DNA of 64,000 bases from Luteibaculum oceani (lineage in GTDB: Bacteria; Bacteroidota; Bacteroidia; Flavobacteriales_D; Luteibaculaceae), in contig NZ_VORB01000008.1 of NCBI RefSeq assembly GCF_007995015.1, positions 62,001 through 126,000 of the forward strand. The letters are read 5' to 3'. A program made the translations under genes and the position numbers. Below the pieces are notes generated by a model that saw only the letters and a list, made by a program, of their open reading frames with translations, searched no databases and was not told the origin of the DNA. Positions 1 through 64,000 of this stretch are shown one piece after another; position 1 is the stretch's first letter; each line of letters opens with the position of its first letter.

Positions 1-2824
1 CTTTGTTCTCAAAAGCTATGGGTCCGGGGTCTTGTTCGAAGATGGTATCAATGGCCACCCTTGGGTTTGGGCCGGTATTAAATAAAATCCACTCCCACTT
101 CGTAATATTTGTACCCGGCGATTTTGTGGCTTTTACATCAATCTGGTTACCAGCACAAGCAATTAAATCACCACTTTCAAGTTCCACATCTACCTTTGGA
201 ACCTTCCAAGTAATTTTTCTTCTTACGGTATCGGGGCAGACGGAGTTATAGGCAAATACTACAACGATTGTCTCTTCAAATGTGCTATCCTTTCCCGCTG
301 GGGGGGTATAGGTATATGACTTATTTTGGTCCAGGTAGGTTAAAACGCCCTCTCTTTCTACAAACCATTTGTGATTCCTCCAACCTGGCATGGATTCTAG
401 GAAAACGGAATTTTTCCCACTAAACCCTTGATAGCACAACTCATCAGGTATTATTACCACTTCGGTTAATGACTTGCCTCGCGCTATGAAATTAGTCACC
501 TCACAGCCATTTGCCGAGTTAAAGGCATTGTTTACCGCTGTTACCGTTACAGACCCTACAAAACCCTCTGGAGCTGGCGCATATATCTTAAGTGTATCGG
601 TAGTTACCGTACGCTGAGAATGAGTTAAGGCATCGACCACCATTCCGTTGTATACCGTATCCTTGTAACTGGGAAACTGCTCAATAATGATTGTATCATT
701 TTTGGAAGGATCCGTAAAATTAATAGACCATGTTCGCTGAGTCCAACCAGCTGAATTGATCATAACATAAGCCGTATCAGATCCACATGGCTGCGAGAGA
801 GCAATGGTTCCCATTACAGGTCCCCATTTACCATAAATTTCAAACTTTTTGAGCGTATCCCTACATCCGTTGTAAGAAACAATCAACTCAGCATCGAATC
901 TCCCCATATTTCCGGGTCCCATATGACCCTCTGGCAAACCATTTAATGTATCGCTAAACTTTTGAGTATGCCTAACCTCTGGATGCTGCTCATTAAATGT
1001 TCCTTCACCCATTACCCAGAACCAGGAATCAATCAAATCGTAGCGCTTCACTCCATCGAGTAGTACGTACGATGTATCCCTAAATAAAGTTAGTTCTTGA
1101 GCACAGGTATCCTGAGGAAAAAAATTAAACTCCGCCGTAGGCTTAATACCTACCTGAATATCTCTAGTTACACCTGAAGTACACCCATTCTCCAGCTCAA
1201 TAAGCATGATTAACTCGTAATCTCCATGCTCTGCTATTGTATGCTGTAAATTGGGATCATTAGGTGTATTTGTGGTGAAAATAATGTTACCGGAAGGCAT
1301 CTTTCTTATGATCCATTCCCGTTTTACCACATTTACCCCTCCGTAATTACTAATATCATTGGCATTTACAAGATGTGGAGCACAGCCATCTAAATCCTGT
1401 ACGTTCAAGAATACTTGGATAGGTGTTAACTTGAATTCTTTCTCCACTGCCCTAACACAACCAGAAGGCGAGGTAATAACCAATCGTATCCTATATCTTC
1501 TATACTGATCGAATGTGTAGGTTACCTGATTTCCGGATTTGGATTGTCCACCGTTAACAGTCCAAACTACTGTAGATCCATCTGGAATTTTGGAGTTCCC
1601 CACGTCGAAGGTTAAATCTTGAGGTACCTGACATGGATTTATCTCTGGAAGTTCAAACTCCGCGCTTATGTCTTCAACCGTTATGGGTAAACAAAATGTG
1701 CTATCACAACGGTTATTATTTCCTGTTACCGTTAAACAGGCGTTGTAAGTTCCAGGTGTTGTATAGCGGTAATTTGGAGATTCCTTATCTGAAATTCCTC
1801 CATCACCAAAATTCCAACTAAAGGTTTCTGCATCCTTACCTCTAAACTTAAAATTGGCTATTCCTCCTGGACAAATGGTTTGGTTAACTTCGAAGAATGG
1901 GTCTAGTTCTGAAATTACCAACAAACCACTTTCGGAACTTTCCGCTCTACAGTTATATTGGCCATCGACCAAAAGAGACACATCATAACTTCCGGGAGTA
2001 CCAATAGAACCAGAAATTTGTCTGCCGTTTTGATTCGGAAATCCAGTAATAGACCAGGTATAATTGAAATTCGGGTCGGTTTCGGTTGCAGTTAGGGTGA
2101 AATCTAATGGTGGTTTACAAGCAAAGGCATTATCAACCGTAAAACCAGCCTTAGGTTGCGGCTTGGCATTTACGAGAGAGGGTTTATTTAAGTCTCCCCT
2201 ACAACCATATTCATCAGTAACAACCAGGGAAACATTAAATAATCCAGTTTGGTTAACCACAATGGTAGGATTGGTTCCGGAACCCGATCCAGCACCTGAA
2301 ATAACCCACTCATAGGTGGCTGAAATGGGACCGGATAAGACAGTTTTATCGGTTAATACCACATCCAGAGGTATACATCCCTCGTTATTCGCAATTTCAA
2401 AATCCACTTTGGGTTTTTCCACTACCTCTACATATCCACTTTTAACAATAGTTTCGGAAGCACCAGACGGTTTATGTGTGATTTTTAATTGAACATTAAA
2501 ACTACCAACTTGAGTAAAGGGCTGAGAGGGAGACTCTTGCGTTTGAACAATGGGATTAGGTTGTATAATCCACTCATATTTATAATCTGGATCCCCAAAG
2601 GTTATAGGGTTTCCATTAAATGTAGATGTACTCTTAAATGTAACTTCATCGGGTTTACAAACCACTATTCCAGAGCCGTCGGGTTTAACATATCCACTTT
2701 GCGCCTCGAAGTTAGCAACCAACTGTGCTGATATATTAAATGCAAAAAGTAAAAAGGAAACTGAAAAAAATAACTTGATATCTAAAAAATTACATGCATC
2801 TTTCCAGAATAGCCATCTAAACAT
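1..2824 (-). CDS. Large secreted PKD-repeat adhesin, 3' end outside the window
   Basis: Minus-strand frame open without a stop from 2824 to the window edge (over 940 codons), so the C-terminus is missing. The ATG at 2824 is the only ATG start available, because an in-frame TAA ends one codon upstream. Residues 1-35 form a signal peptide (hydrophobic FFSVSFLLFAF ending ISAQ). The rest is a chain of PKD and Ig-like beta-sandwich modules; one classical PKD signature (WNFGDG) lies near residue 335, and Cys-containing repeat boundaries (GC, CAP, CP) recur about every 85-100 residues. Such proteins are surface adhesins usually exported by T9SS, but the sorting domain would lie beyond position 1. 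It is divergent from the PorP/SprF-OmpA pair, with only 25 bases between the start codons, which suggests a shared control region. Adhesin identity is inferred from domain type only. Confidence 0.85.
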   Translation of the reverse strand, partial: MFRWLFWKDACNFLDIKLFFSVSFLLFAFNISAQLVANFEAQSGYVKPDGSGIVVCKPDEVTFKSTSTFNGNPITFGDPDYKYEWIIQPNPIVQTQESPSQPFTQVGSFNVQLKITHKPSGASETIVKSGYVEVVEKPKVDFEIANNEGCIPLDVVLTDKTVLSGPISATYEWVISGAGSGSGTNPTIVVNQTGLFNVSLVVTDEYGCRGDLNKPSLVNAKPQPKAGFTVDNAFACKPPLDFTLTATETDPNFNYTWSITGFPNQNGRQISGSIGTPGSYDVSLLVDGQYNCRAESSESGLLVISELDPFFEVNQTICPGGIANFKFRGKDAETFSWNFGDGGISDKESPNYRYTTPGTYNACLTVTGNNNRCDSTFCLPITVEDISAEFELPEINPCQVPQDLTFDVGNSKIPDGSTVVWTVNGGQSKSGNQVTYTFDQYRRYRIRLVITSPSGCVRAVEKEFKLTPIQVFLNVQDLDGCAPHLVNANDISNYGGVNVVKREWIIRKMPSGNIIFTTNTPNDPNLQHTIAEHGDYELIMLIELENGCTSGVTRDIQVGIKPTAEFNFFPQDTCAQELTLFRDTSYVLLDGVKRYDLIDSWFWVMGEGTFNEQHPEVRHTQKFSDTLNGLPEGHMGPGNMGRFDAELIVSYNGCRDTLKKFEIYGKWGPVMGTIALSQPCGSDTAYVMINSAGWTQRTWSINFTDPSKNDTIIIEQFPSYKDTVYNGMVVDALTHSQRTVTTDTLKIYAPAPEGFVGSVTVTAVNNAFNSANGCEVTNFIARGKSLTEVVIIPDELCYQGFSGKNSVFLESMPGWRNHKWFVEREGVLTYLDQNKSYTYTPPAGKDSTFEETIVVVFAYNSVCPDTVRRKITWKVPKVDVELESGDLIACAGNQIDVKATKSPGTNITKWEWILFNTGPNPRVAIDTIFEQDPGPIAFENK

Positions 2825-2849
2825 TAATTATATTTTTGTTGGTATAAAA

Positions 2850-3878
2850 ATGCGCGCTTTTATTGCTATTTCCAAGTTAAAGTACCTCATTACCACCACT
2901 ATCTTGGTATTGTGCTTTGCTGCGCATTCTCAAGACGTCCATTTTACGCAGTTCGATGCCTCCCCCCTTAGCCTTAACCCAGCTAATACTGGTAATTTCA
3001 ATGGGTTTTGGAGGTTTTCGGCCAACTTCCGCTCTCAATGGCGCGTTTTAAACTATCCATTCACCTCTTATTCAACTGGCTTTGAAAGAAACATGGAAGA
3101 CAAAGGACTTCCACTTTCGGCGGGTATATATTTATTGCACGATGAATCCGGAGAAGCAGAAATAAACTTTAATAAAGTAATGACCTCCATCGCCATAAAT
3201 GTTGGGGATGAGGAAAATAAATGGAGCTTTGGAATTCAGCCAGCCTTAGTTAACAAACGTCTTAACATATCAAGACTTACCTTCCCCCAACAGTTCAATC
3301 CATCTACGGGAGTGCACGACCCCAATGCTGATAACGGTGAAAATCTTGGATCAGCGATTACCTTTTTTGATTTAAATGCAGGCATTGCGTGGAGGAAAAT
3401 TAGTGGAGAAAATGTATTAAAGATTGGTGCAGCTGGTTTTCATTTATTTCAACCCAATGAATCTCTTGTAGGAGGAACTTCTAAAACCCCTATCCGAAAA
3501 GTTTTCCACGCTAGCTATGCCTTCCCTATAAGTAAAAGTTTAACCCTTATGCCAAAGGTTTTGGTGCACGAGCAGGTTAAAGCAAGCGAATATCTTCTTG
3601 GATCCTACTTCATAAATATGCTCCCACCTAACGCTCCCAATATTCAAAGTGTGTTTTTGGGAATAATGAGCCGCTTCGGGGTTAATAGAAACCTAGATGC
3701 TGTTTTGGCCGTGGTGGGCATCAATTACGAAAGGTGGGACCTGGGTTTTTCGTACGACATTAACACATCTTCGTTAAAAAGTTCAACCCAGGGAAAGGGC
3801 GCCATAGAGTTTAGCGTAATATATTGGAACGGAAAGGTTAGATCTACTAGAACCAGCATTATCTGTGAACGCTTTTAA
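2850..3878 (+). CDS. PorP/SprF family type IX secretion-associated outer membrane protein
   Basis: 342 residues. Signal peptide residues 1-28 (TTTILVLCFAAHSQ), followed at once by the family signature HFTQFDASPLSLNPANTG, then alternating beta strands to the C-terminus as in outer-membrane barrels. PorP/SprF proteins sit in the outer membrane and help T9SS secrete or anchor a partner adhesin. An upstream in-frame ATG at 2775 would add 25 residues ahead of the signal peptide and overlap the divergent adhesin, so I chose the ATG at 2850. It overlaps the OmpA-family gene by 14 bases, so the two are translationally linked. Family assignment is strong; the specific cargo, perhaps the divergent PKD protein, is inference. 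Confidence 0.9.
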   Translation: MRAFIAISKLKYLITTTILVLCFAAHSQDVHFTQFDASPLSLNPANTGNFNGFWRFSANFRSQWRVLNYPFTSYSTGFERNMEDKGLPLSAGIYLLHDESGEAEINFNKVMTSIAINVGDEENKWSFGIQPALVNKRLNISRLTFPQQFNPSTGVHDPNADNGENLGSAITFFDLNAGIAWRKISGENVLKIGAAGFHLFQPNESLVGGTSKTPIRKVFHASYAFPISKSLTLMPKVLVHEQVKASEYLLGSYFINMLPPNAPNIQSVFLGIMSRFGVNRNLDAVLAVVGINYERWDLGFSYDINTSSLKSSTQGKGAIEFSVIYWNGKVRSTRTSIICERF

Positions 3879-5871
3879 AATAATCTTCTTCAGCATTGTT
3901 TTTCTTGGATTAAGCCGCGATGTGCAGGCCCAGGATAACGAGCTCCGATTAATTCCCGACTGGAAAATAAAATCACTTGCCAAAACTGCCGAAATGGATG
4001 GCAATTGGTATCAGGCAGCGAACTACTACGAAGAGCTTTTAACCCGCACTGGGGAAAATCAAGAAACGCTAGCTAGCCTTGCCAATGTTTATTGGAACTC
4101 CAAAGACTACCTAAATGCCAGCGATTATTATTATCAGTTATTTCAGGATTACCCCGAGGAAGGAATTTACTTATTGCGCTATGCCCTTCTCGAAAAACAC
4201 CTTGGCAAACCAGAATCTGCCATTTACTATCTAGAAAGGTACCAAAGGAAGTTTTTAAACAAGGAACCCAACGAAGAGACTTATCAGCTCATTCGGAAGG
4301 AAATTGAGGGCTGCGAGCTCGCTATAAAAAAAGGCAATTTCAATCCCCTGTTAGAGGTGCATCGCCTTCCTAACAACGTAAATTATCCTCACGTTGAAAT
4401 CAGCCCTTTCCCCCAAGGAGACACTCTTTATTATGCCGCTATTAGAACCGAAAAACTAGAATATGAAGAAAGCGAAGTTCCTGTTTCAAAGGTGTACATG
4501 GCTGTAGAAACAGACTCGATTTGGCGCGTCTTTAACCACAATCTTCCTATTGCTAACGAAAAGGTTAACATAGGTAATTTGGTATTCAATGATGAAAAAA
4601 ACGAGCTGGCCTACACGCAATGCGAAAGAGAAAGCCCCACCTACTATCGCTGCGAAATTTATCATGCAAAAAAAATAAATGGCGTTTGGAAGGAGCCAGA
4701 GGCATTGAAAAATGTCAACCAAAAAAAGTACACCCAAACCCAACCCACATTTGCCAAAGGTCCTGATGGAACGCAATTAATTTATTTTGTCTCCGACCAA
4801 CCAGGAGGCCAAGGTGGATTGGATATTTGGTATGTTGCTAAAGACAAATCAGGTAGTTACCGTAAACCCAAAAATTGTGGTAAAAAGTTAAACACACCAG
4901 GTAATGAAACCTGCCCTCGGTATCACAATACCAGTAAAACCCTTTACTTTTCCTCCAATGGACTGCCCGGATATGGTAATATGGACATATTTTCCATAGT
5001 TGGTTACGCTACCAAATGGGCATCACCACAAAATTTAGGCGGCCCAATAAATTCTGGAGCCGATGATCTTTACTACGTAATTAAGGACAGTGTTAGTGGG
5101 TTTTTCACCTCAAACCGTCCGGGTGTGAACAGTCTACAAAGCGGTACTTGCTGCGACGATATTTTTAGATTCCGAATAAAGGAATTGGTAAAGGTATCAG
5201 TGGAAGGAACCGTCGATTTTGTTATTCCAGGGGATGATAAATCAAAAGTTAAAGTCGGCCTTTACAAAGATTTGGGTGAAAAAAATGTGTTAGTGGCTGA
5301 AACCACTCCAAACGAAACAGGTGAGTATAAATTCACCGCAGAACCAGACCAAAACTATAAGATTCTTGCGGAAAAGGATGGCTACCTAAAGGGCATGAAA
5401 GACCTGAGTACCAAGGGGGTGAAAAAGAGTAAGGGTATGGAAGTGGCTAAAATCAATTTGCTTCCAGAAACCAACCAGCCCATTGTTATTCGAAACATAT
5501 ACTACCCCTTTGATAAGGACTATTTAACGGACGCTTCTAAAATCACGATCGACACAACTATTTTCGAAATTTTAGATGCTAACAAGACCATCAAAGTTGA
5601 AATAAGTTCTCATACCGATTGGTTTGGAACCGATTCTTACAATGAAGACCTATCACAACGAAGAGCGCAAAGCGTGGTGGATTATCTTATAAAAAAAGGA
5701 ATCCCCGCCGAAAGGCTAGTTGCGAAAGGTTATGGTGAGAAACAACCAATAGCGCCAAATCAAAACCCCGACGGATCAGACAACCCAGTGGGCAGAGCCA
5801 AAAACCGAAGAACCGAATTCAGAATAGTCGGTTACTTACCTCAATACGAGGAAATTATTTACGAGGAATAG
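3865..5871 (+). CDS. OmpA-family lipoprotein-like/periplasmic protein with TPR, PD40 and OmpA domains
   Basis: 668 residues, GTG start that overlaps the preceding gene by 14 bases. Signal peptide residues 1-22 (IIFFSIVFLGLSRDVQAQ). A TPR-like helical part (about 30-150) is followed by PD40/WD40-like propeller repeats (about 180-430; motifs such as IYFVSDQPGGQGGLDIW and LYFSSNGLPGYGNMDIF), a carboxypeptidase-regulatory-like beta domain (about 440-520) and a C-terminal OmpA domain (about 540-660) with SSHTDWFG, LSQRRAQSV and the closing NRRTEFRI that contacts peptidoglycan. This architecture is the usual partner of PorP/SprF proteins in Bacteroidota, probably tying the outer-membrane complex to peptidoglycan. 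No lipobox Cys is evident. Confidence is high for family and moderate for the T9SS link. Confidence 0.9.
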   Translation: MNAFKIIFFSIVFLGLSRDVQAQDNELRLIPDWKIKSLAKTAEMDGNWYQAANYYEELLTRTGENQETLASLANVYWNSKDYLNASDYYYQLFQDYPEEGIYLLRYALLEKHLGKPESAIYYLERYQRKFLNKEPNEETYQLIRKEIEGCELAIKKGNFNPLLEVHRLPNNVNYPHVEISPFPQGDTLYYAAIRTEKLEYEESEVPVSKVYMAVETDSIWRVFNHNLPIANEKVNIGNLVFNDEKNELAYTQCERESPTYYRCEIYHAKKINGVWKEPEALKNVNQKKYTQTQPTFAKGPDGTQLIYFVSDQPGGQGGLDIWYVAKDKSGSYRKPKNCGKKLNTPGNETCPRYHNTSKTLYFSSNGLPGYGNMDIFSIVGYATKWASPQNLGGPINSGADDLYYVIKDSVSGFFTSNRPGVNSLQSGTCCDDIFRFRIKELVKVSVEGTVDFVIPGDDKSKVKVGLYKDLGEKNVLVAETTPNETGEYKFTAEPDQNYKILAEKDGYLKGMKDLSTKGVKKSKGMEVAKINLLPETNQPIVIRNIYYPFDKDYLTDASKITIDTTIFEILDANKTIKVEISSHTDWFGTDSYNEDLSQRRAQSVVDYLIKKGIPAERLVAKGYGEKQPIAPNQNPDGSDNPVGRAKNRRTEFRIVGYLPQYEEIIYEE

Positions 5872-5948
5872 TTAAAAACCAATAAAAGGAAGCGATTCTT
5901 TAGTCCTCCTACCCTGCTTTTTTATTTTTGGTTCGCCAAGAATAGAAC

Positions 5949-8414
5949 ATGAAAAAACTTTTCTTCTTTTTCTTTTTATCCATCTGTATTTTAAATGCAA
6001 TTGGACAAAATCCCGAACGCCAAATAAAAACGAGTTCCGAAATTCTACTCGAGCTAAAGAAACTAGCAAAACCAACAAGAGTACTCTACGTTGCAGCACA
6101 TCCCGACGATGAAAATACACGTGTTATTTCTTGGTTAGAAAATCACCGTCACATTGAAACGGCGTATTTTTCGTTTACAAGAGGCGATGGCGGCCAGAAT
6201 TTAATTGGTAGCGAAAAAGGACCATTATTAGGGGTCCTGAGAACTCAAGAACTATTGGAAGCAAGAAAAATAGATGGCGCTACGCAGTTTTTCTCTCACG
6301 CCATAGACTTTGGATACTCTAAGTCTTCGGATGAAACCCTAGAAATTTGGAATAAGGACCAAGTGCTTGGAGATTTAGTTTATGCCATCAGGTATTTTAA
6401 ACCCGATTTAATCATAACCCGATTCCCACCTAACGCTCAGGCAGGACATGGTCACCACGCTGCCTCTGCTATTCTTGCTGCCGAGGCATTCGATCTAGCA
6501 CCTTTAGCATCGGCATACCCAAACCAACTTGGTAGAGTAAGTACATGGCAACCTTTCAGATTGGTATGGAATAGTTACTCCTGGAGAAGATCGGCTGAAG
6601 AATTAGAGGAAGATGTAAAAATAAATGTGGGTGAGGCAGTTCCCTTACTTGGTTTCTCTACTGGAGAAATTGCTTCACGAGCCAGAAGCATGCACAAATG
6701 CCAGGGCTTCGGAAGAAATTGGAATAGAGGTGAAATAACCGAGTATTTTAAATATACCAAAGGCGCCAATTTCACTTCGGATATTTTAGAAGGAATCAAC
6801 ACTTCTTGGGGAAGGTTTGACCAAGGGGAAAAAGTGCAACAATCATTTAATCAGCTGTTTAAAAATTACAACTACGAACATCCTTGGAAAAACATCGACA
6901 ACATGTTCGCGGTGCTCCGTGAAATTGAAAAGATGCCGGAAAATCCTTTTAAGGAAGATGCCACCTCCAAGATTAAAGGCTTAATCATTGCCTCGGCAAT
7001 GGTACATTTCGATGCTACCTCCTCTGAAAAATCAACCTCCATAAACGATTCGCTAAACATAGATTTAGAGTTAGTTGCATACCAACCTATAAATGTTGAG
7101 CTAAAGAAAATCACCCTTTTTAATGGGAATGAATTGAAGATAAACCAGAACATAGGTGCAAACAAAACCTGGGAAAAATCTATAAAAGCCCACGTAAATG
7201 GAAGTACAAAAATTTCAACCCCGTACTGGCTGGAGGAAGATGCTAGTTTTGGAAGCTACAGCTTTTCGAACCTAAAGGAACTAGAAATAGCCGTAAACAG
7301 CTCCGAGCTATGGGCATCAGCATCTATTCTCATTAACAACAAGCCTCTTGAAATTAAAACATCGATTTTTAACAAGGTAATAAAACCAGATTTCGGTGAA
7401 ATCTATGAACCCATTCCTGTTCTCGCCCCCATTACCTTCGAAATTAAAAACCCTTTACTCATAAGCATTAATGGTCAGTCGAGAGCACTTTCCTTTACCC
7501 TGAGTAATAATACGCCGAATGAAATCTCCAGGGAGTTAGATTTCATCCTCCCCAAAGGTTGGACCGGAGAATTAGAACAATCTATTTTAACCCTTAAACC
7601 TTTTGAAAAGGTAGAAAGTACAATACGAATTACTCCAACTGAAAATGCAGAAAACGGATACTTAAGGTTTTTCTGGAAAAATCTTCAAGACCCAGCATTG
7701 CAGTTACAGCAGGTTAAATATCCTCACATCCTTACGCAAACTATCCAGGACGGTGCAAAAATTAGATTGTCAGCGGTTAAAACTAAGCTAAGTAATAAGG
7801 TAATAGGATATATACCTGGTGCAGGTGACGATATTCCAGAGATCCTGCAAAATCTTGGTTATAAAGTAGAGGTATTAGAGCAGTCGAACTGGAGTAAGTC
7901 TAAATTAAGCAGTTACCACACTATTGTTACAGGTATAAGAGCATATAACACTAATGATTGGCTTGCAGAAAAGGCAGAGGATCTTTGGGCCTACGCTAAA
8001 AATGGAGGTAATTTATTGGTGCAGTACAATACTCTAAACTTCCTTTCCAACCTAAAAGCCCCCATTGCCCCTACAGACCTGCAATTAGGACGCAACCGAG
8101 TTACAAGGGAAGATGCGGAAATCACTATCCTAGAACCAAAACATCCTGCATTAAATGTTCCAAATAAAATTGGGGAAAAAGATTTTGAAAACTGGGTTCA
8201 AGAGCGTGGTTTATATTTTGCGGAATCCTGGAGTAAGGATTTTACGCCACTCTTTGAAATGAACGATCCTGGAGAAGAACCGCACCAAGGAAGTTTACTA
8301 ATTGGGAATTTCGGAAAAGGTCATATCACATACGCGGGGATTTCATTTTTCCGTCAATTACCAGCAGGGGTTCCCGGAGCATATCGCTTATTCGTTAACC
8401 TAATCGAAATGTAA
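5949..8414 (+). CDS. Secreted PIG-L/LmbE family deacetylase with C-terminal amidotransferase-like domain
   Basis: 821 residues. Signal peptide residues 1-19 (poly-Phe core, ending NAIGQ). The LmbE/PIG-L zinc-dependent N-deacetylase fold covers about 40-300: the metal motif AHPDDE is at 50-55 and the second zinc motif HGHH at 167-170. A beta-rich middle section (about 350-600, including an NEW3-like stretch with LDFILPKGWTGELE) leads to a C-terminal class I amidotransferase/ThuA-like domain (about 610-820, starting GYIPGAGDDIPEIL). Large PIG-L proteins of this build are common in Bacteroidota and are thought to remove acetyl groups from N-acetyl sugars; the substrate here is unknown. Its stop overlaps the next small gene (TAATG), making a three-gene unit with the symporter and suggesting that the released product is imported. 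Confidence 0.88.
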   Translation: MKKLFFFFFLSICILNAIGQNPERQIKTSSEILLELKKLAKPTRVLYVAAHPDDENTRVISWLENHRHIETAYFSFTRGDGGQNLIGSEKGPLLGVLRTQELLEARKIDGATQFFSHAIDFGYSKSSDETLEIWNKDQVLGDLVYAIRYFKPDLIITRFPPNAQAGHGHHAASAILAAEAFDLAPLASAYPNQLGRVSTWQPFRLVWNSYSWRRSAEELEEDVKINVGEAVPLLGFSTGEIASRARSMHKCQGFGRNWNRGEITEYFKYTKGANFTSDILEGINTSWGRFDQGEKVQQSFNQLFKNYNYEHPWKNIDNMFAVLREIEKMPENPFKEDATSKIKGLIIASAMVHFDATSSEKSTSINDSLNIDLELVAYQPINVELKKITLFNGNELKINQNIGANKTWEKSIKAHVNGSTKISTPYWLEEDASFGSYSFSNLKELEIAVNSSELWASASILINNKPLEIKTSIFNKVIKPDFGEIYEPIPVLAPITFEIKNPLLISINGQSRALSFTLSNNTPNEISRELDFILPKGWTGELEQSILTLKPFEKVESTIRITPTENAENGYLRFFWKNLQDPALQLQQVKYPHILTQTIQDGAKIRLSAVKTKLSNKVIGYIPGAGDDIPEILQNLGYKVEVLEQSNWSKSKLSSYHTIVTGIRAYNTNDWLAEKAEDLWAYAKNGGNLLVQYNTLNFLSNLKAPIAPTDLQLGRNRVTREDAEITILEPKHPALNVPNKIGEKDFENWVQERGLYFAESWSKDFTPLFEMNDPGEEPHQGSLLIGNFGKGHITYAGISFFRQLPAGVPGAYRLFVNLIEM

Positions 8415-8518
8415 TGGTGGATGATAAAAAATATTGGAGGAAACGCTACTGGTGGATTTTAGGATTTCTTCTCCTCCAGATTGTATTGTACTACTACCTA
8501 ACACAGCATTTTTCATGA
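8414..8518 (+). CDS. 34-residue single-span membrane mini-protein, coupled to deacetylase and symporter genes
   Basis: A short frame that begins ATGGTGGATG inside the deacetylase stop (TAATG) and ends in a TGA overlapping the symporter ATG (ATGA). The peptide starts with a charged, aromatic segment (MVDDKKYWRKRYWW) followed by one hydrophobic span (ILGFLLLQIVLYYYL) and a short polar tail. Overlaps of 1 and 4 bases at the two ends are typical of translational coupling and unlikely by chance. Known small subunits of sodium:solute symporters (DUF4212 type) start with a similar YWRKN-type motif before a helix but are longer, so this may be a reduced symporter partner. That link is inference; the coupling and the membrane span are seen directly. 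Confidence 0.55.
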   Translation: MVDDKKYWRKRYWWILGFLLLQIVLYYYLTQHFS

Positions 8519-10194
8519 ATTGGATAGATTGGTTGGTTCTATGCGGGACCCTAGCTTTTATCGTCCTTTTTGGATGGTATAAGAATAGAAAACAAGAAAG
8601 TCTAAGTTCTTATTTTCGAGGTAACAATAGCTTAAATTGGTGGGCAGTCGGATTATCAGTAATGGCTACACAGGCTAGTGCAATTACTTTTCTAAGTACA
8701 CCAGGACAAGCCTACGAGGATGGCATGCGATTCATCCAGTTTTATTTTGGTTTGCCCCTTGCACTTATAGTTGTATGTGCATTTTTTATCCCCCGCTTTG
8801 TTAATTTAAAGGTATTTACCGCTTACGAGTTTTTGGAAAAACGTTTCGATAGCAGAACTCGATCTTTTACCGCGCTTTTATTCTTAATTCAAAGGGGGCT
8901 TGCAGCTGGAATTACCATTTACGCCCCCGCAATTATTTTATCCACCCTACTTAATTGGCCACTGTACATAACCGTTATGATTATCGGTGTCCTGGTAATT
9001 ATATACACTGTAGCGGGCGGAACCCAGGCTGTAGCGCAAACCCAAAGGCAACAAATGGCCGTTATCATGGTGGGGATGGGAATGGCATTTTACATTTTGC
9101 TTAATTCCCTTCCCGAGGAAATGAAATTTGGAGATGCCTTGCACTTTGCTGGAGCCTTAGGCAAAATGAATATTGTGGATTTAACTCCAGATTTTAGTAA
9201 TAGGTACAACCTGTGGTCTGGTTTATTGGGTGGATTTTTTCTAGCACTCTCCTACTTCGGAACCGATCAATCGCAGGTAGCAAGATACATTGGTGGAAAA
9301 GATGTTAAAGCCGCTAGAATGGGGATGCTCTTTAATGCGGCTATTAAAATCCCAATGCAGTTTTTTATCCTACTAACCGGTGTTTTAGTGTTTGTTTTTT
9401 ACCAATTCAATCCAGCTCCAGTCTTTTTTAATAGTCCAGGATGGGCAGAAGCAAAGGCTGCCGACAGCGAAGAAAGCCTCCTAAGGTTAGAGGAAGACTA
9501 TCAAGCAATAGAGCAAAGTAAATTGGCAAATACCATTTCTTGGGAAGAAGCTTTGGATGATCCTGAAAAAATGGAGCGGATAAAATCTAGTATCCAAAAA
9601 GAACAGGAACTCAGAAATTCTGTAAAAGAGGAAATTGCTCTTATTAACCCCGAGGTAGAAACAAAGGATGGAGATTATGTTTTTCTACATTTCATTCTAA
9701 ACCAACTACCAATTGGATTGGTAGGATTACTGTTGGCGGTAATTTTCTCCGCAGCAATGTCCTCTACAGCTTCGGAAATTAATGCCTTGGCTGGTACTAC
9801 GATGATAGACTTTGTTAAGCGGTTTTCTGGTAAAACCTTTACTGAAAAAAGCAGTGTTCAAACCTCCAAATTGCTAACTCTAGCCTGGGGGATCTTGGCT
9901 ATTATTTTTGCAATGGCTGCCAATTTATTCGACAACCTAATTGAAGCCGTAAACATTCTTGGCTCCCTATTTTACGGAACCATACTGGGAGTTTTCCTAG
10001 TTGCCTTTTTCATGAAAAAAGTATCTGGAAAACCAACCTTTATTGCAGCCATAATTGCAGAAGCAGTGGTAATATTATTCTTCTGCTTTAGCGACCTTGG
10101 CTTTTTATGGTTTAACCTATTGGGCTGCGCCCTGGTAGTTATATTATCCTATTTATTTGAAGTTTCTGGGCTTAAAGGCTCCAGTTCAAATTAA
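8515..10194 (+). CDS. Sodium:solute symporter (SSS/SGLT family)
   Basis: 559 residues from the ATG at 8515, which is preferred because it overlaps the preceding mini-gene stop (ATGA) and places the first membrane helix at the N-terminus. About 13 membrane helices. SSS features include SSYFRGNNSLNWWAVGLSVMATQASAITFLSTPGQAY (read here as SSYFRGNNSLNWW then ATQASAITFLSTPGQ) near residues 32-65, YFGTDQSQVARYIGGKD near 255, and the sodium-site-like AAMSSTASEINALAG near 415. A charged, soluble insert of roughly 80 residues (about 310-390, rich in Glu, Lys and Ser) sits between helices. It probably imports a sugar or sugar-like product freed by the deacetylase encoded two genes upstream; the substrate is inferred from context only. 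Confidence 0.9.
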   Translation: MNWIDWLVLCGTLAFIVLFGWYKNRKQESLSSYFRGNNSLNWWAVGLSVMATQASAITFLSTPGQAYEDGMRFIQFYFGLPLALIVVCAFFIPRFVNLKVFTAYEFLEKRFDSRTRSFTALLFLIQRGLAAGITIYAPAIILSTLLNWPLYITVMIIGVLVIIYTVAGGTQAVAQTQRQQMAVIMVGMGMAFYILLNSLPEEMKFGDALHFAGALGKMNIVDLTPDFSNRYNLWSGLLGGFFLALSYFGTDQSQVARYIGGKDVKAARMGMLFNAAIKIPMQFFILLTGVLVFVFYQFNPAPVFFNSPGWAEAKAADSEESLLRLEEDYQAIEQSKLANTISWEEALDDPEKMERIKSSIQKEQELRNSVKEEIALINPEVETKDGDYVFLHFILNQLPIGLVGLLLAVIFSAAMSSTASEINALAGTTMIDFVKRFSGKTFTEKSSVQTSKLLTLAWGILAIIFAMAANLFDNLIEAVNILGSLFYGTILGVFLVAFFMKKVSGKPTFIAAIIAEAVVILFFCFSDLGFLWFNLLGCALVVILSYLFEVSGLKGSSSN

Positions 10195-10592
10195 ATTAGG
10201 GAAAGAAGGATAAAACCAATTACTGCAATAATAAAATAGGCGGGAATACTAGCTGCTCCAGCATAATCTTTAGCCATACGTTGACCAAAAAATAAAGCGA
10301 GGAAAGATGTGCTGCATAGAATCATGGCATAATTTGCTATGGGCTGAGCTGCCTCTATTCCCATCCCAATTAAATAAATTAGTCCTAATAGAGAGGAAAC
10401 ACCGCTGGCAAGCTCTAACAAGGTTAAGGTTACCACCATAAATCCAACCATGCCTTTAAGGGGCGAATTACTAAAATGCCCTTTAAGCCACTCCATATTA
10501 CCCTGGAAATCAAATACCTTATCTAATCCAGACTGGATAAATAAGATGGCCATAAATGCTAAAATTGCTCCTAGTGCTAAAACTAAATACAT
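10191..10592 (-). CDS. DoxX-like four-helix membrane protein
   Basis: 133 residues with four predicted membrane helices (about 5-20, 48-70, 75-100, 110-132). The N-terminal helix followed by FIQSGLDKVFDF is characteristic of DoxX-like proteins (compare the usual SGxxKxxDF). DoxX-family members sit in the inner membrane and are often associated with redox functions, but no reaction can be assigned here. It lies 2 bases downstream of the FMN reductase gene on the same strand, so the two form an operon. Its 3' end overlaps the symporter stop by 4 bases in convergent orientation, and no terminator hairpin separates them. Confidence 0.75.
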   Translation of the reverse strand: MYLVLALGAILAFMAILFIQSGLDKVFDFQGNMEWLKGHFSNSPLKGMVGFMVVTLTLLELASGVSSLLGLIYLIGMGIEAAQPIANYAMILCSTSFLALFFGQRMAKDYAGAASIPAYFIIAVIGFILLSLI

Positions 10593-10594
10593 GC

Positions 10595-11119
10595 TTAAAA
10601 TTTTAAGAATTTACTAATGTGTTTCTCGATTAAGGCAAGTGTTTCCTCGTCTGTAATCGTTCTTTTTTCCAAGTCGGCTAATTTATCAAACTGACTCAAT
10701 TTTGGTTTTTTAGAATAAACCTCAACTTGCAGGTAATGCAAAATTCCGGTCAAATGATCCATTCCTCTTAAGTTTCCTGCCCTTCCGGCCGACAAACCGA
10801 TGATAGCACTTTTTTTGTCGTGCCATAATTTTGGTGAAATACAATCGAGGAAGGACTTTAAAACTCCAGGAAAAGAACCGTTGTATTCAGGAACCACAAA
10901 GATAAATTTAGAGGCACCTGTTACAAACTGCTGTACAATAGCCTCAAAACGGTTATCCTTTTTTCCGTAAGAAGCACTGTACATAAACTCCGAAGGGAGT
11001 TCTTCAAGATTGAGAACCTGAGCATCTTCACCCTGCTGCTCTAGTAGGTTTTTGTATGTATTTGCAACGATCATCGAGTTGCTTAGAGGTCGGTTTGTTC
11101 CGCTTATTATACTAATCAT
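10595..11119 (-). CDS. NAD(P)H-dependent FMN reductase, flavodoxin fold
   Basis: 174 residues. The ATG at 11119 is preferred over a TTG 12 bases upstream, because it begins directly with the first beta strand and phosphate-binding loop (ISIISGTNRPLSNS, residues 2-15). Further family marks are VVPEYNGSFPGVLKSFLD (about 80-97), which binds the flavin ring, and GLSAGRAGN (about 110-118). The fold and length match the NADPH-dependent FMN/quinone/azo reductase family, cytoplasmic flavoenzymes that reduce free flavin or quinones. It is followed after 2 bases by the DoxX-like gene and is divergent from parA. Confidence 0.85.
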   Translation of the reverse strand: MISIISGTNRPLSNSMIVANTYKNLLEQQGEDAQVLNLEELPSEFMYSASYGKKDNRFEAIVQQFVTGASKFIFVVPEYNGSFPGVLKSFLDCISPKLWHDKKSAIIGLSAGRAGNLRGMDHLTGILHYLQVEVYSKKPKLSQFDKLADLEKRTITDEETLALIEKHISKFLKF

Positions 11120-11180
11120 ACTTATCAACAACTGTACATAACTAATCGCGACAAAGTGCTTAATTTCTAAGCTTAAGGTT

Positions 11181-11188
11181 TAACTTTG
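11181..11188 (+). promoter_or_regulatory. Bacteroidota -7 type promoter element for the parA operon
   Basis: TAACTTTG matches the phylum -7 consensus TAnnTTTG and lies 73 bases ahead of the parA ATG, in the divergent space between the FMN reductase and parA. No clear -33 TTTG is seen at the usual distance, so this is a motif-only prediction. Confidence 0.45.
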
Positions 11189-11261
11189 TCCGAGTACCGA
11201 TTGCAAATAAACTGCATATTCTGTCGGCTTAAAAATTAATGTGCTAACAACCAGTAGCTTT

Positions 11262-12068
11262 ATGGGGAAAGTAATCACCATTGCAAACCAAAAGGGTGGT
11301 GTTGGAAAAACAACCACTTCGATAAATTTAAGTGCGGCTCTAGGAGCTTTAGATTTCAAAACCTTAATTATAGACGCCGATCCTCAGGCAAACTCAACAT
11401 CGGGTGTGGGATTCGACCCCAAAGAGGTGGAAGCTAGTATTTACGAGTGTTTGGTAGATGAAATTGAACCTACCGAAATTATATTAAAAACAGATAACCC
11501 CAATTTATATATACTTCCTGCCCACATAGACTTGGTTGGTGCTGAAATCGAAATGATTAACATGCCCAAGCGAGAATACATGATGAAAGGTGTAATTGAA
11601 AAGTTTAAAGACGATTACGACTTTATCCTTATCGATTGTTCTCCATCTTTGGGTCTGATTACACTTAATGCCCTTACCGCATCAGATTCTGTTATTATTC
11701 CTGTGCAATGCGAATATTTCGCCTTAGAAGGGTTGGGTAAATTATTGAACACCATAAAAATTGTTCAAAACCGTTTAAATCCTGAATTGGATATTGAAGG
11801 GATTCTACTTACCATGTATGACACCCGTTTACGATTGGCAAATCAGGTAGTAGAGGAAGTTAAAATGCACTTCCAGCAACTGGTATTCGATACCATTATC
11901 CATAGAAATACAAAATTAGGGGAGGCTCCATCCTTTGGGCAGACCATTATTATGCACGATGCCACTGGAAAGGGTGCAATTAATTACTTGAATTTGGCTA
12001 GAGAAATTCTCGAAAAGAATGAATTACTAAGTCCAAAAAAGAAGAAAAAATCTACGGTGAAATCATAG
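11262..12068 (+). CDS. parA: ParA chromosome-partitioning ATPase
   Basis: 268 residues. The ATG at 11262 is chosen over a GTG 21 bases upstream, because ParA proteins begin just before the first strand (MGKVITIANQKGG). The deviant Walker A KGGVGKTT is at residues 11-18, Walker A' DADPQANST near 40-48, and Walker B FILIDCSPSLG near 122-132. ParA (Soj-like) forms ATP-dependent dimers on the nucleoid and moves ParB-bound origin DNA during segregation. It is followed after 1 base by parB, the standard pair. No parS site was recognised nearby by eye. Confidence 0.96.
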   Translation: MGKVITIANQKGGVGKTTTSINLSAALGALDFKTLIIDADPQANSTSGVGFDPKEVEASIYECLVDEIEPTEIILKTDNPNLYILPAHIDLVGAEIEMINMPKREYMMKGVIEKFKDDYDFILIDCSPSLGLITLNALTASDSVIIPVQCEYFALEGLGKLLNTIKIVQNRLNPELDIEGILLTMYDTRLRLANQVVEEVKMHFQQLVFDTIIHRNTKLGEAPSFGQTIIMHDATGKGAINYLNLAREILEKNELLSPKKKKKSTVKS

Positions 12069-12069
12069 T

Positions 12070-12984
12070 ATGGCAAAGAAACAAGCATTAGGTAGAGGAT
12101 TAGGCGCGTTGCTTAAGAATGAAGAAACCGATATCACCTCAAAATACTCTAAACAAAAGGATCCATCAACCGTTGGGTCTGTTGCTTTAATCTCTTTAAG
12201 CAGCATAGAAACTAACCCTTTTCAACCTCGTACAACTTTTGAGGAAGAAGCACTAAAAGAATTAGCTGACTCCATTAAGCAACTCGGTGTAATCCAACCA
12301 ATTACGGTAAGAAAACTGGGGTACGATAAGTTTCAGCTTATTTCGGGGGAAAGAAGATTTAGAGCGTCGAAAATGGCTGGGCTGGAAGAAATTCCTGCCT
12401 ATGTTAGAATTGCCAACGACCAAAGTATGTTGGAAATGGCGATTGTGGAAAACGTACAACGCCAAGATCTTGACGCTATTGAAGTTGCACTTTCCTACCA
12501 ACGACTAATTGATGAATGCAAGCTAACCCAAGAAGAACTTGGAGAGCGCGTTGGAAAAAACAGAACTACAGTAACCAATTACCTAAGACTTCTAAAGCTT
12601 CCAGAAGAAGTACAAGCAGCTATCATGCTTCGCAAAATCTCTATGGGGCACGCAAGAGCCCTTTTGGGAACTACTGACAAGGAGTTACAAGTTGCCATTC
12701 TAGAAGAAATTCTTTCCGAAGGGTTATCGGTAAGAGCGGTGGAAGAGTTGGTTAGAAACCAAAATATCGCTGAAAAAGAAGGTAAAAAAGTTAGTCCTAG
12801 TAGTAAAAAGTCTAAGGGCGAACAAAGAGAACCTACCGAAATAGAACAGTCTGTTGCTCAAACTTTTACCGAAAAATTCGGCTTTACATCCAGCCTTAAA
12901 TGTGGCCCAAAAGGAAAAGGAAAGCTTGAGATTAATTACAAAAACCCAGAACAATTAAAGAAGCTATTGGAGCTTTTATCTTAG
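12070..12984 (+). CDS. parB: ParB chromosome-partitioning CTPase/DNA-binding protein
   Basis: 304 residues. It opens with the conserved KKQALGRGLGALL motif. The ParB/Srx CTP-binding domain (about 40-130) includes NPFQPR (residue 52 on) and GERRFRASKMAG. The helix-turn-helix segment TQEELGERVGKNRTTVTNYLRLLKLP (read as LGERVGKNRTTVTN near 160) and GHARALLG (near 197) follow, and a C-terminal dimerisation segment closes the protein. ParB loads at parS, slides as a CTP clamp and activates ParA. Gene order parA-parB-DUF5683-dapB-lepB is a common Bacteroidota arrangement. Confidence 0.96.
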   Translation: MAKKQALGRGLGALLKNEETDITSKYSKQKDPSTVGSVALISLSSIETNPFQPRTTFEEEALKELADSIKQLGVIQPITVRKLGYDKFQLISGERRFRASKMAGLEEIPAYVRIANDQSMLEMAIVENVQRQDLDAIEVALSYQRLIDECKLTQEELGERVGKNRTTVTNYLRLLKLPEEVQAAIMLRKISMGHARALLGTTDKELQVAILEEILSEGLSVRAVEELVRNQNIAEKEGKKVSPSSKKSKGEQREPTEIEQSVAQTFTEKFGFTSSLKCGPKGKGKLEINYKNPEQLKKLLELLS

Positions 12985-12986
12985 TT

Positions 12987-13547
12987 ATGCTGCGGTATTT
13001 TTTTCTTTCGGTTCTTATCATTTCATCTCATTTTGCATTTTCCCAGCGCATAGAAAATGCGAAGGGGGTAGAAAAGCGAAATGAGGTTTTTGCCAAGGAA
13101 AAATCACCGCACACGGCTTCTATTTTATCGGCAGCTTTTCCAGGTGCTGGGCACCTATACATTGGACAGTGGTATAAATCTGCAATTATTTGGGCCGGAA
13201 TTGGGGGAGGCATTTACGCTATCAATTTCAATTCCAAGCTCCATAAAGAACACAAGCAGGCTTATATCGCGAGATTGGATGATGACCCAAACACCAATGC
13301 AACTGGTGTTTATGCCACAGCAGACATTAACAGCCTTAAGGAGAATATGGATTTCTACAGGAAAAATAGAGATCTAAGTATCATTCTTACCTCCTTTGGC
13401 TATGTATTAAATATTATTTGGGCCACAGTGGATACCCACCTACTATACTTCGATATTTCTGATGATATCAGCCTAAATATCCGCCCATCACTAAACTATT
13501 TCGATAAACCTAACACGGGAATTACTTTAGCACTTACTCTAAAATAA
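12987..13547 (+). CDS. DUF5683 domain membrane protein
   Basis: 186 residues, 2 bases after parB. The N-terminal signal sequence (residues 1-19, ending FAFSQ) is followed by a basic stretch and two short hydrophobic segments with the family signature HTASILSAAFPGAGHLYIGQWYKSA (seen as SAAFPGAGHLYIGQWYK, about 48-64). A third hydrophobic segment lies near 130-148. DUF5683 proteins regularly sit between parB and dapB in Flavobacteriia; their function is unknown. The glycine-rich GAGHLYIGQWYK motif resembles TM2-type small membrane domains. Membrane location is a prediction. Confidence 0.85.
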   Translation: MLRYFFLSVLIISSHFAFSQRIENAKGVEKRNEVFAKEKSPHTASILSAAFPGAGHLYIGQWYKSAIIWAGIGGGIYAINFNSKLHKEHKQAYIARLDDDPNTNATGVYATADINSLKENMDFYRKNRDLSIILTSFGYVLNIIWATVDTHLLYFDISDDISLNIRPSLNYFDKPNTGITLALTLK

Positions 13548-13549
13548 CT

Positions 13550-14296
13550 ATGTCGAATCCTTCTTACAAAATTGCCCTCATTGGATACGGAAAAATGGGG
13601 AAGACCATTGAACAACTTGCAATTTCAATGGGACATAACATTGTTGCAAAATTCGACAGCAACAACCCTCTAACCGAAGAAAAACTATTAGCTTCTAGTG
13701 CCGACTTTGCAATAGAATTTACACGTCCGGAAGCTGCTGCAGAAAACATATCCATTTGTGCCAAAGCACAAGTACCTGTTGCTGTTGGTACAACGGGCTG
13801 GTTAAATAAACTGCCAGAAGTTAAAGCTACATTGGAGGCCAACTCCAGCAAAATGCTGTATGCCAGCAATTTTAGTATTGGGGTAAATATTTTATTCGAA
13901 ATCAACCGAAAACTGGCCTCCATCATGAGCTCCTTTCCGGAGTACGGTGTAGAAATTGAAGAGGTACACCATACTCAAAAGCTAGACGCCCCGTCTGGAA
14001 CGGCAATTTCCCTTGCTGAGGGAATCCTTGATAATATTCCAGATCTAAACGGTTGGTCGCTTCATGAAAATTTGAAGGAAGACGCCGATGATATTCCAAT
14101 TAAAGCCATTAGGCAAGACGATGTAAAGGGGATACACCATGTGACCTACACATCCTCTATTGATAAAATTGAAATTAGCCACGAAGCCTTCAATAGAAAT
14201 GGGTTTGCACAGGGATCTATCCTAGCGGGTATCTTCCTTTGTAAACAAAAAGAAGCTGGCGTTTACACCATTAAAGATTTCTTTAAAAGCTTATAA
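13550..14296 (+). CDS. dapB: 4-hydroxy-tetrahydrodipicolinate reductase
   Basis: 248 residues. The N-terminal Rossmann motif ALIGYGKMGKTIEQ (residues 9-22) binds NAD(P)H. The catalytic segment EVHHTQKLDAPSGTA (about 138-152) carries the conserved His pair and substrate-binding Lys, and ASNFSIGVNI (about 104-113) is also typical. DapB reduces hydroxy-tetrahydrodipicolinate in the lysine and meso-diaminopimelate pathway, feeding peptidoglycan synthesis. It sits 2 bases after the DUF5683 gene and 3 bases before lepB, in the same operon. Confidence 0.95.
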   Translation: MSNPSYKIALIGYGKMGKTIEQLAISMGHNIVAKFDSNNPLTEEKLLASSADFAIEFTRPEAAAENISICAKAQVPVAVGTTGWLNKLPEVKATLEANSSKMLYASNFSIGVNILFEINRKLASIMSSFPEYGVEIEEVHHTQKLDAPSGTAISLAEGILDNIPDLNGWSLHENLKEDADDIPIKAIRQDDVKGIHHVTYTSSIDKIEISHEAFNRNGFAQGSILAGIFLCKQKEAGVYTIKDFFKSL

Positions 14297-14299
14297 AAC

Positions 14300-15850
14300 A
14301 TGTCCGCATATATAGTCCTAGCACTAATTTTTATTACCCAATTAATAGCTCTCCCCTATTTTTTTGCAAAGGCAGGAAGAAAGGCTTGGGAAGGTGCCAT
14401 CCCCTTTTACAATTGGCTTATTTGGACCAAAGTAATTCAAAAGCCTTGGTACTGGGCGCTTATCATGCTTTTCCCGGGTGTAAACATCCTAATGTTGGCG
14501 GTGTTAAATGTAGAATTAGCAAATGCCTTCAACCAACGTAAAATACAGGATCACCTCCTCGCCATATTTCTCCCATTTATTTACCTGCCCTACCTCGCTT
14601 TTTCAGTTAAACCTGAATATGTTGGACCAATAGACTGGAAAAACAAGAAAAAAGGAATAGCACGAGAGTGGGGACACGCCATTGTATTCGCGGTAATTGC
14701 GGCATCGTTAATTAGAGGCTATGCTATTGAGGCCTACACCATCCCAACAGGATCTATGGAAAAAAGCCTATTAATTGGCGACTATCTGTTTGTATCCAAA
14801 CTAAGCTATGGCCCCAGAATTCCAGAAACCCCGTTAAGCATTCCTTTTACACACCATACTATACCAGGAACAGACGGGATGAAATCATTCACCGATTGGC
14901 TTTCCTTTCCATATTTCCGATTACCTGGATTAGGTAAGGTAGAAAGATTCGACCCAGTAGTGTTCAATTTTGCCCCAGGTGATACGGTAATTGTGGATAT
15001 GCAACAGCAAGACTTAGGCCAAAATTCCCGTGATATGGCTGTAAGGTTAAATAGAGCCTCTCGCCCGGTTACCGACCAACAGGTAAAAGCAGCTAAGCAA
15101 TACCTATTAAATAATAAGGACTGGGTAGTAAGACCAAACGACAAAAAAGAGAATTATATCAAGCGTTGTATTGGTATGCCTGGAGACACCTTAAAAATTG
15201 TTGACGCCCAGGTTTTTATCGATGGTAAAGCCATTGAAAACCCTGAAAATTACCAACAAGCATATAACGTTCTTTCTTCCACTCCCCTGAACAGATCGGT
15301 CTTAAAAAGAAGGTTTAATATTAATTCCAATGATGTTTTCGAAGGGATGAATGGAAGAGAGTACAATGTACCTCTAAATCCAAGAGATGCCGACAAACTA
15401 AAGGAAATACCTGGGGTAATTGCGGTAGAACAAGAAATTTCAGAAAAACGAAGTACTCCACCTGCAAACATGCCCATTTTCCCAAACGATCCTGGGTTTA
15501 ACTGGACAGAAGACAATTTTGGACCCTTATACATCCCTAAAAAAGGAGCAACCATTAATTTAAATCTTGGGCTTTTACCGTTGTACGAAACGGTTATAAG
15601 AAAGTATGAAGGCAATGATTTGAAGGTGAAGAAAGGGAAAATTTACATTAACGGGGAGCAAACGAGCAAGTACACATTTAAAATGGATTACTATTTTATG
15701 ATGGGTGATAACCGCCACCGAAGCGCAGACTCGAGATACTGGGGCTTTGTTCCAGAGAATCACGTTGTGGGTAAAGCGGTATTTATTTGGTTCTCTACAG
15801 ACCCAGAAACGGGAATTAGATGGGATAGAATTTTTTCTTTCGCCAACTAA
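14300..15850 (+). CDS. lepB: Signal peptidase I (large Bacteroidota type)
   Basis: 516 residues, about twice the enterobacterial core, as is usual in Bacteroidota. Hydrophobic helices lie at about 1-20, 50-68, 85-102 and 125-138. The catalytic Ser is S152 in IPTGSMEKS; the general-base Lys is K288 in [15 protein letters not shown]; the late box [12 protein letters not shown] is near 475. A long insert between Ser and Lys boxes accounts for much of the extra length. The enzyme removes signal peptides on the outer face of the inner membrane, so it serves the many exported proteins of this window. It closes the parA-to-lepB operon and is followed by a strong terminator. A second, smaller homologue lies 650 bases downstream. 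Confidence 0.95.
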
Positions 15851-15871
15851 ACCCACTTAATGATTAAAAGT

Positions 15872-15897
15872 AAAAAAGCCGGCAAATGCCGGCTTTT
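15872..15897. terminator. Bidirectional Rho-independent terminator between lepB and the lipoprotein gene
   Basis: Perfect GCCGGC (15878-15883) and GCCGGC (15888-15893) arms around an AAAT loop, flanked by A6 on the left and T4 on the right. It ends the plus-strand lepB operon and can also end the convergent minus-strand gene that stops at 15901. Confidence 0.85.
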
Positions 15898-15900
15898 CTG

Positions 15901-16449
15901 TTATTTTCCAAATACTCCTTTTGGTTGTTGAGTTTGAGGACGCTCATTAATATTGGTTTTCTTCATCTTTACCTTAATTCCACCTCCATCAAAGTGCTTC
16001 TCAATTTCTATCCATCCGTCTTCTAACTCCTTAAAACTGATATTATCGTCCTTACTTTTTCTCCATTCATATGGACCATCTGGATTACAAATCAGTAATA
16101 AGTAACTATCCGCACCGTCTCTTCCTCTCTCACCATAAGGTCTACCTGGCCCACCTGGATTTACCCAAATGTCATAAGTACCATACCAGTAATCGTATTC
16201 ATTTACAAAATATTCGAAATCGAAAATACCCGGATTCGTTCTGTAGTACTCTCCAAAAAATGGGTCTACTGGCACTGCAGGGTTGTTATCCCAGTATGAA
16301 TATGGAGGTCTGTAATCGTAATCTATCCCAAAAAAAGCTCTTCCAGGATAACCATCTGGTCCAGGAATGTTGGTTGTTACATAAACATCACAACTTGTTA
16401 AAAAGCTCAAGCTTAAAACTATTCCGGTAATCATCAGTAGCTTTTTCAT
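15901..16449 (-). CDS. Hypothetical Tyr/Pro/Gly-rich lipoprotein
   Basis: 182 residues. Signal peptide with lipobox FLTSC (Cys about residue 20), so it is probably a lipidated surface or periplasmic protein. The mature part is unusual: rich in Tyr, Pro, Gly and Asp (for example GIDYDYRPPYSYWDNNP and NPGGPGRPYGERG), then a compact C-terminal beta segment (EIEKHFDGGGIKVKMKK) and a polar QPKGVFGK end. I do not recognise a family. It converges on lepB across the shared terminator and stands alone between the two signal peptidase genes; that position may be chance. Confidence 0.7.
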   Translation of the reverse strand: MKKLLMITGIVLSLSFLTSCDVYVTTNIPGPDGYPGRAFFGIDYDYRPPYSYWDNNPAVPVDPFFGEYYRTNPGIFDFEYFVNEYDYWYGTYDIWVNPGGPGRPYGERGRDGADSYLLLICNPDGPYEWRKSKDDNISFKELEDGWIEIEKHFDGGGIKVKMKKTNINERPQTQQPKGVFGK

Positions 16450-16505
16450 AATTCAGTATTTTCACTAGGTACTTTCAAAGTCCGTGCCAAAATTTTATTT
16501 AACTG

Positions 16506-17453
16506 ATTATCAAAAAGTTAAAACCTATATTAAATCTCCTCAGCCAATGGGTTGCCCCTCTGATTATAGCACTGCTTATTTCTAGCATTGCCTTTACTTA
16601 CATTGGAAGTATTGCACGGATATCCGACCAATCGATGCAACCAAACTTTAATGAAGGAGATATAGTTTGGATTAAAAAAATTGGTTTCAACCAGCAATTT
16701 TTAGGATTGAGTATCCCTCCAATCCAAATACCCCTTGGGAGCATAGGTAAGGGTACCCTTAAAAGAGGGAATACGGTAGCCATCTTTCAGCCTGAAAAAA
16801 AACTAAAGTCCATCAAAAGATTGGTAGGTATGCCAGGAGACACGCTTAAACTCAAGCGCCGATCTATCCTTGTAAATGGTGAGAAATGGGACTACCCAGT
16901 CGTCCAATCACACTATTACAGAATTAGTTTTAAATCCGAAAAGGATAAAAAACGCCTTCTTAGAACCAACAGCAGTGCCTTTCTCGGACCTTTAAAAGAT
17001 CGCAAGTTCTTCCTCTTTAATTTAGACGATAGCACATACCACGAAATACTCTCAGATAGTGGGATAGCCTTTATCCACCCCTTGTTTTCTGGTCCAAAAG
17101 TTAAAAATGAAGCCATATGGCCCTATTGGAAAAGGTACGGTTGGAATGAAAGTATGATGGGTCCATTTTACGTACCACAAAAGGGGGACTCAATTCTGCT
17201 AAACGCGCACTCCTTTAATCTTTACAAAGACTTAATCGCCAAATATGAGGGTGTCTTTTTAAATAAATCAGGGTCCGAAATTCGAATAAATGGAGAGATT
17301 GCAACCCATTACACATTTAAAAGAGATTACGTTTTTGTCATAGGTGACAATATCCCAATATCCTATGATTCAAGATTTTACGGCCCCTTACCTAAAGACT
17401 ACATATTTGGTAGGATTAGCTGCCTAATCTTTAGTAATTTCGGCGTCGAATAA
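16506..17453 (+). CDS. Second signal peptidase I homologue, apparent ATT start
   Basis: Homologue of the signal peptidase I catalytic core. The first ATG (16635) lies just after the codon for the catalytic Ser (TCG at 16632, in ISDQSMQPNF), so starting there would remove both the nucleophile and the membrane anchor. The frame stays open upstream to a TAA at 16500 and encodes a good membrane helix (APLIIALLISSIAFTYIGSI). The only initiation-like codon is ATT at 16506, giving an N-terminus M-IKKLKPILNLL and 315 residues. With that start, Ser is about residue 43, the Lys (SIKRLVGMPGD) about 104 and the GDN box (VIGDNIPISYDSRFYG) near 290, all in family order. It could be functional with a rare start, or a start-codon mutant. 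WbqC-like and carboxylase genes follow closely. Confidence 0.7.
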   Translation: MIKKLKPILNLLSQWVAPLIIALLISSIAFTYIGSIARISDQSMQPNFNEGDIVWIKKIGFNQQFLGLSIPPIQIPLGSIGKGTLKRGNTVAIFQPEKKLKSIKRLVGMPGDTLKLKRRSILVNGEKWDYPVVQSHYYRISFKSEKDKKRLLRTNSSAFLGPLKDRKFFLFNLDDSTYHEILSDSGIAFIHPLFSGPKVKNEAIWPYWKRYGWNESMMGPFYVPQKGDSILLNAHSFNLYKDLIAKYEGVFLNKSGSEIRINGEIATHYTFKRDYVFVIGDNIPISYDSRFYGPLPKDYIFGRISCLIFSNFGVE

Positions 17454-17465
17454 GCAATACGAGGT

Positions 17466-18107
17466 TTGAGCCCATTTGAAAAAGTTATTTTACCCTGTTG
17501 TTACTTTCCAAACATCGACTGGATCCTTGCCGCTGCCAATGCAGATGAGGTTTTTATAGAGAAGCACGAAAACTTTTCGAAGCAAACCTATCGCAATAGA
17601 ATGCGGATTTTATCTGCGAATGGGGTACAAGACCTTATCCTGCCGGTGCTGAATAAAAATAGTAAGGAAGGTATAACTCAAATGCAGGTGAATCACGATG
17701 AAAATTGGGCATGGAACCATTGGCACTCGGTGAAATCCGCCTATGGGAAATCACCGTATTTTGAGTATTACGAACACCATTTTGAAGCCTTTTTTAGGAG
17801 TGCAGAAAATTGGAATCTCTGGCAAATTAACCTCAATAGTATTCAACTGTCCTTTAACTTACTGAAGTTGGATCTAGATGTAGAATTCACCAAGGAATTT
17901 AAGGCTGAATATGGGGTAAATGGTGATTTAAGAAAACAGTTTAAACCCAGCAAACATCCACAGCTATTCCATCAAGAAAAGTATTTACAGGTTTTTGCAG
18001 ACCGTTTTGATTTTAAGCCTAACCTGTCGGTTTTAGATCTTCTATTTAACTTGGGACCGCAAAGCCTAGCATATATTTTAAAACAAGAATTAAACCCATA
18101 CCATTAA
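17466..18107 (+). CDS. WbqC-like family protein
   Basis: 213 residues starting at a TTG (17466), since no ATG is available near the N-terminus and the next in-frame codons begin the first conserved strand (VILPCCYFPNIDWIL). Typical WbqC features are YFPNIDW near residue 14, the FSKQTYRNRMRILSANG segment (about 37-53) and HEN/WNHWHSVKSAYGKSPYFEYY (about 80-100). WbqC-like proteins appear in polysaccharide gene clusters and in many Bacteroidota, with no firmly established reaction. It begins 12 bases after the second signal peptidase gene and its stop overlaps the carboxylase start by 1 base (TAATG), so the three probably share a transcript. Confidence 0.8.
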   Translation: MSPFEKVILPCCYFPNIDWILAAANADEVFIEKHENFSKQTYRNRMRILSANGVQDLILPVLNKNSKEGITQMQVNHDENWAWNHWHSVKSAYGKSPYFEYYEHHFEAFFRSAENWNLWQINLNSIQLSFNLLKLDLDVEFTKEFKAEYGVNGDLRKQFKPSKHPQLFHQEKYLQVFADRFDFKPNLSVLDLLFNLGPQSLAYILKQELNPYH

Positions 18108-19744
18108 TGGCAAAACAAGATTTAAGTTTTAACAAAAACGAGGATAAGATTAAGCTGCTCATCAGTGAGATGGAGCATAAGCTAAAGAAGATACACCTTG
18201 GAGGAGGTAAAAAGAAAATTGAAAAACAGCATGCCCAAGGTAAATTAACAGCTCGCGAGCGTATTGACTTTTTACTAGATCCAGATACCGAAAGAATAGA
18301 GATTGGAGCTTTTGTTGGAGAGGGCATGTACGAAGAATACGGAGGATGCCCTAGCGGAGGAGTTGTTGTTGTAATGGGATATGTAAAAGGCCGTCAATGT
18401 ATTGTTGTTGCCAATGATGCCACTGTAAAAGCTGGAGCTTGGTTCCCAATTACCGCTAAAAAGAATTTAAGAGCGCAAGAAATTGCCATGGAAAACAGAC
18501 TACCTATCATCTACTTGGTAGATAGCGCTGGTGTATTCCTCCCAATGCAGGATGAGATATTTCCCGATAAGGAACATTTCGGTAGAATTTTTAGAAACAA
18601 CGCCAGAATGTCTGCCATGGGAATTCCTCAAATTTCTGCGGTTATGGGATCTTGTGTTGCTGGAGGTGCCTACTTACCAATAATGAGCGACGAATCGCTT
18701 ATCGTGAATAAAACGGGAACTATTTTCCTTGCTGGCTCCTATCTTGTTAAAGCTGCGATTGGAGAGGATATTGACAACGAAACTCTAGGTGGCGCTACAA
18801 CACATAACGAGATTAGTGGGGTTTGCGACTATAAATCTGAGGACGACAAAGATTGCCTTAAAACCATCAGAAACTTGATGGATAAGTTAGGCGATACAGA
18901 AAAAGCTGGATTTAACAGGGAAAAGCCCGCTGCGCCTAAATCCAATCCAGAAGAAATTCTCGGCCTATACCCTTCCGCGGTTCCAAAGCCTTTCGACGTA
19001 AGGGAAATCATTAAGCGCCTGGTAGATAATAGTGAATTCACGGAGTACAAGAAAGACTATGGAAAAACCATCCTAACCTGCTATGCACGTATAGATGGAT
19101 GGAGCGTGGGTATTGTTGCCAATCAAAGAGAAGTGGTAAAAAATGGTCGCGGGGAAATGCAATTCGGAGGAGTAATCTACTCAGAATCAGCAGATAAAGC
19201 AGCCCGATTCATAATGAACTGCAACCAGAAGAAAATTCCACTTGTTTTCCTTCAAGATGTTACTGGATTTATGGTAGGCTCCAGATCTGAGCACAATGGA
19301 ATAATTAAGGACGGAGCTAAATTGGTTAACGCCATGGCAAATTCCGTAGTTCCAAAATTCACCATCGTGATGGGATACTCATACGGGGCAGGTAATTACG
19401 CTATGTGTGGAAAGGCATACGACCCAAGACTTATTGTTGGCTGGCCGACAGCAGAAATTGCAGTTATGGGAGGTACACAGGCAGCAAAGGTTCTTACTCA
19501 AATTCAAACTGCTGCGCTTAAATCCAAGGGGGAAGAAATTGACAAGAAAAAAGAGGAAGAGTTATTTAAGAAGATAAAAGATCGCTACGATAACCAAACC
19601 ACTCCATATTACGCTGCATCAAGACTTTGGATAGATGCAGTTATCAATCCACTAGACACCAGAAAATGGGTAAGTATGGGTATTGAGGCCGCAAACCATG
19701 CACCCATTGAAAAGCCTTACAACGTTGGAGTTATTCAAACCTGA
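18107..19744 (+). CDS. Acyl-CoA carboxylase, carboxyltransferase (beta) subunit
   Basis: 545 residues, full family length. The crotonase-like tandem domains are visible: the N-terminal half includes GKLTARERIDFLLDP (about 45-58) and GGSCVAGGAY-type MGSCVAGGAYLPIMSDE (about 180-196); the C-terminal half includes DVTGFMVG (about 385) and MGYSYGAGNYAMCGKAYDPR (about 420-440), which shape the biotin and acyl-CoA sites. Such subunits transfer carboxyl from biotin to propionyl-, methylcrotonyl- or geranyl-CoA. The sequence best resembles the methylcrotonyl/propionyl group, but the substrate cannot be fixed here and no biotin carboxylase gene is in the window. Confidence 0.9.
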   Translation: MAKQDLSFNKNEDKIKLLISEMEHKLKKIHLGGGKKKIEKQHAQGKLTARERIDFLLDPDTERIEIGAFVGEGMYEEYGGCPSGGVVVVMGYVKGRQCIVVANDATVKAGAWFPITAKKNLRAQEIAMENRLPIIYLVDSAGVFLPMQDEIFPDKEHFGRIFRNNARMSAMGIPQISAVMGSCVAGGAYLPIMSDESLIVNKTGTIFLAGSYLVKAAIGEDIDNETLGGATTHNEISGVCDYKSEDDKDCLKTIRNLMDKLGDTEKAGFNREKPAAPKSNPEEILGLYPSAVPKPFDVREIIKRLVDNSEFTEYKKDYGKTILTCYARIDGWSVGIVANQREVVKNGRGEMQFGGVIYSESADKAARFIMNCNQKKIPLVFLQDVTGFMVGSRSEHNGIIKDGAKLVNAMANSVVPKFTIVMGYSYGAGNYAMCGKAYDPRLIVGWPTAEIAVMGGTQAAKVLTQIQTAALKSKGEEIDKKKEEELFKKIKDRYDNQTTPYYAASRLWIDAVINPLDTRKWVSMGIEAANHAPIEKPYNVGVIQT

Positions 19745-19761
19745 TGTTAAAACCCTAAAAC

Positions 19762-19796
19762 AAAAAAGGGCGGCCTATTTCTAGACCGCCCTTTTT
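19762..19796. terminator. Rho-independent terminator after the carboxylase gene
   Basis: Arms AAAAAGGGCGG and CCGCCCTTTTT enclose a CCTATTTCTAGA loop, with A and T tracts on both sides. It lies between the plus-strand carboxylase gene and the convergent minus-strand DUF2911 gene and can serve both. Confidence 0.85.
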
Positions 19797-19812
19797 GTTT
19801 ATTGAAAGATTC

Positions 19813-20667
19813 TTACTTCTTCGCTTTCGCTTTTGCGATAAGCTTTTCGTTTAAAGCAACATAATCGCTATTGTTTGCTTCTCTTGCAGCTTCCATAGAA
19901 ATTGTTGCAGTTTCAATTGCTCCTTTGTAATCCTTAAGATCCAGTTGGATTTTAGCTTTTAAGTGAGAAATCCAGAATCCTTTATTGATTTTAAGTGCCT
20001 CATCAACCCATGCCAACGCCTGACTTAAATTTTTACCTGTTTCGTGGTAATAAGAAGCGGCATTATAATATGGTCTGTAATTTGGTTTTGGATTCATGAA
20101 CGCCTGGATTTGCTTTTCCATTTGCTCATCTGTATTTACCTTTAATGGTACAGATACTTGAGTATTTGCCCATTTAAGAACTAAATCAGCTCCATCAACC
20201 TTTAAGTTTTCGATGGCAATTGTAAAAGACTCCACTAATTCTTTGGTTGCTCCAGCACCCACATCAACACGTGCAGCATCTTCCTCAATTTTGTACTGAG
20301 TTCCACCTGTACCCCAATAAGTTAGATTTTTGTGAAGGATGATGGTCCACTTGTCTTTGTTTGGAATAGTGTAAAGTGCGTATTTCCCTGCAGGAACTTT
20401 TTTACCTCCAAACTCAACATCATCGCTGAATTCTATTTTGGTAGAAGCATTGGCTCCTGTTCTCCACATTTCACCAAAAGGAACTAATCCTCCAAAAATT
20501 TCACGCCCTCTTACCGATGGTCTTGAATACTCCACCGATACTTTTGAAAGGCCTACTTCTTGCGTAAACTCACATTTGGGGCTTGGTTGTGGTCTATTGA
20601 TTTCCTGTGCTTCACTAGCAACTAATCCTACAAAAAGCAGACTACAAAGTGTAAAGAACTTTTTCAT
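19813..20667 (-). CDS. Secreted DUF2911 domain protein with C-terminal TPR-like helices
   Basis: 284 residues. Signal peptide residues 1-20 (FFTLCSLLFVGLVASEAQ). The DUF2911 beta domain covers about 25-175, with the signature VSVEYSRPSVRGREIFGGLVPFGEMWRTGANAST (seen as YSRPSVRGREIFGGL and WRTGANASTKIEF) and KVPAGKYALYTIP. About 190-280 is helical and TPR-like (ALAWVDEALKINKGFWISHLKAK). DUF2911 proteins are common in Bacteroidota and have no established function; the domain probably works in the periplasm or on the surface. It is divergent from the adhesin gene at 20763. Confidence 0.85.
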   Translation of the reverse strand: MKKFFTLCSLLFVGLVASEAQEINRPQPSPKCEFTQEVGLSKVSVEYSRPSVRGREIFGGLVPFGEMWRTGANASTKIEFSDDVEFGGKKVPAGKYALYTIPNKDKWTIILHKNLTYWGTGGTQYKIEEDAARVDVGAGATKELVESFTIAIENLKVDGADLVLKWANTQVSVPLKVNTDEQMEKQIQAFMNPKPNYRPYYNAASYYHETGKNLSQALAWVDEALKINKGFWISHLKAKIQLDLKDYKGAIETATISMEAAREANNSDYVALNEKLIAKAKAKK

Positions 20668-20762
20668 GGCTTTAGGTTTTTGTTAATATTCGTTTTAAGG
20701 TTTTTAATTGGGCCTAAAGAACCCTTTATTTTAGTTATTTTGCAAAGTAGATTACATTATTT

Positions 20763-23069
20763 ATGATTTCTCCCTACCTGAGAATCTTCTTATCACTTTT
20801 TGGCATTCTGTTATTCAGCTTGGTTTTCGGACAACCTACCAGTAATAGCCCGGTTTGTGAAAAGGAGCAAATTTTGCTTAAGGCAAACTTAACGGCTAGC
20901 TCCTACAGCTGGACTGGACCAAATGGTTTTTCTTCAACCCAAAGAGATCCAAGCTTAACGGCTACCATGGCGGCTAGCGGAGATTATTTTCTATCCGTTG
21001 TAATTAATGGTAATACCCAAACCTACTCCACCAACGTTCAGGTAAATCAGGCGCCAGAAGCACCCCAAGTTTCAAATGTAAATGGTTGCGCCGGAGATCC
21101 AATTAATATCATTCCAAACAATAATGACCCAGGATTGACTTATACCTGGACACTTCCGGGCGGTTCCACTACTACTGGAGTCCCGCTAAACATCAACACC
21201 AATGGCGGTGCAGGAGGTGGAAATTATACTGTTGTTGCTACCAATCCAAACTGTACAAGTGAGGTAGAGTCGTTTTCTGTTTCTGTGTTTAACAAGCCTG
21301 GATTGGCTACGGTAAATGGAGAGTTAAATGTTTGCGAAGGGGAACCCCTTAATATTACCGCTGCAAACACGGGAGGAAATACAGTTGTATGGATTTTACC
21401 TGATGGCTCTGAGGTTACAGGTATTAATTTATTCTTACCCGGAATGCAAAGTGGTAATGCTGGTACCTATGGCGTTAAATTGAAAAACCCAGGTTGTGAG
21501 GGCGCAGTAAATAATTTCACGGTAAACGTCTTGGCTCCACCATCTGGCTTTACAATATCTGGCGATACTACTTACTGTGTTGGCGATAATGTACGGTTTA
21601 ATTTAAGCTACGGTGGTAGTCTAGCACAAGCCACTTACCAATGGAGTGGTCCAAACGGATTTAACAGCAACCAAAGAAATCCATCCTTTACCGCTCAGTC
21701 TGGAAACACAGGAACGTATTCTGTGAGGGTTACGGTAAATCCTAATGCCACCGGCTCGCAAAAATGCCCCTCCGATCCGGTTGATTTTACCATTGAAGTA
21801 AATGATTACCCCGCTGCACCGCAGTTGGAAGCAGATCCAGCTGTGCAAAATGGAAGAATATACGCCTGCGAGGATGACCCTGTTACTATCTTTACTAGAA
21901 ACAAAGGGAATTCAGCTATCAAATGGATACATCCAACTAAAGGAGAATTACTGGATGACACCATTAAATTCCCTAAAATAGCACTTCAAGACACGGGAAT
22001 ATACCAGGTAATTTTAATTAACGGAATCTGTGAAAGTTCTCCTGTAAACTTTACCGTGGGTCTGACAGAAGTTCCCAAAGTTCTTTCATACGAAATGCCA
22101 GAGTATATCTGCGACCGAACAGAGCTAACCATTATTCCAGAGGTATTGGCAGATTACGACTTTACTTGGACCTTGAACGGGAATGTTGAATCTACCAAAG
22201 ATACATTTAACCTTACTGAAGTTAGACATGAAGATCATAGGGGTACATTGCTGGTAGATGCCTCATTCTTCGGGTGTGCAATGGTTACAGATACATTAGA
22301 TTTTCCGGTACTTAGACAAATTAAGGACATAGGATTTTACACCAACCCCGCAGATACTTTTTGTCTGGGAGACGATGTAGTATTTTTCACAGATGCAGGA
22401 GATTCTGCAACATATCGTTGGTCGGGACCTAACAACTTCTTCCACCTGGAATATGGGAATGGAGGGGTTTCGACAAAAATAACTGATGTAACATCACGAG
22501 ATGCTGGGGTTTATCAGATTATTACTACCAATCCTTGTGGTGCAGATACCACATCACGGTACATTCCCATTTTTCCCGAACCAGAAATTAGAATCTATGG
22601 AGATACGGGAATATGCGACCTTGAAACCACTGAAATATTTGTAGAGTTCCTCAATTCCGATAGCATAGACCTAGTATGGAGTACGGGGGATATCGGTAAA
22701 TCTGCGATCATTTCTGAACCGCAGGTAGTTACAATTTTAGCAGAGAACGAGTTTACATGTACAAAAACCTTTGAGCAAAAAATTCATTTAGAATGTTTGC
22801 CAGAAGTTTATGTTCCAACCGCATTCACGCCTAACGAAGACCAGATCAACGATGTGCTAGAAGTTAAACATCACAACATTGAAACCCTGCAATTGTGGTT
22901 GTACAATAAATATGGTGAAGTGATTTTCAACACCACTCAAAAAAATCCCACCTGGTCTGGAAAGGGTCACCCCAATGGTCTCTATTATTTCCGAATAGAA
23001 TACACCGGCAAGAAAGATGGTCGTGTTTTCTTAGGAGAACAAAATGGAACAGTTCAGTTAATTCGCTAG
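20763..23069 (+). CDS. T9SS type B (gliding-associated C-terminal) Ig-like repeat adhesin
   Basis: 768 residues. Signal peptide residues 1-21 (FGILLFSLVFGQ). The body is a series of Ig/PKD-like modules with repeated YSWTGPNGFSS-type motifs (residues 48-60, again YQWSGPNGFNSN near 290 and YRWSGPNNFFH near 555) and regular Cys residues. The C-terminus carries the CHU_C/gliding motility sorting domain: VYVPTAFTPNEDQINDVL (about 680), LWLYNKYGEVIF, and NGLYYFRIEYTGKKDG. Type B sorting domains direct export by T9SS and surface attachment. It follows a divergent spacer with the DUF2911 gene. The adhesive role is inferred from the domains. Confidence 0.92.
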   Translation: MISPYLRIFLSLFGILLFSLVFGQPTSNSPVCEKEQILLKANLTASSYSWTGPNGFSSTQRDPSLTATMAASGDYFLSVVINGNTQTYSTNVQVNQAPEAPQVSNVNGCAGDPINIIPNNNDPGLTYTWTLPGGSTTTGVPLNINTNGGAGGGNYTVVATNPNCTSEVESFSVSVFNKPGLATVNGELNVCEGEPLNITAANTGGNTVVWILPDGSEVTGINLFLPGMQSGNAGTYGVKLKNPGCEGAVNNFTVNVLAPPSGFTISGDTTYCVGDNVRFNLSYGGSLAQATYQWSGPNGFNSNQRNPSFTAQSGNTGTYSVRVTVNPNATGSQKCPSDPVDFTIEVNDYPAAPQLEADPAVQNGRIYACEDDPVTIFTRNKGNSAIKWIHPTKGELLDDTIKFPKIALQDTGIYQVILINGICESSPVNFTVGLTEVPKVLSYEMPEYICDRTELTIIPEVLADYDFTWTLNGNVESTKDTFNLTEVRHEDHRGTLLVDASFFGCAMVTDTLDFPVLRQIKDIGFYTNPADTFCLGDDVVFFTDAGDSATYRWSGPNNFFHLEYGNGGVSTKITDVTSRDAGVYQIITTNPCGADTTSRYIPIFPEPEIRIYGDTGICDLETTEIFVEFLNSDSIDLVWSTGDIGKSAIISEPQVVTILAENEFTCTKTFEQKIHLECLPEVYVPTAFTPNEDQINDVLEVKHHNIETLQLWLYNKYGEVIFNTTQKNPTWSGKGHPNGLYYFRIEYTGKKDGRVFLGEQNGTVQLIR

Positions 23070-23073
23070 CTAA

Positions 23074-23100
23074 TTGTTGTTAAGGTAAAATCTAATTTTG
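23074..23100 (+). promoter_or_regulatory. Predicted promoter for msrA
   Basis: TAATTTTG (23093-23100) matches the -7 consensus TAnnTTTG, with a TTG at 23074-23076 as a plausible -33 element 16 bases upstream. It lies 56 bases ahead of the msrA ATG, immediately after the adhesin stop. Confidence 0.4.
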
Positions 23101-23156
23101 TCGAAAGCTGTTTTTCGAACAAATTTTAGTATTTCATTTGCAATTTATTTTCAACA

Positions 23157-23693
23157 ATGGAAAAAGCAACTTTTGGTGGAGGATGTTTTTGGTGTACCGA
23201 AGCCATTTTTAAAGATTTAGAAGGGGTTTTGTACGTAGAACCTGGTTATGCTGGTGGAACTATAAAAAACCCAGGGTACAAAGAAGTTTGTACTGGCAGA
23301 ACTGGACATGCCGAGGTAATTCGGATTCATTTTGACGCCGCGGTTGTGAGTTACGCTAAATTGCTGGAAGTATTTTTCCGAACTCATGACCCAACTACAC
23401 TAAATCGTCAGGGAAATGATGTGGGAACACAGTATAGATCTGCTGTTTTCTATCACAATGATTTTCAGAAAAATTGTGCGGAAACAATAATTGAACGACT
23501 TACTGCTGAGGGAGCTTACCCCAACCCTATTGTTACCGAGATTACGGAAGTAAACAATTATTACCCAGCAGAAGACTACCACAAAAATTACTTCGAGCGA
23601 AATCAAGACCAACCTTACTGCGCTATGGTAGTAAAGCCTAAGGTGGAAAAGTTCAAGAAAGTTTTTTCAGAAGTATTAAAGGAAGGCGTATAA
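23157..23693 (+). CDS. msrA: Peptide-methionine (S)-S-oxide reductase A
   Basis: 178 residues. The catalytic motif GCFWC occupies residues 9-13 (nucleophile C10). Other MsrA marks are EPGYAGGT (about 29-36), TGRTGHAEVIRIHFD (about 47-61), HDPTTLNRQGNDVGTQYRSA (seen as NDVGTQYRSAVF, about 87-98) and FYPAEDYHKNY-type YYPAEDYHKNYF (about 135-146). MsrA repairs S-methionine sulfoxide in proteins using thioredoxin. No N-terminal signal peptide is present, so it acts in the cytoplasm. No fused or adjacent msrB is seen. Confidence 0.95.
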   Translation: MEKATFGGGCFWCTEAIFKDLEGVLYVEPGYAGGTIKNPGYKEVCTGRTGHAEVIRIHFDAAVVSYAKLLEVFFRTHDPTTLNRQGNDVGTQYRSAVFYHNDFQKNCAETIIERLTAEGAYPNPIVTEITEVNNYYPAEDYHKNYFERNQDQPYCAMVVKPKVEKFKKVFSEVLKEGV

Positions 23694-23707
23694 CTGGTTG
23701 ATTTGGA

Positions 23708-23831
23708 AAAAGAGGAAGCCGGTACCTCTTCGAACAAACCCAAATCCACCATTCGCTACTCGCAAACAATTTTAAGAGGCCCGGCTTCCATGCCCAACTT
23801 AACTAAAAAAGCTAAGCCCGTTTCGTGGGCA
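23708..23831. ncRNA. Structured intergenic stretch, possible small RNA
   Basis: Between the convergent msrA and aminopeptidase genes lies a GC-richer island with nested inverted repeats: GGAAGCCGGTACCTCTT (23714-23730) against AAGAGGCCCGGCTTCC (23774-23789), and TGCCCA (23791-23796) against TGGGCA (23826-23831). Read on the minus strand, AAGAGG-loop-CCTCTTTTT near 23708-23730 resembles a terminator. No plausible protein is encoded. A 6S-like or other flavobacterial small RNA is possible, but I could not match it to a known family and the strand is uncertain. Confidence 0.25.
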
Positions 23832-23845
23832 ATCCTCATCACACA

Positions 23846-23894
23846 AATAATAACTGAGAGTTAGTGATTTTGTTACACTAACTCTGTTATTATT
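23846..23894. terminator. AT-rich hairpin between msrA and the aminopeptidase gene
   Basis: Long inverted repeat: AATAATAAC-TG-AGAGTTAGTG (23846-23866) and CACTAACTCT-G-TTATTATT (23876-23894) around a 9-base loop. It sits 48 bases from the stop of the minus-strand aminopeptidase gene and is the likely convergent terminator. Confidence 0.6.
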
Positions 23895-23941
23895 CTTTAA
23901 TTGCTTACAAATAAGGTAATTAACTAATTCTCAATGCCTTA

Positions 23942-25798
23942 TTAAGCGTTGAATCCTAGTAAATCATCGATAGTTTGCGTGGAAACTGCGTGATAACTTC
24001 CTCTTGCCTCTTTATAGATATCTAGTGCAATATTTTTCTTATTGGATGCTATTAGGGCCTTGTAAATTGGAACAAGGAATTTTCTTCTTCCAACTCGGTA
24101 CAAAAATTTCTGCGTGCTTGGAAGCACTTCATCGTATCCAGCCATTAAACTTTTTTCAAGCCAAGCGCATAAAATCTCAGCATTTCCACTGTTGGTTAAC
24201 CCATAACTATCATCTAATTCTTTCAATCTTTCAACTGCAGTATTACCAGGTATTTTCTCAATAAACCTCAACCATTCGTGTGTGGTCCATTCTTTCGCTA
24301 CCTCAGGCGACAATGCCATACCTGCATTCCAATTGCTTGCCACAATATCTACCTTATTAAATCGCTCAGAATTAATTTTTGGGATATTTGATGGGACCCC
24401 TGGTTTGTATATCCACTCATCGATTCTAAGCTCGGTATAAGGACCGTCGCCAAGTTGTTGCCTTAAGAGGGATACAAAACTTTCGGTATCCATCACCTTA
24501 AATTTGTATTGGGCAAAATAGGAGCGAAGAAAATTATCCAAGTTCTCTCTACCCCAATTCACCTCGAGCAACTTTAAAAGGAAAAAACCTTTTTCATAAG
24601 CTATACTAGTCATCCCATCATCTGGATTTCTTCCAGCTAAATCCAACTTCAGCTTAGTATCATCTGGTGAATCTTTGAGATTTTCTAATTCTTCCATCAA
24701 ATCAGAGTACCCAAGGTTGGCGAGCATGTTTGCATACTCCTTCCCTTTAACCTCCTCCATAATTCTGTTTTCGAAATAAACCGTAAAGCCTTCATTAAGC
24801 CAGAAATCATCCCACGTGCGGTTTGTAACTAGGTTACCGGACCAAGAGTGAGCCAATTCGTGCGCAACAAGGCTAACCAAGGATTTATCACCAGAAATAA
24901 TTGTTGGGGTTGCAAAGGTCAATCTCGGATTTTCCATTCCTCCGAAAGGAAATGAAGGTGGAAGCACTAGAATATCATATTTCCCCCATACATAAGTACC
25001 ATATAGCTTTTCTGCAGCGGCCATCATTTCGTTTAGTTCACTAAACTCATTAGCTGCTTCATTTATCAAACCAGGCTCCGCATATACCCCAGTTTTAGGA
25101 CCAATAGCCCTGTACTCGATATCGCCAACCGCAATTGCCATTAAATAAGATGGTATAGGTTGCTCCATTCTAAATCGGTACACGCCGTTAAAAGACTTCT
25201 CCACTGGGTTTTCTGCACTCATTAAAGCCATCATCCCAGTGGGAACGGTAACCTTTGCATCATATGTAAACCGAATTCCTGGGCTATCCTGACATGGGAT
25301 CCATGTTCTTGCCAATATTGCCTGAGATTGCGAAAACATAAAAGGATCTACCTTTCCATAGGTCTGTTGAGGAACTGCCCAAAACAAGGCTTTGGCAGAA
25401 CTTACCGTTCTATATTGAATCTTGACTTCAACCTTGTATTTATGCTTCTTTGGAAGATCAACTACCAGACCTGTACCCAAATGATCCTTTTGCTGGACTA
25501 TATTCCACTCGGTTTGCTTCCCGTCGACCCAAACGTTGTTTATCACCAAGCGATCGGAATCGAATACTACATGTTTAGATTCCTGTTTACACTCCACCTG
25601 CCAGGTTGCAATTGCATCAATAAATCGTTCATCAAATCGAATATTTGCCTCCCAACTTAAATGCTTTACAACCGCTTCCTCGGGTTGAGCATAACTATGT
25701 GGATCAAAGCTTGGCTTTATCACAGGATCAGATTTAAATAAATCGCAAGACGTCATTAGAAATGGAATGAAGCTTAGAAATATTAACTTTTTTATCAT
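23942..25798 (-). CDS. M1 family zinc aminopeptidase, lipoprotein
   Basis: 618 residues. Signal peptide with lipobox FLMTSC (Cys about 18). The M1 peptidase features are all present: substrate-binding GGMEN at 286-290, zinc motif HELAH at 313-317 with the third ligand E336 in LNEGF. A C-terminal leukotriene A4 hydrolase-type helical domain (about 480-618) includes WIYKPGVP and ends in Gly-Phe-Asn-Ala. The best match is the LTA4-hydrolase-like M1 subgroup, which trims N-terminal residues from peptides. The lipobox places it on an envelope membrane, consistent with degradation of external peptides. It stands alone, divergent from the holin-like gene. Confidence 0.93.
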   Translation of the reverse strand: MIKKLIFLSFIPFLMTSCDLFKSDPVIKPSFDPHSYAQPEEAVVKHLSWEANIRFDERFIDAIATWQVECKQESKHVVFDSDRLVINNVWVDGKQTEWNIVQQKDHLGTGLVVDLPKKHKYKVEVKIQYRTVSSAKALFWAVPQQTYGKVDPFMFSQSQAILARTWIPCQDSPGIRFTYDAKVTVPTGMMALMSAENPVEKSFNGVYRFRMEQPIPSYLMAIAVGDIEYRAIGPKTGVYAEPGLINEAANEFSELNEMMAAAEKLYGTYVWGKYDILVLPPSFPFGGMENPRLTFATPTIISGDKSLVSLVAHELAHSWSGNLVTNRTWDDFWLNEGFTVYFENRIMEEVKGKEYANMLANLGYSDLMEELENLKDSPDDTKLKLDLAGRNPDDGMTSIAYEKGFFLLKLLEVNWGRENLDNFLRSYFAQYKFKVMDTESFVSLLRQQLGDGPYTELRIDEWIYKPGVPSNIPKINSERFNKVDIVASNWNAGMALSPEVAKEWTTHEWLRFIEKIPGNTAVERLKELDDSYGLTNSGNAEILCAWLEKSLMAGYDEVLPSTQKFLYRVGRRKFLVPIYKALIASNKKNIALDIYKEARGSYHAVSTQTIDDLLGFNA

Positions 25799-25867
25799 CT
25801 CTATTCTATTATCTTACGATGTTAATTAATAATTAAATCATTCGTAATCAAACTAAGCTAAATCAGC

Positions 25868-26212
25868 ATGAGATTTGTACTAAAACTTATAATTAATGCA
25901 TTGGTCATACTAGCAATGGCTAATTGGTTCTCTGGTATAGAGGTCAATTCATTCCTTACAGCCATTTGGGTTGCCATTTTATTGAGTATTCTAAATGTTT
26001 TAATAAAACCCCTATTAATAATTATAACTATCCCTGTTACTATTCTTACCCTAGGCTTATTTTTGTTAGTTATAAACGCCATTATAGTAAAAATGGCTTC
26101 AGGTTTAGTAGATGGTTTTGTGGTAAGTGGATGGCTAAGTGCGATCCTATTCGGGATTGTTATGAGCCTTATTAACTCGCTTTTGGAAAGACCCTCCCAA
26201 GTTGAAGAATAA
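25868..26212 (+). CDS. Phage holin family 4-like small membrane protein
   Basis: 114 residues with four closely packed hydrophobic helices (about 5-22, 28-48, 52-75, 85-106). The pattern NVLIKPLLIIITIPVTILTLGLFLLVINA (seen as NVLIKPLLIIITIPVTILTLG) is typical of the membrane family annotated as phage holin family 4. Despite the name, members are widespread chromosomal genes with unknown function, and no phage genes surround this one. It is divergent from the aminopeptidase gene (69 bases between starts) and is followed by a strong terminator. Confidence 0.82.
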   Translation: MRFVLKLIINALVILAMANWFSGIEVNSFLTAIWVAILLSILNVLIKPLLIIITIPVTILTLGLFLLVINAIIVKMASGLVDGFVVSGWLSAILFGIVMSLINSLLERPSQVEE

Positions 26213-26239
26213 AAAAAAGGGGCTTCGTGCCCCTTTTTT
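26212..26239. terminator. Bidirectional terminator between holin-like gene and cysteine desulfurase
   Basis: GGGGC (26219-26223), loop TTCGT, GCCCC (26229-26233), flanked by A7 and T6. It ends the plus-strand holin-like gene and the minus-strand cysteine desulfurase, whose stop codon lies within the T tract at 26238. Confidence 0.9.
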
Positions 26240-27368
26240 ATTTATAAAACTCGATTACTTGTTCCAATGCATAATCAACGCATTCCTTAGTGGTATATCG
26301 GCTAAAAGAAAATCTTATATTAGGTCCGTTCTGGTTCTTAGGACTAAGTGCATTAATTACATGCGAACCCTTATTAGATCCACTGCTACATGCCGACCCA
26401 CCCGATGCAGCTACTCCTTTTAGATCTAGTGTAAAAAGAAGCATATCACCATTCTGGTGCTCAGGGAAATTAACATTGAGAACAGTATACAGACAGTTTT
26501 CCGAACAACGACCATTAAAATCTACACCGGGTATAGCTTCCTGCAGACGCTCTTTCATGTACATTTTTAGTCCTAATACATAAGCCCTATGCTCTTCCAT
26601 TTCTGGAAAGGCCAATTCCATGGCTTTTTCTAACCCTACTATTCCAGGGACATTTTCTGTCCCTCCTCTTCTTTCTCTTTCTTGTGCGCCTCCTTTTATC
26701 AAAGCGTGAAAAGGAATTCCTTTTCTAACATATAAAAAACCAACACCTTTCGGGCCATGGAATTTATGTGCTGCGCAAGTGATAAAATCTACAGGGACTT
26801 CAGCTAAATTTAGCGGTAAATGCCCCATTGTTTGAACTGTATCACTATGAAAATAGGCCCCATATTGCTTACATAGGGCACCAACCTCTTTCAACGGAAT
26901 AACCGCACCGATTTCGTTATTGGCATGCATAAGCGTTACCAAAGTTTTTTCATCGGATGCCTTCAAAAGTACCTCAAGAGATTCCAAAATCACCTCCCCA
27001 TGCTCATTCAACTCAACAAACTCAGATTTAACCTTATTGTCGCAAATGTGCTCCACCGTATGTAAAACTGCATGGTGCTCTATGGGAGAAGAAATAATTC
27101 GCGTAACGCCTAAATCCTTTACAGCACAGTTAATGGCCATATTATCGGCTTCAGTACCTCCACTAGTAAAAATAATCTCAGCGGGTTCTGCGCCAATAAA
27201 AGCAGCAATATTTTTTCTAGCCTTTTCAATAGTAGCTCGTACCGCTCTACCATAGCTATGAGTTGAAGATGGATTTCCAAACATATCCCTAAGACAGGGT
27301 ATCATTGCATCAACAACCTCAGGTGCAACAGGAGTTGTTGCTGCATTATCTAAATAAACTCTTTTCAT
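26238..27368 (-). CDS. Cysteine desulfurase (NifS/IscS class)
   Basis: 376 residues. It starts with YLDNAATTPVAPEV (residues 5-18). The PLP-binding Lys is K202 in CAAHKFHGPKG; FTSGGTEADNMAIN lies at 67-80; the catalytic loop Cys is C327 in SGGSACSSGS. The short, flexible Cys loop marks the group I NifS/IscS type rather than SufS. The enzyme takes sulfur from cysteine, forming alanine and an enzyme persulfide for iron-sulfur cluster and tRNA thiolation. It follows glmM by 18 bases on the same strand. No iscU or related scaffold gene lies in the window, so the specific sulfur acceptor is unknown. Confidence 0.93.
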   Translation of the reverse strand: MKRVYLDNAATTPVAPEVVDAMIPCLRDMFGNPSSTHSYGRAVRATIEKARKNIAAFIGAEPAEIIFTSGGTEADNMAINCAVKDLGVTRIISSPIEHHAVLHTVEHICDNKVKSEFVELNEHGEVILESLEVLLKASDEKTLVTLMHANNEIGAVIPLKEVGALCKQYGAYFHSDTVQTMGHLPLNLAEVPVDFITCAAHKFHGPKGVGFLYVRKGIPFHALIKGGAQERERRGGTENVPGIVGLEKAMELAFPEMEEHRAYVLGLKMYMKERLQEAIPGVDFNGRCSENCLYTVLNVNFPEHQNGDMLLFTLDLKGVAASGGSACSSGSNKGSHVINALSPKNQNGPNIRFSFSRYTTKECVDYALEQVIEFYK

Positions 27369-27386
27369 GGGGTAAGTGGATGCTAA

Positions 27387-28775
27387 TTAGGAAACAACAG
27401 TAATTCTATTTTTTACGCTATCGACCAATTTTTCGGCAGTATTTAAGTCCACAGCCTCGGCATAAACCCTAATAATAGGTTCTGTATTCGATTTTCTTAG
27501 GTGTACCCAGCCATTTTCAAAATCAACCTTAACGCCGTCTACGGTATTTACCTTTTCATTTTTAAAGTGCTCTGCCATATCCTCCAGGATTCCATCTACA
27601 TCCATTTTAGGATCAAGTTGAATTTTATCCTTAATCATAACATATTGTGCATATCCCGACTTTAATTCGCTTAAGCTTTTGCCCTCTTTTGCCATATAGC
27701 TCAATACCAAGGCAACTCCAACAAGCGCGTCCCTTCCATAATGCAATGGAGGGTAAATAATACCACCATTACCTTCTCCTCCAAGAATAGCAGCCACCTC
27801 TTTCATTTTTTCAACTACGTTTACTTCTCCAACTGCCGCGGCATAATAATCGTTACCGTGTTTTTTGGCTAGGTCGGCTAAGGCCCTGCTCGAAGATAAA
27901 TTACTTACCACGGCACCACGCTGCGATTTAAACATATAGTCTGCAACAGTGATTAGGGTGTATTCCTCCCCGTACATTTCTCCCTTTTCATCTATAAAAG
28001 CTAAACGGTCAACATCGGGGTCTACTACAATTCCAAGGTCTGCTCCCTTTTCTTTAACCTCCTTACAAATATCTGCTAGGTGAGCTTTTAGTGGCTCAGG
28101 GTTGTGCGCAAAGGTTCCACTGATTTCTTCATTTATACCAGAAACATGGGTTACCCCTAGGGCTCTCAATAATTTTGGAATTGCGAGGGCTCCAGTGGAA
28201 TTGATTCCATCATAGGCTACGGTAAAGTTAGCCTTGCGAATGGCGTCTATATCCACAAGGTCATCTTCCAGTATTTTTTGAATATGGTAGTCAATCCCCC
28301 CTCCAACAATCAGTTCAATGGAACCTAAATCATCGTGTTGATTGAATACTTTATTGGATTCATCTACAATCTGTAACAAGTCTGCACCATCTTTGGCAGA
28401 GATGAACTCCCCCTTTGCATTTAGCAGCTTAAGTGCATTCCACTGCATGGGGTTGTGGCTAGCAGTTAAAATTATACCCCCATCACAATTTAAATGAGGC
28501 ACTAACATTTCAATTGTTGGCGTGGTGGATAATCCTGCATCTTTTACATGCACCCCACAAGCCATTAGGGTTCCGGTAACTAATCTTGAAACCATATCCC
28601 CAGAAATACGACCATCTCTACCAATGGCAATAACTGGATTGGATTTATCAGTTTTGCGCTTCAGCCATTGAGCGTATCCGTAGGATAATTCAACTATATC
28701 TATGGGGGTTAGATTTTCTACTGGACCACCTCCAATGGTACCACGAAAACCACTTATGGATTTAATTAGAGTCAC
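27387..28775 (-). CDS. glmM: Phosphoglucosamine mutase (GlmM type)
   Basis: 462 residues from a GTG at 28775. A TTG 42 bases upstream gives a longer N-terminus, but family members start at the conserved TLIKSISGFRGTIGG segment. The phosphoserine loop TASHNPMQWNALK has its active Ser near residue 106; the metal loop DPDVDRLAF is near 250; the sugar-phosphate loops GGEGNGG (about 325) and RKSNTEPIIRVY (about 430) follow. GlmM turns glucosamine-6-phosphate into glucosamine-1-phosphate for UDP-GlcNAc. Phosphomannomutase of the same superfamily is the main alternative; the SGFRGTIGG start favours the Bacteroidota GlmM group. It is upstream of the cysteine desulfurase in one unit. Confidence 0.85.
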   Translation of the reverse strand: MTLIKSISGFRGTIGGGPVENLTPIDIVELSYGYAQWLKRKTDKSNPVIAIGRDGRISGDMVSRLVTGTLMACGVHVKDAGLSTTPTIEMLVPHLNCDGGIILTASHNPMQWNALKLLNAKGEFISAKDGADLLQIVDESNKVFNQHDDLGSIELIVGGGIDYHIQKILEDDLVDIDAIRKANFTVAYDGINSTGALAIPKLLRALGVTHVSGINEEISGTFAHNPEPLKAHLADICKEVKEKGADLGIVVDPDVDRLAFIDEKGEMYGEEYTLITVADYMFKSQRGAVVSNLSSSRALADLAKKHGNDYYAAAVGEVNVVEKMKEVAAILGGEGNGGIIYPPLHYGRDALVGVALVLSYMAKEGKSLSELKSGYAQYVMIKDKIQLDPKMDVDGILEDMAEHFKNEKVNTVDGVKVDFENGWVHLRKSNTEPIIRVYAEAVDLNTAEKLVDSVKNRITVVS

Positions 28776-28933
28776 TTTTTTGCCGTATTTTTGCACAAAA
28801 GTAAAATATCCTACCAACCTCCCCCTATTCTCCTCAAATAGCTGTTGTTGATAAATCGTTTGATAAGTCCAATCGATTTACCAAGAAACAGGGCTCGATT
28901 TAAAGTAGCTTTAGGATAAGCAATAGAAAGACT

Positions 28934-30340
28934 ATGCAGTACTCAGACGATTTTAACCAAGCAGATGAATTACAGTCGATTTTAAATCGATTCGAAGATA
29001 TGCTGCGCAATCGCGAGGAAGTGTTCTTTGATGTGGAGGAAATCGAGTTGATGGTGGATCACTTTATCGAAAACCAAAACAATAACAGAGCTAAAAAAGC
29101 CATAGCTATTGGTTGCTCACAACATCCAGCTTCTATTGAGCTTAAAATTAAAGAAGCCGAGGTTCTTCTAAGCTCAGGAAAAAGCACCAAAGCGCTCGAC
29201 AGCCTTTTAAAACTAGCCAACATAGAGCGGTTTAACCCGGATTTACTTCTTCTTATTGGCGGAATTTACAGCAGGCAGAAAAACCACACAGAGGCCATAA
29301 ACTTCTTTAAAAGGGCTATGAAATGCTGCGACAAGGCCGACAAACTGGATATTCTTTTTGATATCGGTCTTGAATATGAGTATTCCGGAAAGTTCGAAAC
29401 TGCTTTGGAGATCTTTAAAGAAATCCTTTTAAAGAGCCCCGGTAATGATGCCGTAGGGTACGAGCTTCTTTTTTGTTTTGCAGAATTGGAAAAGAACAAG
29501 GAAGCAATTAGCTTTTTTAGAGAATTTGTTGATGAAAATCCATACTCCTTTTTAGGTTGGTACAACCTAGGAATCTGCTATTCTAAAGAACAAGAATTTA
29601 ATAATGCTGCAAGGGCATTTGATTTTTGTATTCTAATTGAACCACAAGTTTCTCTCCCTTATTATCAAAAAGCATTCATGTTTTTGGAGCTCAACGAATA
29701 CGATAAAGCTCTTGAAACCTATTTGGATTGTTTGGAAAACGACGAGGGGTCCTCTGTGCTACACACCTACATTGGAGAATGTCAGGAGAAACTAGAGCAA
29801 TATGAAGATGCTATGGTTTCGTACACCAAAGCAATTGAAATAGATGACAATAATCCTGATGCTTGGTTGGGGATTGGTGTAGTCCAAGATTTAATGGGAC
29901 ATACCGTAAATGCCCTACCCTACCTTAAAAAGGCCACCGAAATTAACTCTGGATCGGATTACAATCTGGTATACTGTGAGGCCTTGTGCAAATTAGAAAT
30001 GTACGATGAAGCCGAAGTCGTGTACAAGGAAATGGAAAAGCACGAGGAAAAAAATACGGCCTTTTGGTTGGACTATTCCAACTTAATCTCTTTAAAATAC
30101 GGGATAGAAGCTGCGTTGGTACTCCTAGATGATATTTATGGGAAATTCCCAAACGTTTCTTTCCTGTACAGAAAAGCTGCCTTTTTATACAAATTTGGAA
30201 TGTTTAAAGAGGCCGAACTAATTTTAGAAGCCGCAGTTGAAGAGGATAGTAGCAGGGTAGATGAATTTCTTGAGTATTACCCAGAAGGAAAGACCATTGG
30301 TCTTTTGTCTGAATTTATAGATTTGCAACAAAAATTTTAG
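28934..30340 (+). CDS. Tetratricopeptide repeat protein
   Basis: 468 residues made almost wholly of TPR-type helical pairs from about residue 45 to 440. Repeats with the canonical pattern include LLLIGGIYSRQKNHTEAINFFKRAM (seen as LLIGGIYSRQKNHTEAINFF), SVLHTYIGECQEKLEQYEDA and PDAWLGIGVVQDLMGHTVNA. There is no signal peptide or membrane helix; the first 40 residues are acidic. TPR proteins act as protein-binding scaffolds; the partner is unknown. Its stop is immediately followed by the comA start, making it the first gene of a compact operon. It is divergent from glmM. Confidence 0.88.
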   Translation: MQYSDDFNQADELQSILNRFEDMLRNREEVFFDVEEIELMVDHFIENQNNNRAKKAIAIGCSQHPASIELKIKEAEVLLSSGKSTKALDSLLKLANIERFNPDLLLLIGGIYSRQKNHTEAINFFKRAMKCCDKADKLDILFDIGLEYEYSGKFETALEIFKEILLKSPGNDAVGYELLFCFAELEKNKEAISFFREFVDENPYSFLGWYNLGICYSKEQEFNNAARAFDFCILIEPQVSLPYYQKAFMFLELNEYDKALETYLDCLENDEGSSVLHTYIGECQEKLEQYEDAMVSYTKAIEIDDNNPDAWLGIGVVQDLMGHTVNALPYLKKATEINSGSDYNLVYCEALCKLEMYDEAEVVYKEMEKHEEKNTAFWLDYSNLISLKYGIEAALVLLDDIYGKFPNVSFLYRKAAFLYKFGMFKEAELILEAAVEEDSSRVDEFLEYYPEGKTIGLLSEFIDLQQKF

Positions 30341-31141
30341 ATGAATCACGATATCGCTCATTTACCCGAGCGCACCGCCATGCCCAGAAAAGATGGGCTA
30401 ACTATGGTAATGGATAAAGGGCTTAGTGTTAGACAGGCCGAAGACCTAATTGAGGGTTCTAAAGGAATTGTCGACATCGTTAAGCTCGGATTTGGTTCTT
30501 CGCTTATCACCCCCAACCTAAAGGAGAAAATAGATTTCTACAAGAGCAATAACGTTCGCGTATATTTTGGTGGAACCCTTTTTGAGGCTTTTATTGCAAG
30601 AAACGACTTCGACGGCTATCGCGCTTTTATAGATAAGTACCAATTAGACCTTTGTGAGGTTTCTGATGGCTCTATTCTTATCTCTACCGACGCTAAATGC
30701 GAATACATCCACCAACTTGCCAAAGACTACACCGTTTTATCCGAAGTAGGATCTAAGGAAGAAGGCATTTTAATTTCACCGAATAAGTGGATTAAAATGA
30801 TGACAACAGAACTAGAGGCTGGATCTTGGAAAGTAATTGCCGAAGCAAGGGAAAGTGGTACCGTTGGAATTTATCGTCCAAATGGCTCGGCACATTCTGT
30901 TTTAATCAACAAAATTCTAAATAAGGTAAAAGCTGAAAACATTATTTGGGAAGCTCCCAAAAAGGCTCAGCAGGTATACTTTATTAAGCTAATTGGTGCT
31001 AACGTAAATCTTGGAAATATTGCAACCGACGAAGCAATTGCCCTAGAATGTTTGCGATTAGGATTAAGAGGAGACACTTTCTTTCAATGGCTTCCAGAAG
31101 AATTGAGCGAAAAGTTGATCCAGAAAAACGATAAGGAGTAA
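30341..31141 (+). CDS. comA: Phosphosulfolactate synthase (ComA family)
   Basis: 266 residues, a TIM-barrel family of usual length. Marks include GLTMVMDKGLS (residues 19-29), DIVKLGFGSSLI (about 46-57), VYFGGTLFEAFI (about 73-84), EVSDGSI (about 106-112) and the Glu-rich WKVIAEARESGTVGIY (about 158-173). ComA condenses phosphoenolpyruvate and sulfite to (2R)-phospho-3-sulfolactate. In methanogens this starts coenzyme M synthesis; in bacteria homologues can serve sulfolactate in other roles. No comB, comC or sulfonolipid gene is in the window, so the end product is unknown. It directly abuts the TPR gene and overlaps the rhodanese gene by 1 base. Confidence 0.85.
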   Translation: MNHDIAHLPERTAMPRKDGLTMVMDKGLSVRQAEDLIEGSKGIVDIVKLGFGSSLITPNLKEKIDFYKSNNVRVYFGGTLFEAFIARNDFDGYRAFIDKYQLDLCEVSDGSILISTDAKCEYIHQLAKDYTVLSEVGSKEEGILISPNKWIKMMTTELEAGSWKVIAEARESGTVGIYRPNGSAHSVLINKILNKVKAENIIWEAPKKAQQVYFIKLIGANVNLGNIATDEAIALECLRLGLRGDTFFQWLPEELSEKLIQKNDKE

Positions 31142-31458
31142 TGAATTCCATTTCCGTACAAGAACTTCTAGAGTGGAAGGAGGCTGGGAAAGATTTTCAG
31201 CTAATTGATATCCGCGAAAAAGACGAAACTGACATCTGTTCGATTGATGGAGAGCATATTCCTATGGCAGAAATTGCGCAACACCCAGAGAAAATTGCTC
31301 GAAACAAAAAAGTGGTAATCCACTGTAGAACAGGAGGTAGATCTAGTAAAACTATCCGCTTTCTAGAGGCCGAATACGGAATAGAAAACTTGTACAATCT
31401 AGACGGCGGAATTATTGCCTGGATTGAAGAAGTTGACAATTCCTTAATCGCATATTAA
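31141..31458 (+). CDS. Single-domain rhodanese
   Basis: 105 residues, one rhodanese domain. The active-site loop HCRTGGRSSKTI carries the catalytic Cys at residue 62, followed by the typical LYNLDGGIIAWIEEVD end. The N-terminus (SVQELLEWKEAGKDFQLIDIRE) is the usual first strand-helix pair. Rhodaneses carry sulfur as a persulfide or transfer it between thiosulfate and thiols; the acceptor is not known here. The gene lies between comA (1-base TAATG overlap) and DUF368 (6 bases). Its place next to a sulfite-using enzyme hints at shared sulfur metabolism, which is inference. Confidence 0.9.
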   Translation: MNSISVQELLEWKEAGKDFQLIDIREKDETDICSIDGEHIPMAEIAQHPEKIARNKKVVIHCRTGGRSSKTIRFLEAEYGIENLYNLDGGIIAWIEEVDNSLIAY

Positions 31459-31464
31459 GTTCAC

Positions 31465-32418
31465 ATGTCCATTTCACTTTTCTTAAAAGGCCTTGCCATG
31501 GGAATGGCCGAGGTAGTACCTGGTGTTTCAGGAGGAACCATTGCTTTTATTACCGGTATTTACCAACGTCTTATAGACGCCATTAAGTCTTTCGACCCTG
31601 ATGCCTTCAAACTTCTATTTAAAGGAAAAATAAAGGCCTTTTGGAAAAAAGTCGATGGCAATTTTATCTTGACCCTGGGCTCGGGCATGATAGCGGGAAT
31701 TGTTAGTGGCGTTTTCACCATTGCTTGGCTATTGGAAAACCACCCATTATTAATATGGGGATTCTTCTTCGGGCTTATTCTAATATCCTGTTACCTGGTA
31801 CTTAAACAAGTTAATTCTTGGAGCATACCCACTTTTTTATTTTTAATTGCTGGTACGGCTATTGCTTATTATGTTACCGTGGCTCAGCCAGGAAGCGAAA
31901 ACAATAGCTACTGGTTTATTTTCATCTCGGGCATTATTGCAATTTCAGCGCTTTTACTACCAGGATTATCAGGTTCCTTTATTTTACTTCTAATGGGTAT
32001 GTACACACTGATCCTGCCCAGTGCTAAATTGGCTTTATCTGAACAGGATCCTGAGTCCATTGCTATTATAGCCGTATTTATTGGAGGTTGCACCGTTGGG
32101 TTATTTTCATTTGCCAGAGTAATGTCTTGGGCTTTTAAGTCCTTTCCGAATCAAACCCTAGCCCTTTTAACAGGCTTCCTTTTGGGTTCTTTGAACAAAG
32201 TATGGCCCTGGCAGCACGTTCTTAGCACACGCGTTAACTCCAAAGGAACGGAAGTAGTTTCTCTGAGTAAATCGGTGCTCCCATCCACCTTTGAAGCCCT
32301 ACCTCACAACTTTCATTACGGAACCGACCCTAAAATGGTTATGGTAATCCTTTGCATGCTAGTTGGATTTTTTATGGTGCTTGGAATTGAACGCCTCGGA
32401 AAAAACTTCAGCAAGTAA
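31465..32418 (+). CDS. DUF368 membrane protein (PopT-type polyprenyl-phosphate translocase family)
   Basis: 317 residues, about 8-9 membrane helices. The family motifs occur twice as inverted halves: AEVVPGVSGGTIAFITG (residues 15-31) and ALLLPGLSGSFILLLMG (about 162-178). DUF368 proteins have been linked with return of undecaprenyl phosphate across the inner membrane; that role is knowledge of the family, not shown by this sequence. It lies in the compact TPR-comA-rhodanese-DUF368-aroE operon and overlaps aroE by 1 base (TAATG). Confidence 0.88.
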   Translation: MSISLFLKGLAMGMAEVVPGVSGGTIAFITGIYQRLIDAIKSFDPDAFKLLFKGKIKAFWKKVDGNFILTLGSGMIAGIVSGVFTIAWLLENHPLLIWGFFFGLILISCYLVLKQVNSWSIPTFLFLIAGTAIAYYVTVAQPGSENNSYWFIFISGIIAISALLLPGLSGSFILLLMGMYTLILPSAKLALSEQDPESIAIIAVFIGGCTVGLFSFARVMSWAFKSFPNQTLALLTGFLLGSLNKVWPWQHVLSTRVNSKGTEVVSLSKSVLPSTFEALPHNFHYGTDPKMVMVILCMLVGFFMVLGIERLGKNFSK

Positions 32419-33152
32419 TGACTAGAGTTTTCGGACTTTTAGGACATCCTCTCTCCCATAGTTTTTCTCCTAAATATTTTGAATTGAAATGGGAAAATGA
32501 AGGGATAGCGAATTGCGAGTATCGTTTGCTTGATTTTCCAAACCTTGACGACCTGAAAACTAAGCTGTCCTCCATTAAGGGTTTGGACGGATTTAATGTA
32601 ACTATACCCTATAAAGAGGCTATTATGACCTTTTGTGACGAACTAAGTCACGAAGCCGAAGAAATTGGTGCGGTAAACTGCGTCGTTATCAAAGAGAATC
32701 GATGGATTGGTCATAATACTGATGCTAGTGGATTTGCGAAAAGTATTAAACCCTTTTTAGATTACAGACACGAAAATGCCCTTATATTAGGTAGCGGTGG
32801 TGCAGCAAAAGCCGTAAAATTCGTTCTAAATCAGCTTGGTTTAAAAACGGCTACAGTCAGTAGAAACACCAATAACGGAGATCTCAGTTATTCCCAATTA
32901 AATACTGCCATTATCCAGCACTTTCAATGCATAGTTAATTGTACCCCGCTAGGGATGCATCCAAACACCAATGCTAAACCTTCTATTCCCTACGAAGGAA
33001 TTACTTCCAACCATTTTTTGATTGATTTGATCTACAATCCCGAAGAAACCATTTTCTTAAAGGAGGGCAAGGATAGAAATGCAATGACACTTAACGGGAA
33101 AGACATGTTAATTCATCAAGCGGAGGCTGGATGGAATCTTTGGAACTCGTAA
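32418..33152 (+). CDS. aroE: Shikimate dehydrogenase
   Basis: 244 residues. The substrate-binding N-terminus has FGLLGHPLSHSFSPKYF (residues 5-21); the catalytic Lys is in NVTIPYKEAIM (about 59-69) and Asp in GHNTDASGF (about 95-103). The NADP-binding loop is LILGSGGAAKAVKFVL (about 118-133). Conserved NCTPLGMHP near 175 also fits. AroE reduces 3-dehydroshikimate in aromatic amino-acid synthesis. It is the last gene of the operon that begins with the TPR gene; no clear terminator hairpin follows. Confidence 0.95.
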   Translation: MTRVFGLLGHPLSHSFSPKYFELKWENEGIANCEYRLLDFPNLDDLKTKLSSIKGLDGFNVTIPYKEAIMTFCDELSHEAEEIGAVNCVVIKENRWIGHNTDASGFAKSIKPFLDYRHENALILGSGGAAKAVKFVLNQLGLKTATVSRNTNNGDLSYSQLNTAIIQHFQCIVNCTPLGMHPNTNAKPSIPYEGITSNHFLIDLIYNPEETIFLKEGKDRNAMTLNGKDMLIHQAEAGWNLWNS

Positions 33153-33215
33153 AAGAAGTCCAATAATCGGTTTAAATTAGAAAAAGAACTAAACTAACTT
33201 TCCAACAATTAATCA

Positions 33216-33251
33216 GGGCCTATCTCTAAATTGTAGAGAAAATTTGGGCCC
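33216..33251 (+). repeat. Inverted repeat ahead of the DUF1800 gene
   Basis: GGGCC (33216-33220) with CTCTA (33224-33228) mirrors TAGAG (33234-33238) with GGGCCC (33246-33251), ending directly at the DUF1800 ATG. It could be an operator or a 5' leader hairpin; the symmetry is imperfect and no function is shown. Confidence 0.25.
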
Positions 33252-34910
33252 ATGTCGATTTATCCACCTCTATTAGAAAAGCCTCAAAAAGAGCCTAGCA
33301 ATAAATACGCTAACAAAAAGCCACCTCATTATTACCATAAGGTTTCGGGTTTAGAACCTTACGAGGGCCCATGGACAAGGGATACGGCAAGACATCTACT
33401 TTCCAGAACTTGTTTTGGGTTCACCAAGGCAGATCTAGATATTGTTGCACAACAAGGACTTCAAGCAAGCCTTACAGAAATTCTAACTCAGCATCAACCC
33501 TACTCCTCCCCCATAAACGATTATTACAACCAAATAAGTGATCCTGATTGTGCTCCAGAAGCATCGTGGGTGGATAAAAATATAAGTGCAGACCCCATGA
33601 TAAACAATGCGCGCATGCGCAGTTATCAGGGGTGGTGGCTCGGTGAAATGGCCGAACAACCCAGAAGCATTTTTGAAAAAATGAAACTCTTTTGGCACAA
33701 CCACTTTGCCACTCAAATTTCCACCGTTAACTTTCCTCAATTCGCATATGGAACCTCTCAATTAATTGGAAGCCACGCCTTGGGCAATTTCAAAACCCTA
33801 ACCAAGCAAATCACTTTCGACCCCGGAATGCTAGTTTATCTTAACGGATACAAAAATCAAAAGAATAGACCAGACGAAAACTATGCCAGAGAATTACAAG
33901 AACTATTTACCATAGGCAAGGGTGCAACATCGAAATACACTGAGGAGGATGTAAGGCAAGCGGCTAGAGTACTAACAGGTTGGACTTTTGACCAAAACCT
34001 GGACGTAACCTTCATTCCAAATTGGCACGACACAGGAGATAAGCAATTTTCGGCCTTCTATGAGAACAAGGTTATTAAGGGAGGAAGCAACGGAGAGCTT
34101 GAGTTTGATGAACTGCTAAATATGATTTTTGCCAAACAAGAGGTTGCAGAATTTCTAATGAGCAAATTGTATCGATTCTTCGTTTACTATGTTATTGACG
34201 ATGAAATCCAACAAAAAGTAATAACCCCTCTTGCCAATATTTTTAGAGACAATAATTACGAAATACTCCCCGTGCTTCAAGCGCTTTTTAATAGTGCACA
34301 TTTTTTTGATGCCTACACTAGAGGTGCAATTATTAAAAATCCCATGGATTTTATGATTGGTCACCTAAAAGCGACGGGCTACGACACTAGAAGAGAAAAT
34401 CCCACCGAAAGATCAAGGGGGTTTTACATTTTTAATATCCTAGGTGCCGTTTTGCAAATGCAAATCGGGGAGCCACCTAACGTTGCAGGATGGAGTGCAT
34501 ATTACCAAGCACCACAGTATCATGAACATTGGATAAACTCAGTAACGCTTCCCAAACGAAATCAAATTACAGATGTAATTATGATACCTCCTACGGGGCT
34601 CCGCCTTTCGGGAACTACCACTTTTCTTGATATACTGCCACTTACTGAGGATGTCCCAAATGCGGAAGAGCCCGTTAAACTGGTGGATTACTGGGAGGAT
34701 CTTTGCTTTAGCAAGGGCTTAAGTGCGGAACAAAAAGACAGTCTTAAAAGCATCTTACTCTATGGTCAAACAGAAGATTATTACTGGACCATAGCTTGGC
34801 AAGACTACCTTGGAGACAAGCAAAACCCACAGAAAAAACAACTAGTCTATAATCTACTCCTAGGCTTTTATAAGCAATTGTTTAACCTACCGGAATACCA
34901 ATTATCATGA
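33252..34910 (+). CDS. DUF1800 family protein
   Basis: 552 residues. The DUF1800 signature runs through most of the protein: ARHLLSRTCFGFTKADLDI (about 46-65), WWLGEMAEQPRSIFEKMKLFWHNHFAT (seen as SIFEKMKLFWHNHFAT, about 137-152), RPDENYARELQELFTIG (about 210-226), and GEPPNVAGWS (about 409-418). Family members occur with a following DUF1501 gene in many bacteria and are thought to act in export or assembly of the partner, but no reaction is proven. The N-terminus has no clear signal peptide, and the following DUF1501 gene overlaps by 4 bases. Confidence 0.9.
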   Translation: MSIYPPLLEKPQKEPSNKYANKKPPHYYHKVSGLEPYEGPWTRDTARHLLSRTCFGFTKADLDIVAQQGLQASLTEILTQHQPYSSPINDYYNQISDPDCAPEASWVDKNISADPMINNARMRSYQGWWLGEMAEQPRSIFEKMKLFWHNHFATQISTVNFPQFAYGTSQLIGSHALGNFKTLTKQITFDPGMLVYLNGYKNQKNRPDENYARELQELFTIGKGATSKYTEEDVRQAARVLTGWTFDQNLDVTFIPNWHDTGDKQFSAFYENKVIKGGSNGELEFDELLNMIFAKQEVAEFLMSKLYRFFVYYVIDDEIQQKVITPLANIFRDNNYEILPVLQALFNSAHFFDAYTRGAIIKNPMDFMIGHLKATGYDTRRENPTERSRGFYIFNILGAVLQMQIGEPPNVAGWSAYYQAPQYHEHWINSVTLPKRNQITDVIMIPPTGLRLSGTTTFLDILPLTEDVPNAEEPVKLVDYWEDLCFSKGLSAEQKDSLKSILLYGQTEDYYWTIAWQDYLGDKQNPQKKQLVYNLLLGFYKQLFNLPEYQLS

Positions 34911-36457
34911 TGAAAAGAAGAGACTTTTTAAAAACGGCGTCGGCTGCAGCAGCTACCCCTGTTTTATTAAATGGGATTCCGGTACAAGGTATGGAACATT
35001 CTAAATTGCTCCAGTTACTTTCCGACTCCAATTGTGAAGATCATGTTTTGGTTTTAATACAACTTAATGGAGGAAATGATGGCTTGCATACGGTTGTACC
35101 GTTAGATCAATACGACAAACTTCAAGCAGCCAGACCCGACATAATTATCCCCGAAAATTCAGTCCAGAAATTAACGGGACGAGACGACCTTGGCTTTCAT
35201 AAGCGCATGTCGCAGTTAAATGATTTGTATAGTGATGGAAAACTAACGGTGGTTCAAAATGTCGGTTATCCAAATCAAAATTTCTCCCATTTCCGCAGCA
35301 CGGATATTTGGTTAATGGCTAGTGATCACGATGAGGTATTGGACACTGGTTGGTTAGGTAGATACATGGATTGCGATCATCCTACCTACCCTGAAAGCTA
35401 CCCAAACAACAACTTTCCAGATCCACTTGGCATCCAAACGGGTGTTTTTGTTTCTCCGGCATTTTTAGGTCCCAATGCGTCCTTTGGACATGCAATTGAA
35501 GACCCAGATGAATTTTACCAACTTATTGAAGACGAAGACAATACCTCTACCGACACACCCTATGGGCATGAACTTGCTTTCATTCGTCAAACTGCTCGAA
35601 CCGCAAATGCCTACAATCTTAGGATTCAAGAAGCAGCTTCTAATCAAAACAACATTTCTACTCTTTATCCGCCAAATAGACAAAATAGACTAGCGGATCA
35701 GCTGAAAATAGTAGCTAGAATGATTGGGGGTGGGCTCAAAACCAAGTTGTACATGGTTTCACTTCCAGGGTTTGATACCCACGCTTCTCAAGTGGATAGC
35801 TTGGACAAAAACGAAGGAATGCATGGCGACTTGCTACAGATGGTAAGCGAGGCCATGAACGCCTTTCAGGATGACATTGAAAAAATGGGAGTATCCAATA
35901 AGGTGCTTACCATGACCTTTTCTGAATTTGGAAGAAGAATTGCCTCAAATGGATCTGCTGGAACCGACCATGGTGCAGCCGCACCAATTATCATGATGTC
36001 ATCTGCAATAGAGGGCTCCATTATTGGTAATAACCCAGTAGTTCCAGACAATGTTAGGGTTCAAGATAACCTCCCAATGGAAATTGACTTTAGATCGGTT
36101 TACGCCACAGTTCTTAGAGACTGGTTCTGCCTGGATGAGGAAAAAATCAAAAAAGTTTTATTCAAAGATTTCCCATTCCTACCGCTCAAAACCACTGGGG
36201 TTAGAAATTACAATAGTGATTTAGCTAAGATTAAGATGTTTCCAAATCCCGCTGTGGAATTTATCTACCTCGAGACTGAATTGACTTCATTCCATTTAGA
36301 AATTTTCGATAATGCTGGAATGCGCAAATTAGACTTAATGGTAAAAGGTAGTGGAGCTTTAAAGCAGGTAAATATTAGCACTTTACCCCCTGGGTTATAT
36401 CATCTTAGAATAAGCAATCCTTCGGGACATCGCGTGATGAAGCTTGTAAAGAAGTAA
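34907..36457 (+). CDS. DUF1501 family secreted protein with T9SS type A sorting domain
   Basis: 516 residues. It starts at the ATGA overlap with DUF1800. The N-terminal KRRDFLKTASAAAATPVLL resembles a twin-arginine type signal. DUF1501 body (about 40-420) includes VLIQLNGGNDGLHTVVP (seen as LIQLNGGNDGLHTVV), FSHFRSTDIW and FSEFGRRIASNGSAGTDHGAA (seen as FGRRIASNGSAGTDHG), a sulfatase/alkaline-phosphatase-like fold. The last 75 residues are a T9SS type A sorting domain (KMFPNPAVEFIYLE near 440, then LPPGLYHLRI and a basic VMKLVKK end). It is thus probably exported to the surface with DUF1800 support. Its substrate is not known. Confidence 0.9.
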   Translation: MMKRRDFLKTASAAAATPVLLNGIPVQGMEHSKLLQLLSDSNCEDHVLVLIQLNGGNDGLHTVVPLDQYDKLQAARPDIIIPENSVQKLTGRDDLGFHKRMSQLNDLYSDGKLTVVQNVGYPNQNFSHFRSTDIWLMASDHDEVLDTGWLGRYMDCDHPTYPESYPNNNFPDPLGIQTGVFVSPAFLGPNASFGHAIEDPDEFYQLIEDEDNTSTDTPYGHELAFIRQTARTANAYNLRIQEAASNQNNISTLYPPNRQNRLADQLKIVARMIGGGLKTKLYMVSLPGFDTHASQVDSLDKNEGMHGDLLQMVSEAMNAFQDDIEKMGVSNKVLTMTFSEFGRRIASNGSAGTDHGAAAPIIMMSSAIEGSIIGNNPVVPDNVRVQDNLPMEIDFRSVYATVLRDWFCLDEEKIKKVLFKDFPFLPLKTTGVRNYNSDLAKIKMFPNPAVEFIYLETELTSFHLEIFDNAGMRKLDLMVKGSGALKQVNISTLPPGLYHLRISNPSGHRVMKLVKK

Positions 36458-37052
36458 CCTGCTTTCGGTAGATTTTATCCATTTTATCCACCCATAATTC
36501 TACCATTTTTTGGTAGGATCTGCGGAAAACTCCTATTCCATCACGTTTTAAGATGTTATTGGGAAATGGCTTGGGAATAATTTCCCCAGAGCTATCAAGA
36601 AAACTGAAGCCTCTTAGGGTCTTTCCCAAGGAGGTTTCTACATTATAGGGGTCTATAATGAATATCTTATCGAAACTCTCTAGTGGCTCCTGACCAATAT
36701 AAAACTCCAAACTTTCGTAATTACCAGATTCTACCTCTGCCATATCCGAAGTGTGATAAAAAGCAATATGTCCGCCCATTTGTTCCATGGCCGTTAATAT
36801 TTCATTTTTAAAGCTAGCCTGCTCCTCGTAAAATCGATTCAAGCGCTCCTTATCCCCCAACTTTAACAAAGCCATTTCCTGCTGCCCTCGATTTTGAAAG
36901 CGCAATAAAAACAATACTTTGCAGTGCTTTAGCTGATGTAGTGTACTGAAAGCCAATGAGTCTAAGTTTTTCCCGGCGTATTTGGATTGACCAAAAAGCA
37001 TGCCGTTAAGAAACAGGCAGATAATAATTCCTATGTATTTTAATCTTGTCAT
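36405..37052 (-). CDS. Hypothetical secreted protein
   Basis: 215 residues. Clear signal peptide (IGIIICLFLNGMLFGQ, residues 6-21), so it is probably exported. The mature part is alpha/beta with no family I recognise; visible segments are LKHCKVLFLLRFQNRGQQE, an Arg-rich helix (KLGDKERLNRFYEEQ) and FDKIFIIDPYNVETS. Its 3' end overlaps the convergent DUF1501 gene by 53 bases, covering that protein's sorting-domain end. The frame is otherwise intact and the signal peptide argues that it is real. Confidence 0.6.
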   Translation of the reverse strand: MTRLKYIGIIICLFLNGMLFGQSKYAGKNLDSLAFSTLHQLKHCKVLFLLRFQNRGQQEMALLKLGDKERLNRFYEEQASFKNEILTAMEQMGGHIAFYHTSDMAEVESGNYESLEFYIGQEPLESFDKIFIIDPYNVETSLGKTLRGFSFLDSSGEIIPKPFPNNILKRDGIGVFRRSYQKMVELWVDKMDKIYRKQVTSLQASSRDVPKDCLF

Positions 37053-37193
37053 TTGTGTCTAAAATCCCATCGTTCGTGCCACTTAACTAAATCTTTGTGG
37101 TAAAAAAGAAATTGATTAACGAACTGAGGCTCGAAAATCTCTGAATTATTTTAATATTGATTATTAAAAGTAGTTAAAACCAAGTTTTCGCTT

Positions 37194-37934
37194 ATGCTCG
37201 GTAAGAAATGTCAGTTAACTGTAGGAACGCTATCCATTAACACATCGCTACAATTTTATTTAAAAATTGGTTTTCGTGTTGTGGCCAAAGGTAAAAGCCC
37301 ATACAATTGGTGCAAAATTACAGATGATAGCCTTCTGATGTTATTGTACGAAAACGGCAATAATTACCTGGGTATCACCTATTTCAGCGAATCCCTTACA
37401 CCCTCAATGGACCTTATAACCGGGTTAAACATCCCGTTGGTTCAAAATGCTCCGAACGAAAAGATTTTCATTACCAAAGAAGATTTGATTGTTACCCTGG
37501 CAGGTTCGGGTGATACCGAAAATATGGTGAACGTGGTATTAGCGGCTGAAGAATACCTAAGTGGTGGACGCAAGAAATTCCCAATCAAAAACAAGTTTTT
37601 AGGAACCTTTGGAGAATTGGGAGTGCTAGTGAATAGCGTAATGCAATCAAAAGATTATTGGGCGGATTTAGGATATAGAGAAATTCATTTTAATGAAAAG
37701 CCTTATCGAAGAGAATTGATTACCGATGATCTGTTTAATCTGGGATTACATGAAAATGGAAAAATGGTACCTCAGAGTATTATATACTATTGCGATGATT
37801 TGGAAAGTGTCAAGTTTGAATTGGATCAAATAGGTGTACACCACGAGGAAGAACACTTTCCATTTTGGAACGAAAAACACCCCATACACGTTAGAACACC
37901 AGAACAGCAACACATTTACATAGCAGAAATTTAA
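37194..37934 (+). CDS. Glyoxalase/VOC superfamily-like protein
   Basis: 246 residues. Two related beta-alpha-beta-beta-beta units typical of the vicinal-oxygen-chelate fold are seen: the first at about 8-115 (LTVGTLSINTSLQFYLKIGFRVVAKG, seen as SINTSLQFYLKIGFRVV), the second at about 140-245 (GVLVNSVMQSKDYWADLGYREIHF, seen as NSVMQSKDYWADLGYREI). No His/Glu metal set is obvious. It lies 20 bases ahead of uvrB on the same strand and probably shares its transcript. Family is likely but remote, and the substrate is unknown. Confidence 0.65.
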   Translation: MLGKKCQLTVGTLSINTSLQFYLKIGFRVVAKGKSPYNWCKITDDSLLMLLYENGNNYLGITYFSESLTPSMDLITGLNIPLVQNAPNEKIFITKEDLIVTLAGSGDTENMVNVVLAAEEYLSGGRKKFPIKNKFLGTFGELGVLVNSVMQSKDYWADLGYREIHFNEKPYRRELITDDLFNLGLHENGKMVPQSIIYYCDDLESVKFELDQIGVHHEEEHFPFWNEKHPIHVRTPEQQHIYIAEI

Positions 37935-37954
37935 ATCTGCCTTCCCAACTGACT

Positions 37955-39979
37955 ATGTCGCAAGAATTTAAGCTTGTCTCCGAATTTCAACCCACCGGAG
38001 ATCAGCCAGAAGCCATTAAACAATTAACACGAGGAGTTGAAGATGGTGTTTTTGCACAAACACTATTAGGTGCAACAGGTACAGGAAAGACATTTACCAT
38101 TGCAAATGTTATTGCCAACATCAATAAACCCGTGCTTGTACTTTCGCATAACAAAACATTAGCAGCACAGCTTTATAGTGAGTTCAAATCCTTTTTTCCT
38201 GAAAACCTAGTTGAGTATTTCGTTTCCTACTACGATTATTACCAGCCCGAAGCTTATCTTCCAGTAACTGGGACTTTTATTGAAAAAGACCTTAGTATAA
38301 ATGAGGAAATAGAAAAAATGAGGTTGAGTGCAACCTCTGCCCTGCTCTCAGGCAGGAAAGATGTAATTGTAGTTTCCTCGGTCTCTTGCATTTATGGTAT
38401 TGGTAATCCAGAAGAATTTCACAAGAGCGTTATCCACATTAAAAAAGGACAGGTTATAAGCCGAAATAAATTTCTTTTTAAGCTTGTAGAATCCCTTTAC
38501 TCAAGGTCACCTGAGGAACTGCAGCGCGGACAATTCAGAGTTAAGGGAGATACCGTGGATATATTTCTTGCCTATGCAGACCACGCATTGCGTGTTTTGT
38601 TTTGGGGAGATGAAATAGAAGAGATCCAGACCATAAATCCTGAATCCGGAGAACGATTAAACACTTTTGACGAAATAAACATTTATCCAGCCAACATATT
38701 TGTAACCGGTAAGGATACCCTAATGATGGCCCAGGAGGAGATTGCCAAAGACCTAAAAGAGCAAATATCCTTTTTTAAAGACATTGGAAAATCAGAAGAA
38801 GCCAAACGCCTAGAAGAAAGGGTAAATTTTGATTTGGAAATGATGCGCGAGCTAGGCTATTGTTCGGGAATAGAGAATTACTCGCGCTATTTTGATAGAA
38901 GAAAACCTGGAGACCGTCCTTTCTGTATTATCGATTATTTCCCTGATGATTTTTTAATGGTAATTGACGAAAGCCACGTAACCGTACCTCAAATACGAGC
39001 TATGTATGGCGGAGATAGAAGTAGGAAAGTAAACTTGGTAGATTATGGATTTAGACTACCAGCTGCAATGGATAACCGCCCATTAAAATTTGAAGAATTT
39101 GAAGGCTTGCTAAACCAAATCATCTACGTGAGCGCTACTCCAGCTGACTATGAATTGGAACTATCTGAAGGGGTAATAGTGGATCAAGTAATAAGGCCGA
39201 CAGGAGTTTTAGACCCTATAATTGAAATCCGCCCCACGGAAAATCAGATTGACGATTTAATTGAAGAAATTAGAATAAGGGCAGAGAAAGATGAGCGAAT
39301 ACTGGTAACCACGCTTACCAAAAGGATGGCGGAAGAACTCAATTCCTACTTGGGCAAGCTTGGAATAAGAGGCGCATACATCCATTCTGATATTGATACC
39401 CTCGAACGCATTGAAATTTTACGTCAACTTAGACTGGGTATGTTTGACGTACTCATAGGGGTGAATTTATTGCGAGAAGGATTAGACCTTCCAGAGGTTT
39501 CTCTTGTTGCCATTTTGGATGCCGATAAAGAAGGTTTCTTAAGATCCGAAAGATCTTTAACCCAAACCGCCGGAAGAGCGGCAAGAAATATAAATGGGCT
39601 AGTAATTATGTATGCAGACAAGGTTACGGACTCCATGGAACGCACCATAGAAGAAACAACCCGAAGAAGAGAAAAACAAATAGAATACAACACGTTACAT
39701 GGAATCAATCCAACCCCATTAAATAAAGCCATTCAAGAAGGTAAAGGCGTTACGATTAAAGTTAACGGCAAGGAAACCAAGGCCTATGTTGAAAATGAAG
39801 AGTTAACGCTGGCTGCCGATCCCGTATTAAAATATGCGTCTCCAGATAAAATTAAAAAGAGCATCGACGCCACTCGAAAAAGAATGGAAAAAGCTGCGAA
39901 AGAAATGGACTTTATGGAAGCCGCTCGACTAAGAGACGAGATGTTTGCCCTTCAAAAATTACTTGAAGAGAATGAGTAA
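37955..39979 (+). CDS. uvrB: Excinuclease ABC subunit B
   Basis: 674 residues. Walker A LLGATGTGKTFT (about 37-48), the beta-hairpin region VSYYDYYQPEAYLP (about 90-103) that checks damage, DEAD-like ESHVT (about 338) and helicase motifs VTTLTKRMAEEL and TAGRAARN (about 540) are present. The last part (about 630-672) is the UVR motif that contacts UvrC. UvrB takes damaged DNA from UvrA, verifies the lesion and loads UvrC in nucleotide excision repair. Length and motif order match the family fully. Confidence 0.97.
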   Translation: MSQEFKLVSEFQPTGDQPEAIKQLTRGVEDGVFAQTLLGATGTGKTFTIANVIANINKPVLVLSHNKTLAAQLYSEFKSFFPENLVEYFVSYYDYYQPEAYLPVTGTFIEKDLSINEEIEKMRLSATSALLSGRKDVIVVSSVSCIYGIGNPEEFHKSVIHIKKGQVISRNKFLFKLVESLYSRSPEELQRGQFRVKGDTVDIFLAYADHALRVLFWGDEIEEIQTINPESGERLNTFDEINIYPANIFVTGKDTLMMAQEEIAKDLKEQISFFKDIGKSEEAKRLEERVNFDLEMMRELGYCSGIENYSRYFDRRKPGDRPFCIIDYFPDDFLMVIDESHVTVPQIRAMYGGDRSRKVNLVDYGFRLPAAMDNRPLKFEEFEGLLNQIIYVSATPADYELELSEGVIVDQVIRPTGVLDPIIEIRPTENQIDDLIEEIRIRAEKDERILVTTLTKRMAEELNSYLGKLGIRGAYIHSDIDTLERIEILRQLRLGMFDVLIGVNLLREGLDLPEVSLVAILDADKEGFLRSERSLTQTAGRAARNINGLVIMYADKVTDSMERTIEETTRRREKQIEYNTLHGINPTPLNKAIQEGKGVTIKVNGKETKAYVENEELTLAADPVLKYASPDKIKKSIDATRKRMEKAAKEMDFMEAARLRDEMFALQKLLEENE

Positions 39980-40048
39980 AGTCAACGAATCTATCCACCA
40001 TTCAAACAGTTTTATAGTTTTATACCGTTAGTAAAGAAAAGATCCCCC

Positions 40049-42238
40049 ATGAAGAGATTCCTTAATTTTTGCCTCCTAGTTATTGTTTGTACCCAAGTAA
40101 ATGGGCAGTTAAGCAATGAATTATTAGACCTTAAACCTTCTAATAAGCTTGAGATTCCGGCACCTCAACAAATAAATTTCACGCAAGATCTTACCAACGA
40201 CGATAGAGGTCCTGGATATTTTGGTGAATTTATTGAGGTGGGCAGTGAATACAGCATAGAAAATGGTACGGCTTTAAGCAATGGGAAAATCGCAAAGAAG
40301 ATTTCAATTGCTACGCAGGAAGCGAAATCTATCAACCTAATTCTAAAGAATGTTGTACTTAAGAACAATGCACAAATAATCACCTATAATCCAGATTTCC
40401 CCGATTACGAATTGGAATATGGTTCGGAAAACTTATCCAAAAATGGGTCCATGGTAAGTTTTCCAATCAAGGGGAATAAGCAGGATATAATTCTGGTGGC
40501 AAATGCTTCTAATGACATCTCTTTTACCCTAGAAAAAGTGGTTTATGGAAGAAAGTCTTCCACTGGATTTGGAGAATCTGGCTCTTGTAATATTAATGCC
40601 AATTGTCCGGATGCAAATGGGTACAGGGACATTCAAAAAGCAACGGTTTTAATATTGGTAAACGGAAATGGATGGTGTACGGGAACGCTAATGAACAATC
40701 CCACCTTTGACTGCACCCCCTATATTCTAACTGCTGGACATTGTATGCCTTTTAATTTTGACGATGTCGAAAATTGGGGATTCGCGTTTAATTACGAAAG
40801 TCCAAACTGCAATTCCCAAAATGTAAATCCCACCACCTATACTGGGGCAATAGTAAAAACCTATGACGGTTTTAACGATGCGGCGCTTTTGGAAATGGAT
40901 GTTATCCCCAATCCAACTGGTGGTGTGTATTATGCGGGATACAGTAAAGTGGATGCTCAATTTAGTGCAGCGTGTTTCCACCATCCTTCTGGAGATATCA
41001 AAAAGTTTTCTTTCGACGGGGCGGAAATTGAAACGACATTTTACGATGAAGACCCCACCGAACATCTTTCTTGGAAAGTTAGGTGGGACAAAGGAACAAC
41101 AGAGGGAGGATCTTCGGGATCTGGTTTGATTAATCACGAAGGTTACATTGTAGGAACCTTAGCTGGAGGTAGAGCAAGCTGTGCCAATAGACTGGGTGCA
41201 GATTACTTCGCGCGAATTAAAGATGTATTTGAATATCGACCCGTAGATAATAGTACCTCTTATGCTCCACACCTTGACCCTGGGTATGCTAGAGACGAAT
41301 CAGTACCTGGATTCTTTTGTTCTGACCCTAAACCCGCATTGGATCTAGCCATTGCCGGAATATCTGGTGTGCCTAGAAAAGTGTGTAACGAGCTTTTTAA
41401 CCCCATAGTGGAAATTTACAATGCTGGGTTAACCGATCCAGGTGTGTTTACGGTTAGAATGACTGACGCAATGAACAATAATCTTATCAAGGAAATAATG
41501 GTAAATACAGGTCTAGCGCCAGGAGAGAAAAAATCGGTATTCCTGGGAGAAGTTGGAATCTCCAGTGATGTTTACGCCAAATTTGAAGTAAGTTCAAGTG
41601 GTACAGACCTACGTGAATTTAATAATGAAGGATTTCTAAATATTGAGTTTATTCCCGGACTAGAATACTTGCTGGAAATTCAATTGGACAGTTTTCCAAC
41701 CGAAAATGCAATATCTATTATTGACCAAAACGGTAACTTAATTGATAGCGTTAAGTTCTCCGAGGATTTTAAAATGGAACTCTTCACCCTTCCCATTTGC
41801 GTGATCCCTGACCAATGTTACACCTTAAAAGTTTATGACAATTACGGAGATGGTTTATGCTGCGACTACGGCGATGGTTATTACAAACTTTACGATAATC
41901 TTGGCAATGTTTTAGCCGATGGATGGAACACCGATCCTACCCCACAAAAGGCCCAAAAAGAAACCCATAATTTCTGTGCTACCAGTATAAAGCAACATGA
42001 AATTAAAGAGGTTAAAATATTCCCCAACCCAGTTAATAGCAGCGGTCGTATCCGTGTAGACATCCCAAATACCAATGAAAATATTGAATACACTCTTATC
42101 TCGGTTACTGGCAAAACTGTGAGCGGTGGAATTTTAACGAACAACACAATTGCCCTTCCTGAGCTTATTCCTGGTGCATACATTGTTTTATTCAGAGATA
42201 ACAAAGAAACGCGCAGAGCAAGAATTCTTGTGGAATAG
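40049..42238 (+). CDS. Secreted trypsin-like serine peptidase with T9SS type A sorting domain
   Basis: 729 residues. Signal peptide residues 1-20 (CLLVIVCTQVNGQ). Serine protease domain about 195-390: H231 in ILTAGHC, D277 in GFNDAALL, S356 in GGSSGSG give the triad; flanking Cys residues fit lysyl endopeptidase-like enzymes. A middle beta section (about 430-545) and a Cys-rich segment near 590 (LPICVIPDQCYTLKVYDNYGDGLCCDYG, seen as YDNYGDGLCCDYGDGYY) follow. The C-terminus is a type A T9SS sorting domain (KIFPNPVNSSGRIRVD, LPELIPGAYIVLF). It likely degrades proteins outside the cell. Exact residue preference is unknown. Confidence 0.93.
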   Translation: MKRFLNFCLLVIVCTQVNGQLSNELLDLKPSNKLEIPAPQQINFTQDLTNDDRGPGYFGEFIEVGSEYSIENGTALSNGKIAKKISIATQEAKSINLILKNVVLKNNAQIITYNPDFPDYELEYGSENLSKNGSMVSFPIKGNKQDIILVANASNDISFTLEKVVYGRKSSTGFGESGSCNINANCPDANGYRDIQKATVLILVNGNGWCTGTLMNNPTFDCTPYILTAGHCMPFNFDDVENWGFAFNYESPNCNSQNVNPTTYTGAIVKTYDGFNDAALLEMDVIPNPTGGVYYAGYSKVDAQFSAACFHHPSGDIKKFSFDGAEIETTFYDEDPTEHLSWKVRWDKGTTEGGSSGSGLINHEGYIVGTLAGGRASCANRLGADYFARIKDVFEYRPVDNSTSYAPHLDPGYARDESVPGFFCSDPKPALDLAIAGISGVPRKVCNELFNPIVEIYNAGLTDPGVFTVRMTDAMNNNLIKEIMVNTGLAPGEKKSVFLGEVGISSDVYAKFEVSSSGTDLREFNNEGFLNIEFIPGLEYLLEIQLDSFPTENAISIIDQNGNLIDSVKFSEDFKMELFTLPICVIPDQCYTLKVYDNYGDGLCCDYGDGYYKLYDNLGNVLADGWNTDPTPQKAQKETHNFCATSIKQHEIKEVKIFPNPVNSSGRIRVDIPNTNENIEYTLISVTGKTVSGGILTNNTIALPELIPGAYIVLFRDNKETRRARILVE

Positions 42239-42272
42239 ACGTTCAGTAATTCTTTATAAGCGACTTAAAGGT

Positions 42273-42314
42273 AAAGGCCGGTAGGATATTCTAAATTCTT
42301 GACCGGTCTTTTTT
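42273..42314 (+). terminator. Terminator after the serine peptidase gene
   Basis: Arms AAGGCCGGT and ACCGGTCTT (one mismatch) around a 19-base loop, followed by T6. It lies about 35 bases after the stop codon at 42238. Confidence 0.7.
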
Positions 42315-42346
42315 ATGGGCCTAATAACTAAGTATTATCCAACTCT

Positions 42347-42380
42347 ATAAAACAACAAAGGCCATCCTTTAGGACAGCCT
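42347..42380 (-). terminator. Terminator after the SPFH gene
   Basis: On the minus strand AGGC-TG-TCCT and AGGA-TG-GCCT pair around a short AA loop, followed by a TTTGTTGTTTT tract. It begins about 27 bases past the stop of the minus-strand SPFH gene at 42407. Confidence 0.6.
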
Positions 42381-42406
42381 CCATTAGATTATAATTGGGA
42401 ATACGA

Positions 42407-43255
42407 TTATTTTTCCGCGTTCAATATTACCGGAAGCCCTTGATCTCCATTACCGATAACGATTATTTTACTGTTAGTAGATTTTGCTAGATTTTCTGTG
42501 GCTTCTATTCCTTTCCATTTCAATAAGTCTTTAGTAATAGACTTATTTACAATTTCTTGGAAAGCTCGGATACCATCGGCTTCAATCTTTTTTCTTTCCG
42601 CCTCTTTTTGTGCTTTTTGAATTCTAAACTCGTATTCCAGAGATTCCTGTTCTTGCTTCAGTTTTCTTTCGATAGCTGCTTGTAAACTTGGTGGTAAAAC
42701 AATGTTTCTAATTAGGATATCATTTACCTGAACATAGTTCTCAGCCATTTTAGCCTTTACTTCCTCAAAAATCTGATCTTCAATCAATTCCCTCTTTGTT
42801 GTGTTAATTTCCTCAGGTAAATATTGTGCCATAACCTGCCTAACCACAGAACGAGTAAATGGACGCACCACCTTTTCAGGATAATTTTTACCACGTCTTA
42901 CCTCCAGTAATCCAAGATCATCGGAAACAGGCTCATAGAGAACCGTCACATCCAACTCAATCTTTAGAAGGTTTGATGAAAGCACTTCCATTTTTTCCTT
43001 CATCTCCTGTTGGCGAGTCTCGTATACAATCATATCATTCCACGGAGCAATGAAATGAAAACCTGGTCCGTATGGTTGGGCCGTTTCGCTAACCCCTCCA
43101 CTAAACCTTTCGTATAAAACACCCTTATGCCCAGATTCTATGGTTACCGTTATTCTATTCCAAAAAATAATGGTTAGAATAAGCGCTCCCACGATTGTTG
43201 CGATAAGCTTGAAATTTTTAATTTGAATTTGACCTTCTGGTCTGTAATCTTCCAT
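42407..43255 (-). CDS. SPFH/prohibitin (band 7) family membrane protein
   Basis: 282 residues. One N-terminal membrane helix (about 17-32; KLIATIVGALILTIIFW-like on the minus strand) is followed by the SPFH domain (about 35-210) with GHKGVLYERFSGGV and PYGPGFHFIAPWNDMI. A C-terminal coiled coil (about 195-245; LKQEQESLEYEFRIQKAQKE) fits prohibitin-like oligomerisation. SPFH proteins build large membrane rings that protect or organise partner proteins, often with FtsH. It follows the VWA-type gene by 9 bases on the same strand, in one unit. Confidence 0.88.
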   Translation of the reverse strand: MEDYRPEGQIQIKNFKLIATIVGALILTIIFWNRITVTIESGHKGVLYERFSGGVSETAQPYGPGFHFIAPWNDMIVYETRQQEMKEKMEVLSSNLLKIELDVTVLYEPVSDDLGLLEVRRGKNYPEKVVRPFTRSVVRQVMAQYLPEEINTTKRELIEDQIFEEVKAKMAENYVQVNDILIRNIVLPPSLQAAIERKLKQEQESLEYEFRIQKAQKEAERKKIEADGIRAFQEIVNKSITKDLLKWKGIEATENLAKSTNSKIIVIGNGDQGLPVILNAEK

Positions 43256-43264
43256 ATGTTGTAT

Positions 43265-45319
43265 TTATATATTTCCTTTTAATTTTCTTAGAAACCACTC
43301 CACTCCTAATAGCAAACAGATAAGGATACAAATCGGTTTCCACTTCACTATTTCAGAACGATTAATTTGCGCCTGATAAATTTTTGGAGCGGGCTGGTCC
43401 TTCAACCTAGCAATTAATTTTGCTCCTTCCTCAATAGGGAAAAATTCTCCCCCTGCTTTTTGAGCAAATTTTCGGAGCTCTTTATGCCTAGCTCTTAAAT
43501 CCTGAATCTCTCTGTCATTTGGTAATACAATGAAACCACCTGTTTTGGAAAGCTTCTTCCCCTCAACTGTGGTAGTTGCTGTATATTGGTATTTACCAGG
43601 ACTTAAGCCGCTTAAATTTAATTTATAATTCACACCCGTGGGTATGAATTCCATTTTAAAAAGCTCCTCCCCCTGTTTCGAAAATTCGAATAATAGCACC
43701 GCGTTGTTAACGGGGGCCCCAGAATTGTTTAATACCTCGGCTGTAACCGTTTGTCTAGCATCGGAATAAAACTGGTCTGGAATATTAATTTGCAGCTGTT
43801 CCCGCTCCGATCTATTGGCCAAGAATTGGACCAATTGATTAATGGTAACATCAAAATCTTCGTGCGATTCAAAGCTTCGGTAAAAGCTCATTCTTAACTT
43901 CCACCAATCCCATGCCAAAGAAACCAAAAGCTTCTTATTTCCAATCTGATGGCTAGATAGAAGAGGTAAATCAGTATCTAACGAACCGATTTTCTGGGAA
44001 AAGATATGTTGGTAACCCGATGCCAACTTAGGCGTACCCAATTTTATTTTTAGCGGATGTATATCTTGGAAATTCTTCCAAGTGGGACGAATATCTAGGC
44101 CCTGATAATCATCATTAGGTTTGGCATAAACCAAGTTTTCCTGAAGCGTAGTTTCCAATTGTACACTAGGAAACCCCAGTTTACTCAATGTTGCCGCCTG
44201 GTTTGCGTCGCGAATAAACAATCCCACCCCCTTACCGGCATCATAAAAGTCTTTAATTGGCTTTAATCTAGTTTCTGGAATTCCCTTAGAACTAAAAAAA
44301 ACAAGCGCATCCCATTTGTTAAGTTGACTTTGATTTAATTCGTCCAACGAAACAATTTTGGTTTCATAATCCGCAAGCTTTTTAAGTGATTGAGCGAAGG
44401 CCCCTACATCTGGCGTGGGTCTATCGTATACCAAGCCTACCGTTTTTTCCTTTTCGATTACACGCACAGAAAAGTATTTCTGATTATTTGCCACCTGCTG
44501 CTCCTCGGTCTTGGGAGCGTTTAAAACCACTTGATACAAATAATTGCCAGGTATTTTCTCGCTGTGATAAAAAGTTATAAATCCCGCATTTGAAGCCGCA
44601 TTAACTTGCTGCTCCTTCAATAATTCTTTCCCTGAATACAGACCAATGGTAAAAGGCGTATCCCCAAGGTTTTCCTTGGTCCACTTTACTTTAATGGGAA
44701 ACAAGTTATTGGTATAGGTTCTTCCATTTATCCTAACATCTGCTATGGTTAAATCGGCAATGGATGTAGTATCTCCAACTGCTATTACATGAATGGCCTT
44801 TGGACCAGTAGGAATGTACTCCAAAACATTTCCCTGATTAACAATTCCATCTGTAATCAATATAGTAGCCGCTTGTAACTTTTGGTCGTACAAATCATTT
44901 ACCCGTGAAATTGCACCAGAAATATTACTTTGATTATTATTAAACCCCGACGTTTTGGAAGAAACTCCCTCACCGAAGTAAAAAAACTCGAGTTGATAAT
45001 CTTCCCCCAGTTGGTTCTGTAATTGACTGCTAAAAAGCTCATAATCAGAGCTAACCTTGTTAGAATCAACGGCATTAAATATCGACTTAGAATAATCAAA
45101 TAATACAGTAAGGATGGGCTTTTTGGTACTACTATCAACATACTCGATAATAGGTTTAAGCAATAGGGTAGCTAGAATAGCCAAACTAAAAAATCGCAGC
45201 CCCACCAATAAAGCCGTTATTTTTTGATAGCCACGATGCTTATAAAACCAACGCGCCAAAAGAAAGCTAGCCACCAAAATGGGAATGATCCACCAAGGGG
45301 AAAGAAGAAATTGAATCAT
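43265..45319 (-). CDS. VWA-type domain membrane protein
   Basis: 684 residues. Two helices at the N-terminus (about 5-22, 38-57) anchor it. The segment ILTVLFDYSKSIFNA carries a DxSxS metal site typical of von Willebrand A domains (about 72-100), and ILITDGIVNQGN near 155 is the second part of the site. Middle beta-rich parts (GATEKIPGNYLYQVVL-like, and a glutamine-amidotransferase-like VGLFIRDANQAATL) and a final membrane helix with KPICILICLLLGVEWFLRKLKG end the chain. It resembles large Bacteroidota membrane proteins with an N-terminal helix pair and a VWA domain. Function is unknown; the SPFH gene follows closely. Confidence 0.7.
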   Translation of the reverse strand: MIQFLLSPWWIIPILVASFLLARWFYKHRGYQKITALLVGLRFFSLAILATLLLKPIIEYVDSSTKKPILTVLFDYSKSIFNAVDSNKVSSDYELFSSQLQNQLGEDYQLEFFYFGEGVSSKTSGFNNNQSNISGAISRVNDLYDQKLQAATILITDGIVNQGNVLEYIPTGPKAIHVIAVGDTTSIADLTIADVRINGRTYTNNLFPIKVKWTKENLGDTPFTIGLYSGKELLKEQQVNAASNAGFITFYHSEKIPGNYLYQVVLNAPKTEEQQVANNQKYFSVRVIEKEKTVGLVYDRPTPDVGAFAQSLKKLADYETKIVSLDELNQSQLNKWDALVFFSSKGIPETRLKPIKDFYDAGKGVGLFIRDANQAATLSKLGFPSVQLETTLQENLVYAKPNDDYQGLDIRPTWKNFQDIHPLKIKLGTPKLASGYQHIFSQKIGSLDTDLPLLSSHQIGNKKLLVSLAWDWWKLRMSFYRSFESHEDFDVTINQLVQFLANRSEREQLQINIPDQFYSDARQTVTAEVLNNSGAPVNNAVLLFEFSKQGEELFKMEFIPTGVNYKLNLSGLSPGKYQYTATTTVEGKKLSKTGGFIVLPNDREIQDLRARHKELRKFAQKAGGEFFPIEEGAKLIARLKDQPAPKIYQAQINRSEIVKWKPICILICLLLGVEWFLRKLKGNI

Positions 45320-45320
45320 A

Positions 45321-45359
45321 AATAAAAAAACCGCTCTGCCAAAAGTAGCGAAAGCGGTT
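45321..45359 (-). terminator. Terminator after fabG
   Basis: On the minus strand AACCGCT (45353-45359) pairs with AGCGGTT (45329-45335) around a 17-base loop, followed by a T7 tract. It ends the minus-strand fabG and precedes the VWA-type gene by only a few bases. Confidence 0.75.
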
Positions 45360-45388
45360 AGCTTTTTCTGTTAAGATGTTTAAAGCAA

Positions 45389-46135
45389 TTAGGTTAACAT
45401 ACCACCGCAAACGTGAATGGTTTGCCCTGTAATGTATGCAGACATATCTGAAGCAAGGAAAACGCATAAATTAGCTACGTCTTCTGGCGAGCCTCCTCTT
45501 TTAAGTGGAATAGACTCTCTCCATTCCTGAACTACCTTTTCATCCAAGGCTCCGGTCATTTCAGTTTCAATAAATCCAGGGGCGATTGCATTGCATCGAA
45601 TGTTTCTTGAACCCAATTCCAAAGCCACTGATTTAGTAAAACCAATTATCCCAGCTTTTGATGCAGCATAGTTAGATTGACCAGCATTTCCTTTAACTCC
45701 AACAACAGAGCTAAGGTTGATAATCGAACCATTTCTTTGCTTAAGAAGGGTGCGTTGAGCAGCTTTGGTAGTATTAAATACCGACTTTAAGTTTGTTGCT
45801 ACAACATCGTCGAATTGCTCCTCGCTCATACGCATTAGCAACCCATCTTTGGTTATACCAGCGTTATTTACAATTACATCAATTCCTCCCCACTTATCTA
45901 CCACTTGTTTCACAAGATCTTCGGTTTGCTCGTAGTTGGCTGCATCACATTTTACCGCAAGTGCATCAACACCTTTCGCTTTAAGATCGTCTTCTATTTT
46001 TTTAGCTTTTTCTTCAGATGAAAAGAAGGTAAAAGCAACGTTTGCACCTTCGGCAGCGAATCTTTCGCAGATTGCTTTTCCAATTCCTCTACTCCCTCCG
46101 GTTACTATAGCATTTTTTCCTTGTAATAAACCCAT
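45389..46135 (-). CDS. fabG: 3-oxoacyl-ACP reductase
   Basis: 248 residues, a full-length short-chain dehydrogenase. The NADP motif TGGSRGIGKAI is at residues 12-22, NNAGITKDG at about 90-98, the catalytic Ser in LSSVVGVKG (about 140) and the Tyr/Lys pair in SNYAASKAG (about 154-158). The pattern AIAPGFIETEMT (about 186-197) is typical of FabG. FabG reduces 3-oxoacyl-ACP in fatty-acid elongation. It is followed by a terminator and stands apart from other fatty-acid genes here. An SDR with a different substrate is possible, but motif fit is very good. Confidence 0.88.
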   Translation of the reverse strand: MGLLQGKNAIVTGGSRGIGKAICERFAAEGANVAFTFFSSEEKAKKIEDDLKAKGVDALAVKCDAANYEQTEDLVKQVVDKWGGIDVIVNNAGITKDGLLMRMSEEQFDDVVATNLKSVFNTTKAAQRTLLKQRNGSIINLSSVVGVKGNAGQSNYAASKAGIIGFTKSVALELGSRNIRCNAIAPGFIETEMTGALDEKVVQEWRESIPLKRGGSPEDVANLCVFLASDMSAYITGQTIHVCGGMLT

Positions 46136-46213
46136 TGTAAAGATTTTGAGCTAAAGTAGGATTTTCGAGAAAAAAATAAACCGTTTAAAGCTGTGCCATT
46201 CATTTTTTGACAC

Positions 46214-46242
46214 AAAAAAAGGCGTGAATGAATCACGCCTTT
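46214..46242 (-). terminator. Terminator after sucD
   Basis: On the minus strand AAAGGCGTGA and TCACGCCTTT form a perfect 10-bp stem around a five-base loop (46218-46242), followed by T7. It lies about 30 bases past the sucD stop at 46271. Confidence 0.85.
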
Positions 46243-46270
46243 AAATTTATTCCTAGTAAGAAGAACCTAA

Positions 46271-47152
46271 TTACGCAGTAACTCCCATTACTTCAGCCAT
46301 TTTCTGACCGATGGTAGCTGGAGAATCTACAACGTGAATTCCGTTTTCTTTCATAATTCTCTTCTTCGCTTGAGCGGTATCATCCTCACCACCAACGATA
46401 GCACCAGCATGACCCATTGTACGTCCTTTTGGCGCAGTTTCACCTGCGATGAATCCTACAACTGGCTTGCGGTTACCATCGGCTTTTACCCATTTAGCAG
46501 CTTCAGCCTCTAAGTTTCCGCCAATTTCACCAATCATGATGATTCCTTCTGTTTCAGGATCGTTCATTAAAAGCTCAACCGCTTCTTTAGTGGTAGTTCC
46601 AATAATTGGATCCCCTCCAATACCAATAGCAGTAGTTATTCCTAAACCGGCTTTAACCACCTGGTCTGCTGCTTCGTATGTTAAAGTACCAGATTTAGAT
46701 ACAATACCGATCTTCCCTTTCTTGAAGATGAATCCTGGCATAATTCCAACCTTAGCTTCCTCAGCAGTAATAACCCCTGGACAGTTAGGTCCAATAAGTC
46801 TTGCATCAGTATTCGCTAAATATTCCTTAACACGTACCATATCGGCAACAGGAATACCCTCGGTAATAGCAACGATTACTTTAATACCTGCGTTAGCCGC
46901 TTCCATAATTCCATCTGCAGCAAATGCTGGTGGAACAAAAATTAGAGATACATCAGCACCAGTTTCTTTAACAGCATCAGCAACTGTATTGAAAACTGGA
47001 CGGTCTAGGTGAGTTTGTCCTCCTTTTCCTGGAGTAACCCCTCCTACTATATTAGTACCATAAGCAATGCACTGCTCTGCGTGGAAAGTTCCTTCTTTTC
47101 CGGTGAAACCTTGTACAATTACTTTGGAGTCTTTTGTGACTAAAACGGCCAT
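46271..47152 (-). CDS. sucD: Succinyl-CoA ligase, ADP-forming, alpha subunit
   Basis: 293 residues, full length. The CoA-binding N-terminus has KVIVQGFTGKEGTFHAEQC (seen as VIVQGFTGKEGTFHAEQ, residues 11-27) and GGVTPGKGGQTH (about 37-48). The phosphohistidine loop is TMGHAGAIVGG, with His near 250, and GPNCPGVI (about 122-129) also fits. SucD pairs with SucC to make succinate plus ATP or GTP from succinyl-CoA in the TCA cycle. No sucC gene is nearby; the split arrangement is common in Bacteroidota. It has its own promoter and terminator. Confidence 0.96.
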   Translation of the reverse strand: MAVLVTKDSKVIVQGFTGKEGTFHAEQCIAYGTNIVGGVTPGKGGQTHLDRPVFNTVADAVKETGADVSLIFVPPAFAADGIMEAANAGIKVIVAITEGIPVADMVRVKEYLANTDARLIGPNCPGVITAEEAKVGIMPGFIFKKGKIGIVSKSGTLTYEAADQVVKAGLGITTAIGIGGDPIIGTTTKEAVELLMNDPETEGIIMIGEIGGNLEAEAAKWVKADGNRKPVVGFIAGETAPKGRTMGHAGAIVGGEDDTAQAKKRIMKENGIHVVDSPATIGQKMAEVMGVTA

Positions 47153-47180
47153 ACTAAAATGATTAGATTTAAAATCGAGA

Positions 47181-47211
47181 CAAAAATAGACCTTTCAGCC
47201 GCTTAGCCAAA
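47181..47211 (-). promoter_or_regulatory. Predicted sucD promoter
   Basis: On the minus strand TTTG (47208-47211) and TATTTTTG (47181-47188) are separated by 19 bases, matching the Bacteroidota TTTG-N19-TAnnTTTG form. It lies 29 bases ahead of the sucD ATG and is the clearest promoter in the window. Confidence 0.65.
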
Positions 47212-47261
47212 AGGAAAAACAAGATGTTTTTAACTCAGCCAATTAAGCCGATATTTGCAAC

Positions 47262-48644
47262 ATGGCATATCAGGACGAAAACATCGCCGCAATCGCAACA
47301 CCATCAGGAGCTGGAGCTATTGGAATTATTAGGATTTCTGGCGCTAAGGCCTTTCAAATTCTCAGCAAATTTTTCTTTCCAGGAACTGGCACCTTAAATG
47401 TAGACAGTATCAGAGGATATGAAATGAAATTTGGCCGAATCAAAGACCAAAATGAGCTGATAGATGAGGTGGTGGTGGGATTTTTTAAAGCTCCTAAAAG
47501 TTTTACTGGTGAAAATGTGGTAGAAATTTCTTGCCATGGCTCCGATTATATCCTGAATAGGGTGCTTTCCCTTTGCCTAAAACATGGAGCCAGACTTGCA
47601 AACGAAGGCGAATTTACCATGCGAGCCTACCTCAACAAAAAAATGGATCTAGCACAAGCAGAAGCTGTTGCGGATTTAATTTCAGCGGGAAATAAGGCTG
47701 CACATGATTTAGCTATTAAACAAATGAAGGGCTCAGTATCTAAGGAAATATCAACCTTAAGGGAAGAACTACTCCGTTTGGCATCCTTAGTGGAATTGGA
47801 ACTAGATTTTTCTGAAGAAGATGTGGAATTTGCAGATCGAAGTCAGCTGAGAAATATTTCGGAGCAAATTGTTGCCAAATGCACCGAGTTACTAAACTCC
47901 TTTAGCCTTGGAAATGCCATTAAAAAAGGAATTCCAGTTGCAATAGTTGGAGCGCCTAATGCAGGTAAATCTACCTTGTTAAATACCCTCTTAAAAGAAA
48001 ACCGAGCTATAGTCTCGGATATCGAGGGGACCACTCGAGACAGCATAGAGGAAGAAATTAACATTGCTGGTGTTGGTTTTAGATTAATAGATACCGCAGG
48101 AATAAGGGATACAACTGACAAAATCGAAGAGCTTGGAATTGTAAGAACCTTTGAAAAAGTAGAAAAAGCCCAAATTATTATTTGGCTGATTGACGGTAAA
48201 AACATACCTGACCAAAACACCTTTGAGAGCAGAAAAAAGGAGTTGTACGACAAACTAAAAGACAACCAAAAGGTGTTTGTTGCGCTCAACAAATCTGATT
48301 TAGAAAACACAAATCTTCCTCCCTACTTAAATCTAGATATCAAAATCTCAGCGAAAACAGGAGATGGAATTCAAAATCTGGAAAAGGTATTATCCGATTA
48401 TGTAAAAGAACTGGGCTTAGATGGAAGCTCAACATTAATCTCTAGTGCTCGTCATGAAGATGCCCTATCCAAAGCCAAAGAGGCGATGGAAGGATTATTA
48501 AATGGAATGGATATGGGAATACCAAGTGATTTATTGGCCCAGGACATGCGTCAAGCTTTGTATTTCTTGGGAGAAATTACCGGTGAAATAAGCTCAGACG
48601 AAATTTTAGGCTCCATTTTTAGCAAGTTCTGTATCGGAAAGTAA
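47262..48644 (+). CDS. mnmE: tRNA uridine-5-carboxymethylaminomethyl modification GTPase
   Basis: 460 residues. The N-terminal folate-binding domain begins with ENIAAIATPSGAGAIGIIRISG (seen as IAAIATPSGAGAIGIIRISG, residues 8-27). The GTPase domain has P-loop GAPNAGKST (230-238), TTRDS (about 257-261) and DTAGIRDT (about 276-283), with NKSD (about 345). The conserved end FCIGK places the catalytic Cys at about residue 457. With MnmG, MnmE modifies wobble uridines of certain tRNAs. Its start is divergent from sucD with about 110 bases between. No mnmG is in the window. Confidence 0.96.
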   Translation: MAYQDENIAAIATPSGAGAIGIIRISGAKAFQILSKFFFPGTGTLNVDSIRGYEMKFGRIKDQNELIDEVVVGFFKAPKSFTGENVVEISCHGSDYILNRVLSLCLKHGARLANEGEFTMRAYLNKKMDLAQAEAVADLISAGNKAAHDLAIKQMKGSVSKEISTLREELLRLASLVELELDFSEEDVEFADRSQLRNISEQIVAKCTELLNSFSLGNAIKKGIPVAIVGAPNAGKSTLLNTLLKENRAIVSDIEGTTRDSIEEEINIAGVGFRLIDTAGIRDTTDKIEELGIVRTFEKVEKAQIIIWLIDGKNIPDQNTFESRKKELYDKLKDNQKVFVALNKSDLENTNLPPYLNLDIKISAKTGDGIQNLEKVLSDYVKELGLDGSSTLISSARHEDALSKAKEAMEGLLNGMDMGIPSDLLAQDMRQALYFLGEITGEISSDEILGSIFSKFCIGK

Positions 48645-48696
48645 CAGCAATAATCTTTCAATGAGTTTTCAATGAAATAAGTACAAATATTCCATT

Positions 48697-48710
48697 TCCC
48701 TATATTTATA
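48697..48710 (+). promoter_or_regulatory. Candidate promoter box upstream of the unknown lipoprotein
   Basis: TCCCTATATTTATA, 28 bases ahead of the gene at 48739, is repeated exactly at 50843-50856 ahead of the PAS sensor gene. TATATTTA resembles a -7 TAnnTTTG variant. Motif-only evidence. Confidence 0.3.
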
Positions 48711-48738
48711 ACTCCTTTTACCCTACTACTTTTTAAGA

Positions 48739-49860
48739 ATGAAAGTGATCAAAACAATTATCGCAGTAATCATTTCCCTTACATACTTGTCTTGTACAAC
48801 AAGTGATTCCCAATCAATCACGAGAGCGAATATAGAAGACTACATAAATAACCAATCGCGGGTAGAATATAGAAGCTCTATAGTTTTTGATAAGCTCAAA
48901 AAATTAAGTCTGGATTATGAAGGCTTTGCTAAAACGCAATTAAAGGTTTCAAACGCTAACCTTCCGCTTTCCATCCGTCGGGGAGCCTCGACCTTTGATA
49001 GTTTAGTTTCAAATCTATTCTATAAGCTCGATAGTGCTCAAATCACCTACTTACAATTAGAGCAAGAAATTATATCGCATCAAAATTTTAAAAATCTATC
49101 AGATAGCTGTTTTAACGTTAAATTGAAGCTATTTACCATTTGCAATTCGGCAAAAGAAAAAATACAAAACCAAATTAAAAACCTGAATCTAAAATTAAAT
49201 GAAGCCACCAAAATAAAGTTCGAAGAATTAAATTCTAACCTTGTTGGTATTAATGCTTCGCTGGATTATAACTTCGAGTGGATAGAAGATTATGATTACT
49301 CTAATGGCACGAGTAAAAAAATAAGTAAACAAAGCTTAAATCCATCCTCTATAATTATCAAGATATTCAGGAAAAATAAAACTAAACTAAACCAGAAAAC
49401 TAAAATATACTACCGAATTGAAACCCCAGACAAACGATATTTGACCTCTGGTAATATAATTTTTAATACTGGGGAAGACGCCAAGGAAATTAATATACCA
49501 TTAAACTATCCACAAAAACTGCGAATTCAAAAAACCGATATTAATGATCTAAACCTATCACTTCAGTTTTTTAAGCAAACTAGAAATGCACAAAATTCTT
49601 CATTCAAAGAAATGAAATACGAATTAGATAGTTTGTTAAGGATTATGGAAAATCACCCTTCACATATAACCAACTACAAGTGCACTTTTTTGGAAAATCC
49701 TCTTTACTATGAAACTGAAATTGAAAAAATTACTTTTCAGAGCGATAGTATCCAAAACGCGTTAAACGTAATTCCCTTAATAGATTTGTACTATAAAAAC
49801 GCAGTTAAATTAATTATTCGAGATTTTTCGGCCTACGAAAATCAATATAATAAGCATTAA
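48739..49860 (+). CDS. Hypothetical lipoprotein
   Basis: 373 residues. Signal peptide with lipobox TYLSC (Cys about residue 19), followed by a Ser/Thr-rich start. The mature part is rich in Asn, Lys and Ile, with alpha-helical, coiled-coil-like segments (about 75-180; LQLEQEIISHQNFKNLSDS and KEKIQNQIKNLNLKLNEA) and then beta-rich segments (about 180-280). I recognise no family. Its 3' end overlaps the small convergent lipoprotein gene by 47 bases. It follows mnmE but has its own predicted promoter, so it may not be part of that unit. Confidence 0.65.
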   Translation: MKVIKTIIAVIISLTYLSCTTSDSQSITRANIEDYINNQSRVEYRSSIVFDKLKKLSLDYEGFAKTQLKVSNANLPLSIRRGASTFDSLVSNLFYKLDSAQITYLQLEQEIISHQNFKNLSDSCFNVKLKLFTICNSAKEKIQNQIKNLNLKLNEATKIKFEELNSNLVGINASLDYNFEWIEDYDYSNGTSKKISKQSLNPSSIIIKIFRKNKTKLNQKTKIYYRIETPDKRYLTSGNIIFNTGEDAKEINIPLNYPQKLRIQKTDINDLNLSLQFFKQTRNAQNSSFKEMKYELDSLLRIMENHPSHITNYKCTFLENPLYYETEIEKITFQSDSIQNALNVIPLIDLYYKNAVKLIIRDFSAYENQYNKH

Positions 49861-50062
49861 GCCCATTTGGTGAAAGAACCCCTACATATTCCCAGCCATC
49901 CTGAGCCAAATCATTCATTGTTTTTTCATACAAAGCACTTTCATCTCGGCTAAACATAATAACCTTATGTTCATACTGGCTAGGCAACAACTCTTTCTTT
50001 TCCGAGGCACATGACATAAACAATGCCACACCAATTACGAATATTTTTTTTTGCCTTATCAT
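49814..50062 (-). CDS. Small DUF4177-like lipoprotein
   Basis: 82 residues. A short signal peptide with lipobox ALFMSC (Cys about 18). The remainder is one small beta-alpha-beta unit (YEHKVIMFSRDESALYEKTMNDLAQDGWEYVGVL, seen as NDLAQDGWEYVGVL near 50-63) that resembles DUF4177-type domains, whose usual WEL-type motif is matched by DGWEYV. Function is unknown. It overlaps the convergent lipoprotein gene by 47 bases at the 3' ends. Confidence 0.55.
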   Translation of the reverse strand: MIRQKKIFVIGVALFMSCASEKKELLPSQYEHKVIMFSRDESALYEKTMNDLAQDGWEYVGVLSPNGLNAYYIDFRRPKNLE

Positions 50063-50278
50063 CCTTTATTTTTTTTACGTATTTCCACCATCCGGCATGG
50101 AGATACACTACAAATTTGAATTATAACACAATAATAAAACACTTTTTGATTAATTTATTTTATAGGGGGTTTATAATTAACCCATGTATTTCCTCGAAAC
50201 CAACCAGGTAATACCTTTATCTGAATCCTCTTGATATGGTTAAATTGATCACACCCTATTTTTAACCAAATTAATTGA
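50063..50278. other. Gene-free spacer
   Basis: AT-rich stretch with long T runs near 50045-50075 and no convincing gene, RNA or terminator. Together with the remnant that follows and the spacer to 50932 it forms an 870-base stretch without an intact gene. Confidence 0.5.
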
Positions 50279-50714
50279 GCAAACGAGCAAAATGGATTTG
50301 TAGTTCTGTTAAATGCGGAAAAGGAATACTATGCGCAAGAATTTGTAAGCTCTAGTGGAGGTCGATTATTAGCTAAAGCTTGCCTAAATAATGGCTATAT
50401 GGGTTCTAAGGAAGGTGTACGAAGCTTAGAAATTATAGCTCTTGAAGAATACAACGACTGGTTTATGGCTAACGATACCATCACAGAAATATTTGAATTT
50501 GCCTTTTTAGATGACCACCCATTTCCAAAAAAAAGATGGAATTTTCTTTTCGGAAGAAATGATGTTGGACATGCTAGAAAACGACTACCCTAACGACATA
50601 GCGCTTCGACCAATTGAGAGGTCAACAAACAGCTCGGCTAGATTTAAAATTGTTTTAGAACTAAGCAATGGGATGGTTTTTGAATCGGAAAGTGGCAGGG
50701 TTTTATTTAGGTGA
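50279..50714 (+). pseudogene. Frameshifted and 5'-truncated remnant of an unknown gene
   Basis: Two overlapping frames join into one protein-like sequence. The first is open from 50279 (after a TGA at 50276) and reads VVLLNAEKEYYAQEFVSSSG, passing through an ATG at 50399 to FAFLDDHPFPK. The second continues KKDGIFFSEEMMLDMLEN and ends in a TGA at 50712-50714. The switch lies at an A8 run (50527-50534); seven A would restore one frame. No good start precedes 50399, so the 5' end also looks lost. I recognise no family. A sequencing or assembly error, or slippage at the A run, are alternatives. Confidence 0.5.
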
Positions 50715-50932
50715 ATCAGTTTTTTACAAGCTGACACAAACAAACTATAAACCTAGTTTTAATCAACATAAATTCAACTGACTTAGTACGTTCAAGAGCC
50801 TTTTTTAACTATAACCTGTTATCGGTGCATTAATTAACTCCATCCCTATATTTATACCGTTCCTAGATATAACACTCCAAATAGGAATTAAAGCTCATAA
50901 CTTTCTTGGCAATTATTTAACGCAAAAAGATT
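50715..50932. other. Gene-free spacer ahead of the PAS sensor gene
   Basis: No gene is seen. It contains the sequence TCCCTATATTTATA (50843-50856) shared with the spacer ahead of the gene at 48739; it probably carries the promoter of the PAS sensor gene. Confidence 0.45.
50843..50866 (+). promoter_or_regulatory. Candidate promoter for the PAS sensor gene
   Basis: TCCCTATATTTATA followed by CCGTTCCTAG. The first 14 bases recur exactly at 48697-48710, and TTTATACCGTT recurs at 40019-40029 ahead of the serine peptidase gene. It lies 67 bases ahead of the sensor gene ATG. Confidence 0.3.
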
Positions 50933-53173
50933 ATGGAGTTTCCCATTTTAAATTCAACGGAAGAACAGTCCATAATCTTTGACTTGTCTCCAGTACCGAT
51001 GTGGATATATGATATAGACACATTAAATTTTTTAGCAGTAAATTAAGAAGCTATCCAACAATATGGGTACAGTAAGGAGGAATTTTTAAGGTTAAATTTA
51101 AAAGACATTCGCCCAGAAGAAGAAGTACCAATACTCCTCGGTGCAATTGAAAGAGTGAAATCAAAGCAAAAAGTGGAGAATGATCACTTTTACCGGCACA
51201 AAAAGAAAAATGGAAAAGTTATAAAGGTAAAGTTACGTGGCAGCCTTATTTCATATCTGGGAAGAAGGGCCGAACTGGTCTGTGTAATGGACATTACAGA
51301 TAACATTGAATACCAAGAAAAATTACTGGCAAATGAATCAAAATTCAAGTCCTTAATAGAGAACATAAAGGATATGATTGTCATTGTTGATAAAGATGCC
51401 AATTACAAATACGTTGCAAGCTCTTCCAATTCAATCTTGGGATACGGTCCAGAACATTATTTAGGTCGAAGTGCCTACGACTTCATCAACAAAAAAGACT
51501 TGAAACTTTTACAGAAGGTTCACAAAAAAATCCTTTCAACGAATCAGGTAAGCTTTGGCCCCTACAGATTTCCCGATTCGGATGGAAATTGGAGATGGCT
51601 AAAAACAGAATTAACCAACCATTTAAATACTGAAAATATAAATGGCATAATCGCTAACACCCGCGATGTAACTGAGGAAATTCAGAAAAAGTTCAGAACA
51701 GAATTAATTTCTACCCTTACTAAAGCCCTGTCAAGTCCAGGAAGTCTGCAGGAGGCTTTGTCCTTGGCCTTGACCGAAATTACACAGGCATCTAAATTTG
51801 AAGTATCAGAATTTTGGTTGGTTGGAGAATACGGCACCTCTTTAAATTTAGTAGCAAAATATGCCAACTCAGAGATTGCCATAAATTTTCACAAAGAATC
51901 TGAAGGAGAGACTGATTTACAGAAAGGGATTGGTTTACCTGGGAATGTGTGGTTGTTTAACAAGGTACTTATTTGGGAAAACCTAGGAAAAAAAGTGGAG
52001 TTCACCAGGTTTAAGGAAGCCAACAAGTTTGGACTAAATACAGCAATTGGCATCCCAATTTTATACGGAGAGGAGTTTCTCGGTTGTTTTGTGGGAATTA
52101 CCACGAAAACTGAAAAACGAATGGATTCTCATTTAGATTTCATAAATGAAATTGCTCAAGAAGTTGGTCCAATTATAAAGCAACGTATTACCGAAGAAGA
52201 ACACCGAAACTTTTTTAATCTAACTCCAGACCCGCATTGTCTGATAACCTTTAAGGGCTTGATCAAAAAGTGTAATGACGCCCTTTCAACAAGCACTGGA
52301 TTCAACTTTGAGGAATTACGAACCCTTTCCTTCTCTGGCTTAATTCATCCCTGCGACATTTCCAAAGTACAAACCATATTTGAGCAGTTTAAGCGAGATC
52401 AAATACCCAAAACCTCCTTCGAAGCCCGAATTAAAACTAAAAGTGGAGCATACAAATGGGTACTGTGGAGCATTAGTTTATGGAAAGAGTCAAAGCTTTT
52501 ATTGGTTGTAGGAAAAGACATTTCCGAAAACAAGGAATATGAACTAAAACTAGCCATGCAAAATGAAAGGTTTGAAATGGCTATAAAAGCTACCCATGAT
52601 ATCATTTGGGAAATCAACCATAAAACAGGTGAGCTTACCAGAAGTGAGATAAATGAGAGTCAACAGCCTTTTTCCTTATTTGAACAATTTTCTGAAAACA
52701 ACTCATTATTTTCAAAGGTATTGGAAAAGGATAGAAAAAGAGTTTGGGAGTCATTCTTAAAAGCATTAAAAGATCCTGACCAACATTTTTGGACAGAGGA
52801 ATATAACCTTACATCTAAGAAAGGGGAATTATTATATATCATGGATAGGTGTTATATACGAAGGGATAATGATGGTACCCCTTTAAGAACAATTGGGTCC
52901 ATGTCTGATATAACCGTGCTAAAAAAACAACTTGAAAGAATTGAACGTCAGAACGAAAAATTAAAAGAAATCGCATGGTTGCAATCACATGTGATACGGG
53001 CCCCTTTGGCAAAAATCCTAGGCTTAATACAATTGCATAAAGAGACAAAAGAAGAGAGCCTTAATGAAGGTGAAATTTTCGAACTAATTAGGAGCTCCGC
53101 AGCTGAATTGGATAAGGTTATAAGGGAAATTTCGGAAAAGACCAACGAAGTAGAAAAGAGTCTAAAACATTAA
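50933..53173 (+). pseudogene. PAS/GAF sensor protein with HisKA-like end, broken by an in-frame TAA
   Basis: From ATG 50933 the frame encodes MEFPILNSTEEQSIIFDLSP, then the start of a PAS domain (PMWIYDIDTLNFLAVN) before a TAA at 51044-51046, after which the same frame continues (EAIQQYGYSKEEF) to 53173. Read through, it has 746 codons: PAS about 15-125, PAS about 140-255, GAF about 260-420, PAS about 425-545, PAS about 550-680, and a HisKA-like segment (WLQSHVIRAPLAKILGLI, with His) at the end, with no ATPase domain. TAA probably replaced GAA. Restart at ATG 51155 would give 672 residues lacking most of the first PAS. I call it a damaged or shortened sensor; an assembly error is possible. 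Confidence 0.65.
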
Positions 53174-53235
53174 TTTACACGGAAATTCGCCACTCATTCC
53201 TTCATTATTATACGTTCCTGGGATCAATTAACTTC

Positions 53236-53262
53236 TTTGTCCCAAACTGGTAATTATCTTTG
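53236..53262 (+). promoter_or_regulatory. Predicted promoter of the TonB-dependent receptor
   Basis: TATCTTTG (53255-53262) matches TAnnTTTG, with TTTG at 53236-53239 upstream. The transcript should begin close to 53268, so the receptor start at TTG 53278 is favoured over TTG 53260, which would lie inside the promoter. Confidence 0.45.
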
Positions 53263-53277
53263 CCCCAAAATTCTCTT

Positions 53278-55635
53278 TTGAAGTACCTTACCTTTACCTT
53301 TTTACTCCTTTTCACCTCACTCTTTGCTATAGGTCAAGTATATAAGATCTCTGGAAAGGTGTTATCCGCATCCGAAAACCATGCCATCCCCTATGCTACC
53401 GTTGTAGTTTACAACAATTCAAAGGAGATAATCGGAGGAGGATCCACAAACGAATCTGGCTTTTTTAAAATTCAAACCGAAGAAGTAGGCAGCTACATTG
53501 ACTTGAGTTTCATTGGCTTCGAAAAACAACGAATTAACACTGGTTTCGACAATCAATACGAGTTAAATCTCGGAACTATAAAACTAAAGTCAACAACTCA
53601 ACAGCTAGGAGAATTTGAGGTTCAAGCTGAAAAATCGACAACCGAATTTAAGCTGGATAAACGCGTTTTTAATGTTGGCCAGGACATTAGTAGTACTGGG
53701 ATGAGCGCCATGGAACTACTTAATAATGTACCCTCTGTTCGTGTTAATATAGAAGGACAAATTAGTTTGCGAGGCAACACGGGTGTCCAAATTCTAATAA
53801 ATGGAAAACCATCTGTTTTGGCAGATGAAGGTGGAAATGCACTGGGAACCCTAACCTCCGACATGATAGAAAAAATAGAGGTTATTACCAATCCCTCTGC
53901 AAAATACGATGCTGAGGGAAGTTCGGGTATCATAAATATTGTCCTTAAAAAGGAAGAGAAAAAAGGCCTTAATGGGTCTATTTCGGTTAATACGGGAATT
54001 CCAGATAACCACAGCTTGGGATTAAGTTTAAACAAGAGAACTAATAATTTCAATCTCTTTACACAAATGGGCGTGGGGTATCGTTCTCTTCCACGATTTG
54101 AGGAAAATATAAATAGAAATATCAGCTCCAATCGAGAGATTTCAAGTGATGGAACTTCTTATCGCAACGAAACCTTTTACAACCTAACCCTTGGTACCGA
54201 TTATTATATCAACGACCTAAATGTCATTACCCTTTCTGGAAACTTTGCCTATGAAATAGAAGATCAACCATCGGAATATCTATTCACCGATCAAGATCCT
54301 GAGAATAATAGTTACGCACAATGGATACGTACTGAAAACACCTCGGCCACCAATCCAAAATACCAATACGACCTCCAATACAAAAAGGAATTTAAGAACA
54401 GCGAAGACCACACCCTCCTTTTCTCAGCACAGGGAAACTTCTTTGGAAAAGATTTGGATTCAGAGTTCCAGAATAAAACTTTGGTAGGTTCTACCCAGGA
54501 TGCAAAACAAAAAAGTAATAGCACCTTTTCTCAGGCCGATTACCTCTTTAAACTGGACTACACAAATCCAATTACCGATCACATAACATTAGAGACTGGC
54601 GGACAATACACGCTAAACAATGTTGAAAACGATTTTGAGGTAAGTAACTTTAACGGAAGTGAATTTGTAATCGACTCAAACTTTACCAACAATTTCGATT
54701 TTAATCAAAGAGTCTTGGGTGTTTATACCACCAGTAGTTTTGAGAAAGGATTGTGGGGGCTAATGCTTGGATTACGCATTGAGCACACCCTTTTGGATAC
54801 CTACTTAGAACAAGGCGACTCCACCAACCATCAGAACTATACAAATCTGTTCCCTTCCATCCACAGTTCGTATAAAATATCTGAGCTTTTCTCCATTCAA
54901 GCTGGATATAGCAGAAGAATTTATCGACCCCGCCTCTGGGATTTGAATCCGTTTTTGACCATCCGAAACAATTTCAATATCAGAACTGGAAACCCCCAGT
55001 TGTTGCCTGAGTTCTCTGATTCATATGAAATTGGGGGGATATTTATTTTCCCTAAAGTTTCATTAAATGCTTCGGTTTATCGGTTAAACACTACACAAAT
55101 TATTGAACGCGTTTCCAGAGTGGAAAATGAAATTGTTTACACTTCACCATACAACATAGGAACAAAGGAAAGTACGGGCATAGAAATTAACGCTAAGGCG
55201 AATATCAGCAACAAAATATCCGTTTCGGGTGATTTTAATTATGGATCTTTTAAACGAAAAGGAAACTTTGCAAATCAAGATTTCGATTTTCAAGCAAACC
55301 AATGGAACGCGAGAACCATTACCAAAATAAAACTTCCTCAACAACTAGATTTAGAATTCACACTTAACTACCAGTCGGTAGTAAGAAATTTCCAAGGCCA
55401 TACCATAGATTATGCCCATTTCGACCTCGGGGCTCGAAAAAAATTCTGGGGAGGTAAAGGTGTTTTAAACTTTGCAATTCGTGATTTGTTTGCATCTAGA
55501 ATCAGACAGACCATTGTTAGGCAGGGCGACAACAGGCTATTTAGTTTCAGTCAGCGCGGCACATTCTTAACCCTAGGGTTTAGTTACGGTTTTGGCAAAG
55601 GCGAAGCAATGACCTATTCGGGTAGAAGAAGATAA
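53278..55635 (+). CDS. TonB-dependent receptor, outer membrane beta-barrel family
   Basis: 785 residues from a TTG at 53278; the TTG 18 bases upstream lies within the promoter motif and would put six extra residues ahead of the signal peptide (KYLTFTFLLLFTSLFAIGQ). A carboxypeptidase-regulatory-like domain (about 20-105; ISGKVLSASENHAIPYATVVVY, seen as ISGKVLSASENHAIPYATV) precedes a plug (about 120-230; LLNNVPSVRVNIEGQISLRG, IEVITNPSAKYDAEGSSGI) and a large 3-type outer-membrane barrel to the end (FLTLGFSYGFGKG near the end). Such receptors import metal chelates or nutrients across the outer membrane. The ligand is unknown. DUF3817 follows by 25 bases. Confidence 0.9.
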   Translation: MKYLTFTFLLLFTSLFAIGQVYKISGKVLSASENHAIPYATVVVYNNSKEIIGGGSTNESGFFKIQTEEVGSYIDLSFIGFEKQRINTGFDNQYELNLGTIKLKSTTQQLGEFEVQAEKSTTEFKLDKRVFNVGQDISSTGMSAMELLNNVPSVRVNIEGQISLRGNTGVQILINGKPSVLADEGGNALGTLTSDMIEKIEVITNPSAKYDAEGSSGIINIVLKKEEKKGLNGSISVNTGIPDNHSLGLSLNKRTNNFNLFTQMGVGYRSLPRFEENINRNISSNREISSDGTSYRNETFYNLTLGTDYYINDLNVITLSGNFAYEIEDQPSEYLFTDQDPENNSYAQWIRTENTSATNPKYQYDLQYKKEFKNSEDHTLLFSAQGNFFGKDLDSEFQNKTLVGSTQDAKQKSNSTFSQADYLFKLDYTNPITDHITLETGGQYTLNNVENDFEVSNFNGSEFVIDSNFTNNFDFNQRVLGVYTTSSFEKGLWGLMLGLRIEHTLLDTYLEQGDSTNHQNYTNLFPSIHSSYKISELFSIQAGYSRRIYRPRLWDLNPFLTIRNNFNIRTGNPQLLPEFSDSYEIGGIFIFPKVSLNASVYRLNTTQIIERVSRVENEIVYTSPYNIGTKESTGIEINAKANISNKISVSGDFNYGSFKRKGNFANQDFDFQANQWNARTITKIKLPQQLDLEFTLNYQSVVRNFQGHTIDYAHFDLGARKKFWGGKGVLNFAIRDLFASRIRQTIVRQGDNRLFSFSQRGTFLTLGFSYGFGKGEAMTYSGRRR

Positions 55636-55660
55636 AAAGAACAAGCAATTAGGATTTTTA

Positions 55661-55966
55661 ATGAAAAAACTAGAATTTTCCACTGCACTTTCCAGGCTGC
55701 GGCTTTTGGCCCTTTTAGAGGGTATCTCATTTTTACTCTTTGCGGTAACCATTCCATTAAAATACGTACAAGAAATTCCTGAACCCAATTACGTGGTTGG
55801 AATGATTCATGGGGTGCTATTTATTGGGTACGAATTATTAGTGGTACAAAATTGGTTTTTATTAAAATGGAAGTTTTCCACTGCCTTGTTGGCGGGTTTG
55901 GCGGCAATTGTTCCTTTTGGAACATTTGTAGCCGATAGCAAGATTTTTAAAAAATATTCTCAATAA
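55661..55966 (+). CDS. DUF3817 membrane protein
   Basis: 101 residues with three membrane helices (about 15-32, 43-66, 73-92). The N-terminal part LRLLALLEGISFLLFAVTIPLKYV (seen as LALLEGISFLLFAVTIPLKY) and the middle GMIHGVLFIGYELLVV are characteristic of DUF3817. Members are small inner-membrane proteins of unknown role. It starts 25 bases after the TonB-dependent receptor gene on the same strand and may share its transcript. Confidence 0.85.
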   Translation: MKKLEFSTALSRLRLLALLEGISFLLFAVTIPLKYVQEIPEPNYVVGMIHGVLFIGYELLVVQNWFLLKWKFSTALLAGLAAIVPFGTFVADSKIFKKYSQ

Positions 55967-56129
55967 GGGAATTCAAATAAATACAAGTCAACCACTTCCG
56001 AGGTAGACATTTATCTGTATTTTCTACAATTGCATTAGTTTTTTACACCTAAACTGAATTTAAAGTACACCCAACAAGGCGCTGTAAATTCAGTCGTCGA
56101 TAATTAACAATGTAGCAATAAGAAAAGAT

Positions 56130-56137
56130 TAACTTTG
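56130..56137 (+). promoter_or_regulatory. Bacteroidota -7 element for the desaturase gene
   Basis: TAACTTTG matches TAnnTTTG and lies 66 bases ahead of the desaturase ATG. No good -33 element was found. Confidence 0.4.
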
Positions 56138-56203
56138 CACCAGTGGAAACACTATTTCCTATATCCCAAATGTTAATAGGAATTATCCGTTAAGGAATTA
56201 ATT

Positions 56204-57319
56204 ATGAGTATAAATCAATTTACCCGCTACAAGTTCTGTAGCGAATCCAATCAAGAGTTTGCCCAAACACTTTTAAAAAGGGTAAACAACTATTTCAAAC
56301 AAAACAACATAGAGCGCTTCGGTGATAGATCCATGATTGTGAAGTCTATTTTCGCATTCGGAATTTACTTTGCTCTTTTTGCTGCGATCTTGTTTGGAGA
56401 TTTTAGCATGCCAGTTTTATTCCTTCTATGGAGTTTACTCGGACTTGGTGCTGCAATTATTGGAACAACTGTTTTTCACGATGCGTTACATGGGACTTTT
56501 TCTAAGAACAAAACGGTAAATAAGATAATGGAGTTTTCAGCTGCTATCCTAGGGGTTAGCGGTGAAATGTGGAAAATTCAGCACAACAACCTACATCACA
56601 ACTACACCAATATCGAAAATATGGATACGGATATCGATACGCATAACGTGTTGAGATTCACTCCGAACCAAAAAAGACGATGGTTCCACCGTTTTCAATT
56701 GTTTTATGCCCCTGTGCTTTACGGTATAATGACACTTGTATGGATTTCTTTTAAAGACTTTGTAAGCCTAGAAAATTACAAGAAAAGAGGGCTTATTAAA
56801 ACTAAGCAGAAGTACACCAAAGAAATGTGGAAAAACATTTTTGTTAAGGTGGGGTACTTCGGAACTATGGTAGTTCTGCCCATTTTTGTCCTACCACATG
56901 CATTTTGGATTACTATCTTAATGTTTATCACAATGCACTTTGTTTGTGGATTCTTTTTGAGTATAGTTTTTCAAACGGCTCATGTTATGCCACACACCAA
57001 GTTCCTAGAAACTGAGATTCCAGAAGTGGAAGAAAACTGGTTAGTTCACCAGCTAATGACCACCTCAAACTTTGCTATGAAAAATAAGGTTTTGTATTGG
57101 ATAATTGGTGGATTAAACTACCAGGTAGAACATCACCTTTTCCCTAACATTTCGCACATTCACTATCCTAAACTTTCTAAGATTGTGAAACAGACTACAG
57201 CGGAGTTTAATATTCCTTACTACTCCCACAAAACATTTGCTGGAGCTATTTACAGACATTTTCAACACCTGTACCAATTAGGTAAAAAACAAGTGGCTAT
57301 GGTTCCTGTAGGAGCTTAA
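56204..57319 (+). CDS. Fatty acid desaturase (membrane di-iron, acyl-CoA/linoleoyl type)
   Basis: 371 residues. The three His boxes are HDALH at 92-96, HNNLHH at 127-132 and QVEHHLFPNISHIHY near 305-320; together they bind two irons. Four or more membrane helices lie at about 45-62, 70-90, 170-190 and 230-260. The close QVEHH box and NHxxHH pattern match the acyl-CoA/phospholipid desaturase group found in Bacteroidota. It inserts a double bond in fatty acyl chains, which would affect membrane fluidity. Chain position and electron donor are unknown. A terminator follows directly. Confidence 0.92.
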   Translation: MSINQFTRYKFCSESNQEFAQTLLKRVNNYFKQNNIERFGDRSMIVKSIFAFGIYFALFAAILFGDFSMPVLFLLWSLLGLGAAIIGTTVFHDALHGTFSKNKTVNKIMEFSAAILGVSGEMWKIQHNNLHHNYTNIENMDTDIDTHNVLRFTPNQKRRWFHRFQLFYAPVLYGIMTLVWISFKDFVSLENYKKRGLIKTKQKYTKEMWKNIFVKVGYFGTMVVLPIFVLPHAFWITILMFITMHFVCGFFLSIVFQTAHVMPHTKFLETEIPEVEENWLVHQLMTTSNFAMKNKVLYWIIGGLNYQVEHHLFPNISHIHYPKLSKIVKQTTAEFNIPYYSHKTFAGAIYRHFQHLYQLGKKQVAMVPVGA

Positions 57320-57341
57320 TAACTTTTACCAAACAATATTT

Positions 57342-57382
57342 AAATGGATTCCAAAATGAATAATTTCGGAGTCCATTTTTTG
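57342..57382 (+). terminator. Terminator after the desaturase gene
   Basis: AAATGGATTCC (57342-57352) pairs with GGAGTCCATTT (57368-57378) with one wobble, around a 15-base loop, followed by T-rich TTTG. It ends only 4 bases before the ATG of the next gene (57387), so it is also in that gene's leader. Confidence 0.7.
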
Positions 57383-57386
57383 TTTT

Positions 57387-58316
57387 ATGGCCTTTAAGAT
57401 TATTCCCTACGACCCAAGGTACCGCAAAGATTTTGAAGCAATAAATCTAGACTGGATTTCTAAGTATTTCGTTGTCGAAGATATCGATAGGGAGGTACTA
57501 AGTAAACCCGAAGAATTTATACTAAACAAGGGCGGTAAAATTTTATTTGCCCTTGTTAAAGGTGTTGCCGTAGGTACCGTTGGCATTATGAATACCGAAT
57601 CAATGTTAGAAATAACAAAGATGGGGGTATTAGAAGAGTTTAGAAACCTCGGTATCGGTAAAGCCCTATTCGAAGAAGCATTAGTAGAATGCAAAGGAAT
57701 GGGGCACAAGAAAATTGACATTTTCACCAATACCAAATTGCTTAAAGCCTTCCTTTTATACAGGAATTACGGCTTTATTGAAATCCCTTTCGATCAGAAC
57801 ATTTACAAACGATGTGATGCCCGCTTGGAAAAGTATTTCATCGAAGATATAGACAACTCAGATATTCCCTTTTTTCTAGCTGAGTACAAAGCTAGAGTAA
57901 AAGATGTGGAAGATCTCATTCCTCAAATTCACCCCTCTTTACTCCAGAAATCGCATCCTGCGAGTAAGATGAAACTTATTGAACATTTTAGACATCTGGT
58001 TGCATACGAAATGGAAACTCGTATGGCTGTAGGCTGCTGGTTAAATGGGGATAATCAAAAACGGAATTCCCTTTTAAAATTCCCCCTTCCACAGGGCCAA
58101 ACCGTAGAGAATGAAATCTCATTCAATTTTGAGGTGTATAAGGCATTGCGATATTTGAATCTCAATTTGCTTAATTCAATAGAAGCAGAGCATTTTTTCA
58201 CAAGGGCTTTTTATTTTGGCGACCAGCTATATCCTAGCCTCTTATCCTGGTTATTGGAGGCTAAAAATCATAATCGTTACGGGCACATTAAGCGTATTAT
58301 TAATAGGCAATCATAA
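57387..58316 (+). CDS. GNAT N-acetyltransferase fused to a DinB-like helical domain
   Basis: 309 residues. The first half (about 3-150) is a GNAT fold: TKMGVLEEFRNLGIGKALFEEAL (seen as VLEEFRNLGIGKALFEEA, about 76-93) holds the acetyl-CoA loop RNLGIG. The second half (about 160-309) is alpha-helical and contains several His (IEHFRHLVAYEMETR, AEHFFTRAFYFGDQLYPSLL, NHNRYGHIKRI) in spacing that resembles DinB-type metal-binding bundles. GNATs move acetyl groups to amines; the second domain's role is unknown. The fusion call for the second half is tentative, based only on helix and His pattern. The terminator just upstream is unusual. Confidence 0.65.
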   Translation: MAFKIIPYDPRYRKDFEAINLDWISKYFVVEDIDREVLSKPEEFILNKGGKILFALVKGVAVGTVGIMNTESMLEITKMGVLEEFRNLGIGKALFEEALVECKGMGHKKIDIFTNTKLLKAFLLYRNYGFIEIPFDQNIYKRCDARLEKYFIEDIDNSDIPFFLAEYKARVKDVEDLIPQIHPSLLQKSHPASKMKLIEHFRHLVAYEMETRMAVGCWLNGDNQKRNSLLKFPLPQGQTVENEISFNFEVYKALRYLNLNLLNSIEAEHFFTRAFYFGDQLYPSLLSWLLEAKNHNRYGHIKRIINRQS

Positions 58317-58624
58317 TTTCTAGTAGATTACTAAGACCTCAACTTAGTTAACACGGTATCACATAGTACAGAGGGGATTACGAATCCAATACACGACCGG
58401 GTCCGGTCTTTAAACTATTAAAACCGCTCCTTCCTCCTTTACAAACCACCGAAAAACGTCAACACAAAATCCCTTTTCGAGTAAAATCAATTTTTTATCC
58501 AGAAGAATTATCCGTTCGTCTTTAAACTAAAATGCAGGAGATACTTCGCACTTAAATTTGAAGCATGACAAGGTTATTTTTAAGAAAACCAAGGTTATAA
58601 GTTGTATAATATAAATCCTTCCCA
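58317..58624. other. Intergenic region without a gene
   Basis: 308 bases. It contains a short inverted repeat GACCGG-GT-CCGGTC with T3 after it (58395-58411), a weak terminator at most, and TAAATTTG at 58553-58560 ahead of the response regulator. I see no gene or known RNA. Confidence 0.5.
58553..58560 (+). promoter_or_regulatory. Bacteroidota -7 element for the response regulator
   Basis: TAAATTTG matches TAnnTTTG and lies 64 bases ahead of the response regulator ATG. No -33 element is clear. Confidence 0.4.
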
Positions 58625-59029
58625 ATGAGTTCGATCATTTTAATCGACGATGACAGAATCGTTAATTACATCAACAGAAAAATCATTGAAATTCAAAATC
58701 CAGATATCGTAATTCACGAATTTCTATGTCCTAAAACTGCGCTGGAAAACATTTCGATTGAAGAATCACTCAGAACATCCACCATATTTCTGGATTTAAA
58801 CATGCCCGTAATGTCAGGGTGGGAATTTCTAGCTGCTATAAAAAACCGAATACCGAAGTTCACCGGTAAGATTTACATTCTCAGTTCCTCAATTGATAGA
58901 GATGATAAAGAGTCGGCTAAAAACGATCCTTGGGTAGAAGACTTTTGCTCTAAACCACTGAACCCTGAGCTTATAAAACAAATAACAAGCCCCTCCCCTA
59001 CTAGTGCCCGACAATATGGTACGCTGTAG
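58625..59029 (+). CDS. Orphan single-domain response regulator (CheY-like)
   Basis: 134 residues, one receiver domain with no output domain. The acidic pair IDDD (residues 7-10), the phosphate-accepting Asp57 in FLDLNMPVMSGW, the Ser-Ser-Ser switch position near 88 and the Lys in CSKPLNP (about 110) are all present. It is the only gene of its kind nearby; no kinase lies next to it, although the broken PAS/HisKA sensor gene is 5.5 kb upstream. In Bacteroidota, such free receivers are often matched to ATPase-less PAS proteins. Confidence 0.9.
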   Translation: MSSIILIDDDRIVNYINRKIIEIQNPDIVIHEFLCPKTALENISIEESLRTSTIFLDLNMPVMSGWEFLAAIKNRIPKFTGKIYILSSSIDRDDKESAKNDPWVEDFCSKPLNPELIKQITSPSPTSARQYGTL

Positions 59030-59225
59030 GTATCAGTTATTACCCCAAAATAATGACAACTTCCTCCTGCTGTAACAAGGTAATCCCGAGGTAATTTTTG
59101 CCAAAATATTTTTGCTAACTGAAGAGGAACCATTATCTACCTAGATTGACTTCCTAAAAAACCAAAAATTATCCTCTCCAACTTGACTTGGATATTTTAT
59201 CATCGTATTATTGCGATATAACATT

Positions 59226-59573
59226 ATGCCTATGGGTGCTAGTAAAGACATTTTATTCTCTGATCAGCAAAATCAACTTGCCACGGCGGCAAAAGCCCTC
59301 TCCCACCCTGCTCGTATAGCCATCCTTCAGCATCTATTCTTACATAAAACCTGTATTAACAATGAACTAGTTAATGATTTAGGGTTAGCGCAGGCCACCG
59401 TTAGTCAGCACCTAAAAGAATTAAAAGCATTGGGAATCATAAAGGACACCATCACTGGTAAAAAAATTTGTTACTGTATAGACCTAGAAAATTGGAACGC
59501 ATTTAAGGAGAAATTCAAGCTCCTGTTCGATCAAAATAACCTAACTAATAATTGTTGCAATGACACTAAATGA
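59226..59573 (+). CDS. arsR: ArsR-family metal-responsive transcriptional repressor
   Basis: 115 residues from ATG 59226 (a TTG at 59211 would add five residues; ATG at 59232 is also possible). The winged helix-turn-helix has ALSHPARIAILQHL (about 26-39), LGLAQATVSQHLKELKALGII (seen as LGLAQATVSQHLKELKALG, about 57-75). Cys residues in HKTCINN, KKICYCIDL and the NCC end could bind As(III). It leads an arsR-DUF6428-phosphatase cluster, so it is probably an arsenic-responsive repressor. The operator was not located. The 3' end overlaps DUF6428 by 14 bases. Confidence 0.85.
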   Translation: MPMGASKDILFSDQQNQLATAAKALSHPARIAILQHLFLHKTCINNELVNDLGLAQATVSQHLKELKALGIIKDTITGKKICYCIDLENWNAFKEKFKLLFDQNNLTNNCCNDTK

Positions 59574-60003
59574 ATTTAAAACTCACCTGAATTCAACAAA
59601 CCAAATTGAATTCCATCTACCTAACGGGTCCGTAGTACCCCAGCATTTTCACATTACCGAATTGGGACTTAATACCAAAACCTTTATAGACTGTGGAGGC
59701 ACCATAAGGAAAGAAAAGAAAATCATTTTTCAACTGTGGTATGCTAACGACACCGACCACCTTCTTACTCCAGAAACATGTTTGGGCATAATTAAAAAGG
59801 CAGAAAAGCATCTCCCTATTTCGAATTATGAAATAGAGATAGAATACCAGGGTAACACCAAAGAACTCTACGGTCTGGAATATAAAAATGGAAATTTTTC
59901 ACTGGCCCCAACCTACACAGACTGCTTGGCCAAAGAGCAGTGTGGTATTACCGACTCTAAGGAACCAACTTCCTGTTGCCCACAAACATCAAATTGCTGT
60001 TAG
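59560..60003 (+). CDS. DUF6428 family protein
   Basis: 147 residues, overlapping arsR by 14 bases. Conserved parts include LNEFKTHLNSTNQIEFHLPNG (seen as LNEFKTHLNSTNQIEFHLPN, residues 3-22), VPQHFHITELG (about 26-36) and IFQLWYANDTDHLLTPE. The last ten residues are Cys-rich (CCPQTSNCC). DUF6428 is often found between arsR and the phosphatase gene in Flavobacteriia; its function is not known. The Cys-rich tail could bind arsenite or another soft metal, which is inference from sequence only. Confidence 0.8.
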   Translation: MTLNEFKTHLNSTNQIEFHLPNGSVVPQHFHITELGLNTKTFIDCGGTIRKEKKIIFQLWYANDTDHLLTPETCLGIIKKAEKHLPISNYEIEIEYQGNTKELYGLEYKNGNFSLAPTYTDCLAKEQCGITDSKEPTSCCPQTSNCC

Positions 60004-60005
60004 CC

Positions 60006-60632
60006 ATGAATTCAACTTTAAAAAAATCCCTTGACCTAGTCTTAGCAGAGATCGGAAAACTACCAGAGCAAAGAAGGGAGCTATTATCGGACCTTGCAAA
60101 GAGAATTGCTGATAAAACGAACACGGAAAATAAGCTAGGCCTAGTATTTGTATGCACACAAAATAGTAGAAGGAGCTTCTTCTCGGAAGTCTGGGCCCAA
60201 TTAGCCATAGAGCATTTTAAACTTGGTAAATTGTTGCAAGCATTTTCAGCAGGATCCGAAGCAAGCGCCATTCATCCAAACACCATTTCTACCCTTGAAT
60301 CACAAGGCTATGTAATTGAAATAGGCAATGGAAATAACCCTTTACTGAAAGTTTTCACCGATGAAAGCGCCCCTTTGATTGCAAGCTTCTCAAAGGACTT
60401 GAATGACAAAACGCTCCCTAAAGAAAACTTTATCGCCATTATGGTTTGTTCAGATGCCGACAAAAATTGCCCATTTGTTCCCGGAGCTTTATTCCGTCAA
60501 CCCGTCACCTTCGACGATCCTAAAATTGCAGATGGTACCCCTGAGCAGAAATCAGTTTATGAAGTCCGTAGTTTGGAAATAGCTCGAAACATGTTTTTTC
60601 TAATGTCGGAAATAGACAAAAGAATCAATTAA
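60006..60632 (+). CDS. Low-molecular-weight phosphatase/arsenate reductase-like protein
   Basis: 208 residues from ATG 60006, two bases after the DUF6428 stop. An N-terminal helical extension (about 1-45; TLKKSLDLVLAEIGKLP) precedes the LMW-PTP fold with the P-loop VFVCTQNSRRS (catalytic C50 and R56, CX5R). The Asp in FDDPKIADGT (about 175) is in the right place for the acid. Such proteins next to arsR and DUF6428 are considered arsenate reductase-like or protein phosphatase-like. No ACR3 or ArsB pump follows, so a complete arsenate detoxification pathway is not seen. Confidence 0.78.
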   Translation: MNSTLKKSLDLVLAEIGKLPEQRRELLSDLAKRIADKTNTENKLGLVFVCTQNSRRSFFSEVWAQLAIEHFKLGKLLQAFSAGSEASAIHPNTISTLESQGYVIEIGNGNNPLLKVFTDESAPLIASFSKDLNDKTLPKENFIAIMVCSDADKNCPFVPGALFRQPVTFDDPKIADGTPEQKSVYEVRSLEIARNMFFLMSEIDKRIN

Positions 60633-60711
60633 CATTTGTTTTGATTAAATCCTCATCCGATTAAATCCAGAATAAAGTTTGCCGCGTAACTGAGACAAAC
60701 AAATTTTAATC

Positions 60712-61260
60712 ATGAAAAAAGCAATTTTATTATTCGGAATTTTGATCGGTGCAATGGGAACCATCAATGCACAAGACATTACTATCGTAGGTGGTGAGCC
60801 AATGTATCCAGCTAAAGATATTGTAAGCAACGCGGTTAACTCTAAGGACCACACTACTTTAGTAGCAGCGGTTAAAGCAGCCGGATTAGTTGAAACGCTT
60901 CAATCTGCAGGACCATTTACAGTTTTCGCTCCTACAAACGATGCTTTTGAAAACCTTCCAGAAGGAACGGTAAGCACTTTACTTAAACCAGAGAACAAAG
61001 GATTGTTAACTTCTATCCTTACTTACCATGTATTAGCAGGAAACTATACTGCAGAAACTTTAATGAAAGAAATTAAGTTTAGCGGTGGTTCTAAGAAATT
61101 TAAGACTGTTGAAGGGTCTAAGATTACTGTTAGCCTAAACGGTAACAACCTAATGATTACTGATGAAAACGGTAACACCAGTAACGTAACTGTAAAGGAT
61201 GTAATGCAAAGCAATGGTGTAATTCACGTAATTGACGCAGTGATTACTCCTAAAAACTAA
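60712..61260 (+). CDS. Secreted fasciclin-domain protein
   Basis: 182 residues. Signal peptide residues 1-20 (ILLFGILIGAMGTINAQ). One fasciclin (FAS1) domain about 45-180: TLVAAVKAAGLVETLQSAGPFTVFAPTNDAFENLP (seen as LQSAGPFTVFAPTNDAFENL near 65-84), LLTSILTYHVLAGNYTAE and DVMQSNGVIHVIDAVITP. FAS1 proteins are extracellular adhesion or surface proteins; the specific role in this bacterium is not known. It has its own terminator. Confidence 0.93.
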   Translation: MKKAILLFGILIGAMGTINAQDITIVGGEPMYPAKDIVSNAVNSKDHTTLVAAVKAAGLVETLQSAGPFTVFAPTNDAFENLPEGTVSTLLKPENKGLLTSILTYHVLAGNYTAETLMKEIKFSGGSKKFKTVEGSKITVSLNGNNLMITDENGNTSNVTVKDVMQSNGVIHVIDAVITPKN

Positions 61261-61277
61261 AAAAACCTAAATCTTAT

Positions 61278-61308
61278 AAAAAAGTCCTCTTTGAGGGCTT
61301 TTTTTTTT
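61278..61308 (+). terminator. Terminator after the fasciclin gene
   Basis: AAAAAGTCCTC and GAGGGCTTTTT pair (one wobble) around a TTT loop and run into T10. It lies about 20 bases past the stop at 61260. Confidence 0.85.
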
Positions 61309-61337
61309 GCCCTAACATTTTTGGAAAACTAAATTTG
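61306..61337 (+). promoter_or_regulatory. Predicted promoter of the DUF4920 gene
   Basis: TTTG at 61306-61309, a 20-base spacer and TAAATTTG at 61330-61337 match the Bacteroidota promoter form. It overlaps the preceding terminator's T tract and lies 16 bases ahead of the DUF4920 ATG. Confidence 0.55.
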
Positions 61338-61353
61338 TCCAAAACCAGTCCCG

Positions 61354-61803
61354 ATGAAATATATTATTGCCACTTTAATTAGCCTTTCTTCTGTTTTCGC
61401 CTTTGCCCAAAATGGTAAATTTTACGGAAGTGAATTCGACATTGTTGAAGCTACCTCCGTTCATGAAATCCCAGAATTACTGAAGGACAAGGAAACAATA
61501 GCAGGTGTTTTTCAAGGAGAAATTGTAAAAACCTGTGCTAAGAAAGGATGTTGGATGACCATTTCACTAAAGGATGGTGAGGACATTAGAGTCACTTTTA
61601 AAGATTACGGATTTTTTGTTCCTACCGAAGGAGTTACGGGTAAAAAAGTTTTGTTTACCGGAACGGCACAAAAGAAAGTGATTGATGTGGATACGCAACG
61701 TCACTTTGCTGAAGATGCTGGTAAATCTAAAAAGGAGATAAATAAAATTTCTAAAGACAAACTAGAAATTACTTTTGTGGCCTACGGGGTCTACATTATG
61801 TAA
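61354..61803 (+). CDS. Secreted DUF4920 domain protein
   Basis: 149 residues. Signal peptide residues 1-18 (ATLISLSSVFAFAQ). The DUF4920 domain (about 40-145) has GVFQGEIVKTCAKKGCWMTISL (seen as FQGEIVKTCAKKGCWMTISL), RVTFKDYGFFVP and RHFAEDAGKSKKEI. The Cys pair in TCAKKGCW is conserved in the family and may bind metal or form a disulfide. Its function is not established. It has its own promoter and terminator. Confidence 0.9.
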   Translation: MKYIIATLISLSSVFAFAQNGKFYGSEFDIVEATSVHEIPELLKDKETIAGVFQGEIVKTCAKKGCWMTISLKDGEDIRVTFKDYGFFVPTEGVTGKKVLFTGTAQKKVIDVDTQRHFAEDAGKSKKEINKISKDKLEITFVAYGVYIM

Positions 61804-61825
61804 TACACCTCATTATAAAGAATTT

Positions 61826-61852
61826 AAGGTCCCAATCGGGACCTTTTTTTTT
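61826..61852 (+). terminator. Terminator after the DUF4920 gene
   Basis: AAGGTCCC (61826-61833) and GGGACCTT (61838-61845) form a perfect stem around AATC, followed by T7 or more. Confidence 0.9.
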
Positions 61853-61935
61853 GTCCAAAACATGCCTTTATCACCAATTAACTCAGATTCTCGTTGGATG
61901 CTTGGGTTTGGTCGTTTAATGATAGGGGCATTTTT

Positions 61936-63246
61936 ATGACCGCTAGCGATATTTGTACTAAACAATCCACTAATACATTGTATCGACTAATATTATTCAC
62001 CACAACCCTATTAGTATTTATTTCCTGTACTAAATATACCGACCAGGAAATAGCCTCTCAAGATCCAAATGAATTAAGTATTCCAAGTGACTTTAATTGG
62101 ACCACGACAACCAATTTAGAAGCCAAGTTAGACTTTGATTTTGCGCTAACTGCTCTGGAGTTGGAGTTGGATTTACTTGATGAAAACGGAAACAGAATTA
62201 TGTTGTTAACCAAGGAAATTGGAGTTAATTCCATTTCTTTCAATCAAAGAGTCTTGCTGCAGTCTAATAATGCAACGCTGCATATTCCGCAACTCGACGA
62301 GTACTATGACATACCCTATGGAAAAAGTAATCATCAGATTTCTTTTCCTGGGGAATTAAGAAACGACTCAGGAAACATAAATAACGACTTCTTCGCCACC
62401 AGAAAATCGGGAAAGGATGATGATGACGATGGTGACGATGGTGCTGACGATGATGACGACGACAAGGAAAGGGGGAAAAAGGTAGGTAACCTAAACTTTC
62501 CATCATCTGGATTTGCATACAGAGCATTCGAAGATCTTTGGCCTGCGAGAGGTGATTATGACTTTAATGACCTGGTTATAAAATACAACTACACCGCAAC
62601 GGCAGATAAGAAAAACAACCTTGTAGAAGTAACTTTTAGAATTTCGCTGCCTGCTATTGGCGCTGGTCACCACAATGGTATTGGACTACAGTTATTGAAT
62701 CTTGAAAACAATCAATATGAGGCTGTAACTGGCGATATTTTCACTTCAGAAAATACAGACATAACCATAGATAATGCACATCCACATATTGCCATTATCA
62801 GCGAAAATGTTTTTAAAACCATTCCTTCCTATTACACCAATGTTGGGGACGGGGCGGATGCTACACCACACAGTTTTGAAGTAACCATATACTTTGATAA
62901 GAAGGATAAAATTAAAATTCAAAACCTAGTTTTTGACCTGTTCTTATTCCGTACTAATCTAAGAGGATTGGAAATACATTTACCTGGTTTACCTCCAACG
63001 TCTGCTGCTGATAACAATCTATTTGGGACGGTAGACGATCTCTCAATATCGAATGGTTATTACAGAAGCGTTGATAATTCACCTTGGGGGATAGAGCTTA
63101 CCGACGACCAAAATTGGAAACACCCTTTATCTAGAGTGAAAATTTGGGATGCTTACCCCGAATTCACTTCTTGGATTGGATCTGGAGGGAATCAATTCAC
63201 CGATTGGAATAAAAATCCGGTTAACAGCCTCGTATATCCGTACTAG
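61936..63246 (+). CDS. LruC domain lipoprotein
   Basis: 436 residues from ATG 61936 (an upstream in-frame ATG at 61894 adds 14 residues ahead of the signal peptide and is less likely). Lipobox LVFISC (Cys about residue 32). A DUF4114-like/LruC domain runs from about 195 to 430: FEDLWPARGDYDFNDLVIKYN is the signature (seen as LWPARGDYDFNDLVIKY). An acidic spacer of about 20 residues rich in Asp (around 150-170) precedes it. LruC proteins occur in Bacteroidota surface proteins and are of unknown function; the acidic tract could bind Ca2+. The gene precedes a long spacer. Confidence 0.85.
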   Translation: MTASDICTKQSTNTLYRLILFTTTLLVFISCTKYTDQEIASQDPNELSIPSDFNWTTTTNLEAKLDFDFALTALELELDLLDENGNRIMLLTKEIGVNSISFNQRVLLQSNNATLHIPQLDEYYDIPYGKSNHQISFPGELRNDSGNINNDFFATRKSGKDDDDDGDDGADDDDDDKERGKKVGNLNFPSSGFAYRAFEDLWPARGDYDFNDLVIKYNYTATADKKNNLVEVTFRISLPAIGAGHHNGIGLQLLNLENNQYEAVTGDIFTSENTDITIDNAHPHIAIISENVFKTIPSYYTNVGDGADATPHSFEVTIYFDKKDKIKIQNLVFDLFLFRTNLRGLEIHLPGLPPTSAADNNLFGTVDDLSISNGYYRSVDNSPWGIELTDDQNWKHPLSRVKIWDAYPEFTSWIGSGGNQFTDWNKNPVNSLVYPY

Positions 63247-63641
63247 ACTCTGTTAATTTTGAAAATTAAGGAATCAGCTTAATAAATGACAACAACCCAT
63301 CAGGATTAAAACCTTGGTCATACTTTTTTGAAATAGAAATTACGCACTTGTGGGAGTAAAGTTCTCAACAGTGAAAATTTCAAGTGAATTTCAAGCGCTA
63401 ATTAATTTAGAATTAGGTCAAACCATATATTTTACAAGGACCTTAGGAGAATTTATTCAAAATTTCCCTAGGGTCTTTTTCTTTTCTAGGGGACATATGT
63501 TTTTTTCGGAATTTAACTTTTCAACAATTGAAATTCCATTTTCACCCAAGTTAGGTGTTCCATAAATCCTATTTTAGCCACCTGACAATCCTGAAAAACC
63601 CCTTGCTTTCCAACTACAATTAATAACCAAGAATTCATGCC
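63247..63641. other. Gene-free spacer with a hairpin
   Basis: 395 bases between the LruC gene and the FkbM-type gene. It holds one terminator-like hairpin (63438-63484) and no convincing gene. A GTG-initiated frame of 71 codons at 63350 is rejected because it reads through the hairpin and has no protein-like features. Confidence 0.5.
63438..63484 (+). terminator. Terminator-like hairpin in the 3' spacer
   Basis: GACCTTAGG (63439-63447) pairs with CCTAGGGTC (63467-63475) with one wobble and is followed by a TTTTTCTTTT tract. It lies 190 bases past the LruC stop, farther than usual, so a separate small transcript may exist. Confidence 0.5.
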
Positions 63642-64000
63642 ATGATAAGTCAATTAGGAAAGCTAAACTATCTCACAGAGCTGGTTGGAATGAAATCATT
63701 TCAAGTTGCGAAATATGCTTGGAATTACTTTTTAAATAAACAATTGCCCGACCAAGATCTCATCATAGAAAACCCAGTTATGGGAAAGGTTTTTTGCCGG
63801 GCCGAAACAACCGACTTAATGTATGCCTTTTACTCCTATGAGAAAAAGGTTAAGGATTTAATTAAAAAACACGCCTCGGAGGCGGATATATTTATTGATG
63901 TAGGTGCTTGTATAGGAGAATTCAGTGTTTGGGCCGCCCAATTAGGACTAGATTGCTTCGCCTTTGAACCCTCCACTGAAAATTTTTGCATTCTAGAGAA
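63642..64000 (+). CDS. FkbM-type methyltransferase, 3' end outside the window
   Basis: The frame opens at ATG 63642 and runs off the right edge; the first 119 residues are visible. The first 85 residues are helical and beta-rich; then IFIDVGACIGEFSVWAAQLG (about 86-105) is the SAM-binding motif I of the FkbM family and CFAFEPSTENF (about 108-118) the following strand. FkbM-type enzymes O-methylate sugars or related compounds, often in surface polysaccharide clusters. An out-of-frame ATG at 63637 ends in a stop within two codons. The missing C-terminus prevents a closer call. Confidence 0.8.
   Translation, partial: MISQLGKLNYLTELVGMKSFQVAKYAWNYFLNKQLPDQDLIIENPVMGKVFCRAETTDLMYAFYSYEKKVKDLIKKHASEADIFIDVGACIGEFSVWAAQLGLDCFAFEPSTENFCILE

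Follow-up and report, generated by a model that had tools for sequence, protein, structure and literature searches.

A conserved single-helix mini-protein as a candidate small subunit of a Bacteroidota sodium:solute symporter

Introduction

In Luteibaculum oceani an open reading frame of only 34 codons is wedged between the gene for an exported PIG-L family deacetylase and that for a sodium:solute symporter (SSS/SLC5), overlapping both. Is this frame a gene and, if so, to which of its neighbors does its product belong? A previous reading made from the DNA alone (the sequence-only reading) had proposed a membrane mini-gene coupled to both neighbors, whose product could serve the symporter as a small subunit of reduced size, similar to the DUF4212 proteins but much shorter. 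Genes for DUF4212 proteins, which like the mini-protein are small membrane proteins, directly precede SSS genes (of the VC_2705 type), and other Na+ symporters also have small membrane proteins beside them, as in the pairs DUF485/YjcH-ActP, YhdT-PanF, MctS-MctP and MetS-MetP, although these are longer than the mini-protein. The features under discussion are collected in Table 1; the window is the whole 64,000-nucleotide stretch of L. oceani DNA that was analyzed (from contig NZ_VORB01000008.1).

Table 1. Features at the mini-gene locus, with positions in the window.
Feature	Position	Strand	Evidence or remark
Exported PIG-L family deacetylase (PF02585), 821 aa, AHPDDE motif	5949..8414	+	Profile match; usual upstream neighbor; ends TAA
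TAATG stop-start overlap, deacetylase to mini-gene	8412..8416	+	Last A of deacetylase TAA is the A of the mini-gene ATG
Mini-gene (34 aa, single membrane span, proposed symporter subunit)	8414..8518	+	Frame, slot, motif and helix conserved; purifying selection
W8-x3-Y12 motif, presumed cytosolic membrane edge of mini-protein	8435..8449	+	Conserved in aligned homologues
Codon of mini-protein L29	8498..8500	+	L29 covaries with M218 and I220 of the symporter
ATGA start-stop overlap, mini-gene to symporter	8515..8518	+	Mini-gene TGA within ATGA; symporter ATG at 8515
SSF (PF00474) Na+/solute symporter, 559 aa, 13 predicted TM helices	8515..10194	+	Profile match, predicted structure; nearest solved relative SiaT

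The Mini-Gene and Its Neighbors

The frame, which starts with ATG and encodes the peptide MVDDKKYWRKRYWWILGFLLLQIVLYYYLTQHFS, lies exactly where it had been placed (8414-8518, forward strand), and both overlaps, TAATG and ATGA, were confirmed in the sequence. These overlaps suggest translational coupling, by which one ribosome run would make both the mini-protein and the symporter chain.

The downstream gene was assigned to SSS/SLC5 on the basis of its SSF profile match and the LeuT-type fold of its predicted model. The TTG at 8434 given as its start is the mechanical start of an ORF listing; homologues start at 8515. Membership of the VC_2705 subfamily was rejected, as the symporter reached 43.5 bits with TIGR03648, far short of the cut-off (320.75). 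The L. oceani genome carries further SSS genes besides this one. The upstream gene has both the PF02585 match and the HPDDE metal motif of PIG-L deacetylases. At some related loci (L037, L038, L094, L109, L116, and L118) another small ORF, 53-65 aa long, lies between the PIG-L gene and the mini-gene; its product (e.g., MEERKPDIRRSEMAFVFAIVLGLALGIMIKKIRVGILIGLILGVVIVLTGWLRTTRKK) is glycine-rich and apparently has two helices, and a Pfam search with it gave nothing above cut-off.

The window mini-peptide matched no Pfam or PHROGs family, and its one NCBIfam match (E 0.58) is without meaning. When 66 homologues of the mini-protein were compared with family libraries, only scattered weak matches resulted, none of them convincing, and families of the YjcH, YhdT, MctS, or MetS type were absent from the 25 of 49 weakly matching families that were listed. 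The mini-protein profile gave chance-level matches to the PDB (e.g., PsbL, E 0.05), and homology to MAP17 was rejected, there being no MAP17 chain among these matches up to E 10. The suggested homology to DUF4212 was not borne out either: there was no PF13937 match at the locus, and the best score in the genome, which lies elsewhere, was 13.9 bits (E 0.18) against a cut-off of 30 bits. The PF13937 model is also 79 positions long, as opposed to the 34 aa of the mini-protein. A literature search found no paper on the mini-gene-symporter pair or on the peptide.

Conservation and Distribution

To survey the order, the symporter was searched in the whole genomes of 60 relatives, in which close orthologues have ~49-59% identity. 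A single-helix ORF of 32-47 aa, usually ending in ATGA, occupies the same slot ahead of the symporter in 28 of 29 order-level loci (the window's included). The sole exception is a genome (G026) in which the mini-gene has been cleanly lost and the deacetylase frame extends into the start of the symporter gene. In our final set, 329 loci include the start of the orthologous symporter, and a similar single-helix mini-ORF occupies the same slot at 283 of them, with loci in other classes of Bacteroidota among these; public examples are Phaeodactylibacter xiamenensis and metagenome-assembled genomes of Saprospiraceae, Chitinophagaceae, and Flavobacteriales. Conservation of the frame ahead of SSS genes was the check that the sequence-only reading had set for itself, and the result is strongly in its favor. 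Because the frame is conserved in the same slot across relatives, it is not a chance ORF.

Across the family most mini-proteins have 30-55 aa. The exact ATGA overlap occurs in 145 of 237 unique full-length mini-gene-symporter pairs, and at some loci the mini-gene is kept with a gap of tens of nucleotides, at most 190, between it and the symporter. Genomes normally have one clear copy, found with this symporter group; in a profile search of the L. oceani genome the present locus was the only clear match (E 6e-12).

The aligned homologues share a near-invariant W-x3-Y motif (W in 159 and Y in 169 of 170), followed by a helix of ~18 residues, F/Y and T/S near the helix end, and a short F/Y-S tail. 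The motif had originally been written YWRKxYW, but W-x3-Y is the better description. Similarly, the N-terminus described as basic-aromatic is in homologues more often acidic or proline-rich (PPxFKSW) than purely basic-aromatic. In 68 related pairs, which are not independent of one another, the pooled pS of the mini-gene was 0.69 and pN 0.25, giving a pN/pS of 0.36; the symporter had a pN/pS of 0.17 in the same pairs. The value for the mini-gene indicates that its amino acids are selected, and not the overlap alone. The mini-frame is therefore a protein-coding gene under purifying selection.

The gene is dispensable in some lineages, since it has been cleanly deleted there with the symporter kept. 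There are 36 unique loci, all with enough upstream DNA, that lack the mini-gene but retain the symporter, and clean losses, with the PIG-L gene abutting or overlapping the symporter start, were seen at L027/L090, L132, L177, L210, L225, and L226. These clean-loss loci are natural knock-outs in which properties of the symporter could be compared. Relative to the mini-gene-carrying symporters, those lacking it have gained no extra terminal helix, and the proposed contact residues (see below) showed no clear difference between the two groups. More distant symporter relatives, with starts like MHWIDWxVLxxFxxYTxWDG, have no mini-gene at their start (L140, L142, L201, and L208).

Which Neighbor Is the Partner?

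Among 198 genomes of the class, the symporter (E 1e-80 or better) was found in 99 and the mini-protein profile (E 0.001 or better) in 86. A symporter match was also present in 85 of these 86 genomes, and in the 86th (G129) the symporter is cut by a contig end; the co-occurrence in the 198 genomes has a Fisher p of 1.8e-39. Both genetic linkage and co-occurrence, as for a small SSS subunit, were thus found with one symporter group. A PIG-L gene adjoins in 160 of 207 unique loci, and at 39 mini-gene loci there is no PIG-L gene in the upstream DNA examined, while the linkage to the symporter persists. On these comparisons the symporter appears to be the tightest partner of the mini-gene, and the deacetylase a frequent operon neighbor.

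In two genomes the mini-gene lies directly after the deacetylase gene and the symporter is elsewhere (L227 in G165 and L229 in G174). In view of this arrangement the deacetylase, mini-protein, and symporter behave as a module, and the mini-gene is retained though unlinked from the symporter, which is evidence that it is kept as a gene in its own right.

Residue Covariation

A mean-field coupling analysis was conducted on 237 pairs (31 columns from the mini-protein and 547 from the symporter; effective number 162). The highest mini-protein-symporter couplings were L29-M218 (1.87), I15-I85 (1.53), L21-E444 (1.33), F18-A276 (1.33), and L29-I220 (1.26), similar in strength to the couplings within the symporter, which themselves resemble helix contacts between TM2 and TM7 (L84-A275, I92-V264). 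As nulls, mini-proteins were swapped between close relatives, which keeps most of the phylogeny but breaks the true pairs. In 11 such nulls the maximum was 1.10-1.64, and the second score was no higher than 1.19 in the seven for which a second value was listed, so the observed couplings exceed those of phylogeny-preserving nulls. Some of the high couplings make no sense, namely L21-E444 and pairs with a variable insert at symporter residues 299-398.

The strongest pair, L29-M218, is size-compensating: F-L (83), I-M (58), and L-M (31) predominate over F-M (5) and I-L (11). In a branch test, for which the symporter tree was built without the tested columns, there were 29 changes in the mini-protein and 26 in the symporter, which coincided on 10 branches (null mean 2.4; reached in 0 of 5000 replicates), all 10 in the size-compensating direction. 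This branch p is uncorrected, the pair having been picked beforehand as the best of ~17,000, and the swap nulls are therefore the fairer test. Three further pairs, I15-I85 (p 0.054), 29-220 (0.067), and 18-276 (0.93), did not reach significance in the branch test.

Structural Models

The AlphaFold model of the window symporter is of moderate quality (pLDDT 71) and has, by our reading, 13 helices. Its nearest solved structure is SiaT (5nv9/5nva; E 1e-45 by sequence, TM-score 0.74/0.86), with which it shares 24% identity; in the alignment, S416-S417 correspond to the two Na2-site serines on TM8 of SiaT. No small subunit is present in the solved SiaT entries. The symporter also differs from SiaT by an insert of ~80-100 residues between TM7 and TM8 (residues ~299-398; window 9409-9708), which is variable and charged, is predicted to contain helices and to be periplasmic, and is possibly a lid.

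In a natural in-frame read-through of mini-gene and symporter (L035), the mini-protein helix was predicted at low confidence (pLDDT 35-50), and this prediction consequently gives no docking evidence. The covarying pairs can be placed on the symporter model. I15-I85 and, more weakly, Y26-I74 fit antiparallel packing of the mini-protein on TM2 (symporter N-terminus outside); L25-Y193 and Y28-L196 fit parallel packing on TM5, and I15-L272 and F18-A276 parallel packing on TM7. L29-M218/I220 would bring the C-terminus to the TM5-TM6 loop (206, 218, 220). The top pairs agree significantly in depth only if the 299-398 insert is left out (permutation p ~0.01-0.06), with the reversed orientation disfavored, and the flank charges of the mini-protein weakly favor N-in. 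Our hypothesis is that the mini-protein docks on TM2/TM5/TM7, with its N-terminus in the cytosol and its C-terminus in the periplasm, on the TM5-TM6 loop.

Proposed Role and Alternatives

The mini-protein is, in our judgment, probably a single-span inner-membrane protein that serves as a small, almost always present subunit in one orthologous group of Bacteroidota Na+:solute symporters, stabilizing or activating the transporter. The proposal of a reduced symporter subunit is thus supported by linkage, co-occurrence, and residue covariation, all of it comparative evidence. The same genetic evidence would fit an assembly or quality-control factor that acts on symporter insertion or stability and is absent from the finished complex, and translation just ahead of the symporter would suit such a chaperone-like role. 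We nevertheless think this unlikely, as the covariation, which involves several faces, is in keeping with a lasting contact, although it says nothing on the duration of that contact. That the peptide has no role itself and its frame is only a leader, from which ribosomes re-initiate on the symporter ATG, would agree with the frequent ATGA overlap and with the TAATG in the window. Such a leader is improbable in view of the selection on its amino acids, the near-invariant W and Y, the constant hydrophobic helix, and the covariation with symporter residues, and mini-genes are also kept across gaps of up to 190 nucleotides or, as in G165 and G174, away from the symporter.

The G165/G174 arrangement and the frequency of adjoining PIG-L genes could instead mean that the mini-protein is a membrane anchor or export helper of the deacetylase, with the symporter merely in the same operon. 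The 39 loci without PIG-L speak against this, as does covariation: with the C-terminal part of the deacetylase the top coupling was near its swapped nulls (1.26 vs. 0.89-1.15; 140 loci), whereas with the symporter, in the same 140 loci, scores of 1.64 and 1.48 exceeded null maxima of 1.17 and 1.37. We accordingly give a deacetylase partner little credence. Many small membrane peptides have a similar size and a single helix, and the weak scattered family matches are of such kind, but an independent regulatory or toxin-like peptide carried in the operon is very improbable for a gene that normally occurs as one clear copy with this symporter group and whose residues covary with the symporter.

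As a symporter subunit, the mini-protein would stabilize the transporter, help insert it, or activate it, as MAP17 does for SGLT2. In the module as a whole, the periplasmic deacetylase may produce an amine for the symporter to import together with Na+. This amine could be an amino sugar, but any assignment of the substrate is guesswork.

Relation to MAP17 and Significance

The closest parallel is MAP17 (PDZK1IP1), a single TM helix bound to an SSS/SLC5 transporter (human SGLT2, SGLT1), as proposed for the mini-protein, and the window symporter model shares its fold with 8hez chain A (TM-score 0.74). MAP17 raises the activity and surface expression of SGLT2 (PMC12605011), and the extracellular half of its helix contacts SGLT2 TM13 (PMC10803289). 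MAP17 is, however, larger than the mini-protein, has soluble tails, and showed no sequence relation to it. It also sits on TM13, which the bacterial symporter would lack because it has 13 predicted helices, whereas the couplings of the mini-protein point to TM2/TM5/TM7. As it would act like MAP17 without a sequence relation, and is not DUF4212, the mini-protein is by these comparisons a putative new family within a known functional class, the small subunits of SSS symporters. We lean slightly toward the more specific view that this unnamed, phylum-wide single-helix family is an integral symporter subunit at TM2/TM5/TM7 and the TM5-TM6 loop, and a convergent bacterial counterpart of MAP17.

If this is correct, these symporters may fail in heterologous tests that omit the mini-gene. 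Among subunits of SSS transporters the mini-protein would be very small, and it would provide a simple system in bacteria for studying how one extra helix can tune a Na+ symporter, a question that is open for SGLT2 and MAP17. It would also mean that single-span SSS/SLC5 subunits exist in bacteria too, short enough for gene callers to miss.
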